NCBI GenBank assembly: GCA_947173945.1
Contig: CAMWGV010000018.1
Span: forward strand, 1 to 45,173
Origin: an uncultured Lachnospiraceae bacterium
GTDB taxonomy: Bacteria; Bacillota; Clostridia; Lachnospirales; Lachnospiraceae
Length of the DNA stretch: 45,173 bases
Reading direction: 5' to 3'
Below are positions 1 through 45,173 of the stretch, in pieces. Below the pieces are notes generated by a model. It had not been told where the DNA came from, searched no databases, and worked only from the letters and a program-made list of their open reading frames with translations. How positions within the stretch are numbered: position 1 is the first letter of the stretch; each line of letters begins with the position of its first letter. The position numbers and the translations under genes are program-made.

Positions 1-51
1 GTATCTGAATGATATTATAACACAATATATGGATTTGTAAAGGGTATTATT

Positions 52-1113
52 ATGAAAAATGAAAAAAACTTTCCAACTGAAAAAAATAATAGTTCCAACG
101 AGTCCTTTAACAGGAGAAATGTCGATAGTTTAAAGCGGCTTATTGTACTTGCGTTACTTGTGATGTTCGTGTTTCCAATGATGGTATCACTATATCTTAT
201 GATGAGGATTAACAGTATTGAGAGAAGGATGGATGAGATTATCAATTCTCTGGGTAAGTCTCAGGTTAAGATTGAGAAGTCCCTTACAACAGAGTGGGAT
301 GAGATTCAACTTGCATTGGAAGCAGAGCTTGACAGCTATGCCTCAGCGAACATTGATAAGACCAGAGTTGAGGACAGCCAGATACTTGCCAATCCATATT
401 CATCGGATGAGCAGTCGGATGCTGCAAAAGAACCGGAAGCTTCTACAGAAGCATCAGAGCCGGTGTTGAACGGTAAAAAGGTCTATCTTACATTTGATGA
501 CGGACCAAGCAGTTATACCGAGGAGCTTTTAGATGTTCTGAAAGAGAAGAACGTAAAGGCAACATTTTTCGTAGTACATAACCCTGATGAGTCCCTTTGG
601 AAGGAGTACAGAAGAATCGTGGCAGATGGACATACACTTGGTATGCATTCTTACACGCATGTATACAGTGAAATTTATGCATCTAAGGAAGCTTTTATAA
701 AGGATGTAAATGATTTGCATAAGTTTTTATATGACCAGACAGGTATTGACTGCAGATATTACAGATTCCCGGGTGGAAGTTCTAATACAGTATCAGATGT
801 GGACATTCAGGAGCTTATGGAGTACCTGTACAAAGAGGATATAAGATTTTATGACTGGAATGCATTAAGCGGAGATGCAATGACTGCAAATATGAATCCG
901 CAGGAGTTGAATGACACAGTTCTTAAATATGTGAGGGCAAATGAGGGAGACTCCATGGTGCTTATGCATGATCTTGAAACAAGTCATACAACGATTGAAG
1001 CATTAGGAGATTTGATTGATACACTCAGAGAAGAGGGGTATGAGCTTTGTCCTATTGATGAATACACCACACCGGTGCAGCATGTAAGCTATTCACCGGC
1101 TTATGAGGAGTAA
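52..1113 (+). CDS. Membrane-anchored polysaccharide deacetylase (NodB domain)
   Basis: Predicted to remove N- or O-acetyl groups from a cell-surface polysaccharide or peptidoglycan outside the membrane. A single hydrophobic segment at about residues 30-51 follows a basic N-terminus, so the protein is probably anchored with its C-terminus outside. Residues 53-100 look coiled-coil, then comes an acidic Ser/Glu linker. The NodB domain starts near residue 143 with all expected motifs: TFDDGP (147-152, catalytic Asp and metal Asp), HSYTH (199-203, metal histidines), RFPGG (238-242), DWN (268-270) and LMHD (304-307). With the metal triad and catalytic residues present it is probably an active enzyme. 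The start is the ATG at 52 behind AAAGGG. folC follows at once, so the two are probably co-transcribed. The substrate is not evident from sequence. Confidence 0.93.
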   Translation: MKNEKNFPTEKNNSSNESFNRRNVDSLKRLIVLALLVMFVFPMMVSLYLMMRINSIERRMDEIINSLGKSQVKIEKSLTTEWDEIQLALEAELDSYASANIDKTRVEDSQILANPYSSDEQSDAAKEPEASTEASEPVLNGKKVYLTFDDGPSSYTEELLDVLKEKNVKATFFVVHNPDESLWKEYRRIVADGHTLGMHSYTHVYSEIYASKEAFIKDVNDLHKFLYDQTGIDCRYYRFPGGSSNTVSDVDIQELMEYLYKEDIRFYDWNALSGDAMTANMNPQELNDTVLKYVRANEGDSMVLMHDLETSHTTIEALGDLIDTLREEGYELCPIDEYTTPVQHVSYSPAYEE

Positions 1114-1130
1114 TAGTGAGGAACGACATC

Positions 1131-2390
1131 ATGGATTTTGCTATGGCTGTTAAGTATATTGAAAATAAAAATAAGCTCGGTCAAAGACCGGGCTTAGATA
1201 GTATAAAGGAGCTTTTGTACAGGTTAGGCAATCCGCAGGACAAGGTAAGATGTCTGCATATTGCAGGAACAAATGGCAAGGGCTCTATTTTTTCGTTTAT
1301 GCAGGATATTTTAATGGAATCCGGATATAGCGTTGGACGGTATGTGTCACCTACGGTTTTTACTTATTTGGAACGGTTTCAGATAAATAATAAGTATATT
1401 GATGAAAATACATTTGCAAAGGTTCTTACAATGGTAGCGGATGCGGCGGAAAATATGATGAAAGATGGATTTTTGGAGCCCACATCCTTTGAAATAGAAA
1501 CGGCAGTTGCATTTTTACTGTTTTATGAAAAAAAGGTTGATTTTGCACTTGTTGAGTGTGGCATGGGAGGACTGCTTGATGGAACGAATGTTATCAAGAA
1601 ACCGTATATGTCCGTAATGGCACAGATTTCAAGAGACCATATGCAGTTTTTAGGCGACACAATAAGACAAATTGCCATACAGAAGTCGGGTATAATAAAA
1701 GCGGACAGTATATGTATAACGGCACCTCAAAGCAAAGAGGCACTTGATGTAATTCAGGATGTATGTGACAAGAAAGGAACTTCCCTATTTCCGGTTGTGG
1801 AGGATGATATAAATGTTTTGGAAATGAACATATCCGGAACAAGATTTCAGTATAAAGGTGAAGAGTATTTCATTTCTGCATTGGGCGAGTACCAGATAGT
1901 AAATGCAGCAACCGCTATTGAAGCAGCAAATCATATTGAGGGTGTAAACATAGAGAATGTAAAAAGGGCAATCATGCAGACAAGGTGGCTGGGCAGACTT
2001 ACATTAGTGAGAAAATCCCCTTATATTTTAGTGGATGGTGCCCATAATGAACAGGCTTGGATTTCTCTGAAAAAATCCCTGCATAAGTATTTTACAAATA
2101 AGAAATTTATATATATAATAGGAGTATTAAGGGACAAGGAGTATCAAAAACTTGTGGATATATTGTCAGACACGATGAAATGTGCAATCGTGATTACTCC
2201 CACAAATGACAGAGGACTTGAAAATACAGTGCTCGCAAAGCTTATTGCCAATCAGGGCGTGGATACAATAGCTGTGAACGGTACGGACCCGGCAATGAGT
2301 TATGCACTTGATATTGCCCAACCCGAGGATGTGATTGTCGTATGTGGCTCTCTTTCTTTTATAGGTGATTACATGAAGGAATTGGCATAA
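1131..2390 (+). CDS. folC: Bifunctional folylpolyglutamate synthase / dihydrofolate synthase
   Basis: Adds glutamate to dihydropteroate and to reduced folates using ATP, in the cytoplasm. The P-loop HIAGTNGKGS lies near the N-terminus. The ECGMGGLLDGTNV segment and the VDGAHNEQAW motif of the Mur-ligase-like C-terminal domain are both present. Length (419 aa) is normal for FolC. I prefer the ATG at 1131, preceded by GAGGA, because the family usually begins close to the (M)xxxxAxxYI pattern. A GTG at 1116, with GAGGAG just upstream, would add five residues and cannot be excluded. The gene sits between the deacetylase and the rest of the folate genes, which supports the folate assignment over a MurC/D-type ligase. 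Confidence 0.94.
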   Translation: MDFAMAVKYIENKNKLGQRPGLDSIKELLYRLGNPQDKVRCLHIAGTNGKGSIFSFMQDILMESGYSVGRYVSPTVFTYLERFQINNKYIDENTFAKVLTMVADAAENMMKDGFLEPTSFEIETAVAFLLFYEKKVDFALVECGMGGLLDGTNVIKKPYMSVMAQISRDHMQFLGDTIRQIAIQKSGIIKADSICITAPQSKEALDVIQDVCDKKGTSLFPVVEDDINVLEMNISGTRFQYKGEEYFISALGEYQIVNAATAIEAANHIEGVNIENVKRAIMQTRWLGRLTLVRKSPYILVDGAHNEQAWISLKKSLHKYFTNKKFIYIIGVLRDKEYQKLVDILSDTMKCAIVITPTNDRGLENTVLAKLIANQGVDTIAVNGTDPAMSYALDIAQPEDVIVVCGSLSFIGDYMKELA

Positions 2391-2403
2391 ACAGGATAAA
2401 AAA

Positions 2404-2880
2404 ATGGATAAAATAAACAAGATATTAGATAATGAAAAATTCAAATATTATATAAACTATATAGAGGGAATGGAGGCAGACAGAAGCTTTTGCCTGCATG
2501 GGATGGAACACAGTCTGGACGTGGCGAGAATTGCTTATATTATCAGCCTTGAAAATAATATGGGGACAGATAAGGAGCTTATTTACGCAATGGCCCTTTT
2601 ACATGATATTGGACGTGCTGTAGAATATAAGGATGGAAGCCCACATCATAAAGCAGGAGCGGATATAGCAGGAGGGATACTGGCTGATGCAGGATTTTCG
2701 GAAGTGGATATACAAGATATATGCTCCGCTATCGCCTGCCACAAAAAAGAGCATCCGGAAGCAGGACTTGCAGGATTGTTATACAGGGCTGACAAGCTTT
2801 CAAGACGTTGCTTTGAATGTAAGGCTTATAAGGATTGCTACTGGGATGATGATATGAAAAATAAATTCATAATATATTGA
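2404..2880 (+). CDS. Small HD-domain phosphohydrolase in the folate cluster
   Basis: A 158-aa HD-superfamily metal-dependent phosphohydrolase. The motifs are HGMEHSLDVARIA (first His), ALLHDIGRAVEY (HD pair), HHKAGADIA and a later AIACHKKEHPE. The C-terminus carries a short Cys cluster (RRCFECKAYKDC), possibly a metal site. The RBS is weak (AGGATA) and the gene follows folC by 13 bases. Its place between folC and folP suggests a folate-pathway role. HD enzymes act on nucleotides and phosphate monoesters, so dephosphorylating a dihydroneopterin phosphate is a reasonable guess, but nothing in the sequence proves it. A general nucleotidase is the main alternative. Confidence 0.85.
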   Translation: MDKINKILDNEKFKYYINYIEGMEADRSFCLHGMEHSLDVARIAYIISLENNMGTDKELIYAMALLHDIGRAVEYKDGSPHHKAGADIAGGILADAGFSEVDIQDICSAIACHKKEHPEAGLAGLLYRADKLSRRCFECKAYKDCYWDDDMKNKFIIY

Positions 2881-2900
2881 CATTTTGAGAGGTGACATAA

Positions 2901-3716
2901 ATGCAGATTGGCAACATAGACTTCGAAATAGGAAGACGTCCTTATATAATGGGGATTTTAAACGTAACTCCCGATTCATTTTCTGACGGAGGCAATTACA
3001 ATAATATCGACAGGGCACTTGAAAGAACCAGGGAGATGATTGCGGGGGGAGCTGATATCATTGATGTTGGCGGTGAATCAACAAGACCGGGGCATGTTAA
3101 AATATCAGAGCAGGAGGAAATCGAACGGACTTGTTTTATAATAGAAGCTATTAAGGAAAACTTCAACATACCGGTTTCTCTTGATACTTATAAGGCGAAG
3201 GTTGCCCAGGCAGGAATTCTGGCGGGAGCCGATATGATAAATGATATATGGGGACTTAAATGGAACGATAAAATGGCGGAGACAATTGCACATTTCGGGG
3301 TGGCGTGCTGTCTTATGCATAACAGACATGAGACGGTGTATGGTGATTTTCTTCGGGATGTTGTGTCGGATTTGCAGGAAAGTATAGAGATAGCTTTGTC
3401 GGCAGGGGTGAGTGGTGATAAGCTGATGATAGATCCGGGAGTGGGCTTCGCAAAGGATACGGAGCAAAATCTTGCAATAATGAATAATCTGAAGCCGATT
3501 GTTGATATCGGATATCCTGTTTTGCTTGGAACGTCAAGAAAATCAATGATTGGAAACACACTTGATCTGCCTGTGGATGAAAGGCTGGAGGGAACAATCG
3601 CAACCTCTGTCATAGGACTTCTTTCCGGTTGCTCTTTTTTCAGGGTACATGATGTCAGGGAAAATTACAGAGCACTTAAAATGGCGGATGCTATAATGAA
3701 ATCAAAGGTTGTTTAA
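2901..3716 (+). CDS. folP: Dihydropteroate synthase
   Basis: Condenses 6-hydroxymethyl-7,8-dihydropterin diphosphate with p-aminobenzoate; this is the sulfonamide target. Seen directly: the N-terminal MGILNVTPDSFSDGG signature, the DVGGESTRPG loop, DPGVGFAKD and the C-terminal segment ending RVHDVREN, in the usual order of the TIM-barrel. Length (271 aa) is typical. The ATG at 2901 follows GAGGTG. The reading frame ends 13 bases before the folB-folK start at 3730, consistent with one transcript. No substitution is visible that would argue against activity. Confidence 0.97.
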   Translation: MQIGNIDFEIGRRPYIMGILNVTPDSFSDGGNYNNIDRALERTREMIAGGADIIDVGGESTRPGHVKISEQEEIERTCFIIEAIKENFNIPVSLDTYKAKVAQAGILAGADMINDIWGLKWNDKMAETIAHFGVACCLMHNRHETVYGDFLRDVVSDLQESIEIALSAGVSGDKLMIDPGVGFAKDTEQNLAIMNNLKPIVDIGYPVLLGTSRKSMIGNTLDLPVDERLEGTIATSVIGLLSGCSFFRVHDVRENYRALKMADAIMKSKVV

Positions 3717-3729
3717 AGAAAGGGTATAT

Positions 3730-4566
3730 ATGGACAAGATTGTCATAAAGGATTTGGAAATATTTGCATATCATGGTGTTTTGCCGGAGGAAAAAAAACA
3801 GGGGCAGACTTTTATTGTTACTGTTGAAATGTTTTTGGACCTGCATACGGCAGGAACAGAGGATAACCTGTCTGAGACAGTGAATTATGCAATGGTATGT
3901 GATACGATTGAAAAAGTTATGACAGATGAAAAGTATGATTTGATAGAGGCGGCTGCTGAAAACATAGCAGGTACCATTTTACTTGAATATGACAAGGTTG
4001 GCATGGTTCGTGTTGTTCTTAGTAAGCCTGCGGCACCTATTGATATGACCTTTGACACGGTTTATGTGGATATTACAAGAGGCAGGCATACTGTATATCT
4101 AGGGCTAGGATCAAATCTCGGTGACAAGGAAGGCTACCTTGATTATGCAGTGGACCAGTTAAACAAGGATGAGTACATAAAGGTAAACAAGGTATCAACA
4201 TATATCGTTACGAAACCATACGGAGATGTTGAGCAGGATGACTTTTTGAATGGCTGTCTGGAGATAGAAACACTGTATTCACCCCAGGAGCTTCTGGCAA
4301 TTATTAACGATATTGAGCAGGGTGCTGGAAGAAAAAGGCTTATTCGCTGGGGACCAAGAACGCTGGATATCGATATACTCTTATATGACAGGGAGATAAT
4401 AATGGAAGAAAACTTAAAAATTCCTCATGCAGAAATGGCAAAGCGCCGGTTTGTGCTGGAGCCTCTTTGTGAGATAGCACCATTTGCATATCATCCGGGC
4501 TATAACAAGACAATAATCGAGCTTTTAGATATATTACTTCTAAATGAAAAAGCGACTAACAAATAG
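3730..4566 (+). CDS. folBK: Fused dihydroneopterin aldolase / HPPK
   Basis: A two-domain folate enzyme of about 278 aa. The first ~118 residues are FolB-like (DLEIFAYHGVLPEEKKQGQ, then the ETVNYAMV strand and the IEAAAENIA helix) and convert dihydroneopterin to 6-hydroxymethyl-dihydropterin. The rest is FolK (YLGLGSNLGDKEGYL, the GPRTLDIDILLYD pyrophosphokinase signature, HAEMAKRRFVLEPL), which activates the product for FolP. The fusion is common in Firmicutes. I take the ATG at 3730, preceded by AAAGGG; an upstream in-frame TTG at 3709 would overlap folP and lacks a good RBS. With folP and folC this covers most late steps, but no folE is in view. Confidence 0.95.
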   Translation: MDKIVIKDLEIFAYHGVLPEEKKQGQTFIVTVEMFLDLHTAGTEDNLSETVNYAMVCDTIEKVMTDEKYDLIEAAAENIAGTILLEYDKVGMVRVVLSKPAAPIDMTFDTVYVDITRGRHTVYLGLGSNLGDKEGYLDYAVDQLNKDEYIKVNKVSTYIVTKPYGDVEQDDFLNGCLEIETLYSPQELLAIINDIEQGAGRKRLIRWGPRTLDIDILLYDREIIMEENLKIPHAEMAKRRFVLEPLCEIAPFAYHPGYNKTIIELLDILLLNEKATNK

Positions 4567-4577
4567 GGGGTGTAGAT

Positions 4578-6113
4578 ATGTCGTACAAAACATTTGCAGC
4601 CATATATGTGGGGTCAAGTGAAGTTGCAATGAAAATTTATGAGATTAGTGGGAAAAAGAACTTCAAGCAGCTTGATGGTGTAAATAATATTATTGAGCTT
4701 GCCAAGGATACTTACAGCAAGGGAGTTCTTACAACGGAATCCATACGTCAGATATGTGATATTTTATTAAGCTTTAAAAGTAAAATGAAGGAGTATCAGG
4801 TGTCAGATTACAGGGCATATGCTACAAGTGCCGTGCGTGAATGTGAAAATCAGGACATTGTACTGGATACAATTAAAAGAAGAACAGGTTTTGATGTTAA
4901 AGTATTAAGCAATTCGGAGCAGAGATACACAAATTTCAAAGGTCTTGTCGCAAAGTATGATAATTTCCATGATGTTGTCAGCAAAAATACTGCATTTGTT
5001 GATATTGGAGCAGGTAGTGTACAAATTTCCCTGTTTGACAAAAACAGTCTTGTTGTAACAGAAAATATTCCTATAGGAGCGGTTCGAATCAGGGATTATC
5101 TTTCTATTATAGGTACAAGAAGCGGACACCTTGACAGGCTTTTGGAGGAATATGTTGAGAGCGATATCGTAGCATTCAGAAACATATATCTTAATGACAA
5201 GGAAATTAAAAATATTATAGCGGTTGGAGAGGTTGTAAATGCCCTGAAAAAAATAGCACCTGAGCTGGATATAAGCGAAAAAGTAAATCGGGCACAGTTT
5301 CATGCAATGTATCAGAGAATAATAAGTATGACACCGCAGGAATTGTCAGAAAAATATGGTATCCCTTATGAAAGAGCTACGCTTATGCTTCCGAATATAA
5401 TTATTTATCAGTCTTTCCTGAATAACTGCAAGGCTGAAGAAATGTATGTTCCGAATGTGGATTTTTGTGAAGGAATTGCAGCATCGTATATGGATGAGGG
5501 AGCCAAAATTGTATTTAATCATAATTTTGATGAGGATATAATTGCATCCGCATATTACCTTGCAAAAAGATACAGATGCAGCAGAAGTCACGCGGAGAGA
5601 GTATCAGAGTATGCCTTAAAAATATTTGACAGTGTGAAGAAAGCATACGGAATGGGAAAAAGGGAACGCCTTCAACTGCAGATAGCCGCCATTTTACATG
5701 AGTGTGGAAATTATATTAACATGCATGATGGTGCAAGAAACTCCTATTATATAGTAGCAAATGCGGAAATAATCGGACTTTCCCACAAGGAGCGTATGGA
5801 GGTTGCAAACATAGTTAAATACAATATACTTGATCTGCCGGCAAGGGACAAAATGGATACGGAACTGGGCGATTGCGATTATATGGTTATAGCAAAACTG
5901 GCCGCCATTATCAGGATTGCCAATGTTATGGATAAGAGCCATAAGCAAAAACTGGAGGATGTGTCGGTAACAGTTAAGGATGAACAGGTGGTTATATCGG
6001 CAAAGACATATGAGGATATTTCTCTTGAGTCGGGGCTTTTTCTTGAAAAGGCCGATTTCTTTGAAACGGTATATGGGATAAGGCCGGTGCTCAGATTAAA
6101 AAGGAGTGTGTAG
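4578..6113 (+). CDS. ppx: Ppx/GppA-family exopolyphosphatase
   Basis: Predicted to release phosphate from the ends of polyphosphate, or to act on pppGpp. The N-terminal half has the ASKHA-fold motifs: YVGSSEVAMKIYE, RAYATSAVRECEN, LSNSEQRYTNFKGL and the phosphate-binding FVDIGAGSVQIS. The C-terminal part (about residues 320-511) is an HD-like helical domain containing AAILHECGNYINMHDGARNSYY. Length (511 aa) matches the long two-domain form. The RBS is AGGGG before the ATG at 4578. It lies one base before the polyphosphate kinase start, which strongly favours polyphosphate over pppGpp as the relevant substrate, although GppA activity remains possible. Confidence 0.93.
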   Translation: MSYKTFAAIYVGSSEVAMKIYEISGKKNFKQLDGVNNIIELAKDTYSKGVLTTESIRQICDILLSFKSKMKEYQVSDYRAYATSAVRECENQDIVLDTIKRRTGFDVKVLSNSEQRYTNFKGLVAKYDNFHDVVSKNTAFVDIGAGSVQISLFDKNSLVVTENIPIGAVRIRDYLSIIGTRSGHLDRLLEEYVESDIVAFRNIYLNDKEIKNIIAVGEVVNALKKIAPELDISEKVNRAQFHAMYQRIISMTPQELSEKYGIPYERATLMLPNIIIYQSFLNNCKAEEMYVPNVDFCEGIAASYMDEGAKIVFNHNFDEDIIASAYYLAKRYRCSRSHAERVSEYALKIFDSVKKAYGMGKRERLQLQIAAILHECGNYINMHDGARNSYYIVANAEIIGLSHKERMEVANIVKYNILDLPARDKMDTELGDCDYMVIAKLAAIIRIANVMDKSHKQKLEDVSVTVKDEQVVISAKTYEDISLESGLFLEKADFFETVYGIRPVLRLKRSV

Positions 6114-6114
6114 C

Positions 6115-8235
6115 ATGGATAGGAAACAACTTGAAAAATATGATAATTATTCAAATAGGGAGCTTAGCTGGCTTCAGTTTAACTACAGAATACTTGGGGA
6201 GGCAAAGGACAAAACGCTTCCGCTTTTTGAGAGACTTAAGTTTCTTAGCATAACAGCATCTAATTTAGATGAGTTTTTTATGATAAGAGTAGCATCACTG
6301 ATTGATCTTGTACATGCAGGGGTTAAAAAGAAAGATATAGCCGGACTTACACCGGAGGAGCAGCTGCAGAAAATTATTCCGGAAACGAAAAATATGATGA
6401 CATCACAGTATATGACACTGAATCGTTCGCTTTTACCTGCAATGGAGGATAAGGGACTGAAGCTTGTAAAGCATTATGAGGATTTGACAGAGAAGCAGGA
6501 AAAGTATGTTGACAAGTATTTTCATAAGGATGTATATCCTGTGCTTACACCTATGGCTGTTGATTCGTCAAGACCATTTCCGCTTATAAGCAATAAGACA
6601 CTGAACATAGGAGCTCTTATCCGTGATAAGAAAAAGGATGTAATAGATATAGCGACTGTTCAGGTACCGTCCGTTCTGCCGAGAATAGTGGAGCTTCCGG
6701 CAGAGGGAGAAGCACGTGAGATTATTCTTCTTGAGGAAATTATTGAGAAAAATCTCGGAAAGCTGTTTCTTAACTACGAGATAGTATGTGCCCATCCGTA
6801 TCGTATTATGAGAAATGCGGACCTTACAATAGATGAGGATGATGCAGCCGATCTGCTCAAGGAGATTGAAAGGCAGATAAAGAAAAGGGCATGGGGAGAA
6901 GTAATTAAGCTTGAAGTTGAGACAGATATGGACAAACGTCTTTTGAAAGAACTTAAAAAGCAACTTCAGGTTTCAAGTGAAGCCGTGTATTCCATAAATG
7001 GTCCGTTAGACCTTACATTCCTTATGAAGGTAAGTAATCTGGATGGATTTTCACATTTATGTAATAAGAAGTATGTACCTCAGCCTGTAAAAGCAATCAA
7101 TAATACTGAAAATATATTTGACCAAATAAAAAGGAAGGATATTCTTCTGCACCATCCATATGACGAATTCACACCTGTTATTCAGTTTATTAAACAGGCA
7201 GCAGTTGACCCGAATGTACTTGCAATTAAGCAGACGCTTTACCGTGTAAGTGGAAATTCACCTATCGTGGCTGCCCTTGCACTGGCTGCTGAAAATGGAA
7301 AGCAGGTAACCGTTCTTGTAGAGTTGAAAGCCAGATTTGATGAGGAAAACAATATCAACTGGGCAAAAAAACTTGAGAAGGCAGGCTGCCATGTTATTTA
7401 CGGATTGGTAGGACTAAAAACACACTCAAAGATAGCTCTCGTCGTAAGACGTGAGGAGGAGGGTATAAAGAGGTATGTTCACCTTGGAACAGGTAACTAT
7501 AACGATATAACGGCAAAGCTGTATACTGACATGGGTATGCTCACCGCATCAGACTCAATTGGTGAGGATGCAACTGCTGTATTTAATATGCTGTCAGGTT
7601 ACTCTGAACCTCCTGCGTGGAACAAACTTTTCGTTGCGCCTATATGGATGAAAAATAAGTTTGTAAGTCTGATAAGGCGTGAAATGGAAAATGCAAGAAT
7701 GGGCAAGGAAGCACGAATTATAGCAAAAATGAATTCACTTTGTGACCCTGTTATAATAAGTGCACTTTACGAGGCATCAAATGCCGGTGTAAAGATTGAC
7801 CTTATAATAAGAGGAATCTGTTGTTTGAAAACAGGTATTCACCAGCTTAGTGAAAACATAACAGTAAGGTCTATAGTTGGTAATTTCCTTGAGCATTCAA
7901 GAATATTTTATTTTTATAACAGCGGATTTGAGGATGTTTATATGGGAAGTGCCGACTGGATGCCAAGAAATCTTGATAAGAGAGTTGAGATTACATTCCC
8001 TGTAGAGGATGAGGATTTAAAGAAGGATGTAATCGAAATCTTAAATATACAGCTTGCAGATACATTAAAGGCATATATACTTATGCCGGATGGCTCATAT
8101 GAAAAGCAGGATCTGAGAGGAAGAGATAAGCTTGAGGCACAGGCATATTTCTGTAAAAGAGCGATGAATAGTGCAAATGAGGAGAACAAGCAGACTGTTT
8201 CAAGAGTTTTTGTTCCTAGGACATCAGAAAAATAA
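6115..8235 (+). CDS. ppk1: Polyphosphate kinase 1
   Basis: Makes polyphosphate reversibly from ATP. Recognisable PPK1 features: the N-terminal NRELSWLQFNYRIL and SNLDEFFMIRVASL segments, IKQTLYRVSGNSPIVAAL, and the two phospholipase-D-like catalytic regions with the autophosphorylated His in GLKTHSKIALVVRR and VHLGTGNYND. Length (706 aa) is normal. The start is the ATG at 6115 because AAGGAG at 6101-6106 is 8 bases upstream; a GTG at 6106 would fall inside that RBS. The close ppx-ppk pairing lets the cell set polyphosphate levels through one transcript. Confidence 0.97.
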   Translation: MDRKQLEKYDNYSNRELSWLQFNYRILGEAKDKTLPLFERLKFLSITASNLDEFFMIRVASLIDLVHAGVKKKDIAGLTPEEQLQKIIPETKNMMTSQYMTLNRSLLPAMEDKGLKLVKHYEDLTEKQEKYVDKYFHKDVYPVLTPMAVDSSRPFPLISNKTLNIGALIRDKKKDVIDIATVQVPSVLPRIVELPAEGEAREIILLEEIIEKNLGKLFLNYEIVCAHPYRIMRNADLTIDEDDAADLLKEIERQIKKRAWGEVIKLEVETDMDKRLLKELKKQLQVSSEAVYSINGPLDLTFLMKVSNLDGFSHLCNKKYVPQPVKAINNTENIFDQIKRKDILLHHPYDEFTPVIQFIKQAAVDPNVLAIKQTLYRVSGNSPIVAALALAAENGKQVTVLVELKARFDEENNINWAKKLEKAGCHVIYGLVGLKTHSKIALVVRREEEGIKRYVHLGTGNYNDITAKLYTDMGMLTASDSIGEDATAVFNMLSGYSEPPAWNKLFVAPIWMKNKFVSLIRREMENARMGKEARIIAKMNSLCDPVIISALYEASNAGVKIDLIIRGICCLKTGIHQLSENITVRSIVGNFLEHSRIFYFYNSGFEDVYMGSADWMPRNLDKRVEITFPVEDEDLKKDVIEILNIQLADTLKAYILMPDGSYEKQDLRGRDKLEAQAYFCKRAMNSANEENKQTVSRVFVPRTSEK

Positions 8236-8252
8236 GAAGGGGAAATTGTAAT

Positions 8253-10013
8253 ATGTTAAAAACATTGGCAGCACAGGTGAAGGAATATAAGACTGCATCA
8301 ATACTGACTCCTGTTTGTATGATATTTGAGGTTATTTTTGAAACTCTGATACCATTTTTGCTTCAGTCTTTAGTTGATGATGGAGTTAACGAGGGTGACA
8401 TGGAGCATATAGTACTTATGGGAGGATTTATGGTGCTTCTTGCGGCAGGAGGATTGACTACAGGCATTCTTGGAGGTGTGTTTGGCTCGAAAGCGTCAAC
8501 AGGTTTTGCAAAGAATTTGAGAAGTGCTATGTACAACAATATACAGACTTTTTCATTTTCTAACATAGATAAATTTTCAACAGCGGGACTTGTTACAAGG
8601 CTGACAACGGATGTAAACAATCTTCAGATGGCGTATCAGATGTTACTGAGAATGTGCATGAGGGCACCTGCAAGTATGATATTTGCAATGGTTATGGCAT
8701 TTGTTATAAGTCCAAGACTTGCAAGTATATATCTTGTAGCAGTGTTGGTGCTCGGCATTATACTTATGGTTATTATAAAATTTGCGATGAAATATTTCAC
8801 ACAGGTATTTAAGAAATACGATGATTTAAATGCCAGTGTTCAGGAAAATGTATCTGCAATCAGAGTTGTAAAGGCATTTGTCAGGGAGGATTTTGAAAAG
8901 AAAAAATTTACAAATGCAGGTGATATGGTTTACAGCATGTTTCTGAAAGCGGAGAAGGTTCTATCCTTTAATTCTCCACTCATGATGTTTACGGTATATA
9001 CATGTATTATAGGAATAAGCTGGATTGGTGCACACATGATAGTGGTGGACACATTGACAACGGGACAGCTTATGAGCCTGCTCACATATTGCATGAACAT
9101 ACTTATGAGCCTTATGATGCTTTCCATGGTATTTGTAATGATGTCAATGAGTGTGGCAAGTGCAAGACGTATTGCAGAGGTTATTGAAGAAAAGGCTGAT
9201 ATTGTGAATCCTAAAAATGCGCTTACGGTAATAGCGGATGGAAGTGTAGATTTCTGTCATGTGTATTTTAAATATGCAAAAGGAGAATCCACCGATGAGG
9301 ACAGCTATGTTCTGGCGGATATAGATCTTCATATTAAAGCAGGGGAGACAATCGGTATCATAGGAGGAACGGGAAGCTCGAAATCCAGTCTTGTCAATCT
9401 TATAAGCAGGCTTTATGACGTGACAAAGGGAAGACTGCTTGTAGGTGGTGTGGACGTTAAACAATATGATATGGAGTTGCTTCGAAATGAGGTTTCGGTC
9501 GTTCTGCAGAAAAATGTACTTTTCAGCGGTACGATTTATGAAAATTTAAGATGGGGTGACAAGAATGCTACTGATGAAGAATGTGTAAGAGCATGTAGAC
9601 TTGCGTGTGCGGATGAGTTTATAAGTGCATTCCCGGAGGGGTATAATACCCGTATTGAGCAGGGTGGAACCAATGTTTCGGGAGGACAGAGACAGAGGCT
9701 TTGTATTGCAAGGGCACTTTTAAAGAAACCAAAGATACTTATACTTGATGATAGCACAAGTGCAGTTGACACAGCCACAGATGCAAAAATAAGAAAAGCA
9801 TTTGCGGAGGAAATTCCTGATACAACAAAGATTATAATCGCACAGAGAATAAACAGCGTCAGTCATGCAGACAGAATCGTTGTTATGGATGATGGACGTA
9901 TAAATGGGATAGGAACCCATGAGGAGCTCCTTGCATCAAATGAAATTTACAGGGATGTTTACGAGTCACAGACAGGCGGAAGCGGAGACTTTGATGAGGG
10001 AGGTGATGAGTAA
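8253..10013 (+). CDS. ABC exporter half-transporter, degenerate-site subunit
   Basis: An exporter-type half-transporter with six predicted membrane helices in the first ~320 residues, then a nucleotide-binding domain. Walker A is GGTGSSKSS, signature VSGGQRQRL, Walker B ILILDDSTSAVD and the switch region IIIAQRINSVSHAD. The catalytic Glu after Walker B is Asp and the switch His is Gln. These are the changes known for the non-hydrolysing site of heterodimeric exporters such as BmrCD, LmrCD and TM287/288. It begins 18 bases after ppk1 and its last base is the first base of the partner's ATG. The substrate (drug, lipid or peptide) cannot be told from sequence. Confidence 0.93.
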   Translation: MLKTLAAQVKEYKTASILTPVCMIFEVIFETLIPFLLQSLVDDGVNEGDMEHIVLMGGFMVLLAAGGLTTGILGGVFGSKASTGFAKNLRSAMYNNIQTFSFSNIDKFSTAGLVTRLTTDVNNLQMAYQMLLRMCMRAPASMIFAMVMAFVISPRLASIYLVAVLVLGIILMVIIKFAMKYFTQVFKKYDDLNASVQENVSAIRVVKAFVREDFEKKKFTNAGDMVYSMFLKAEKVLSFNSPLMMFTVYTCIIGISWIGAHMIVVDTLTTGQLMSLLTYCMNILMSLMMLSMVFVMMSMSVASARRIAEVIEEKADIVNPKNALTVIADGSVDFCHVYFKYAKGESTDEDSYVLADIDLHIKAGETIGIIGGTGSSKSSLVNLISRLYDVTKGRLLVGGVDVKQYDMELLRNEVSVVLQKNVLFSGTIYENLRWGDKNATDEECVRACRLACADEFISAFPEGYNTRIEQGGTNVSGGQRQRLCIARALLKKPKILILDDSTSAVDTATDAKIRKAFAEEIPDTTKIIIAQRINSVSHADRIVVMDDGRINGIGTHEELLASNEIYRDVYESQTGGSGDFDEGGDE

Positions 10014-11929
10014 TGGCACAGCAAGGACCAAGAGGGCCGATGAGACGTGGCATGAGAGGTGGAAAAAAAGTAGAAAATCCTGGTAAGCTTTTTGCCAAGA
10101 TTATGGGCTATGTAGGAAAAAAATATAAGGTTCACTGTATTTTAGTTGTCATATGTATTATTGTGTCAGCACTTGCCAACGTTCAGGGAACCCTGTTTAT
10201 GAAAACACTCATTGATGATTATATTCAGCCGCTTATAGGGTCGGGGAATCCGGATTATTCACAGCTTTTGAAGGCGATAACAAGAGTGGCTGTTTTCTAT
10301 CTGGCAGGTATTCTTGCTGCATTTATACAGGCGAGACTGCTTATGTATGTGGCACAGGGAACGCTGAAAAGCATAAGAATAGACCTTTTCAATCACATGG
10401 AAAGTCTGCCGATAAAATATTTTGACACGCATGCACATGGTGATATTATGTCACTGTACACAAACGATGTGGATACGCTGAGGCAAATGATAAGTCAGAG
10501 TATACCGCATACGATATCAAGTGCAATAACTATTATTTCAGTTTTGATTAGTATGTTTATATTAAACGTACCTTTAACACTGCTCACTCTGGTCATGGTA
10601 TTTATTATGCTTAGGGTGACGGCAAGTGTTGCAGGAAACAGTGGACGCTACTTTGCTGCACAGCAAAGAGATATTGGTGCACTTAACGGATATATTGAAG
10701 AAATGATGGAAGGTCAGAAGGTTATAAAGGTATTCTGCCATGAGGAGGAAAGTAAGGAAGGCTTTAACGCATTAAATGAGCAGTTATTTGACAGCGCAAA
10801 TAATGCAAATAAGTATGCCAATCTACTTGGACCTATCAATGCACAGCTTGGAAATATAAGCTATGTAGTATGTGCAATTGTTGGGGGAGCACTTGCAATA
10901 AATGGTGTCGGAGGACTTACACTGGGAGGACTTGCAAGCTTTCTCACCTTTAACAAAAATTTCAGCATGCCGATTAATCAGGTCAGCCAGCAGCTTAATT
11001 CCGTAATCATGGCACTTGCAGGAGCGGAGAGAATATTTAATACCCTTGATGAAAAACCGGAGACAGATGAGGGCTATGTCACACTTGTAAATGCAAAGGA
11101 AGAAAATGGAGTATTAACTGAGAGCAAGGAGAGAACCGGCATTTGGGCATGGAAGCATACGCATCAGGCAGATGGTTCTGTAACATATGTAAAGCTTACG
11201 GGTGATGTTGTATTTGATGATGTGGATTTTGGTTACAACGATGATAAGCAGGTTCTTTACAATGTAGATTTATTTGCCACACCGGGACAAAAGATAGCCT
11301 TTGTAGGTTCTACCGGCGCAGGAAAAACTACAATAACAAACCTTATAAACAGATTTTATGATATTCAGGATGGCAAAATAAGATACGACGGTATCAATAT
11401 AAACAAGATAAAGAAAGATGATTTGAGACGTTCACTGGGAATGGTTCTTCAGGATACACATTTGTTTACGGAAACGGTTATGGAGAACATAAGATATGGA
11501 AGGCTTGATGCTACGGATGATGAGGTAATTAAGGCAGCAAAGCTTGCTAATGCGGATGGATTTATCAGGAGACTTCCGGATGGGTACAATACAATGCTTA
11601 CAGGTGACGGAGCAAATTTAAGTCAGGGACAACGACAGCTTCTTGCCATAGCAAGGGCTGCAATAGCTGACCCTCCTGTGCTTATACTGGATGAGGCAAC
11701 AAGCTCAATTGATACGCGAACTGAAAAAATTGTGCAGGAGGGCATGGATATGCTGATGAAGGGAAGAACAACCTTCATTATAGCGCACAGGCTTTCAACA
11801 GTAAGAAACAGTGACTGTATAATCGTGCTTGAAAAAGGCAGGGTAATTGAGCGTGGACCACATGAAGAACTTATAGAAAAGCAGGGAAGATATTATCAGC
11901 TGTACACGGGAAATAAGGTTACAGTATAG
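10013..11929 (+). CDS. ABC exporter half-transporter, catalytic subunit
   Basis: Partner of the preceding gene, overlapping it by one base (TAATG). An N-terminal basic, Gly/Arg-rich stretch is followed by six membrane helices, then a nucleotide-binding domain with canonical motifs: GSTGAGKTT, signature LSQGQRQLL, Walker B VLILDEATSSID (Glu present) and switch His in FIIAHRLSTV. Roughly 40 extra residues containing WAWKHTHQADG sit between the membrane part and the domain. The consensus Glu and His here, against their loss in the partner, fit a heterodimer with one hydrolytic site. The stop at 11929 is followed by an AT-rich gap holding the next gene's promoter. Confidence 0.94.
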   Translation: MAQQGPRGPMRRGMRGGKKVENPGKLFAKIMGYVGKKYKVHCILVVICIIVSALANVQGTLFMKTLIDDYIQPLIGSGNPDYSQLLKAITRVAVFYLAGILAAFIQARLLMYVAQGTLKSIRIDLFNHMESLPIKYFDTHAHGDIMSLYTNDVDTLRQMISQSIPHTISSAITIISVLISMFILNVPLTLLTLVMVFIMLRVTASVAGNSGRYFAAQQRDIGALNGYIEEMMEGQKVIKVFCHEEESKEGFNALNEQLFDSANNANKYANLLGPINAQLGNISYVVCAIVGGALAINGVGGLTLGGLASFLTFNKNFSMPINQVSQQLNSVIMALAGAERIFNTLDEKPETDEGYVTLVNAKEENGVLTESKERTGIWAWKHTHQADGSVTYVKLTGDVVFDDVDFGYNDDKQVLYNVDLFATPGQKIAFVGSTGAGKTTITNLINRFYDIQDGKIRYDGININKIKKDDLRRSLGMVLQDTHLFTETVMENIRYGRLDATDDEVIKAAKLANADGFIRRLPDGYNTMLTGDGANLSQGQRQLLAIARAAIADPPVLILDEATSSIDTRTEKIVQEGMDMLMKGRTTFIIAHRLSTVRNSDCIIVLEKGRVIERGPHEELIEKQGRYYQLYTGNKVTV

Positions 11930-11961
11930 AAAATATTGTAAAAAAATGAAAAAATTAACCA

Positions 11962-11990
11962 TTGACTATTTTGTATATCAATCCTACAAT
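11962..11990 (+). promoter_or_regulatory. Promoter for the phospholipase C-like gene
   Basis: TTGACT (11962-11967), a 17-base spacer and TACAAT (11985-11990) form a near-consensus vegetative promoter about 44 bases upstream of the ATG at 12034. It separates the ABC exporter operon from the following genes. Confidence 0.7.
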
Positions 11991-12033
11991 AATGATTGTG
12001 CTTGATAAGTGCTGAAAGGGGAAAATCCAAAAA

Positions 12034-12624
12034 ATGAGAAAAAAATCACATATTTCAGTTGCAAAAGGCGTTATAAACGGACTTGATATAGGTGACAGGA
12101 TTAACCATAGATTTGCATTTTATGTAGGAAGCATATGGCCGGATTGTATTCCGTCGTTCATTACAAAAAGACATTGTATTGACGATACATTTGAAATACT
12201 TATGAAACGTATGAACAAATTCATAAACAAATTTAATCCGGAGAAAGATATGAATTCTCTTTCAACATGGAGAATGGGAGTCGTGCTTCATTATATTGCA
12301 GATTATTTTACCTTTCCCCACAATACACATTATACAGGAAGCTTGAAAGAACATTGTATTTATGAAGAAAAATTAAAGCATCGTATGTATAGATATATTG
12401 ACGAGTTGAATGTTGCAGAATGTATGGAAACAAAATGCGTGTTACCTGGTGTCGCAGAGATAGAACGATTTATTCGGGAAAAACATGAACAGTATATGAA
12501 TTTATCCGGTAACGTGGACGATGACTGTAAATATGCTGTGCTGTCATGTATAAGCGTAATGGCATCACTGCTTTCTATTGTTTCTATAAGAAATGAAGCT
12601 GTTGTTTCCGATATGGCAGCGTGA
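12034..12624 (+). CDS. Zinc-dependent phospholipase C-like protein
   Basis: A 196-aa protein resembling the zinc-dependent phospholipase C / S1-P1 nuclease fold. Potential metal ligands recur in the expected order: His near the N-terminus (KKSHISVAKG), GSIWPD, KRHCIDD, VLHYIADYFTFPHN and KEHCIYEEKL. I see no signal peptide, so unlike secreted phospholipase C toxins it is probably cytoplasmic; such short versions occur widely in Clostridia with unknown substrates. The RBS AAAGGGG is 11-12 bases from the ATG, a little far. It has its own promoter and is followed by a small Cys-rich gene. Fold assignment is moderately sure; a phospholipase activity is not. Confidence 0.75.
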   Translation: MRKKSHISVAKGVINGLDIGDRINHRFAFYVGSIWPDCIPSFITKRHCIDDTFEILMKRMNKFINKFNPEKDMNSLSTWRMGVVLHYIADYFTFPHNTHYTGSLKEHCIYEEKLKHRMYRYIDELNVAECMETKCVLPGVAEIERFIREKHEQYMNLSGNVDDDCKYAVLSCISVMASLLSIVSIRNEAVVSDMAA

Positions 12625-12753
12625 ATAAAACAATAAAAAAATCGCATACTAAATTCGTATTCAGGAATATGTCATGTAATAGAAAACTTTGTTTTATATT
12701 CCGGAGACTGAAATACCGTATAAGAGTCGGTGTAATCAGGAAGGGGGATTTGT

Positions 12754-12939
12754 ATGCGTAGTTCAACAGAGGTATATGCAGAGGTTGCTGAAAGATGTCA
12801 TGCTTATGACAAAAAAGAAAGAAAGGACTGCTTTTGCAATGTGGCAGGTGATACAAAAAGCTGTCTGAATTGCAGACATTTTGCTGACGATGAGCATTGC
12901 AGGCTTGACCTTTATGATCCGATAGTGGAAAAGCTCTAA
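12754..12939 (+). CDS. Small cysteine-rich protein, function unknown
   Basis: A 61-aa, strongly charged protein with six cysteines at residues 15, 26, 28, 37, 40 and 49, plus His 16, 42 and 48. The CxC and CxxC spacing (CFC, CLNC, then HC) suggests a small zinc or iron-sulfur binding domain. I do not recognise the family. Support for it being real: a strong AGGAAGGGGG ribosome binding site ahead of the ATG, and a good intrinsic terminator starting 17 bases after the stop. It has no signal peptide or membrane segment. Confidence 0.7.
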   Translation: MRSSTEVYAEVAERCHAYDKKERKDCFCNVAGDTKSCLNCRHFADDEHCRLDLYDPIVEKL

Positions 12940-12955
12940 TAGAACGAGACAGGCA

Positions 12956-12986
12956 GGTGCCGCTTTTAGAAAGCGGTACCTTTTTT
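12956..12986 (+). terminator. Intrinsic terminator after the Cys-rich gene
   Basis: An 11-bp stem (GGTGCCGCTTT with AAAGCGGTACC, one G-U pair) and a 3-base loop at 12956-12980, followed by six T (12981-12986). Confidence 0.9.
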
Positions 12987-12988
12987 AA

Positions 12989-13275
12989 TTGGAAGATGCT
13001 TATAATTCACTATAAGAAAACCGTTTGAAGACGTCGGTACTTGAACTGCACATTTAGGATAGCCCCCTATACACAGCATGAGAAAACACGCTCCCGCTCG
13101 TCTCAGACGTAATGGTACATAAGGTGCTAAAATACAGCACCTAAGTACCAACGTCTTCAAACGGTTTTCTTATGCTGTGTATAGGGGGCTATCCTAAATG
13201 TGCAGTTCTTAGTACCGTTACGTCTGAATCAAGCGAAAGCGTGTTTTCATATAGTGAATTATAAGCATCTTCCAT
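12989..13275. repeat. Non-coding extended palindromic element with 24-bp perfect terminal inverted repeats
   Basis: An intergenic block of about 285 bases with almost no unpaired sequence. Outer arms 12991-13014 and 13250-13273 are perfect 24-bp inverted repeats, flanked on each side at 2 bases by TTAA (12985-12988 and 13276-13279). A second perfect inverted pair of 37 bp lies at 13043-13079 and 13172-13208. A further pair, 13015-13042 and 13143-13170, matches at 27 of 28 positions. The segments 13080-13117 and about 13209-13249 are also inverted copies of each other, and diverged, longer relatives of the 28-bp block. The centre is a hairpin (AGGTGCT/AGCACCT, 13122-13142). It lies between a terminator and the abc-F promoter. 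No protein is encoded. A MITE-like non-autonomous mobile element is the simplest reading; a structured RNA or an invertible switch are alternatives. Confidence 0.85.
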
Positions 13276-13291
13276 TTAAATAAGGAAAGCC

Positions 13292-13320
13292 TTGACACCA
13301 AAAAGGGCTGTTGTTATACT
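13292..13320 (+). promoter_or_regulatory. Promoter for the ABC-F gene
   Basis: TTGACA (13292-13297), 17-base spacer, TATACT (13315-13320), 42 bases ahead of the ATG at 13362. It begins only 17 bases past the palindromic element. Confidence 0.85.
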
Positions 13321-13361
13321 CAAGAATAGTTTGTGAAACGTAATAAGGAAAGGGAAAAATT

Positions 13362-14993
13362 ATGATTAGTGCAAATAATGTAACCTTAAGACTTGGCAAA
13401 AAGGCTTTGTTTGAGGATGTTAATATCAAATTTACAGAGGGAAACTGCTATGGTTTAATTGGGGCAAATGGTGCTGGTAAGTCCACATTTTTAAAAATAT
13501 TATCAGGAGCACTGGAACCTACAAATGGTGAGGTCATTATGAATTCCGGTGAGAGACTTTCAGTGTTGCAGCAGGATCATTACAAGTACGATGAGTATAT
13601 GGTCATGGACACTGTTATTATGGGAAATAAACGACTTTATGAAATAATGAAAGAAAAGGATGCAATATATGCAAAGGAAGACTTTTCTGATGAGGACGGA
13701 GTAAGAGCTTCTGAGCTGGAAGCTGAGTTTGCTGATATGGATGGCTGGAATGCAGAGGCTGATGCGGCAACACTTTTAAACGGGCTTGGAATAGAGACGG
13801 ATATACATTATAAAAAGATGAGTGAGCTTGATGGAAATCAAAAGGTTAAGGTTCTTCTGGCACAGGCACTTTTTGGAAATCCCGATGTTCTGCTTCTGGA
13901 TGAGCCGACAAACCATCTTGATCTTGATGCGATTGCATGGCTGGAGGAGTTCCTTATTAATTTTGATAACACAGTTATAGTAGTGTCCCATGACAGATAC
14001 TTCCTTAACAAAGTGTGCACACATATTGCGGATATAGATTATGCTAAAATACAGCTTTATGCAGGAAACTATGATTTCTGGTATGAGTCAAGCCAGCTGA
14101 TGATTAAGCAGATGAAGGAAGCAAACAAGAAAAAAGAGGAGAAGATTAAAGAACTTCAGGAATTTATTCAACGGTTCTCCGCAAATGCTTCTAAGTCCAA
14201 GCAGGCGACATCACGTAAGAGAGCCTTGGAGAAGATTGAACTTGATGAAATAAAACCGTCCAGCAGAAAATATCCATACATTGATTTCAGACCAAAGAGA
14301 GAGATAGGAAATGAAGTGCTGACAGTGTCAAACATATCAAAGACAGTTGATGGTGTTAAGGTGTTAGATAACATTTCCTTTACAATAGGACATGATGATA
14401 AGGTGGCTTTTGTGGGACCAAATACGATAGCAACAACAACCTTGTTTAAGATACTGGCAGGTGAGGAGGAACCGGACAGTGGTTCCTATAAGTGGGGAGT
14501 TACAACATCACAGGGCTACTTCCCTAAGGATAACACAAAGGAATTTGATAACGATTTAGTTATAGCTGACTGGCTGGCACAGTATTCGGATGACAAGGAT
14601 GCAACATATGTAAGAGGCTTCCTTGGGCGTATGCTTTTTGCCGGTGAGGATGGAGTTAAGAAGGTAAAGGTGCTTTCAGGAGGAGAAAAGGTAAGATGCC
14701 TCCTGTCAAAGCTGATGATTATGGGCTCAAATGTTCTTATTTTAGATGAACCTACAAACCATCTGGATATGGAATCAATCACTGCGCTTAATAACGGACT
14801 TATGAAGTTTTCGGGTGTGGTTTTGTTTGCTTCCCAGGATCATCAGTTTGTACAGACAACAGCAAACAGAATTATGGAGCTTACCAATACCGGTCTTATA
14901 GATAAGCAGACTACCTATGACGAATATCTTGCGAGTGATGAATTGGCAAGAAAACGTCAGATTATGAACATGGTAAATGACGACGAAAATTAG
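13362..14993 (+). CDS. ABC-F family ATPase, YbiT-like, with degenerate second site
   Basis: A soluble ribosome-associated ABC-F protein with two nucleotide-binding domains joined by a charged linker (about residues 245-285). The motif pattern resembles E. coli YbiT more than EttA or Uup. Domain 1 has an intact Walker A GANGAGKST (34-42), Walker B LLLDEPTNHLD (177-187) and switch His 210, but its signature reads LDGNQ (156-160). Domain 2 has an intact signature LSGGEK and Walker B LILDEPTNHLD, but its Walker A reads GPNTIATTT, with Thr 358 where the Lys should be, and its switch reads SQDH (Gln 492 for His). So one composite ATP site looks intact and the other looks dead. Role is probably translation-related; resistance is not indicated. 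It has its own promoter, and trpS follows 24 bases on. Confidence 0.93.
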   Translation: MISANNVTLRLGKKALFEDVNIKFTEGNCYGLIGANGAGKSTFLKILSGALEPTNGEVIMNSGERLSVLQQDHYKYDEYMVMDTVIMGNKRLYEIMKEKDAIYAKEDFSDEDGVRASELEAEFADMDGWNAEADAATLLNGLGIETDIHYKKMSELDGNQKVKVLLAQALFGNPDVLLLDEPTNHLDLDAIAWLEEFLINFDNTVIVVSHDRYFLNKVCTHIADIDYAKIQLYAGNYDFWYESSQLMIKQMKEANKKKEEKIKELQEFIQRFSANASKSKQATSRKRALEKIELDEIKPSSRKYPYIDFRPKREIGNEVLTVSNISKTVDGVKVLDNISFTIGHDDKVAFVGPNTIATTTLFKILAGEEEPDSGSYKWGVTTSQGYFPKDNTKEFDNDLVIADWLAQYSDDKDATYVRGFLGRMLFAGEDGVKKVKVLSGGEKVRCLLSKLMIMGSNVLILDEPTNHLDMESITALNNGLMKFSGVVLFASQDHQFVQTTANRIMELTNTGLIDKQTTYDEYLASDELARKRQIMNMVNDDEN

Positions 14994-15017
14994 TTGACAT
15001 AATTCAAGGAGGTAAAT

Positions 15018-16028
15018 ATGATAGACGGGAAGAAAACGATGCTGTCCGGCATGCAGTCCACAGGAATAATAACACTTGGAAATTATTTGGGAGCCTTGAA
15101 AAACTGGGTGAACCTCAACGAGGAAGAAGATATAAAATGCTTTTATGGGATTATGGATTTACATTCTATAACCGTAAGGCAGGAACCTGCAAATTTAAGA
15201 AAAAGTGCAAGGACATTATTACTTCTTTATATTGCGGCGGGACTTGATCCGGAAAAAAACTGTATATTCTTTCAGTCACATGTTCCGGCGCATCCACAGC
15301 TTGCGTGGATACTTAACTGTTACACATATATGGGTGAAATGAACAGAATGACTCAATTTAAGGATAAGGCGGCAAAGCATGCTGACAACATAAATACAGG
15401 ACTTTTTACATATCCTGTGCTTATGGCGGCGGATATTCTCCTTTATCAGGCGGATTATGTTCCGGTGGGAAAGGATCAGATGCAACACCTTGAAATAACA
15501 AGGGATATAGCAAGTCGCTTTAACGGAATATATGGTGATGTGTTTACAATACCTGAGGCTTATATTGGAAAGAGTGGGGCAAAAATAATGAGTCTTCAGG
15601 ATCCATCAAAGAAGATGTCAAAATCAGATGAAAATCCGAATGCTACAATTTCTCTCTTGGATGACAAGGATACGATAATGAGAAAATTCAAGAAAGCAGT
15701 TACAGATTCTGATGGATTTATTGCATATAATGATGATAAGCCGGGCATAAAAAATCTTATAGATATTTATTGTGCGGTGACATCAAAAACCGTTGAGGAA
15801 GCACTTAAAGACTCTGAGGGCATGGGCTATGGTCAGCTTAAGGAGATGGTTGGTGAAGCTGTTGTGGCTGAACTTGCACCTTTGCAGGAACGGTTTGATG
15901 TACTGTCAAAGGATAAGGGATATATCGATAAAATAATAAAGGAAAATGCTGAACAGGCATCCTATTATGCGAACAAAACTCTTCGCAAGGTAATGAAAAA
16001 AGTTGGTTTTACAGAATTGCCAAGATAA
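15018..16028 (+). CDS. trpS: Tryptophan-tRNA ligase
   Basis: Charges tRNA-Trp. The class I signatures are present: a HIGH-like region in TGIITLGNYLGALKNW and KMSKS in DPSKKMSKSDEN. The family segments MDLHSITVRQ, YPVLMAADILLYQADYVPVGKDQ and HLEITRDIASRFN are clear. Length (336 aa) is normal. The RBS AAGGAGG is at a good distance from the ATG at 15018. It follows the ABC-F gene closely enough to share its transcript. No T-box leader fits in the 24-base gap, so regulation through a T-box would have to occur at the upstream promoter, where I do not see one. Confidence 0.97.
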   Translation: MIDGKKTMLSGMQSTGIITLGNYLGALKNWVNLNEEEDIKCFYGIMDLHSITVRQEPANLRKSARTLLLLYIAAGLDPEKNCIFFQSHVPAHPQLAWILNCYTYMGEMNRMTQFKDKAAKHADNINTGLFTYPVLMAADILLYQADYVPVGKDQMQHLEITRDIASRFNGIYGDVFTIPEAYIGKSGAKIMSLQDPSKKMSKSDENPNATISLLDDKDTIMRKFKKAVTDSDGFIAYNDDKPGIKNLIDIYCAVTSKTVEEALKDSEGMGYGQLKEMVGEAVVAELAPLQERFDVLSKDKGYIDKIIKENAEQASYYANKTLRKVMKKVGFTELPR

Positions 16029-16035
16029 AAAAATG

Positions 16036-16093
16036 GCTGCCGTACTAAGAACGTGTCATGTGAATTGTACACTCTTAATACGGCAGCTGTTTT
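16036..16093. terminator. Bidirectional terminator between trpS and the converging gene
   Basis: Outer stem GCTGCCGTA (16036-16044) with TACGGCAGC (16079-16087), an inner TAAGA/TCTTA extension, then a T-rich tail on the plus strand and an A-run at 16027-16033 that gives U residues on the minus strand. It serves the convergent genes on both sides. Confidence 0.85.
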
Positions 16094-16972
16094 TTAATTT
16101 ATGGAAAATATAAACTTGAGCATTTTTTCTGCATTGGATTTGTTTCTGTCGGAGGTTCCGGCAACACCGAGGAATACATCACTATACCCAGTGTTGAGAT
16201 TTTTTGCAAAATCTGTGTCGCTTATATCTATCGCAAAAGCAACCAGATTGTCGTTTTCGTCGTTAACTTTTAGCAGGCTGCAACCATAATCATTTTGAAG
16301 TGTTGTCAAAAGTTCAGTAGACAAACTGCTATCAACAGGTCTTACCATACCTGCACTGCCACAATATTCGATTCCTGCCTTATCGGATATTATTATGTCA
16401 TAGTAATTATCATAGCAAAGCGTGGGAAACTGCATATAATCGGAGCTGTAAGCATTCCCACCTTCTGTCTCGTAACCATCAAGGCTAAGTGAAACAGAAT
16501 GATTTGATAAAAGCTGATAACCTTTCCTGCAATTATAACGACGGCAGTATTCCTCCTCGAATGATGTGTTGATTTTGTTTTCTCCTGTATTTAAGACTGC
16601 GTATGACAGTGCAACAGGACGTGTGTTTTTATAAATAGTAACAGGAATATAAATTGCAAGTGCAAAAAAAAGAATTATCCCCAATATGGTAAATTTATAA
16701 TAGTAAAGGAAATATTTACACTGCTCCTTTTTTGACATGCCTTCTACATTTTTTCTGTAGCGTTCTCTTTTGGCGACCATTCTGTCTTTGCGTGTCATCA
16801 TTCTGAGTTCGAGATTATCCTCTGTTGTTTTCTCAGAATTATCCTCTGTAGATGCTGTAATTTGTCCGGCAACCGTTTTCGGTTGTGCCGGTATGGATGT
16901 TTCCTGGTCAGGGTTAATATCTTCCTTCTTTACAGAATCCGCATCTGGAATCTTCGTTTCATTTTCAGACAT
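16094..16972 (-). CDS. Single-pass membrane protein, function unknown
   Basis: A 292-aa protein that I do not recognise. Residues 1-60 are acidic and low-complexity, 60-90 strongly basic (RKDRMVAKRERYRKN), and 93-114 form one hydrophobic helix. The ~175 residues after it should lie outside the cell; they contain a CRRYNCRKGYQLL segment and several Tyr/Asp-rich stretches. The start is the ATG at 16972 because AAGGAG lies 8 bases upstream; an upstream in-frame ATG at 16990 would put that RBS inside the gene. It is monocistronic, convergent with trpS and divergent from the next gene. A regulatory or cell-envelope role is possible, but no motif supports one. Confidence 0.8.
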   Translation of the reverse strand: MSENETKIPDADSVKKEDINPDQETSIPAQPKTVAGQITASTEDNSEKTTEDNLELRMMTRKDRMVAKRERYRKNVEGMSKKEQCKYFLYYYKFTILGIILFFALAIYIPVTIYKNTRPVALSYAVLNTGENKINTSFEEEYCRRYNCRKGYQLLSNHSVSLSLDGYETEGGNAYSSDYMQFPTLCYDNYYDIIISDKAGIEYCGSAGMVRPVDSSLSTELLTTLQNDYGCSLLKVNDENDNLVAFAIDISDTDFAKNLNTGYSDVFLGVAGTSDRNKSNAEKMLKFIFSIN

Positions 16973-17022
16973 AATAATTCTCCTTGACATTTTGTATAGT
17001 TGGAATTGTATAAAGTAAGCTG

Positions 17023-17048
17023 AGCCCTCAGGTCATACCTCAGGGCAT
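17023..17048. other. Hairpin in the divergent intergenic region
   Basis: GCCCTCAGGT and ACCTCAGGGC can pair around a 3-base loop with one C-C mismatch. It has no T-run on either side, so it is not an obvious terminator. It lies upstream of the minus-strand gene and could be an operator or a 5'-leader hairpin. Confidence 0.4.
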
Positions 17049-17116
17049 AGTATACCACACATTTTTAAATCGGAAATGAAAAAAGTGTGAATTAAAGCGT
17101 TTTTTTGAAAAATAGG

Positions 17117-17145
17117 TTTACAACTCGGAAAATCTCAACTATTAT
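17117..17145 (+). promoter_or_regulatory. Promoter for the alpha/beta-hydrolase-fold gene
   Basis: TTTACA (17117-17122), 17-base spacer, TATTAT (17140-17145), about 48 bases before the ATG at 17194. Confidence 0.7.
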
Positions 17146-17193
17146 TATAAACGTGTTTTGATGACTGAAAAGATTTAAGGATGGTATTTAATA

Positions 17194-18243
17194 ATGAAAT
17201 CAAAGACAAAACGTTTTCTTCATACTTTTTTCAAAATATTTATTGTTTTTATGCTGATAACGGCACTTGTTAATATAATATTGTTTGCAGCAATAGCCAT
17301 AAATCATAAAAACAAGTTAAAAAAAGAGAAGAATCACCTGAATGCTCCGGGAACCATGATTGAGACAGATGGTCATAAACTGCATGTTATGACAGGAGGA
17401 GATGAAAATGGGGAAGCAACGTTAGTTTTTTTGCATAGTGTTTGTGTTGTGGATGACAGTATAGCACTTCAGCCTTTGATGAGCGAACTTAAAAATTGTA
17501 AATATGCATATGTTGATCGAAGTGGATACGGATTTAGTGAGGCATCAAATACTGAAAGAAGTATAGAAAATCAGCTTGAGGAGACAAGAAAGGCCCTGAA
17601 AAATGCAGGTGTCGAGGGCCCATATGTACTTGTTGCCATTGGAACCTCAGGAGTGGAGGCATTCTATTGGGCAAAGACATATCCGGATGAGGTTGATTCA
17701 ATAATAGGAATAGACATGATATATCCGGAACAGTTTGCAAACACGACTGCAGACGAGTATTGTGGATTTTTTGATTACCTTTATGTGAAATTCTGTGCCA
17801 TAGGTGGACATAGACTTGTAAAGAGTGTATTTCCAACGAATAAATACGGAGTTTATGATGAAAGGCAGATGAATACACGAAATGCACTTATAGGAAGGGG
17901 AAACTATACGGAAGACATATATAATGAACAGCTTAAAATGATTGATAATGCGGCAAAGGTTACTGCTATGGGTATTCCTGATACGGATATGTATCTTTTG
18001 TATTCAAATCCTATGCTTGAACCGTACTTAAGCACAGATGAGGCTATACTTAAATCATATAATGATGCAATGGTAAAGGATAGCGAAACAGATTATGTTT
18101 CAGCATATAATCAGGTATTCAGAAATTATTTTGAAAATTGTCAAAATGTGATTATTGAGGAAATAAGTGGATATTCCAGAATATATACCTATTCTCCGAA
18201 AACAATTGCCGAAAAAATAAATGATTTTATAATTAAGAAATAG
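17194..18243 (+). CDS. Alpha/beta-hydrolase-fold membrane protein, probably catalytically dead
   Basis: A 349-aa protein with one N-terminal membrane helix (about 14-36) and an extracytoplasmic alpha/beta-hydrolase fold. Family landmarks are clear: LVFLHSVCVVDDS (oxyanion region), YVDRSGYGFSE and FYWAKTYPDEVDSIIGIDM. The nucleophile elbow, normally GHSxGG, reads AIGTSG, which aligns Gly 150 with the catalytic Ser. Near the C-terminus the usual catalytic His position in GYSRIYTY appears to be Arg 329. I also find no clear acid residue at the expected place. An alternative is that Ser 152 acts in a shifted elbow. It has its own promoter and stands alone between a divergent gene and the sugar-transport operon. 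Confidence 0.85.
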   Translation: MKSKTKRFLHTFFKIFIVFMLITALVNIILFAAIAINHKNKLKKEKNHLNAPGTMIETDGHKLHVMTGGDENGEATLVFLHSVCVVDDSIALQPLMSELKNCKYAYVDRSGYGFSEASNTERSIENQLEETRKALKNAGVEGPYVLVAIGTSGVEAFYWAKTYPDEVDSIIGIDMIYPEQFANTTADEYCGFFDYLYVKFCAIGGHRLVKSVFPTNKYGVYDERQMNTRNALIGRGNYTEDIYNEQLKMIDNAAKVTAMGIPDTDMYLLYSNPMLEPYLSTDEAILKSYNDAMVKDSETDYVSAYNQVFRNYFENCQNVIIEEISGYSRIYTYSPKTIAEKINDFIIKK

Positions 18244-18315
18244 TTACAAAATAGTTACAGAACATATAAAAATGTGAAAAGTGTACAATTGCACAATGAA
18301 AATAAAAAAAAATGC

Positions 18316-18344
18316 TTGCAAAATTGTTTAATATGTCCTATAAT
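18316..18344 (+). promoter_or_regulatory. Promoter of the carbohydrate ABC uptake operon
   Basis: TTGCAA (18316-18321), 17-base spacer, consensus TATAAT (18339-18344). It lies about 228 bases before the start codon, which leaves a 5' leader of about 220 nt. Confidence 0.8.
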
Positions 18345-18350
18345 GACCTT

Positions 18351-18556
18351 AGTTTTGACAATGCAGTCAAGGCTACACTTACGGAACCAACAGTCATAGA
18401 CTGAAATAATATAGGTTCAAAGAAATAGTTCCGACGTGGGTACATAGAAGCAGATTGAAGCCCTTTACAGGAAAAGTTTTTGCTTGATGGAGCTTTTTGG
18501 TATAGGTCAGATGTCTGGGGAAGTGGAAGCGCATGGAACAAACACACATATTATAA
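18351..18556 (+). promoter_or_regulatory. Long 5' leader of the sugar-binding protein gene, candidate regulatory RNA
   Basis: Between the promoter and the RBS lie about 205 nt without a significant gene. Small helices are visible: TTGAC/GTCAA (18355-18370) and CAGTC/GACTG (18391-18403). CGGAACC (18382-18388) can pair either with GGTTC (18414-18418) or with GTTCCG (18428-18433), so the two forms exclude each other. A 12-residue reading frame (18361-18399) exists but lacks an RBS. It matches no riboswitch class I know. No T-run terminator is seen before the gene, so any control would be at the level of translation or RNA stability. Confidence 0.45.
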
Positions 18557-18571
18557 AAGGAGGGTTTTTTT

Positions 18572-19984
18572 GTGAAAAAAATCAAAAAAGCGATGGCTCT
18601 TTCTTTAGCACTTGCTATGGGACTTTCTCTTGTAGCTTGTGGTGACAAGAAGGAGAAGGATAGTACAGATACTGAGGCACCTAGTACATCAAGCGAGGCT
18701 GAACCAGCAGCTCCAGATGCTTCAGAGGAAAATCCAGGTGGCGAGACTTCAGGCGTTGACGCTTGGGTTGAAGGCGCACTTGCAAGTGGTGAGAAGATTA
18801 ATGTTTACTCATGGAATGATGAGTTAGGAAACAGAATTGATACTCACTTCAGAAGCAGATATCCAGAGGTTGAGAGCCTTGTTGTTTACAACAACCTTAA
18901 CATTGAGGGTACTACTGATGAGTATCCAGCTAAGATTAAGGCAGCTTACGATGAGGGTGGCGATGCCGTTCCTGGAATCGTAGCAGCAGATGACTCTGTA
19001 GCACTTTCTTTCATGGAGAAGGAGTATGCAGTACCTGTAACTGACCTTGGTCTTACACTTGATATGTACTCAAATGCATATCAGTACACTGTTGATTATG
19101 CAACAATTGATGGAAAGCTTATGGCTATGACATGGCAGGCACCAGCAGGTGTATTTGCATACAACACTGATATAGCTGAGGAAGTTCTTGGAACTTCAGA
19201 TCCTGATGAGGTTCAGTCAATGATCTCTAGCTGGGATGGATTCCTTGATGTAGCAGCTAAGATGAAGGAAAAAGGATACGCTATGGTATCAGGTGCTGAC
19301 GAAGTTAAGTATCCTATGCTTGACCAGAGAAAGTCTGCATGGGTTATCGATGGAAAGCTTAACGTAGACCCAGCAGTAGAGGAGTTCTTCGAGCTTTCAA
19401 AGACTCTTTACACTGAGGGATACACTATGAATGCTGCACAGTGGTCAACTGACTGGACAGCTAACATGTCTAACAAGACTACATTTGGTTACTTCGGATG
19501 TACTTGGTTTATCCCATGGTCACTTACTATCGAAGATACTGAGGTATTTGGTAAGTATCACGTAGTTTCAGGTCCTGTTGGATATCACTGGGGTGGATCA
19601 TACCTTACTGTAACTGATAAGTGTGCAAACAAGGATCTTGCAGCACTTGTAATTTATACACTTTGCTGTGATGAGGAGGCTATGTACGACCTCTTCGCTA
19701 AGGATACTGATTACCCTAACAACCAGGCATCAGTTAAGAAGCTTATGGATGATGGCGTTGGTGCACTTGACAAGCTTGGCGGACAGAACCCACTTGCGGC
19801 TTATGACGCAACAGCTAAGAAGGTAAGCGCTGAGATCGCTACTTCATATGACTCACAGGTTAACAACATCATGAGCGATGTTTCTGGTAAGTACAACTCA
19901 GGCGAAATCGCATCAGTTGAGGCAGCTGTAGCTGACCTTAAGGCTCAGGTTTCTGCTACAATTACTGATATTACAGTAGAGTAG
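18572..19984 (+). CDS. Carbohydrate ABC transporter substrate-binding lipoprotein
   Basis: A family 1 extracellular solute-binding protein of a CUT1-type importer. It has a lipoprotein signal peptide with lipobox LVAC (Cys 23), then a Ser/Glu/Pro-rich tether of about 45 residues. The mature part begins near INVYSWNDELGNRIDTHF, the usual first strand of these proteins, and ends with a helical C-terminal lobe. The GTG start at 18572 follows a strong AAAGGAGGG. Codon choice (AAG, GAG, TAC, AAC, ATC, CCA) differs from its neighbours and is typical of very highly expressed genes. Two permeases follow, but there is no ATPase nearby, so a shared MsmK/MalK-like ATPase elsewhere is inferred. The sugar is unknown. 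Confidence 0.93.
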   Translation: MKKIKKAMALSLALAMGLSLVACGDKKEKDSTDTEAPSTSSEAEPAAPDASEENPGGETSGVDAWVEGALASGEKINVYSWNDELGNRIDTHFRSRYPEVESLVVYNNLNIEGTTDEYPAKIKAAYDEGGDAVPGIVAADDSVALSFMEKEYAVPVTDLGLTLDMYSNAYQYTVDYATIDGKLMAMTWQAPAGVFAYNTDIAEEVLGTSDPDEVQSMISSWDGFLDVAAKMKEKGYAMVSGADEVKYPMLDQRKSAWVIDGKLNVDPAVEEFFELSKTLYTEGYTMNAAQWSTDWTANMSNKTTFGYFGCTWFIPWSLTIEDTEVFGKYHVVSGPVGYHWGGSYLTVTDKCANKDLAALVIYTLCCDEEAMYDLFAKDTDYPNNQASVKKLMDDGVGALDKLGGQNPLAAYDATAKKVSAEIATSYDSQVNNIMSDVSGKYNSGEIASVEAAVADLKAQVSATITDITVE

Positions 19985-20015
19985 TACAAACCACTATAGT
20001 TTATGCAATCATAGG

Positions 20016-20048
20016 TTATGCACCGGAGAAATCCGGTGCATAATTTTA
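20016..20048 (+). terminator. Intrinsic terminator after the binding-protein gene
   Basis: A perfect 12-bp stem, TTATGCACCGGA (20016-20027) with TCCGGTGCATAA (20032-20043), and a GAAA tetraloop. The T-run is short (TTTT), so some read-through into the permease genes is expected. This would give more binding protein than permease. Confidence 0.75.
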
Positions 20049-20065
20049 AAAAGACTATCCTGTTG

Positions 20066-20149
20066 GACATTTTATAAGATGTATTTCAGGAGTGACATAT
20101 CTTATATACATATTTTATTGTTTCTTGGAAGTGCTTCTTATAAAATGTC
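20066..20149 (+). promoter_or_regulatory. Long-range hairpin between binding-protein and permease genes
   Basis: A perfect 14-bp inverted repeat, GACATTTTATAAGA (20066-20079) and TCTTATAAAATGTC (20136-20149), encloses 56 bases that can form a smaller ATGTAT/ATACAT helix. It lies after the terminator and 55 bases before the permease start. It could stabilise processed mRNA ends, act as an operator, or form part of a regulatory RNA; the sequence does not decide. Confidence 0.5.
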
Positions 20150-20204
20150 TGACGGTGGATACGTGAGGTTAAATACAAAAAAATAAAATTGGGGACGTGA
20201 AAAT

Positions 20205-21170
20205 ATGAAAAAAAAGACAGTTGAGTATGGAAAATATGGATACATATTCATAGCTCCATTCTTCTTGGTATTCTTGATATTTCAGCTTTACCCACTTCTC
20301 TACACCTTCTTTCTGAGTTTTGTTGAACACAAGTCAGTTATGGCAGGTGACCCTAAGTTTGTTGGATTTGACAACTTCTTGGGAGTTTTAAGGGAACAGG
20401 ACTTCTTGAACGGAGGTTACAAGTGGTTTAACACTATTCCAATGAATACAATCAAGAATACAGCAATTATGTGGTTTTTGAACTTTATTCCACAGATTCT
20501 GTTAGCTCTGCTTTTATCTGCTTGGTTTACTGATACAGTAGTTAAGCTTAAGGGACAGGGAGCATTCAAGGTTATGATGTTCATGCCTAATATCATTACT
20601 GCTTCATCAATAGCAATTCTTTTCTACAACCTTTTTGGTACATCAGGTCCTGTTACGCAGATGTGCTTAAAATTAGGAATTATAAAGCAGAATGATTTCT
20701 TCATGATGAACAAACATGCAACAGTTGGACTTATTGCATTTATGCAGTTCTGGATGTGGTATGGTAATACAATGATAGTTCTTATCGCAGGTATACTTGG
20801 TATCAATCCATCACTTTATGAAGCAGCTATGGTTGATGGTGCTAACGGAAGTCAGCAGTTCTTTAAGATTACATTGCCATTGCTTAAGCCTATACTCCAG
20901 TTTACTTTGGTTACATCAGCTATAGGTGGTCTTCAGATGTATGATATACCATCTCTGTTCAATGTTAATAATGGTATTGGACAGCCAGGTCGTGCTTCTC
21001 ATACTGTAACAATGATGATTAAGGAGGTTGCATTCTCCCAGCATCCAGACTATGGTAAGGCAGCGGCTATATCGGTTATCCTCTTTATTTGTACATTAGC
21101 AATCAGTTTACTTTTCTTCGCTTTGACAAAGGAAAGAGAGCCAAAGCAGAAACATGCAGTTATTAGATAA
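20205..21170 (+). CDS. Carbohydrate ABC transporter permease, MalF type
   Basis: An inner-membrane permease of a CUT1 importer (321 aa, about six helices). It starts with a short basic N-terminus and the first helix (YIFIAPFFLVFLIFQLYPLL). The EAA loop that docks the ATPase is visible near residues 205-225: YEAAMVDGANGSQQFFKITLPLLKPI. It follows the binding-protein gene after a partial terminator and a long-range hairpin, and ends 16 bases before its MalG-type partner. Codon use resembles that of the binding protein. The substrate is unknown. Confidence 0.94.
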   Translation: MKKKTVEYGKYGYIFIAPFFLVFLIFQLYPLLYTFFLSFVEHKSVMAGDPKFVGFDNFLGVLREQDFLNGGYKWFNTIPMNTIKNTAIMWFLNFIPQILLALLLSAWFTDTVVKLKGQGAFKVMMFMPNIITASSIAILFYNLFGTSGPVTQMCLKLGIIKQNDFFMMNKHATVGLIAFMQFWMWYGNTMIVLIAGILGINPSLYEAAMVDGANGSQQFFKITLPLLKPILQFTLVTSAIGGLQMYDIPSLFNVNNGIGQPGRASHTVTMMIKEVAFSQHPDYGKAAAISVILFICTLAISLLFFALTKEREPKQKHAVIR

Positions 21171-21186
21171 GGGGGGTGTGTGAATA

Positions 21187-22068
21187 ATGGCTAAAGTACC
21201 AGAGGTTGGATTAGATCAAGGATATGCAGCTAAGATTAGAGCTAAAAAAATATTTAGAACAGTTATTTGCATACTTCTTTGTGTAGTTAGTATATTTCCA
21301 TTTTATACTATGATTGTTAATGCTACATTGCCTTCAGATGATGTATCAAGAGGTTTGCATCTTATACCTGGTGGAAAGCTTATCAGCAACTTTAAGGGTA
21401 TGTTAAACAGAACCGCAGGTGTAGGTACAAATTTGTGGCAGGCAATGCTTCATAGTGTAATGATTGCTGTTCCTGCAACTTTATTACAGGTTTATTTTGC
21501 AACATTGACAGCATACGGTCTTACAGTATATAACTTTAAATTAAAGAATTTTGCGTGGTCATTCATAATGGCAATTATGATGATTCCTGCACAGGTTTCT
21601 ATCATCGGTTTCATGAAGTTCATGACTGATATAGGACTTTATGGCAATTATTTATGCCTTATTGTTCCGGCAATGGCTGCTCCTACAACGGTATACTTTA
21701 TGAAGCAGTACATGCAGGGAGCGCTCTCTGTAGAAATTATAGAGGCAGCAAGAATAGATGGTTCAGGAGAGTTTGCTACATTCAACAGAATAGCACTTCC
21801 TCTTATGAAACCGGCTATGGCTACTCAGGCGATATTTGCATTTATCGCTTCTTGGAACAACTTGTATACTCCTACAATGATGATTTCATCTGTTAAGAAG
21901 TATACACTTCCAATGTTCGTACAGGGACTTAGATCTGACGTTATCAGAACTGATTATGGTATGGTATATGTTGGACTTACTATGACAGTATTACCTATCC
22001 TTATTGTATACTTTGCACTTTCAAAGTATATCATTGCCGGTGTTGCACTTGGCGGTGTAAAGGAATAA
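21187..22068 (+). CDS. Carbohydrate ABC transporter permease, MalG type
   Basis: The second CUT1 permease (293 aa, about six helices), pairing with the preceding one. The EAA loop reads EIIEAARIDGSGEFATFNRIALPLMKPA (split here as the Glu-Ala-Ala core, the invariant Gly, and the downstream LPLMKP). The C-terminal YIIAGVALGGVKE is a common ending of MalG-type proteins. The start is the ATG at 21187 behind GGGGGGTGTG. The operon closes after it with tandem hairpins and a terminator; no ATP-binding subunit or sugar hydrolase accompanies it. Confidence 0.94.
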   Translation: MAKVPEVGLDQGYAAKIRAKKIFRTVICILLCVVSIFPFYTMIVNATLPSDDVSRGLHLIPGGKLISNFKGMLNRTAGVGTNLWQAMLHSVMIAVPATLLQVYFATLTAYGLTVYNFKLKNFAWSFIMAIMMIPAQVSIIGFMKFMTDIGLYGNYLCLIVPAMAAPTTVYFMKQYMQGALSVEIIEAARIDGSGEFATFNRIALPLMKPAMATQAIFAFIASWNNLYTPTMMISSVKKYTLPMFVQGLRSDVIRTDYGMVYVGLTMTVLPILIVYFALSKYIIAGVALGGVKE

Positions 22069-22082
22069 TACAATTTAGCAAG

Positions 22083-22121
22083 GTCCGTAAGGACAGTGCC
22101 GATAGGAAACGAAGTTTCCTA
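22083..22121 (+). other. Two tandem hairpins at the 3' end of the sugar ABC operon
   Basis: GTCC-GTAA-GGAC at 22083-22094, then a perfect 9-bp stem ATAGGAAAC-GAA-GTTTCCTAT at 22102-22121. They stand just ahead of the terminator and may protect the mRNA 3' end. Confidence 0.6.
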
Positions 22122-22126
22122 TTAAA

Positions 22127-22160
22127 TAAAAACGGTGTCTATATGGCACCGTTTTTTATT
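22127..22160 (+). terminator. Intrinsic terminator of the sugar ABC operon
   Basis: AACGGTG pairs with CACCGTT around TCTATATGG, extended by A/T pairs, followed by a run of T. Confidence 0.9.
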
Positions 22161-22172
22161 TGAAACGTTTCA
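22161..22172. promoter_or_regulatory. Perfect 12-bp palindrome resembling a LacI-family operator
   Basis: TGAAACGTTTCA has the central CG and the half-site pattern common to LacI/GalR and CcpA-like operators. It lies 23 bases upstream of the next promoter's -35 box and just after the sugar operon's terminator. Confidence 0.45.
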
Positions 22173-22195
22173 TAATGAAAAAAATGTGAAAAAGG

Positions 22196-22224
22196 TTGAC
22201 TACATGAAACAACTGCAATAAAAT
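22196..22224 (+). promoter_or_regulatory. Promoter of the foldase lipoprotein gene
   Basis: TTGACT (22196-22201), 17-base spacer, TAAAAT (22219-22224), 47 bases before the ATG at 22272. Confidence 0.75.
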
Positions 22225-22271
22225 ATACTTCGTTGCATAAAATGCCTTATGAAAGGAAGAAATAAGTTACA

Positions 22272-23345
22272 ATGAAGAAAAATAATATGATAAAAAAATT
22301 TATTATGCTGGGAATTATATTTTCCATGTCTTTTTGTTTAATCAGTTGTGGCAAAAAAAATGATGACCCGATAAATTCCCACAGTTCGGGAGATGCAAAT
22401 AAAACAAAGGTCATGGTAATTGGAGATTATGATATATATATGGATGAAATGATGCTTTATATTTTTCAGACAATGATATCCCAGGGAGCTACATCGTCCC
22501 AGTGGAGTGATGAAATTGAGGAAAACTACAAAACATATATTTTGTCACAGATAAGGGAATCAAAAATAATATATGATGTTGCGATGCATAATGAGGTAGA
22601 GCTTAATGAAAGAGATATGGAAGTAGTAAAGATGTCCATTTCAAATTTCAAGGCTATAATACCTCAAGCTGTGTTGGATAAATATGATATATCAGATGAT
22701 ATAATCGAAAAAGTATTTAAAGAACAGGCAATTGTTGCTAAATTTGAAAACGATATCAGGAATGATATGGGGCAGACTATAAATGATGATGTCGTAAAAG
22801 TGTACGAAGATACTATTTTCCATACGTATTATTATATGGTTTTTCCTACTGTGGAAGTTACGGAAAATGATGAACCTAAAACGGATGATTCGGGAAATTA
22901 TGTGTATGTATCTGATGAAGAAAAGGCCAAGGTACTTGAGAGGGCGAAAGAAGCATCGGAAAAAATAAATGCAGGAGCTGATTGCAAGGATGTTGCAAAG
23001 GAATATGGTATAGAAGCTTATTCCAGAGAGAGAAGCGGTTATCAGGGAGCATATACAGATGAGTTGAATGATGTTATGTCTGCCTTGAAGGAAAATGAAT
23101 GTACAGAGCCTATGGAGGATACACTTGGATATATAGTATACACAATGCTTATTCCTGACGACACAAGCCTAAAATCCAGCTATATAGCAGGGATGGTTCA
23201 GGAAACATTAAGTGAGGAATACGATAAACTTAAAACTCAATGGCTTTCAACGATTGCGATAGATGTTGAAAATGACATGGAAGGAACTGTATGGAGTGAC
23301 CTTTCTTTAAAGGATATATTGTTAAATGTTGAAGCTGCAAAATAA
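22272..23345 (+). CDS. PrsA/SurA-like peptidyl-prolyl isomerase lipoprotein
   Basis: A 357-aa lipoprotein with a basic N-terminus, hydrophobic core and lipobox LISC (Cys 26). The rest follows the SurA/PrsA plan: an N-terminal helical chaperone region (about 50-165), a parvulin-like segment (about 190-290; HTYYYMVFPTVEV, then KVLERAKEASEKINAGADCKDVAKEYG) and C-terminal helices. The parvulin part is recognisable but lacks the usual clear DLGxF motif (it reads RSGYQGAYTDEL), so isomerase activity is uncertain. It probably helps fold secreted proteins outside the membrane. It has its own promoter and terminator and so is monocistronic. Confidence 0.8.
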   Translation: MKKNNMIKKFIMLGIIFSMSFCLISCGKKNDDPINSHSSGDANKTKVMVIGDYDIYMDEMMLYIFQTMISQGATSSQWSDEIEENYKTYILSQIRESKIIYDVAMHNEVELNERDMEVVKMSISNFKAIIPQAVLDKYDISDDIIEKVFKEQAIVAKFENDIRNDMGQTINDDVVKVYEDTIFHTYYYMVFPTVEVTENDEPKTDDSGNYVYVSDEEKAKVLERAKEASEKINAGADCKDVAKEYGIEAYSRERSGYQGAYTDELNDVMSALKENECTEPMEDTLGYIVYTMLIPDDTSLKSSYIAGMVQETLSEEYDKLKTQWLSTIAIDVENDMEGTVWSDLSLKDILLNVEAAK

Positions 23346-23386
23346 AAGGATTTCATTTTATAACAAGATGTGTCCTTTGGATAAAA

Positions 23387-23452
23387 AAGGTGTTGTTACG
23401 CCCGGAAATTTATATTATGGTATGTTTTCTGGGCATGGTGATGCCTTTTTTA
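23387..23452 (+). terminator. Intrinsic terminator after the foldase gene
   Basis: A stem of about 20 bp between AAGGTGTTGTTACGCCCGGA (from 23387) and TCTGGGCATGGTGATGCCTT (ending 23447), with several G-U pairs and a few mismatches, followed by TTTTT. Confidence 0.8.
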
Positions 23453-23537
23453 TTTGCAAAAATAAAAAGGATTTTTTATAAATATGTAGAATAATAACAT
23501 TAGCTGGCTTTTTATGTAATAGAAAGGGGAGCTCAGA

Positions 23538-24536
23538 TTGGCACTTAGAGAATATTTTGAACAGAGAGAGCATGATATATTTCGTCCATGTGCGGCCTTT
23601 AGTGATGAATCAAGGGGCAGAGTGACAGAGGAAGAAAAGTGTGATATAAGAACAGATTACCAAAGAGACAGAGACCGTATTATTCATTCAAAGTCCTTTC
23701 GCAGAATGAAGCATAAAACACAGGTTTTTTTGGCACCCGGAGGTGACCATTACAGGACAAGACTTACACACACATTGGAAGTGGCGCAGATTGCAAGAAC
23801 AATAGCAAGAGCTTTGAGATTAAATGAGGATTTAACGGAAGCAATTGCTTTGGGACACGATTTAGGACATACCCCGTTTGGTCATGCAGGCGAAAGAGCA
23901 TTATCAAGATGTGGTCAAAAGCCATTTTATCATAATGAACAAAGTGTAAGGGTTGTGGAACATCTTGAGAAAAACGGCAGAGGACTTAACCTCACATGGG
24001 AGGTAAGGGATGGAATATTAAATCACAAAACATCAGGTATGCCTGCCACCCTTGAGGGCGCTATCGTTAGAGTGTCGGATAAAATCGCATACGTTAATCA
24101 CGATATTGATGATGGAATAAGAGCGGGAATCCTAAAGGAAGAATCTCTACCTAGGGAATGTACAGATGTGTTAGGACATAGTACAAGGGACAGAATAAAC
24201 AGTCTTATACATGCAATCGTGCAAAGTAGCCTTGAAACCGATGCAATCGTAATGCCTGACGAGTATGAGCAGGCACTTAAGGAACTCAGAAAATTTATGT
24301 TTGCAGATTTATATACAAATCCGGTTGCAAAAAGTGAGGAGGGCAAAGCAGAGCAGATTATTGAAATGCTGTTTGCAGAATATTCAAAGGATATATCCAA
24401 GTTACCGGAGGAGTATGTTAAATATATTAATGACGGTGAGGAAAAGGAAATCGTTATATGTGATTACATAGCGGGCATGACTGACAATTATGCCGTTGAG
24501 ACGGCAAAAAGCTTATTTATACCACGGCCGTGGTAG
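23538..24536 (+). CDS. dgt: dGTPase-like HD triphosphohydrolase
   Basis: Predicted to cleave dNTPs to nucleoside and triphosphate. The 332-aa length is that of the short Dgt class. The HD metal-site residues are present: RRMKHKTQVF, HTLEVAQIARTIA (first His), ALGHDLGHTPFGHAGE (HD pair and following His), and IVRVSDKIAYVNHDIDDG with the last Asp. I accept the TTG start at 23538 because GAAAGGGGA lies just upstream and the next residues match the usual LREYFEQRE beginning; no ATG fits. It leads the dnaG-rpoD group, the usual Clostridia arrangement, and its stop overlaps the RBS of dnaG. Confidence 0.93.
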   Translation: MALREYFEQREHDIFRPCAAFSDESRGRVTEEEKCDIRTDYQRDRDRIIHSKSFRRMKHKTQVFLAPGGDHYRTRLTHTLEVAQIARTIARALRLNEDLTEAIALGHDLGHTPFGHAGERALSRCGQKPFYHNEQSVRVVEHLEKNGRGLNLTWEVRDGILNHKTSGMPATLEGAIVRVSDKIAYVNHDIDDGIRAGILKEESLPRECTDVLGHSTRDRINSLIHAIVQSSLETDAIVMPDEYEQALKELRKFMFADLYTNPVAKSEEGKAEQIIEMLFAEYSKDISKLPEEYVKYINDGEEKEIVICDYIAGMTDNYAVETAKSLFIPRPW

Positions 24537-24545
24537 GAGGAAAAC

Positions 24546-26318
24546 GTGTATTATCAGGAAGATATAGTGGAGGAGGTTCGAAGCCGTAATGATATCATTG
24601 ATGTCATAGGCGGTTATGTCAGCCTCAAGAAAAAAGGAAATTCGTATTCGGCATGCTGTCCGTTCCACCACGAAAAAACACCATCGTTTCACGTGAGCCG
24701 GGACAAGCAGATGTACCATTGTTTCGGGTGCGGTGTTGGTGGCAATGTATTCACATTTATTATGGAATATGAAAACTACAGCTTTCCCGAAGCCATAAAA
24801 ATGCTTGCAGACAGAAGTGGAATGACACTTCCCGAAAATGAGAGCACTCCTGAGATGCGGGCAAAAGAAAATTACAAAATACAGTTAAAGGAATTAAATA
24901 AAGGAGCCGCCGCCTATTTTCATTATCTTCTTACTAAGACAGAGCATGGTAAAAAGGCATTGGATTACCTGCATGGCAGAGGGTTTACGGATGACACAAT
25001 CAATTCATTTGCTATGGGTTATGCAGATATTTATAACGATGACCTATACCGGTATCTTAAGGAAAAGGGATATACAGACAAGCAGATGGTTGATGCAGGA
25101 CTTGTGGATATATATGAAGATAGAGGCGCAAATGATAAATTCTGGAACAGGGTTATGGTTCCTATACTTGATATAAATGGCAAGGTTATTGCCTTTGGTG
25201 GCAGAGTACTTGGTGATGGGAAACCAAAGTATGTTAACACGAAGGAAACGGAAATATTTGACAAGAGCAGAAACCTGTTTGCCATGAATGTTGCAAGACG
25301 CTCAAAAAGGCGGGGCATCATAATATGTGAGGGCTATATGGATGTTATAGCCATGCATCAGGCAGGCTTTGATAATGCGGTTGCTTCGCTTGGAACAGCA
25401 TTTACAATGGGACAGGCCAACATCATAAAAAGGTATTCTGATGAAGTGTATCTTGCTTATGATAGTGACGGAGCAGGAACAAATGCTACTTTAAAAGCAA
25501 TCGGAATTCTCAGGGAAGTAGGACTTACAACAAGGGTTATTAACATGGAACCTTACAAGGACCCTGATGAATTTATCAAGAACATGGGCAAAGAGGCTTA
25601 TGAGGAACGTATTATAAATGCCACAACAGGCATAGTTTTTGAAGTGGATACTATTGCAAAAAGCTACAACTTAAAGGATCCGGAAGACAAGATAAAGTTT
25701 ACGAAGGATGCCGCAAAACGTATTTCGGCAATAGAGGAGGTTGTTGCAAGGCACAGCTACATTGAGGCAGTTGCAGAAAAATATAACCTTGATGCGGATG
25801 GTTTTAAGGGCATGGTATCCAGATATGGAACGCTTGGAATTAAAGAAACGGCAGGCAGAGACAAAGAGCCTGTCAGGGAAGCAAGCGGGAAGACAGCGGA
25901 GGATAATAAACCTCAGAAGCTTCTTCTTACATGGATGGTTAATGATACCAGCCTGTTTGAAGTCCTTTCGGAAATAATATCGGAGGAAGACTTCACAGGC
26001 GATGATTACAGGGCTGTGGCACATGTGCTGTTTGAGCAGTACAAAAATGATGGGAAGGTTAATCCGGCAGCTATTGTAAATATATTTGACGACATAGAAA
26101 AGCAACGGCTTGTGGCATCCATGCTTCAGACGGAGCTGGCTTTTGACACTACCACGGAGGAAAGGGAGCGTGCAATCAACGATGTTGTCAAAAAAACAAA
26201 AATTTCCAGAATTGACAGAGAATTAAGCACATGTGGAAATGATATGGCAAAGTTTCAGGAATTAATTACAATGAAGGCAAAGCTTTCGAAACTGCATATT
26301 TCATTAAAAAGTGGATAG
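24546..26318 (+). CDS. dnaG: DNA primase
   Basis: Makes RNA primers for replication. It starts with the CHC2 zinc finger (CCPFHHEKTPSFHVS, then YHCFGCGVGGN). The TOPRIM catalytic core follows: the glutamate in IIICEGYMDVIAMHQAGFD and the aspartates in LAYDSDGAGTNATLKAI. The C-terminal part, from about residue 440, is a helical DnaB-binding domain. Length (590 aa) is typical. The GTG start at 24546 follows AGGAGG. The gene is followed within 33 bases by rpoD, as in the classical macromolecular synthesis operon, except that rpsU is absent. Confidence 0.97.
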   Translation: MYYQEDIVEEVRSRNDIIDVIGGYVSLKKKGNSYSACCPFHHEKTPSFHVSRDKQMYHCFGCGVGGNVFTFIMEYENYSFPEAIKMLADRSGMTLPENESTPEMRAKENYKIQLKELNKGAAAYFHYLLTKTEHGKKALDYLHGRGFTDDTINSFAMGYADIYNDDLYRYLKEKGYTDKQMVDAGLVDIYEDRGANDKFWNRVMVPILDINGKVIAFGGRVLGDGKPKYVNTKETEIFDKSRNLFAMNVARRSKRRGIIICEGYMDVIAMHQAGFDNAVASLGTAFTMGQANIIKRYSDEVYLAYDSDGAGTNATLKAIGILREVGLTTRVINMEPYKDPDEFIKNMGKEAYEERIINATTGIVFEVDTIAKSYNLKDPEDKIKFTKDAAKRISAIEEVVARHSYIEAVAEKYNLDADGFKGMVSRYGTLGIKETAGRDKEPVREASGKTAEDNKPQKLLLTWMVNDTSLFEVLSEIISEEDFTGDDYRAVAHVLFEQYKNDGKVNPAAIVNIFDDIEKQRLVASMLQTELAFDTTTEERERAINDVVKKTKISRIDRELSTCGNDMAKFQELITMKAKLSKLHISLKSG

Positions 26319-26350
26319 AATATTAAACACTATGGAAGGATGGAAAAATA

Positions 26351-27505
26351 ATGGATGAAAATGTAACAAAGGATCAGGAATTGGAGGAAAAGTTTCAGGT
26401 TAAGCTCAAGGAGCTTCTTGAAATCGCCAAGAAAAAGAAAAGTGTTATTGAGGACACAGAAATTATCAATCATTTTAATGACTGTAAGGAGATAGAGCTT
26501 ACAACGGATAGAATGATTGCTATTTTTGAATTCCTTGAGGATAATAGTGTAGATGTTCTAACAATTACTGACGATGCTGATGATGAGGAGCCGGATGATG
26601 TTCTGCTTGTCGTTGAGGATGAGGATGTGGACGTGGAACACATTGACTTGTCTGTTCCGGATGGTGTGAGTATTGAGGATCCTGTAAGAATGTATCTGAA
26701 AGAGATTGGAAAAGTTCCACTCTTAAGTGCAGAGGAGGAAATTGAGCTTGCAAAGAGAATGGAAGAAGGCGATGAAGAGGCAAAGAAAAAGCTTGCTGAG
26801 GCAAACTTAAGACTTGTTGTAAGTATAGCCAAGAGATATGTTGGTCGTGGAATGCTGTTTCTTGATTTGATTCAGGAGGGTAATCTTGGACTTATTAAAG
26901 CTGTAGAAAAGTTTGACTATCGCAAAGGCTACAAGTTTTCAACATATGCAACATGGTGGATAAGACAGGCTATAACAAGAGCAATTGCTGATCAGGCAAG
27001 AACTATACGTATTCCTGTTCATATGGTAGAAACAATCAATAAGTTGATACGTGTGTCAAGACAACTTCTTCAGGAGCTTGGCAGGGAGCCTATGCCGGAG
27101 GAAATTGCCGAAGTAATGGATATTCCCGTAGAAAGAGTAAGAGAAATCCTAAAAATATCTCAGGAGCCTGTTTCTCTTGAAACACCTATCGGTGAGGAGG
27201 AAGACAGCCATCTTGGGGATTTTATTCAGGATGAAAATGTACCTGTTCCTGCTGAGGCGGCTGCATTTACATTGCTTAAGGAACAGCTTGTTGAGGTACT
27301 CGGAACGCTTACGGAGAGGGAGCAGAAGGTATTGAGACTCAGATTTGGTCTTGATGACGGAAGAGCTAGAACCCTTGAAGAAGTAGGCAAGGAATTTAAG
27401 GTTACGAGAGAAAGAATCAGGCAGATAGAGGCAAAAGCGTTAAGAAAACTGAGACATCCGAGCAGAAGCAGAAAGCTTAGGGATTACTTAGAAGAAAACA
27501 GATAA
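26351..27505 (+). CDS. rpoD: Primary sigma factor (sigma-70)
   Basis: Directs RNA polymerase to vegetative promoters. It has an acidic N-terminal region 1.1 ([18 protein letters not shown]), region 1.2 ([21 protein letters not shown]), the highly conserved region 2 ([18 protein letters not shown], then [17 protein letters not shown]), region 3 and region 4 with the -35-binding helix ([26 protein letters not shown]). Length (384 aa) is normal for the Gram-positive form. All the promoters I list fit its expected consensus. It is co-transcribed with dnaG upstream and trmK downstream. Confidence 0.98.
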
Positions 27506-27526
27506 AATATTAAAACGGAGTATATC

Positions 27527-28294
27527 ATGTCATATATAAAGCTTTCAAAACGTATGCATGCCGTGGTTGATTTGGTTGATGAAAAAAGTGTTGCTGATAT
27601 TGGCTGTGATCATGCGCATGTAGCAATGTGGCTGGCAGAAAACGGAGTGAATAAGGTCATTGCAATGGATGTGAAGCAAGGTCCTCTTGATGCGGCAAAA
27701 AGTAATATCAGTGCAAACAATATGGAGGATATCATATCAGTAAGATTGTCTGATGGTATGGAGGCTCTGCGTGATGGAGAGGTTGACTGTGCCATTATTG
27801 CGGGTATGGGTGGAGAGCTTATTACTCAAATTTTACGGAAAGGTAAAAAAAAGCTTGAACATGGGATTCATCTTATTTTACAGCCACAGTCTGAGATACA
27901 TAAGGTAAGACAGTTCATTTTACAAAACGGATATGCGATATCTGTAGAAAAAATGCTTGTGGAAGATGACAAATTTTATAACGTAATGAAAGCAGTTCCT
28001 AAGAGTGAGGTTTACGGTGAAGAAGGCTGCGGGGAAATATATTCTTCACTTGATATACTGTATGGGAAACGACTTTTGGATGAGAAAAATCCTGTGCTTG
28101 AAACGTATCTTTGCAATGAAAGAAATAAATTATCTTCTGTGAGAAGCAATCTGGAAGATGTATATACGGAGACGGCTGTTCATAGATTGAAAGAGATAAA
28201 TGATAAACTGGAAGTGATAGAAGCTGCACTTGATATTTTCGCATGTGCGAAAGGTAGTATCACAGACTGTGTGGAGGTAAGGGATGCTTTGTAG
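27527..28294 (+). CDS. trmK: tRNA (adenine(22)-N1)-methyltransferase
   Basis: A SAM-dependent methyltransferase that modifies A22 in tRNA. The N-terminal Rossmann fold shows motif I VADIGCDHAHVAMWLA and motif II VIAMDVKQGPLDAAKSNI; motif IV is AIIAGMGGELITQIL, followed by the LQPQSEIHKVRQF segment typical of TrmK. The C-terminal third is coiled-coil. The gene position between rpoD and a nif3-like gene, with an 11-base overlap to the latter, is the usual Firmicute order and supports the assignment. Confidence 0.95.
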   Translation: MSYIKLSKRMHAVVDLVDEKSVADIGCDHAHVAMWLAENGVNKVIAMDVKQGPLDAAKSNISANNMEDIISVRLSDGMEALRDGEVDCAIIAGMGGELITQILRKGKKKLEHGIHLILQPQSEIHKVRQFILQNGYAISVEKMLVEDDKFYNVMKAVPKSEVYGEEGCGEIYSSLDILYGKRLLDEKNPVLETYLCNERNKLSSVRSNLEDVYTETAVHRLKEINDKLEVIEAALDIFACAKGSITDCVEVRDAL

Positions 28295-29057
28295 TGATAT
28301 AATAAGAATACTTGAGGCTCAGTCACCGCCTGAATATGCTATGGAATGGGATAATGTAGGGCTTCTTGTAGGTAGAAAAAACAGAGAAGTAAAAAAAATA
28401 ATGCTTGCCGTGGACGCAACTGCTGATGTGTGCCAGATGGCAATAGAAGGTAATGTGGATATGATAATTACCCATCACCCAATGATATTTTCAAAGGTTA
28501 AACGGGTAAATGATGATACTGTGCTGGGCAATAAAATACTTTCCCTTATAGAGGCAGGTATCACTTGTTATGCCATGCACACGAACTTTGATACCAAGGG
28601 TGGAATGGCAAAGGAAGCGGCAAAAAGGCTTGCGTTAAAAAATACTGAAGTGCTGGAAGAAACTTACAATGGTGAGGGACTTGGTCAAATTGGAATGCTT
28701 AAGGATGCTGTTTCACTTGATGAATTGGCAAAGAAAGTAAAAAATGTCTTCGATATTGAAAATGTCACAGTGTACGGTACAAATAGTAAAATTGTTGAAA
28801 AAATAGCAGTTTGTCCCGGCTCAGGAAAAAGTGTGATTGATATTGCCATAGAAAAAAAGGCAGATTGTCTTGTTACGGGAGATATCGGTCACCATGATGG
28901 TCTTGATGCCGTGGAAATGGGGTTATCAATTATAGACGCTTCCCATTATGGAATTGAAAAGCTATTTATGAAATTTATATACAATTATCTGGTTGATTTT
29001 TGTGATGATGTGGAAATTGAAATTGTTGATACGGGAGCACCGTTTCATATTGTATAG
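28284..29057 (+). CDS. Nif3-like dinuclear metal centre protein (DUF34, YqfO family)
   Basis: A member of the Nif3/YqfO family, which forms hexamers with a two-metal centre of still debated function (GTP cyclohydrolase I or nucleotide hydrolase activity has been suggested). Metal ligands are visible: the ITHHPMIFSKVKRV histidines, HTNFDTKGGM, and near the end VTGDIGHHDGLDA with ASHYGIEKL. This is the short form (257 aa) lacking the PII-like insertion. It overlaps trmK by 11 bases, the common arrangement in Firmicutes. Since no folE is in view, the proposed link of this family to GTP cyclohydrolase activity is worth remembering but is not evidence. Confidence 0.92.
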   Translation: MLCSDIIRILEAQSPPEYAMEWDNVGLLVGRKNREVKKIMLAVDATADVCQMAIEGNVDMIITHHPMIFSKVKRVNDDTVLGNKILSLIEAGITCYAMHTNFDTKGGMAKEAAKRLALKNTEVLEETYNGEGLGQIGMLKDAVSLDELAKKVKNVFDIENVTVYGTNSKIVEKIAVCPGSGKSVIDIAIEKKADCLVTGDIGHHDGLDAVEMGLSIIDASHYGIEKLFMKFIYNYLVDFCDDVEIEIVDTGAPFHIV

Positions 29058-29074
29058 TGAAAGGGGGATGTTTT

Positions 29075-30730
29075 ATGGAAAAAATAGAAATTGTGATGGA
29101 TGGAAAGGCATACAGGATTGATAAATTGACCACTGTTGAGGAGTTTATTAATCAATTTATGCCCGACGAAAAATATAAATATGTGCTGGCATTCAGAAAT
29201 AAAAAGCTTTGTGAGCTTGGAACTGTTCTTGACAGGGACTGTGAGATTGAATTAATTACTGCCGCCAGTGTAATTGGAAATGATACATATAAAAGAAGTT
29301 TAAAGTTCCTTATGCTTAAATCATTTGCAGATGTTATTGGCAGGGAAAACAGGATCAATGTGATGTATTCTGTGGGCAAGGGCATATATTGTAAGCCCAT
29401 AGATGATAACTTCAAAATTACAGAGGAGATTATTTCAAAGGTCAAGTCCCGTATGCAGGAACTGGTGGATGAGGATATACCACTTGTTAAGGAAACGGTC
29501 GGAACTGATGAGGCTATAAAAAGATTTAAACAGCAGGGTATGGCTGATAAGGAAAAGTTATTTTCTTTCAGACGTGTATCCAAGGTTAATATATATAATT
29601 TAGAGGGATATGAGGATTATTTTTACGGATATATGGTTGCATCAACAGGATATCTGAAGTATTTTGACCTCCTGCCATATGATGAGGGAGTCGTTCTTAT
29701 GGCTCCTGCAAAAAATGAGCCGGGTATTATTCCAGAATATAAGCCGCAGGAAAAGCTGTTCAATGTTCTTAAAATATCTGATTTGTGGAGCAAAATGCTT
29801 GATGTTGACAATGTAGGTGATTTAAATGATGTGATTACAAATGGAGATATACGTGAGCTTATGCTTGTTCAGGAGGCATTGCAGGAAAAACAGATTGCTT
29901 CAATAGCCGATATGATAAAAGAAGGCGATAAGAAAATAGTTTTAATTGCAGGACCAAGTTCATCGGGAAAGACTACATTTTCACACAGACTAAGCGTACA
30001 GCTAAGAGCACATGGGTTGAGGCCTTATCCTCTTGCACTTGATAATTATTTCCTTGAGAGGGAGCTTACCCCTAAGGATGAGAATGGAAACTACGATTTT
30101 GAGTGCATAGAGGCAATGGATCTGGCACTGTTTAACTCCGATATGAAAAGGCTGCTTGCCGGTGAGGAGATTGACTTACCATCATTCAATTTCACTATCG
30201 GAAAGAAGGAATATAAGGGTAAGAAGCTGAAATTAAATGAAGGAGATGTGCTTGTGGCAGAGGGTATACATGCTCTTAATCCACTTATGACGGCACAGCT
30301 TCCGGATGATAGCAAATTCAAGGTATATATCAGTGCACTTACACAGCTTAATATTGATGAGCATAACAGAATACCTACTACCGATGGAAGACTGATAAGA
30401 CGTATCGTAAGAGATGCAAGGACAAGAGGAAATAATGCAAGAGACACGATAGGAATGTGGAACTCTGTAAGACGTGGAGAGGAAAAATACATTTTCCCAT
30501 TCCAGGAGCAGGCAGACGTAATGTTTAATTCTGCACTTATATATGAGCTCAGTGTTATAAAACAATTTGCCGAGCCACTTTTGTTTTCAGTTCCAAGAGA
30601 TTGCCCTGAATACTATGAGGCCAAGAGACTTCTTAAGTTTTTGGATTACTTCCTTGGACTTGATGTGACGAATGTTCCTACGAATTCAATATTAAGAGAG
30701 TTTGTAGGTGGGGGATGCTTCGATTTATAG
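29075..30730 (+). CDS. Nucleoside kinase with TGS-like N-terminus (uridine kinase family)
   Basis: A 551-aa protein with the beginning of a threonyl-tRNA synthetase: a TGS-like domain (residues 1-65, IEIVMDGKAYRIDKL) and a following second-additional-like domain. The C-terminal half is a phosphoribulokinase/uridine kinase domain with P-loop AGPSSSGKTTFSHRL and the DNYFLERELTPKDENGNYDF motif. It probably phosphorylates uridine or cytidine; the tRNA-synthetase-like part suggests regulation, but its role is unclear. The start is the ATG at 29075, with AAAGGGGG upstream; a GTG at 29057 would overlap the previous stop. Its stop lies directly against the 3' end of RNase P RNA on the other strand. 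Confidence 0.9.
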   Translation: MEKIEIVMDGKAYRIDKLTTVEEFINQFMPDEKYKYVLAFRNKKLCELGTVLDRDCEIELITAASVIGNDTYKRSLKFLMLKSFADVIGRENRINVMYSVGKGIYCKPIDDNFKITEEIISKVKSRMQELVDEDIPLVKETVGTDEAIKRFKQQGMADKEKLFSFRRVSKVNIYNLEGYEDYFYGYMVASTGYLKYFDLLPYDEGVVLMAPAKNEPGIIPEYKPQEKLFNVLKISDLWSKMLDVDNVGDLNDVITNGDIRELMLVQEALQEKQIASIADMIKEGDKKIVLIAGPSSSGKTTFSHRLSVQLRAHGLRPYPLALDNYFLERELTPKDENGNYDFECIEAMDLALFNSDMKRLLAGEEIDLPSFNFTIGKKEYKGKKLKLNEGDVLVAEGIHALNPLMTAQLPDDSKFKVYISALTQLNIDEHNRIPTTDGRLIRRIVRDARTRGNNARDTIGMWNSVRRGEEKYIFPFQEQADVMFNSALIYELSVIKQFAEPLLFSVPRDCPEYYEAKRLLKFLDYFLGLDVTNVPTNSILREFVGGGCFDL

Positions 30731-31073
30731 ATGCAAGTCGGACTGTAAGCCGGGTTATGTCGAGAGTGATTATCTATCTAGGCACTATGTTACCATAGTG
30801 CTCGAGCGACCTACCTAAAGACCCAGCGGGCAACTGCATAGTCTTATGTTTGGTCTTGCTTCGGATGGGGTTTACAGAGCCTGCCTTGTTACCAATGCAG
30901 CGGTGAGCTCTTACCTCGCCTTTCCACCCTTACTATATGAAATATAGCGGTATATTTCTGTTGCACTAGCCTGGGAGTCACCTCCACCGGACGTTATCCG
31001 GCATCCTGCCCTATGAAGCCCGGACTTTCCTCACCTGCCATATGGCAGCCGCAATCACTTATCCGGCTTGCAC
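30731..31073 (-). ncRNA. rnpB: RNase P RNA
   Basis: The catalytic RNA that trims tRNA 5' ends. Read on the minus strand it contains the conserved GAGGAAAGTCCGGGC near the 5' end (about 31033-31019), GGTAAGAGCTCACCGC with the preceding AAGGGTGGAAAGG, a GGTAACAAGGCAGGCTC segment, and the 3' ACATAACCCGGCTTACAG. The ends can pair as P1 (TGCAAGCCGGAT with GTCCGACTTGCA), which sets the limits to about 31073 and 30731. No terminator space remains before the nucleoside kinase gene on the other strand. Upstream on the minus strand are TTGAAA (31109-31104) and a GATACT at about 31088-31083, a weak promoter with short spacing. Confidence 0.96.
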
Positions 31074-31141
31074 CGGATTTAGAGTATCATATTTGAAAGT
31101 CTGTTTCAAGATATAAATAAATAAGAAAAGGAGATATGAAT

Positions 31142-31684
31142 ATGGATGCAATTGAATGTATGAAGACAAGAAGAAGCGTACGAAGATACACTGAGGAAAA
31201 AATTACAAAAGAAGCTTTTGATGAGATTATTGATGTTGCAAGAATGGCACCTACATGGAAAAATTCACAGACATTACGATATATTGTCGTTTCAGACAGG
31301 GCTGTTATAGATAAGATAAAGGATGAGTGTATACTTGGTCATGAAGGCAATGGAAAAACGCTTACAAGCTGCAATACACTTGTAATTCTTGCTCAGGTAA
31401 ACGGAAGATGCGGATATGAGAGAGATGGAAGCTTTACAACATCTAAGGGTGCAGGCTGGGAAATGTTTGATGCAGGAATCGCCGCCCAGACATTTTGTCT
31501 TGCAGCACATGAAAAGGGATACGGCACATGTATTATGGGAATATTTGATGATACAAAGGTTGCAGAAGCAGTAAATCTTCCTGAAGGACAGACTGTCTGT
31601 GCACTTATATCAATCGGAGTTCCAAAATTTATTCCTGACCCGACACCGCGTAAGGAAGTAGAAGAGTTGGTAAGATACATATAG
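31142..31684 (+). CDS. Nitroreductase-family flavoprotein
   Basis: A small FMN-dependent oxidoreductase (181 aa). The N-terminal MKTRRSVRRYTEEKI with the following AP(T)WKNSQTLRY is the family's FMN phosphate and ring binding pattern. The later AAQTFCLAAHEKGYGTCIMGIF and ISIGVP segments also fit. The natural electron acceptor is not evident; nitro compounds are incidental substrates for many members. I take the ATG at 31142, 8 bases after AAAAGGAG; the ATG at 31136 is too close to it. An inverted repeat TTGAAA-N5-TTTCAA (31093-31109) lies between this gene and divergent rnpB. Confidence 0.9.
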   Translation: MDAIECMKTRRSVRRYTEEKITKEAFDEIIDVARMAPTWKNSQTLRYIVVSDRAVIDKIKDECILGHEGNGKTLTSCNTLVILAQVNGRCGYERDGSFTTSKGAGWEMFDAGIAAQTFCLAAHEKGYGTCIMGIFDDTKVAEAVNLPEGQTVCALISIGVPKFIPDPTPRKEVEELVRYI

Positions 31685-31715
31685 GCTGATGTTCAAATAA
31701 TATAAGGTGACGGCT

Positions 31716-32654
31716 ATGGAAAAGAGTAGAGTTAATCAAATAATAGACAGATTGATAGACAGTGTGGAAAATGGACAGGGAGTCCCGCTTTCAACGGGTA
31801 AGGTTATGGTAAATAAGGATGAGACCATACTTATGCTTAAGCAGCTTGAGAGCATTGTCAATAATGAGCTTCGTATTTACAGAGAGGTAAATGACCGAAA
31901 GGGTAAGATTATAACAGAGGCGAAAAAAGAGGCAGAGGATATTATTTATGAGGCAGAGCAGACTGCAAGCAGAATAAGGGTTACAAAAAGGGTTTCATCT
32001 CTGGGAGGAACCTTTCGGGCTGACAGGCTTGACAATGAGGAACGAATGGCACTTCGGACTGCTACTGATATATATGCAGCATCCCTTATTTATACTGACG
32101 AAATGCTGACAGAAGTAAATGATTTACTTGCTCAGGCATATGACTATGTAAATAACCAGTATGGCAGGATGATAAGTGACCTTGAAGAAAAGGCAAAAAT
32201 AATTGCGGATAACAAGGCAGAGCTTATGGTAAATCTTAAGGAGTTAAGCAAGGAAGAAAGGTATGAGCAGATACTTGAGCTTGCCCAGCTTTTATCAAAT
32301 GAGCTTTACAGTGAACGCCAGAAGCTGAAAGAGATGGAGGCATTTGAACGAAAAAAGGAGCAGGCTGCAAGACTTGCGGAGGAGATTAGATCCAAGAAAG
32401 CAAGGGTCGAAAAATCAGAAGATGAAGAAGTAGGAAATGAAAAAGCAGGTTCTGGGGAAGCAGGAGTCAACAAGTCAAGTGCTGATGAAACGGGAACTCA
32501 GAAAGCAGAGACTGAAAAAAAATCTACTGAAAATGACGAGGAACAAACATCTCAGGAAAAAGGTAAGCATGAGATTCCTTTATCAGAGGCTGAACTTGCG
32601 TTTATGAAGAAAGCTGCCGAACAAAAAGAGGTAGGAAAAATATATGAAATTTAG
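31716..32654 (+). CDS. Coiled-coil protein with acidic low-complexity tail, function unknown
   Basis: A 312-aa soluble protein that I cannot assign to a characterised family. Residues about 45-80 (ELRIYREVNDRKGKIITEAKKEAEDIIYEAEQTASR) resemble DivIVA- or ATP-synthase-b-like coiled coils, and 130-225 are also long helices. From about 225 to 285 it is Glu/Lys/Ser-rich and probably disordered. No membrane segment is present. The ATG at 31716 is preceded by AAGGTG; an upstream GTG at 31707 overlaps that RBS. It overlaps the thioesterase start by 11 bases. A scaffold or division-related role is possible on coiled-coil grounds only. Confidence 0.75.
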   Translation: MEKSRVNQIIDRLIDSVENGQGVPLSTGKVMVNKDETILMLKQLESIVNNELRIYREVNDRKGKIITEAKKEAEDIIYEAEQTASRIRVTKRVSSLGGTFRADRLDNEERMALRTATDIYAASLIYTDEMLTEVNDLLAQAYDYVNNQYGRMISDLEEKAKIIADNKAELMVNLKELSKEERYEQILELAQLLSNELYSERQKLKEMEAFERKKEQAARLAEEIRSKKARVEKSEDEEVGNEKAGSGEAGVNKSSADETGTQKAETEKKSTENDEEQTSQEKGKHEIPLSEAELAFMKKAAEQKEVGKIYEI

Positions 32655-33069
32655 TTATAAGAGACAAGTGAATTATTATGAGACGGATAAAATGGGAGTG
32701 GTTCACCATTCCAATTACGCAAGATACCTTGAAGAGAGCAGAATTGAGATGTTAAAGCAGTGCGGTATACCTTATGATATGCTGGAGGAAATGGGATATA
32801 TGATACCGGTATTGGATTTACAGTGCAAATTCAAGGAACCTGCAAGGTTTGGAGAAACGCTGATTATTGTACCTAAGCTTGAGCGGGTAACATCGGCGAG
32901 ATTTTGTTTATCATATGTAATTTATGATGAGACGATGCAACACGTAAAGCATTTAGCTGAGACTTCACATTGTTTTTTAGATAAGAATTTTAATTTAGTA
33001 AGCATTAAGAAGCAGGAACCGGAAATATACGAAAGGCTTTTGGCAGCACAAGGAGGACAATATGCTTAG
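32644..33069 (+). CDS. Acyl-CoA thioesterase, YbgC/FadM hotdog type
   Basis: A 141-aa single hotdog-fold thioesterase. The signature YYETDKMGVVHHSNYARYLEESR contains the catalytic Asp (position 14-15) and the HHSNY loop found in 4-hydroxybenzoyl-CoA thioesterase relatives. The central strands (DLQCKFKEPARFGETLIIVPKL) are typical. The acyl group is unknown. The start overlaps the coiled-coil gene by 11 bases and its own end overlaps metF by 8 bases, so all three are translated from one message. Confidence 0.9.
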   Translation: MKFSYKRQVNYYETDKMGVVHHSNYARYLEESRIEMLKQCGIPYDMLEEMGYMIPVLDLQCKFKEPARFGETLIIVPKLERVTSARFCLSYVIYDETMQHVKHLAETSHCFLDKNFNLVSIKKQEPEIYERLLAAQGGQYA

Positions 33070-33916
33070 TATTAATAAAAATAAAATGGGATTTTCATGT
33101 GAGGTGTTTCCACCAAAAAGAAATGACGACATATACGAAATCTACAAAACGTTGGATGAGCTTAAGCTTCTCAAACCTGATTTTATAAGTGTTACATATG
33201 GAGCGGGAGGAAGTAACAGTAAGAAAACCGCAACAATAGCGGCATATATCCAAAATATATGTGAGGTTGAGGCTATAGCACATATGACAGCAGTAGGCAT
33301 GGATGACACAACCTTAAGGGCACTTCTTTTTGAACTTAAAAAGAAAGGAATCAATAATGTTCTGGCTTTAAGAGGTGATAAGCCGAAAACCATGTCGGAT
33401 GAGGAGTTTGAAAATAGACAATACAGATATGCTTCTGACCTTATTTGCGAAATAAAAAAACAGGGAAATGACATGTTTATTGCGGCAGCATGTTATCCGG
33501 AAATACATCCGGAATCAGCTAGTCGTGAGGAAGATATTGAGCACTTGAAATATAAGGTGGAGCAGGGAGCAGGTTGCCTCATATCGCAGATGTTTTTTGA
33601 AAACAGTGTATATTACAGCTTTTTAGAGGATATAAGGAAAGCCGGAATCGATGTACCTGTACTTGCAGGCATTATGCCAATTACAACTGCAAAGCAGCTT
33701 GGAACAAGCGTGCAGCTTTCCGGCTCATCCGTTCCGAATGAGCTAAGCTCTATGATAGCCAAATATGGCGGAGACCCGGATGATATGAAAAAAGCAGGCA
33801 TAGACTATGCTGTCAGACAAATAGAGGATTTAAAGAAAAATGGTGTTGATGGAGTTCACTTGTATACGATGAATAAAGCAGACGTAACAATGGCAATTTT
33901 TGAAGCACTGAAATAG
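33062..33916 (+). CDS. metF: Methylenetetrahydrofolate reductase
   Basis: Reduces 5,10-methylene-THF to 5-methyl-THF, linking the folate pool to methionine synthesis or, in acetogens, to the Wood-Ljungdahl pathway. Recognisable TIM-barrel segments are FSCEVFPPKRND, FISVTYGAGGS, the NNVLALRGDKPK loop and GAGCLISQMFFEN, all in order. Length (284 aa) is the normal bacterial form without the C-terminal regulatory domain. The ATG at 33062 follows AGGAGGA. It closes a three-gene unit and is followed by a strong hairpin terminator. It shares its folate substrate with the folate genes at 1131-4566. Confidence 0.95.
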   Translation: MLSINKNKMGFSCEVFPPKRNDDIYEIYKTLDELKLLKPDFISVTYGAGGSNSKKTATIAAYIQNICEVEAIAHMTAVGMDDTTLRALLFELKKKGINNVLALRGDKPKTMSDEEFENRQYRYASDLICEIKKQGNDMFIAAACYPEIHPESASREEDIEHLKYKVEQGAGCLISQMFFENSVYYSFLEDIRKAGIDVPVLAGIMPITTAKQLGTSVQLSGSSVPNELSSMIAKYGGDPDDMKKAGIDYAVRQIEDLKKNGVDGVHLYTMNKADVTMAIFEALK

Positions 33917-33927
33917 AGAAAATAATA

Positions 33928-33970
33928 AGCCTGTCGCCATGTCACGGACATAGCGGCAGGCTGTTTCTTA
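33928..33970. terminator. Bidirectional hairpin between metF and the converging GGDEF gene
   Basis: AGCCTGTCGC (33928-33937) pairs with GCGGCAGGCT (33953-33962), one G-U. An inner ATGTC/GACAT continues the helix, with T-rich sequence after it on the plus strand and an AATAAT stretch before it. Confidence 0.85.
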
Positions 33971-33973
33971 TAT

Positions 33974-36301
33974 TTAGATTGTTGGTTTAATGACACTCTT
34001 ACGTTTGTTCTTTTTATTTTCGTAAAGTGCTTCGTCAGCGTTGTGGAGAACCTCCTCTATATTGAGTGTTGGAGCACATGTAAAGGTTGTTATACCCACG
34101 CTTATATCAATGTAGTATGGTTTGTCACATGTGTCATTTAGTTCGTTTGATAGAGAAGCTATTTTGTTTCTTATCTGGGTTGGTCTTGCTGCATCATCTA
34201 AAAATGAAAATGCAACAAATTCGTCACCACCGATTCGTCCTATAATATCTTGACTGTCAAAGCTGTTTTGAAGTATTTTAGCGATACTTTTTATTGCAAA
34301 GTCACCGTTCTTATGACCGAAATTATCATTTACCTGTTTGAGGTTGTCCATATCTGCAAAAACTACCATTGCAAGCTTGCCCTCATTAAACTGAGAGTTT
34401 ACAAGCGACTGCACGCTGTCAAGGAAGCCACGGCGGTTGTTTATACCGGTAAGGGAATCCGTTATGGAAAGCTTGTTTAGAAGTTCATTCTTATTGTTAA
34501 GCTCTGTTGCGGATACAGCAAGCTTCTTCTGTATGGAAAGCTGTTGCTTCATAAGTGAAATAAAGTTAAGTGAGATGCTAAGCTGCAGACTTTGCGGATA
34601 AATATTTCCAAAGTATTCTATATCTATTTCACCTACGAACAAACCATACTGTATACTGTTAGTAAATAGAGGAGTGACAACCATGGTTTTCCGTCTTTCC
34701 TGAGATGTGTAGTTATTGCAGAATATTTTGTTTGACGAAATAAGCCTGTTATCTCCGGAAAGGTATGTTATATTGCCTTGGTCATGGCATGCCTGAAGAT
34801 ATAGCGTATTTGGTACTCTCCATGAACCGTTTGGCAACAGCATAACCGGTTCGTCATATATGTAGATATATGCACTGGTAAAATGGGCATCCCACAACTT
34901 CTCCATAATAAGTTTGAAACAGGATTCCTCATCGGTGCTGTAGGTAAGAGAATCTCTTGTTATGTACATGGTTGACCAGATGCTTGCCTTTTGTTGCCTC
35001 ACAGTATTGTAAAGCCTGTTGGATGTGTGAAACAGGAACTTTTCAAATATATCGTTAAACAGCCTGGATAATTTGTTTAGCTTGTCAATCTCATCTGAGA
35101 GTGAGAGTAAAAGGTTTTTTAATTCCCTTAACACATATAGGAATTTGTCTGTGCTGAAGTAGCTGTTAATTATTTGTGTTTCTAAAAGCTTTTCAAGCTC
35201 AGATGTAATCTGGTCAATGTCAAATTCAAAATCACCTTTATCGAAAATAGGCATGAGAATATAATCTAAAAATGGATTTATTGCATCCAAAAGCTTATTG
35301 TAATAAAATGTGGTCTTGTAATTTTGGAACAGGTAATCAACTATAATTTTTTGGGTCTTTGAATAGTCATCGGATTTCTTTAAGCTCAGTCCCTGTTCAA
35401 GCATATTTTGTAATGCGAAATCTCCACATCCGCAGGAGGAGCGTACGATCAGGCTTGAGTTTAATATGCTGACGCTGGTATTGCCTGTTTGTGCAAGGTT
35501 AATAGCCTCGTGGACAGCATGATACCCCATATCCATAATACCGTTGTGGACAGTTGTAAGAAGTGGATTTAATACAGTAGAAACAGGCGAGTCGTCATAA
35601 CCGGTTATAAGAATGTCCTTACCAATTTCAAGACCGCGGGCCTTGATTGCGTTGTAGCCGCCTATTGCCATCTGGTCATTTGCAAATACAATTGCCTCCA
35701 AATCCTTGTTTCTGTCAAGGAGATCATTTACGATATCTTCTGTAAATTCGGAGAAGTTACCGTATACGATTCTGTTCTGATCTACAGGAATTCCGTTTTC
35801 CTCAAGTACTTTACAGTATGTGTCAAGGCGGTCCCGTGCATCGGCATTTTCCTTCCGGCCACTTACCATGCCGATTTTTGTTTTCCCATGAACCTTTATA
35901 AGGTGTTCAACTGCTTCGCGCATACCGGTTCTTCCCTCTGTATAAAGGTAAGGGTAGCCTGGAACTTCAATTTCAATTGTAAGGATAGGAATGTCAAAAT
36001 TTTTAAGAAATGCAAGCATGTCATTTTCAGACAGGAAGCTTCCTATTGAACCGATGGAAACAATAAGTGCATCCAATGTGTGCTTTGATGCATAGTAAAA
36101 TATGGAATTGTACTGATAATCAAATCGTGCGTTTTTCGGGTCGTTATATGATGCGTTCATGTACATGCCGGGAAAAACTATAAGGTTTACATCCAGTTCT
36201 TTTGCGGCATAATCCACACCCTTGCAGACTTCGTATGCGTAATCATTGTCAAGATGACACGTAAAAAATCCGATGTTTAATCTTTTTTTGCTTTTACTCA
36301 T
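33974..36301 (-). CDS. Diguanylate cyclase with LacI-type periplasmic-binding-like sensor domain
   Basis: A 775-aa cytoplasmic protein. Residues 1-320 form a LacI/GalR-type ligand-binding domain (NIGFFTCHLDNDYAYEV, HGKTKIGMVSGRKENADARDR, EAIVFANDQMAIGGYNAI, ITGYDDSPVS) but no helix-turn-helix precedes it. A helical middle region and a GAF-like stretch (about 470-620) follow. The C-terminal GGDEF domain makes c-di-GMP; GGDEF is at 691-695, with DMDNLKQVNDNFGHKNGD upstream. The inhibitory RxxD site, expected five residues earlier, reads DSQD, so product inhibition may be missing. The start is the ATG at 36301 behind GGGGGT. I infer that a sugar-like ligand controls c-di-GMP output. Confidence 0.9.
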   Translation of the reverse strand: MSKSKKRLNIGFFTCHLDNDYAYEVCKGVDYAAKELDVNLIVFPGMYMNASYNDPKNARFDYQYNSIFYYASKHTLDALIVSIGSIGSFLSENDMLAFLKNFDIPILTIEIEVPGYPYLYTEGRTGMREAVEHLIKVHGKTKIGMVSGRKENADARDRLDTYCKVLEENGIPVDQNRIVYGNFSEFTEDIVNDLLDRNKDLEAIVFANDQMAIGGYNAIKARGLEIGKDILITGYDDSPVSTVLNPLLTTVHNGIMDMGYHAVHEAINLAQTGNTSVSILNSSLIVRSSCGCGDFALQNMLEQGLSLKKSDDYSKTQKIIVDYLFQNYKTTFYYNKLLDAINPFLDYILMPIFDKGDFEFDIDQITSELEKLLETQIINSYFSTDKFLYVLRELKNLLLSLSDEIDKLNKLSRLFNDIFEKFLFHTSNRLYNTVRQQKASIWSTMYITRDSLTYSTDEESCFKLIMEKLWDAHFTSAYIYIYDEPVMLLPNGSWRVPNTLYLQACHDQGNITYLSGDNRLISSNKIFCNNYTSQERRKTMVVTPLFTNSIQYGLFVGEIDIEYFGNIYPQSLQLSISLNFISLMKQQLSIQKKLAVSATELNNKNELLNKLSITDSLTGINNRRGFLDSVQSLVNSQFNEGKLAMVVFADMDNLKQVNDNFGHKNGDFAIKSIAKILQNSFDSQDIIGRIGGDEFVAFSFLDDAARPTQIRNKIASLSNELNDTCDKPYYIDISVGITTFTCAPTLNIEEVLHNADEALYENKKNKRKSVIKPTI

Positions 36302-36354
36302 GCGTATACCCCCAGATAATATTAATAACCCCAAATGTTTCATATATGATAAAT

Positions 36355-36383
36355 ATTTTAGCATAATTAGCATTTCTAATCAA
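36355..36383 (-). promoter_or_regulatory. Promoter of the GGDEF gene
   Basis: On the minus strand: TTGATT (36383-36378), 17-base spacer, TAAAAT (36360-36355), giving a leader of about 48 nt before the ATG at 36301. Confidence 0.7.
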
Positions 36384-36426
36384 TAAAATGTGCCATGTTG
36401 TTTCACAGTTTTTTTGGTATGTATCC

Positions 36427-36455
36427 TTTACAAACTGTTCTATTTAAACTATAAT
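36427..36455 (+). promoter_or_regulatory. Promoter of the pur operon
   Basis: TTTACA (36427-36432), 17-base spacer, consensus TATAAT (36450-36455), 44 bases before the purM ATG. I see no guanine riboswitch or PurR box in this gap. Confidence 0.8.
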
Positions 36456-36498
36456 AGTTGGAATGAAAAACATTAACAAATTTCAGGAGGAACAAGCG

Positions 36499-37524
36499 AT
36501 GGATTACAAAAATGCCGGTGTTGACATTGAGGCAGGTTATAAGTCAGTTGAACTTATGAAGGAGCATATAAAAAAGACCATGAGACCGGAGGTTCTTACA
36601 AATATTGGTGGATTTTCAGGTGCATTTTCACTGGATAAGCTTAAATCCATGGAAAAGCCTACACTTGTATCAGGTACAGACGGTGTAGGAACTAAGATTA
36701 AGCTTGCATTTATTATGGACAAGCATGATACAATAGGTATTGACTGCGTTGCTATGTGTGTCAATGACATAGCATGTGCAGGAGGAGAACCGCTTTTCTT
36801 CCTTGATTATATAGCATGTGGAAAAAATTTTCCGGAAAAGATAGCTACAATTGTAGGAGGTGTTGCCGAAGGATGTGCACAGTCGGGAGCCGCCCTGATT
36901 GGTGGTGAGACAGCAGAGCATCCGGGAATGATGCCTGAGGATGAGTACGATTTGGCAGGATTTGCAGTTGGAGTTGTAGACGAAAAGGACCTTATTACAG
37001 GAAAGGATATCGTTGCAGGGGATACCCTCATTGGAATAGCTTCAAGCGGAGTTCACAGCAACGGATTTTCACTTGTTAGAAAAGTATTTGATATGACAAG
37101 TGAGTCGCTTGGCACATATTATGATGAGCTTGGAAAAACATTAGGCGAATCACTGCTTGAGCCTACAAGAATATATGTAAAGGCACTTAAGCAGGTCAAG
37201 GATGCGAATATTAAAATAAAAGGATGCAGCCATATTACAGGCGGCGGTTTTTATGAAAATATTCCACGTATGCTGCCTGATGGAATAAGGGCAGTTGTAA
37301 ACAAGTCAACCTATGAGGTTCCGGCTATATTTAAGCTTTTGGCATCAAAGGGTAATATAGATGAGAAAATGATGTACAATACTTATAATATGGGAATTGG
37401 TATGGTGCTTGCAGTAGACAGCGCAGATGCGTCTGGAACTATATCAGCACTTGAAGCGGCAGGCGAGACAGCTTATATCATCGGTGAGACAAAAGCAGGT
37501 GAAAAGGGAGTAGAAATATGCTAA
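36499..37524 (+). CDS. purM: Phosphoribosylformylglycinamidine cyclo-ligase (AIR synthetase)
   Basis: Fifth step of purine synthesis, closing the imidazole ring with ATP. Family segments are clear: NIGGFSGAF near the N-terminus, [14 protein letters not shown], the conserved [32 protein letters not shown] and the later [17 protein letters not shown]. The start is the ATG at 36499, 8 bases after AGGAGG, which gives the expected N-terminus ([13 protein letters not shown]); the earlier in-frame ATG at 36463 would swallow this RBS. Length (341 aa) is normal. Its end overlaps purN by 7 bases. Confidence 0.97.
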
Positions 37525-38111
37525 GGGTTGTTGTCATGGTATCCGGTGGAGGTACAAATTTACAGGCAATTATAGATGGTATCGCAAATAAAGAAATTGA
37601 ACATGCACACATTGTTGGGGTAATCAGTAACAATTATGGTGTGTATGCATTGGAAAGAGCGGCGAAAGCAGGTATAGATCATGCAGTAGTATCACCTAAG
37701 GATTTCGCAGACAGGACAAGCTTTAATGAGGCGTTGCTTGACAAGGTCAGAAGCTATGAACCTGATCTTATTGTACTTGCAGGATTTCTTGTTGTTATTC
37801 CTGAGAAAATGATAGATGAGTATGAAAACCGTATCATAAATATACATCCGTCACTCATTCCGTCTTTCTGCGGTACAGGATATTACGGTCTCAAGGTACA
37901 TGAGGCAGCACTTGCAAGGGGTGTAAAGCTGACCGGTGCAACCGTACATTATGTTGATAAGGGAACGGATACGGGACCGATTATTTTGCAGAAGGCAGTC
38001 GAGGTAAAGGATGGGGATACTCCGGAAATTCTTCAACGAAGGGTTATGGAGGAGGCAGAGTGGAAGCTATTGCCGGAAGCTATAAGTAAAATAGCAAAGG
38101 AAAAGATTTAA
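37518..38111 (+). CDS. purN: Phosphoribosylglycinamide formyltransferase (GAR transformylase)
   Basis: Transfers a formyl group from 10-formyl-THF to GAR. The N-terminal [17 protein letters not shown] phosphate-binding loop is clear. The catalytic segment has Asn and His ([10 protein letters not shown]), followed by [24 protein letters not shown] with the catalytic Asp. Length (197 aa) is normal. It overlaps purM by 7 bases and precedes purD by 21, the usual Clostridia arrangement. It is one of the folate users in the window. Confidence 0.97.
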
Positions 38112-38132
38112 TATAAAGAAGGGAGCAGAACC

Positions 38133-39404
38133 ATGAATGTACTTATTGTAGGAGGAGGCGGAAGAGAACATGCCATAGCGGTAAAATGCAGTGAAAGCAA
38201 GAGAGTGACAAAGCTTTATGCAGCACCTGGAAATGCAGGTATAGCACAGCTTGCTGAGTGCGTTGACATTTCTGTTATGGATGGAGAGGCTCTTGTACAG
38301 TTCGCAAAGGAAAAAAATATAGATTTAGCAATAGTGGGACCGGATGACCCACTTGTAGCGGGTGTAGCTGATTGTTTCAAAAACGCAGGAATAAAGGTTT
38401 TCGGACCTGAAAAAAAGGCTGCAATTATAGAGGGTTCAAAGGCATTTTCAAAGGATCTTATGAAAAAGTATGGCATACCATCAGCAGCGTATGAGACGTT
38501 TGACAATGCCGACGCAGCAATTCGCTATCTTGAAAATGCGAAAATGCCAATTGTTCTGAAAGCGGATGGACTGGCTCTTGGAAAGGGCGTTCTCATATGT
38601 AATGATATTGAGGAGGCAAAGGCAGGCGTAAAAACTCTTATGCTTGATAAGCAGTTTGGCTCAGCAGGTGACAAAATTGTAATTGAAGAATTTATGACAG
38701 GAAGAGAGGTATCTGTGCTTTGCTATTGTGACGGAACTCATATTAAGCCAATGGCATCTGCGCAGGATCATAAGAGAGCGCATGATGGCGATTTGGGATT
38801 AAATACGGGAGGAATGGGAACATTTTCACCAAGCCCATTTTATACGGACGAGGTTGACCAATTCTGTAAGGAGCGTATTTACCAGCCTACAATGGATGCA
38901 ATGAAAGCAGAAGGTAGAGATTTTGTTGGGATTTTATTCTGTGGACTTATGCTTACTGAAGACGGACCAAAGGTGCTTGAGTATAATGCAAGATTTGGCG
39001 ATCCTGAGGCGCAGGTCGTTCTTCCACGTATGAAAAATGATATAATTGATGTTATGGAGGCATGTATAGAGGGAAGACTTAATGAGATTGAACTTCAGTT
39101 TGAGGATAAGGCGGCAGTATGTGTTGTTCTTGCTTCAGATGGATATCCTGAGCATTATGAGAAGGGCTTCCCGATTGAAGGGCTGGATGCATTTCAGGAT
39201 AAAGAAGATTATTATGTGTTCCATGCAGGAACAAAGCTGGTTGATGGAAAAATAGTAACAAATGGAGGACGTGTACTTGGAGTAACTGCCAAGGGTGAGA
39301 CTTTGGTAGATGCAAGAGCAAATGCATATAAGGCAACGGAATGGATTCACTTTGAAAACAAGTACATGCGCCATGATATTGGAAAGGCTATAGATGAGCA
39401 GTAA
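38133..39404 (+). CDS. purD: Phosphoribosylamine-glycine ligase (GAR synthetase)
   Basis: Joins glycine to phosphoribosylamine with ATP, the second step of the pathway. The ATP-grasp domain is clear: VGGGGREHAIAVKC at the start, IVGPDDPLVAGVAD, the lysine in IVLKADGLALGKGV, MASAQDHKRAHDGDLGLNTG with GGMGTFSP, and VLEYNARFGDPEAQ. Length (423 aa) is normal. A good RBS (GAAGGGAG) lies upstream. Its last codons overlap the start of a GntR-type regulator by 11 bases. Confidence 0.97.
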   Translation: MNVLIVGGGGREHAIAVKCSESKRVTKLYAAPGNAGIAQLAECVDISVMDGEALVQFAKEKNIDLAIVGPDDPLVAGVADCFKNAGIKVFGPEKKAAIIEGSKAFSKDLMKKYGIPSAAYETFDNADAAIRYLENAKMPIVLKADGLALGKGVLICNDIEEAKAGVKTLMLDKQFGSAGDKIVIEEFMTGREVSVLCYCDGTHIKPMASAQDHKRAHDGDLGLNTGGMGTFSPSPFYTDEVDQFCKERIYQPTMDAMKAEGRDFVGILFCGLMLTEDGPKVLEYNARFGDPEAQVVLPRMKNDIIDVMEACIEGRLNEIELQFEDKAAVCVVLASDGYPEHYEKGFPIEGLDAFQDKEDYYVFHAGTKLVDGKIVTNGGRVLGVTAKGETLVDARANAYKATEWIHFENKYMRHDIGKAIDEQ

Positions 39405-39795
39405 GATAATTATTTCTATCGATTTTAATAGTAATGAAGCTATATATATGCAGCTCAGAAATCAAATTATAATGGGAATTGCACAAGAGCAGATAAGAGA
39501 TGGGGATTCTTTGCCCTCCGTCAGGCAGCTTGCGGATGAGCTTGGTGTAAATATGCATACGGTAAATAAAGCGTATGCCATGCTTAGAAATGACGGTTAT
39601 CTGACACTTGACAGGAGAAAGGGCGCAGTGGTCTGCGTTTCAGTAGATACAAAAACCCGGCATCTCGAATCCATGAATATTGAAATGAGAATGATGGTTG
39701 CCGAGGCGATATGCAAGGATATAAGCCTTGCAGAAATGCACCAGATTATAACAGATATGTATAAGGAATTTGGTGAAAACGGAGGTAAGCTATGA
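39394..39795 (+). CDS. Short GntR-family regulator, YtrA type
   Basis: A 133-aa DNA-binding protein. Residues 15-80 form the GntR winged helix (YMQLRNQIIMGIAQEQIRDGD, then LPSVRQLADELGVNMHTVNKAYAMLRNDGYL). The C-terminal part is a short helical dimerisation tail with no ligand domain, as in YtrA. It overlaps purD by 11 bases and its last 4 bases overlap the clpC start, so it is translationally coupled to both. YtrA-type repressors usually control ABC transporters; here the neighbour is a Clp ATPase, so a link to clpC is inferred from position only. Confidence 0.92.
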   Translation: MSSKIIISIDFNSNEAIYMQLRNQIIMGIAQEQIRDGDSLPSVRQLADELGVNMHTVNKAYAMLRNDGYLTLDRRKGAVVCVSVDTKTRHLESMNIEMRMMVAEAICKDISLAEMHQIITDMYKEFGENGGKL

Positions 39796-42239
39796 AACCC
39801 AAATACACAGAAGCAGCGAAAGAGGTGCTCGACATTGCCATAGAGACAGCTAAGGCAATGAAACATAGTTATGTGGGAACAGAGCATTTACTGTTTGCAA
39901 TGGTTGAGTGCAATAATGGTATTGCGTGGAAGATTCTGACAAAGAATGGTGTAAACGGAAAACCGATAAAGGATTATTTAAAGAAAAATCTTCAGACAAA
40001 GAAAAATAAAATAAAAAATGAAGATGCTTACTCAATAAAACTGAAAAGAGTTATTGATGCAGCACATAAAGAGGCAGTACGTCTTAAAAGTGAAAGGGTG
40101 GGAACCGAACACCTTTTAATTGCCATGCTCAGGCAGGAGGATCTTTTGGCAGTAAAGATATTGAACTCCATGTCCGTGAATATACAGAAAATATATACGG
40201 AATTGCTTGTTTCATGTGGAGTTGACAGCAATACTGCAAAAAAAGAATATGCAGCATCTAAAAATGCGTCATCAAAGAAAAAATCATCGACGCCTGCCCT
40301 TGACCAATATAGCAGGGACCTTACAAGAGCAGCACAGGATGGTGCGGTCGATCCCGTTGTGGGCAGAAGAGGCGAAATGGAGCGGGTAATGCAGATTCTT
40401 TGTAGAAGAATGAAAAACAATCCGTGCCTTGTAGGGGAACCGGGAGTTGGAAAAACAGCAGTTGTGGAAGGACTTGCCCAGCTTATTGTGTCAGGTAATG
40501 TTCCGGAGCTTCTTGCCGGAAAAAGGATATTAAGTCTTGATTTGTCAGGAATGGTTGCAGGCTCTAAGTACAGAGGTGAATTTGAGGAAAGAATTAAAAA
40601 GGTTATTGCAGAAGTAAGAAATGCAGGAAATATAATACTGTTTGTAGATGAGCTCCACACAATTATAGGGGCTGGTGGTGCAGAGGGTGCAATTGATGCA
40701 TCGAATATTTTGAAACCGGCACTTTCACGTGGCGAAATACAAATGATAGGTGCAACTACCAGAACAGAGTACAGAAAATATGTCGAGAAGGATGCTGCTC
40801 TTGAAAGACGTTTTCAACCTGTTTATGTGGAGGAACCAACCTATGAAGAAACTGTTGAAATACTGAGAGGGCTCAGGGAAAAGTATGAGCAGCATCATGG
40901 GGTTGCAATATCTGATGAAGCAATCTCCGCAGCAGTTGAGTACTCGACAAGATATATAAATGACAGATTCCTGCCTGATAAGGCTATAGACCTTATAGAT
41001 GAGGCAGCATCAAGGAAGAAGCTTGGATTATTTTCGGGCAATAAAAAGATTATCCACATGGAGAATGATTATAAGCAGCTTGAGCTTGATATGGAGGAGG
41101 CTATAACAAGTGGAGATTTTGAGCTGGCATCGGACAAAAAAGCAGCTATTATAAAGCTTGGAAATAAAATAGAAAAGGAAAAAAATAAGCTTAAGGCTTC
41201 TGAGGCAAATATGCTTCCTGTTGATTCTGAGGCTGTTGCTGATGTTGTATCAGTATGGACAAAGGTTCCTGTTACAAGGCTTACACAGTCGGAACAGGAA
41301 AGACTGCTTTCACTTGAGAAAACACTGCACAAGAGAGTGGTTGGACAGGATGAAGCGGTAAGTGCAGCTGCAAAGGCTATAAGAAGAGGACGTGTCGGTC
41401 TCAAGGATCCGAAAAGACCAATCGGTTCATTTTTGTTTTTAGGACCTACAGGTGTAGGTAAGACTGAGCTGTCAAAGGCACTTGCTGAGGCAGTTTTCGG
41501 TGACGAAAAAGCACTTATAAGAGTTGATATGTCAGAGTATATGGAAAAACACAGTGTCTCAAAAATGATAGGCTCACCTCCAGGATATGTAGGATTTGAT
41601 GATGGGGGCCAGTTAAGCGAGAAGGTAAGGAAAAATCCATATTCGGTTATACTTTTTGATGAGATAGAAAAGGCACATCCGGATGTGTTTAATATTTTGC
41701 TTCAGGTTTTGGATGATGGTCATATTACCGATTCACACGGACGTAAGACAGATTTTAAAAATACAATTATCATAATGACAAGTAACGCAGGTGCACAGCG
41801 GATTATTGATCCGAAGCATTTGGGATTTTCCAACGCAAGCAGTGAGGAAAAAGACCATGAGGATATGAAGAAAAATGTTATGGATGAGGTTAAGCATATG
41901 TTTAAGCCGGAGTTCATTAACAGAATTGATGATATAATTGTGTTCAGAACCCTTACAAAGGAAGATGTAAAGAACATATCCTCACTGATGCTGAAGGAGC
42001 TTAAGGATCGTGTGAAAAAACAGATGAATATCAGCATAACATATGGAGATACGCTTAAAAACTTCATATTTGACAAGGGATATGATAAAAAATATGGAGC
42101 AAGACCTTTGAAGCGTGCCATACAAAATGAGATTGAGGATAAGCTTGCGGAAGAAATATTAAGCGGAAATATTGCAAAGGGAGATAAAGTAAGCATTTCA
42201 GCTGCTGATGGTAAGGTTATTTTTAAAAACAAAAAATAA
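39792..42239 (+). CDS. clpC: Clp protease ATPase, ClpC type
   Basis: An 815-aa AAA+ unfoldase that feeds ClpP. Two N-terminal Clp repeats (residues 1-145) are followed by the first AAA+ domain (GEPGVGKTAVVEG, ILFVDELHTIIGAGG). A UVR-like middle segment (about 415-450; DLEMEE-type helix with FELASDKKAA) distinguishes it from ClpA and ClpB. The second AAA+ domain has GPTGVGKTELSKAL and VILFDEIEKAHPDVF. The ClpP-docking loop is LGF in DPKHLGFSN. It is unusual that no ctsR or mcsAB gene precedes it; a GntR regulator and purine genes do. Confidence 0.93.
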   Translation: MKPKYTEAAKEVLDIAIETAKAMKHSYVGTEHLLFAMVECNNGIAWKILTKNGVNGKPIKDYLKKNLQTKKNKIKNEDAYSIKLKRVIDAAHKEAVRLKSERVGTEHLLIAMLRQEDLLAVKILNSMSVNIQKIYTELLVSCGVDSNTAKKEYAASKNASSKKKSSTPALDQYSRDLTRAAQDGAVDPVVGRRGEMERVMQILCRRMKNNPCLVGEPGVGKTAVVEGLAQLIVSGNVPELLAGKRILSLDLSGMVAGSKYRGEFEERIKKVIAEVRNAGNIILFVDELHTIIGAGGAEGAIDASNILKPALSRGEIQMIGATTRTEYRKYVEKDAALERRFQPVYVEEPTYEETVEILRGLREKYEQHHGVAISDEAISAAVEYSTRYINDRFLPDKAIDLIDEAASRKKLGLFSGNKKIIHMENDYKQLELDMEEAITSGDFELASDKKAAIIKLGNKIEKEKNKLKASEANMLPVDSEAVADVVSVWTKVPVTRLTQSEQERLLSLEKTLHKRVVGQDEAVSAAAKAIRRGRVGLKDPKRPIGSFLFLGPTGVGKTELSKALAEAVFGDEKALIRVDMSEYMEKHSVSKMIGSPPGYVGFDDGGQLSEKVRKNPYSVILFDEIEKAHPDVFNILLQVLDDGHITDSHGRKTDFKNTIIIMTSNAGAQRIIDPKHLGFSNASSEEKDHEDMKKNVMDEVKHMFKPEFINRIDDIIVFRTLTKEDVKNISSLMLKELKDRVKKQMNISITYGDTLKNFIFDKGYDKKYGARPLKRAIQNEIEDKLAEEILSGNIAKGDKVSISAADGKVIFKNKK

Positions 42240-42265
42240 TGGTAAAAAATATATGTAGAATTATG

Positions 42266-42294
42266 TAGATAAAAATCAATATATATTGTATAAT
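42266..42294 (+). promoter_or_regulatory. Promoter for the gene upstream of radA
   Basis: Consensus TATAAT at 42289-42294 with a weak TAGATA 17 bases upstream, 49 bases before the ATG at 42344. Confidence 0.6.
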
Positions 42295-42343
42295 GTGCAT
42301 AAGAAGTAACGAGTTCTATTAAGATACTATGGAGGAATAAAAT

Positions 42344-42757
42344 ATGGCAGTTATTGATGATTTAATACGCGAGGAAGCAACAGGTACTCTTAGTTTCGGT
42401 AATTATGAGCTTAGCACAAAGACTAAGAAAGATGGCTTTAATTACAACGGTGATATTTATAAGATAAAGACCTTTAATGAGATTACCAAATTAGAGAGAA
42501 ACGGCATGTTTGTGTATGAATCAGTTCCAGGAACCACAGTTCATGGATTCAAGGCAACAGACAAGAGTGTCAGTCTTGTTGTTGAGGGTAAGGAGGATGC
42601 TCAGGTTACTTTGGAGCTTGAGGCTGAAAAGGAATATAAGATTCATATTGACAAAATCTACGTAGGAAAGCTTAAGACAAATTTGGGTGGAAAGCTTAAT
42701 ATGAGTGTTGAGCTTGAACCGGGCAAGCAGGTTGATATTTTAGTGGAGAAGATGTAG
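42344..42757 (+). CDS. Conserved-looking small protein of unknown function upstream of radA
   Basis: A 137-aa, acidic, beta-strand-rich protein without signal peptide or membrane helix. I do not recognise the family. Visible features are an N-terminal helix (MAVIDDLIREEATG), a strand-turn pattern with many Lys/Thr pairs, and a C-terminal part (YKIHIDKIYVGKLKTNLGGKLNMSVEL) that reads like a small beta-sandwich. It has a strong RBS (GGAGG) and its own promoter, and overlaps radA by one base (TAGTG). The coupling suggests translation in fixed ratio with RadA, not necessarily a joint function. Confidence 0.8.
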   Translation: MAVIDDLIREEATGTLSFGNYELSTKTKKDGFNYNGDIYKIKTFNEITKLERNGMFVYESVPGTTVHGFKATDKSVSLVVEGKEDAQVTLELEAEKEYKIHIDKIYVGKLKTNLGGKLNMSVELEPGKQVDILVEKM

Positions 42758-44115
42758 TGGCAAAGGAAAAACAGGTTTATTTCTGTAAGGAGTGCGGCTA
42801 CGAATCGGCAAAATGGTTAGGTCAGTGTCCGGGCTGCAGAGCTTGGAACACATTTGTAGAAGAAAGAATATCGGTGGGCGCAGGCAGTCATGCTAATGTA
42901 AAAAGGGATGCTGTTGCGCCTACAAGTATTTTAGAAGTTACAACTGCCAATGAAAGTCGTATAAAAACAGGAATTTCGGAATTAGACAGAGTGTTAGGTG
43001 GGGGCATAGTTGAAGGCTCCCTTGTTTTGGTGGGTGGAGATCCGGGCATTGGAAAGTCTACAATACTGTTACAGATGTGCCGTAATCTTGTTCAGGAAAC
43101 AGGTACGGAGGTTTTATATGTATCAGGAGAGGAGTCATTGTCACAGATTAAAATGAGGGCTGAGAGAATAGGAAGCTTTACGAAGGACATGAAGCTGCTT
43201 TGTGATAATGATATGGACAACATTTCAGAGGCCATAAAAAAAAGTATGGCAAAGGTTGTTATTATTGATTCTATTCAGACTGTGCTTGCCTCAGAGGTGG
43301 GGTCAGCTCCAGGTACGGTAACGCAGGTAAGGGAAGTTACGGCGAGGCTGATGCAGCTTGCAAAGCAAAATAATATAGCAGTTTTTATTGTTGGACATGT
43401 TACGAAGGAGGGAACAGTAGCTGGTCCAAGAACCTTAGAACATATGGTTGACTCGGTTCTTTATTTTGAGGGAGACAGGAATAATGGCTTCCGGGTTTTG
43501 CGTGGTGTAAAAAACAGATTTGGCTCAACAAATGAAATAGGTGTATTTACAATGACAGATAAGGGACTTTGTGAAGTGGAAAATCCGTCACAGCTTATGC
43601 TGAACGGCAGACCGGAAGGGGTTCCGGGGTCGGTTGTTGTGTCTTCCATAGAGGGTACAAGAAGTATACTTGTAGAATTGCAGGCACTTGTATGCCAGAC
43701 AAATTTTAATATGCCGAGGAGGACTGCGGTAGGCGTTGATTATAACAGGGTAAATCTTATAACAGCAGTCATGGAAAAAAGAGTCGGTATGAACCTATGG
43801 GGACATGATGCATATGTTAGTATAGCGGGAGGAATGAAAATAAATGATCCTGCGATAGATTTAGGAATCGCATTTGCAATTGCATCAAGCATGAACAACA
43901 AGCCTGTAGGTGATGATGTGATGATTATAGGAGAAATCGGTCTGGCCGGAGAGATACGTGGAGTTACCAATATAATGCAGAGAGTGAAGGAAGCTGACAA
44001 ACTTGGCTTTCGGAAATGCATTATGCCAAAATCCAATTACGACAAGGAAATGGAGAAGCTGGGCATCGAAATTGTATGTGTGTCAAATCTTGCCCAGGCT
44101 ATTGAAAATATGTAG
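42757..44115 (+). CDS. radA: DNA repair protein RadA (Sms)
   Basis: A helicase-like recombination factor that helps process branched DNA. It starts with a four-cysteine zinc finger (FCKECGYESAKWLGQCPGC), followed by a RecA-type ATPase domain with Walker A GGDPGIGKST, Walker B VVIIDSIQTV and the RadA-specific KNRFGSTNE motif. The C-terminal third is a Lon-protease-like domain (DYNRVNLITAVMEKR, ISIAGGMKIND). Length (452 aa) is normal. It uses a GTG start at 42757, overlapping the preceding stop. Confidence 0.97.
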   Translation: MAKEKQVYFCKECGYESAKWLGQCPGCRAWNTFVEERISVGAGSHANVKRDAVAPTSILEVTTANESRIKTGISELDRVLGGGIVEGSLVLVGGDPGIGKSTILLQMCRNLVQETGTEVLYVSGEESLSQIKMRAERIGSFTKDMKLLCDNDMDNISEAIKKSMAKVVIIDSIQTVLASEVGSAPGTVTQVREVTARLMQLAKQNNIAVFIVGHVTKEGTVAGPRTLEHMVDSVLYFEGDRNNGFRVLRGVKNRFGSTNEIGVFTMTDKGLCEVENPSQLMLNGRPEGVPGSVVVSSIEGTRSILVELQALVCQTNFNMPRRTAVGVDYNRVNLITAVMEKRVGMNLWGHDAYVSIAGGMKINDPAIDLGIAFAIASSMNNKPVGDDVMIIGEIGLAGEIRGVTNIMQRVKEADKLGFRKCIMPKSNYDKEMEKLGIEIVCVSNLAQAIENM

Positions 44116-44220
44116 ACATAGCGTGCGTTTGCGATATTGTTTATAAAGCACAACAAGCTTATAGAAAGTAAGGAATTTACAATTGCCAAATTACTTACGA
44201 AAATGAAAGGCAATCAAGGG

Positions 44221-45021
44221 ATGAAAATTGATAAGAATAGAGTACTGGCAAAATTTAAATGTTACACAGATGGCTATGACACTACTAACATAAAAGTGAG
44301 GCTGAAAATAGACCACACGTATCGTGTTGCAGGATTGTGCAGGCAAATTGCACAGTCTGAAAATATGAGTGCTGAGGAACAGGATCTTGCGTGGCTGTTG
44401 GGAATGCTTCACGATATAGGGCGGTTCGAGCAATTAAGAAGATACAACACATTTATGGACGCAGAGTCTGTAGACCATGCTGCGCTTGGGGCAGACATAT
44501 TGTTTCAGGATTGTATGACTTCTGAAAAGTCAAATAACTCAAGACAGGAAATCAGGGATTATGTGGAAGATGACTCTGAGGATTATCTGATTGAAACTGC
44601 CATAAGGCAGCACAATGTATATAGAATAAACGACAACTTAGACCAACGTACACAGATGTTTTGTAATATACTGAGAGATGCAGACAAAATAGATATATTT
44701 CGTGTATGTGCGGAAACACCTATGGAGGATATATATAATACAACCCGTGAGGAATTATACAGTTCAGATGTATCGGATAAGGTTATGGAAAGCTTTTTCG
44801 AGCATCATGCAACATTAAGAAGTATAAGGAGAACGGTAGTGGACCAACTCGTAGGACATATTTCACTTGTATATGAGCTTGTGTTTGCAGCTAGCAGGGC
44901 AATTGCTTACGAGCAGGGTTATCTGCAAACATTGATGAACTTTGAATCGGAAAGTGAGAATACAAGAGCTTGTTTTGAATTGATTCGAAAAGAAGTAAAA
45001 TCGTATGTAAATATCTCCTAA
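44221..45021 (+). CDS. HD-domain phosphohydrolase
   Basis: A 266-aa metal-dependent HD-superfamily protein. The motifs are KIDHTYRVAGLCRQIA (first His), GMLHDIGRFEQLRRY (HD pair), DAESVDHAALGADILF (His) and later ILRDADKIDIFRV (Asp). The pattern is that of a nucleotide or (p)ppGpp-related hydrolase, but no second domain gives a specific role. I prefer the ATG at 44221 because the family usually begins shortly before the NRVLAKFKCYTDGYD segment; earlier in-frame starts at 44137 (TTG) and 44203 (ATG) are possible. It follows radA by about 105 bases on this choice. Confidence 0.85.
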   Translation: MKIDKNRVLAKFKCYTDGYDTTNIKVRLKIDHTYRVAGLCRQIAQSENMSAEEQDLAWLLGMLHDIGRFEQLRRYNTFMDAESVDHAALGADILFQDCMTSEKSNNSRQEIRDYVEDDSEDYLIETAIRQHNVYRINDNLDQRTQMFCNILRDADKIDIFRVCAETPMEDIYNTTREELYSSDVSDKVMESFFEHHATLRSIRRTVVDQLVGHISLVYELVFAASRAIAYEQGYLQTLMNFESESENTRACFELIRKEVKSYVNIS

Positions 45022-45039
45022 AAAAATACAAAAAAGGTG

Positions 45040-45068
45040 TTGACATTCAAAAATCACTATGCTATTAT
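45040..45068 (+). promoter_or_regulatory. Strong promoter of an operon continuing beyond the window
   Basis: Consensus TTGACA (45040-45045), 17-base spacer, TATTAT (45063-45068). A GCTGTC/GACAGC hairpin (45074-45090) follows at once. Confidence 0.8.
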
Positions 45069-45073
45069 CTAAT

Positions 45074-45173
45074 AGCTGTCGCAAGGACAGCAGGATAAAA
45101 AAGGAAAAATAAATACGCAGGGATTTATTTTTTTGACCTAAAAATGGTGAACATTTGAAAATTTAATAACATG
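45074..45173 (+). other. Leader with boxA-like sequence, possible start of an rRNA operon
   Basis: After the promoter: a short hairpin (45074-45090), an AAATAAAT/ATTTATTT helix followed by T (about 45107-45135), and then GTGAACATTTGAAAATTTAA, which resembles the boxA antitermination element of Firmicute rRNA operons. There is no open reading frame. The 16S rRNA itself would lie outside the window, so this is an inference. Confidence 0.4.

Follow-up and report, generated by a model that had tools for sequence, protein, structure and literature searches.

A dispersed palindromic repeat, nested in alternating orientation, in genomes of Lachnospiraceae

In the attC sites of integrons, which are imperfect palindromes that vary in sequence, strand identity comes from conserved extrahelical bases. 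Other foldable repeats include BOX, RUP and SPRITE of Streptococcus pneumoniae, small interspersed repeats of MITE-like type for which a fold is predicted and which are modular and vary in length (BOX, 67-637 bp); SPRITE looks like a Rho-independent terminator and is concentrated around the 3' ends of convergent genes (PMC3049150). REP/BIME and REPINs with RAYT are extragenic palindromes, often alternating in orientation and suspected to be non-autonomous mobile elements, the REP units being hairpins of 20-40 bp with an unpaired GTAG or CGTC tag that stand side by side (PMC2817692, PMC3733652).

Here we analysed an element at positions 12985-13279 of a 45,173-nt contig from an uncultured Lachnospiraceae bacterium ("the window" means this whole stretch), which the original prediction had described as an unrecognised extended palindrome with swapped short and long repeat blocks. 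We found that the element is made of two copies of one conserved palindromic motif, the inner copy lying reversed in the apex of the outer one, and that the motif is a dispersed repeat of many copies in genomes of one family. At the Rfam 15 gathering threshold no family falls on the element in the window or in 17 loci with copies, in line with its being called unrecognised, and a relaxed threshold gave only unrelated families far under their cut-offs. Among the matches listed in a literature search of open-access journal papers, none describes the repeat, which, with no name in the papers searched and no Rfam entry, appears to be undescribed. The sole Rfam match in the 17 loci is a T-box elsewhere in L120; in the window, a class A bacterial RNase P RNA lies at 30730-31070 on the minus strand (RF00010, 310.7 bits).

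Sequence self-comparison recovered all four predicted inverted pairs, including the perfect 37-bp pair, in the block order given before; the perfect stretch of the outer arms is 25 bp long. The features of the element and its borders are as follows.

12955-12981, plus strand: terminator-like hairpin after the upstream 61-aa ORF, outside the element; a similar stem and T run lie at the empty site of G021 (L148)
12979-13021 / 13243-13285: inverted pair, 93%, holding the perfect 25-bp stretch 12990-13014 / 13250-13274
13012-13042 / 13143-13173: inverted pair, 97%
13043-13087 / 13164-13208: inverted pair, 98% over 45 nt, including the perfect 37-bp pair
13082-13118 / 13212-13248: inverted pair, 84%
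12990-13014, plus strand: left outer arm (TGGAAGATGCTTATAATTCACTATA), perfect inverse of 13250-13274
13017-13042, plus strand: the outer copy's A block, with 0 mismatches in its 16-mer core at 13027
13043-13079, plus strand: left middle arm, perfect inverse of 13172-13208
13083-13121, minus strand: B block, which in minus-strand reading is the inner copy's B' side, core at 13106 with 3 mismatches
13090-13097, minus strand: GC[GGGA]GC mini-hairpin (GNRA loop) of the inner copy, from sequence and family statistic
13122-13142, no strand: tip hairpin (AGGTGCTAAAATACAGCACCT), from sequence and fold
13143-13168, minus strand: A block of the inner copy, core at 13143 with 1 mismatch
13172-13208, plus strand: right middle arm, from the inverted pair
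13209-13247, plus strand: B' block of the outer copy with a 2-nt bulge, core at 13209 with 0 mismatches
13233-13240, plus strand: GC[GAAA]GC mini-hairpin (GNRA loop) of the outer copy, from sequence and family statistic
13250-13274, plus strand: right outer arm, perfect inverse of the left outer arm
12993-13274, plus strand: outer motif copy, model R1, 86.8 bits, E 1.3e-19
13056-13192, minus strand: inner motif copy, model R1, 103.1 bits, E 6.2e-24
13292-13320, plus strand: sigma-70-like promoter TTGACA-17-TATACT before the abc-F gene, outside the element, 11/12 match

The 295-nt element folds as a single rod of -180.5 kcal/mol (z -22.8; shuffled mean -62.9), a value reached by none of 200 dinucleotide shuffles, and its opposite strand folds to -177.2 kcal/mol. 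The fully nested rod, one of two exclusive folds envisaged earlier, is the minimum-energy fold, with A opposite B' at every level. The covariance model R1, whose training set of 38 single copies from other loci contains no sequence from the window element, matches it on opposite strands, indicating two nested, oppositely oriented copies of one motif. The kinship noticed between the short and long blocks follows from this arrangement, as the short block forms the 5' side (A) of one motif stem and the long block its 3' side (B').

Comparing loci of the window's own genome, we found that two blocks recur, A (AAAACCGTTTGAAGACGTCGGTACTT) and B (AAAACACGCTTTCGCTCGTCTCAGACGTAACGGTACTAA). Simple copies have the order arm, A, tip, B', arm, and two-level copies the order arm1, A, arm2, B, tip, A', arm2', B', arm1'; the window holds a two-level copy with cores at 13027, 13106, 13143 and 13209, and three-level copies occur as well (L021, L096, L110). 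The motif has a long outer stem that is nearly free to vary in sequence yet stays paired, followed by a junction with a near-invariant stem (AGACGTC-GGTACT / AGTACC-G-YT-ACGTCT) bearing a 2-base bulge (YT) on the 3' strand, a mini-hairpin GC[GNRA]GC, also on the 3' strand, and a variable tip. CGTC is found in the motif, but within the paired core. Arms are near-perfect within a copy, with 1074 of 1120 aligned columns of the two-level middle arm being Watson-Crick, and differ strongly in sequence from copy to copy.

The fold of the motif is marked by compensatory base changes. In alignment A1 (38 single copies from 16 genome groups, including 3 that come from elsewhere in the own genome), RNAalifold predicts 39 pairs, 30 of which have changed on both sides; 89.4% of the cells are paired, and the covariation score is 0.502, compared with 0.180 for shuffled and at most 0.155 for slid alignments. 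In the arms, conversion of one arm by the other at the DNA level would give the same signal. The near-invariant stem itself covaries, by eye, in genomes outside A1, reading CAGTACT/AGTACTG in L201 and L215 and GGTTCT/AGAACC in L206. Among 163 distinct B' units, a GNRA loop is present in 145 of the 152 left after exclusion of 6 ambiguous and 5 unplaced units, the placement having been made without the loop letters. RNAalifold puts the mini-hairpin in a neighbouring register, GCG[ARAG]CGY; coordinated stem variants (AC/GT, 6; GT/AC, 4) favour the GNRA register.

Mapping the motif beyond the window, we found 111 matching pieces at many places of the own genome (G000, 2.84 Mb, 108 contigs), where the 16-base A core occurs 53 times with up to 2 mismatches and the B core 49 times, compared with 3 and 5 in the reversed controls, and where 27 rods measure 124-511 bp. 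Within the genus, when at most 1 mismatch is allowed, there are 46 A cores in the own genome, 14 in G014 and 8 in G021, while 12 of the 24 other genomes, some of which are incomplete, have none. Across one genome per species, a 15-base A core is present in at least 106 stretches, and A and B cores occur together in 62 of these, labelled Lachnospiraceae, Clostridia, Eubacteriaceae, Bacillota, Acetatifactor, Butyrivibrio, Clostridium and one Bacteroides MAG, and including the named isolate Anaerobium acetethylicum GluBS11, which carries three copies in L118; the remaining 44 A-core stretches, many from unrelated phyla, have no A/B cluster. A model search of 243 genomes of the class matched 7, all from the window's family, that is, 7 of the 10 listed family members with the own genome included, the other 233 being taken as outside the family from kinship-ordered rows. 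As the filter was strict and at most 13 candidates were scored per genome, copy numbers from the model are lower bounds. The phage and plasmid collections gave no match to the element, and the 7 exact 15-mer matches on viral contigs include none with the motif by model. In the MAG labelled Bacteroides sp. (JAMPBO; L046, L096, L109-L111), whose label is possibly wrong, three-level as well as single copies resemble the ones found in the window's genus.

At the window site, the element begins directly after the T run of the terminator-like hairpin and lies in a tandem gene setting, between the 61-aa ORF, which has no Pfam match, and a downstream gene that we name ABC-F from its two ABC_tran stretches and ABC_tran_Xtn (Pfam). 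Promoter-like sites are about as frequent as in shuffled sequence (2 found, 2.2 expected). Upstream of abc-F, none of 17 same-genus stretches (L148-L164) has an A/B cluster or a model match; the small upstream ORF is the same in 13 of them and the neighbour is different in 4 (G004, G013, G022, G024). In the nearest relative, G021, the flanking matches are 65 nt apart, compared with 360 in the window. TTAA is present on both sides of the element, as had been noted, and its reading as a target-site duplication is ambiguous when set against the related empty site L148; a clean target-site duplication was not seen. At the L008 site, G001 and G014 carry a bare terminator, GGCTGTCGC-TTAG-TGCGGCAGC-T6, and at the L015 site they have a terminator-like hairpin instead. 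L194 (G021) and L015 occupy the same convergent gap with two-level copies in opposite orientation and with unrelated outer arms. At two orthologous sites, those of the window and of L008, species differ in whether a copy is present. These results support the proposal of an unrecognised, extended palindrome that is probably of a mobile type, with dispersed copies that match no Rfam family and absence from this place in the relatives read. A copy at the same place in all relatives with compensatory changes had been named as evidence against mobility, and here the outcome is mixed: the place differs, but compensatory change between copies is massive. Two model matches lie more than 1 kb from the site upstream of abc-F, in the longer loci L147 and L137, the one in L147 (3203-3406, minus strand, 49.5 bits, G024) immediately 3' of the abc-F homologue.

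Copies with and without an inner segment coexist in the own genome (L256/L247) and in G014 (L265/L264). Short direct repeats (CAACTT, TTGTACAA) stand on either side of the difference in these pairs, so slippage deletion explains them as well as insertion does; TTGTACAA at L247 is itself palindromic. A second copy lies in the right-hand third of L264; its A and B' meet at ACCGTT and its tip is lost, as expected from direct-repeat slippage. In one gap shared by two species (L176/L192, G021:C10, compared with L016), the G021 copy is reduced to A opposite A'. A base stem of many own-genome copies, GGGCTGTCGCACTAAG, is common to plain hairpins there (L227-L231), of which L232 and L233-L234 are shorter relatives. 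In addition, G000, G001 and G014 have a second subfamily with ends ATAGGCAATTGCGAAACT and sizes of about 211, 153 and 80-92 bp (L235-L238, L247, L250, L267-L269, with L238 more diverged; short and medium forms L248, L256, L263-L266, L270), whose medium form lacks the invariant stem and keeps the mini-hairpin, and whose terminal repeats are unrelated to those of the first subfamily in the same genome. An extra small hairpin (GTCCTCAGGAC... with CGTCTGCTTCGCAGACG) is found in the loop or tip of unrelated copies from two species (L180, L271).

The gene setting, as read from a crude ORF-based caller, differs between forms of the repeat. Convergent genes flank 16 of the 24 two-level rods, compared with 20 of 160 element-free gaps (p = 5e-8); the count is 12 of 45 for single copies (p = 0.03) and 0 of 2 for three-level copies, and a looser caller gives 21 of 25 two-level and 18 of 53 single copies. 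A cis-acting, oriented 3' UTR element was considered on the strength of 19 versus 11 orientations with the looser caller and rejected, since the stricter caller finds the copies beside tandem genes evenly split (13 in the direction of the genes, 14 against it). By raw counts without a shuffled control, 16 of the 26 own-genome copies have an A-rich or T-rich base, compared with 16 of the 70 from other genomes, and 9 of the 26 and 11 of the 70 are T-rich on the 3' side of the base; the window copy has no T-rich 3' side. The difference in A/T-rich bases makes the terminator link mostly a feature of this genus.

Imperfect pairs carry a strand signal in some parts of the motif. On the A-B' strand, G.U and A.C pairs are about equally frequent in the arms (51 versus 42 in single copies; 32 versus 35 and 22 versus 19 in two-level copies), indicating no strand preference there. 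Tips lean to G.U (single, 15 versus 4, p = 0.02; two-level, 33 versus 20, p = 0.10), the conserved core of A1 has 16 G.T and 6 A.C cells (8 versus 3 when counted per genome group, pair and type), and one-sided changes in the mini-hairpin are 12 G.T and 3 A.C in the GNRA register; the 17 versus 0 in the RNAalifold register come mostly from one pair (columns 114-123) that is absent from the GNRA register. The excess of G.U and G.T points to the A-B' strand as the one that probably folds. Against it stands a core position that reads C.A on this strand time and again. Since G.T is better tolerated than A.C in DNA too, the G.T excess does not distinguish single-stranded DNA from RNA.

In the loci compared, 118 distinct clusters comprise 74 single, 33 two-level and 3 three-level copies, 5 partial multi-level rods, 1 side-by-side pair and 2 other two-block patterns, with no case of nesting in equal orientation, copies related by descent being counted separately, so that independent events are fewer. 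Among the 42 clusters with more than two blocks, 36 alternate cleanly (33 two-level, 3 three-level), 5 are partial rods whose next block is too decayed or missing, and 1 consists of two copies side by side. A decayed third-level block above threshold is found on 12 of the 72 outer sides of these 36 rods, and all 12 alternate; they belong to L024, L035, L177, L179, L181, L183 and L186, mostly from G001 and G014, with L181 and L183 being one place in two species. That outer levels are older is unsupported for intact two-level rods, in which outer blocks are not more decayed than inner ones (mean mismatches 0.39 versus 0.59). Apex insertion with inverted duplication of the loop is suggested by L227 compared with L027 and by L265 compared with L264, the latter being equally explained by direct-repeat deletion.

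The original prediction saw in the 37-bp arms, which are perfect and inverted, the sites of a recombination that would flip the core as a switch. Such inversion would give nesting in equal orientation (A>A>B<B<), but none of the 42 distinct multi-block clusters in the loci compared shows it, which argues against a switch; moreover, L181 and L183, at one place in two species, share orientation. We therefore regard the switch as highly improbable. The reading that we prefer, at about even confidence, is a non-autonomous, MITE-like palindromic mobile repeat that would act in folded form and be tolerated or favoured at gene 3' ends. The repeat is dispersed, short, non-coding and bounded by terminal inverted repeats, as MITEs are, and its ends differ between subfamilies. 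A trans-acting factor would recognise the folded single strand, and copies would persist mainly where a hairpin is harmless or takes the place of a terminator, that is, next to the 3' ends of genes and chiefly in convergent gaps. Nested rods may form when copies land in, or grow from, the apex of an existing hairpin, while arm-to-arm copying of the kind called quasi-palindrome correction could keep drifting arms complementary and slippage between short direct repeats could wear rods down to shorter forms. This scheme of trans-mobilisation through the folded strand, apex growth, arm conversion and slippage erosion, and with it the function of the repeat, is inferred. Speaking against mobility, no mobilising protein was found: a search for Y1_Tnp (PF01797) gave 0 matches in the own genome and matches in 5 of 14 control genomes; inspection by eye of the 25 largest protein clusters, built from the 1237 ORFs of L030-L135, brought no transposase to light, and, also by eye, the ORFs of four stretches with more distant copies of the terminal inverted repeats look ordinary. 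It seems unlikely, if conceivable, that the repeat stands for a new class of mobile elements recognised as hairpins, in which the folded strand with its bulge and GNRA mini-hairpin would be the substrate of a putative enzyme that inserts this strand into the loops of other hairpins, into terminators and into the strand's own apex, making rods grow from nested copies of strictly alternating orientation.

The conserved fold could equally be read at the RNA level, as a GNRA loop and covariation may mean a functional RNA as readily as a mobile repeat. The A-to-B' strand would then be transcribed, in 3' UTRs or alone, the three-way junction with its GNRA hairpin and bulge would be bound or processed, and the copies would be a high-copy regulatory or RNA-stability element. 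Conservation of the fold across the 16 genome groups of A1, the GNRA loop in 145 of 152 B' units, the coordinated stem changes of the mini-hairpin with its 12 versus 3 one-sided changes, and the G.T excess in the A1 core (16 versus 6 cells; 8 versus 3 per genome group) speak for it; the arms without strand preference, the even orientation relative to tandem genes (13 versus 14), the inner copy lying antisense to the outer one in two-level rods, the lack of an Rfam family match and the recurrent C.A core position speak against it, and we consider this reading possible but doubtful. Host-maintained palindromes, that is, bidirectional terminators or chromosome-structure sites of the sort suggested for REP/BIME, elaborated from terminator hairpins at convergent gene ends without transposition, would account for the convergent-gene bias, for the occurrence of the base stem GGGCTGTCGCACTAAG in plain hairpins there as well as in copies, and for the A-rich or T-rich base of 16 of 26 own-genome copies. 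However, a base of this type is limited to 16 of the 70 copies from other genomes, the window copy sits 3' of an intact terminator-like hairpin and is missing at orthologous gaps, and the second subfamily in the same genome has unrelated terminal repeats, making this explanation rather unlikely.

A non-autonomous mobile repeat remains our preferred reading of a structured repeat that is found in many copies in genomes of one family of gut bacteria and appears to lack a name in the papers searched, an Rfam entry and a known enzyme. Nested alternation together with a strand-specific junction makes it a good test case for how large bacterial palindromes originate, spread and survive, and for whether repeats of this sort function at the DNA or the RNA level. 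It also draws attention to a gap in annotation that recurs where convergent genes end. In comparison with known systems, the repeat resembles integron attC sites, by general description, in being an imperfect palindrome of variable sequence with conserved extrahelical bases, and the structured RNA classes of Rfam 15 in its covariation, GNRA loop and junction. Identity with RAYT-mobilised REP was rejected, given the absence of Y1_Tnp from the own genome and a hairpin size and tag unlike those of REP. REP/BIME share with the repeat their nature as extragenic palindromes, an often alternating orientation and suspected non-autonomous mobility, whereas here nested rods of 124-511 bp carry CGTC in the paired core in a genome without Y1_Tnp. 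BOX, RUP and SPRITE are likewise MITE-like, foldable, modular and of variable length, with an enrichment at convergent 3' ends in SPRITE; unlike them, the present repeat has apex-nested alternating modules, near-perfect copy-specific arms and a junction conserved across the genera of one family.
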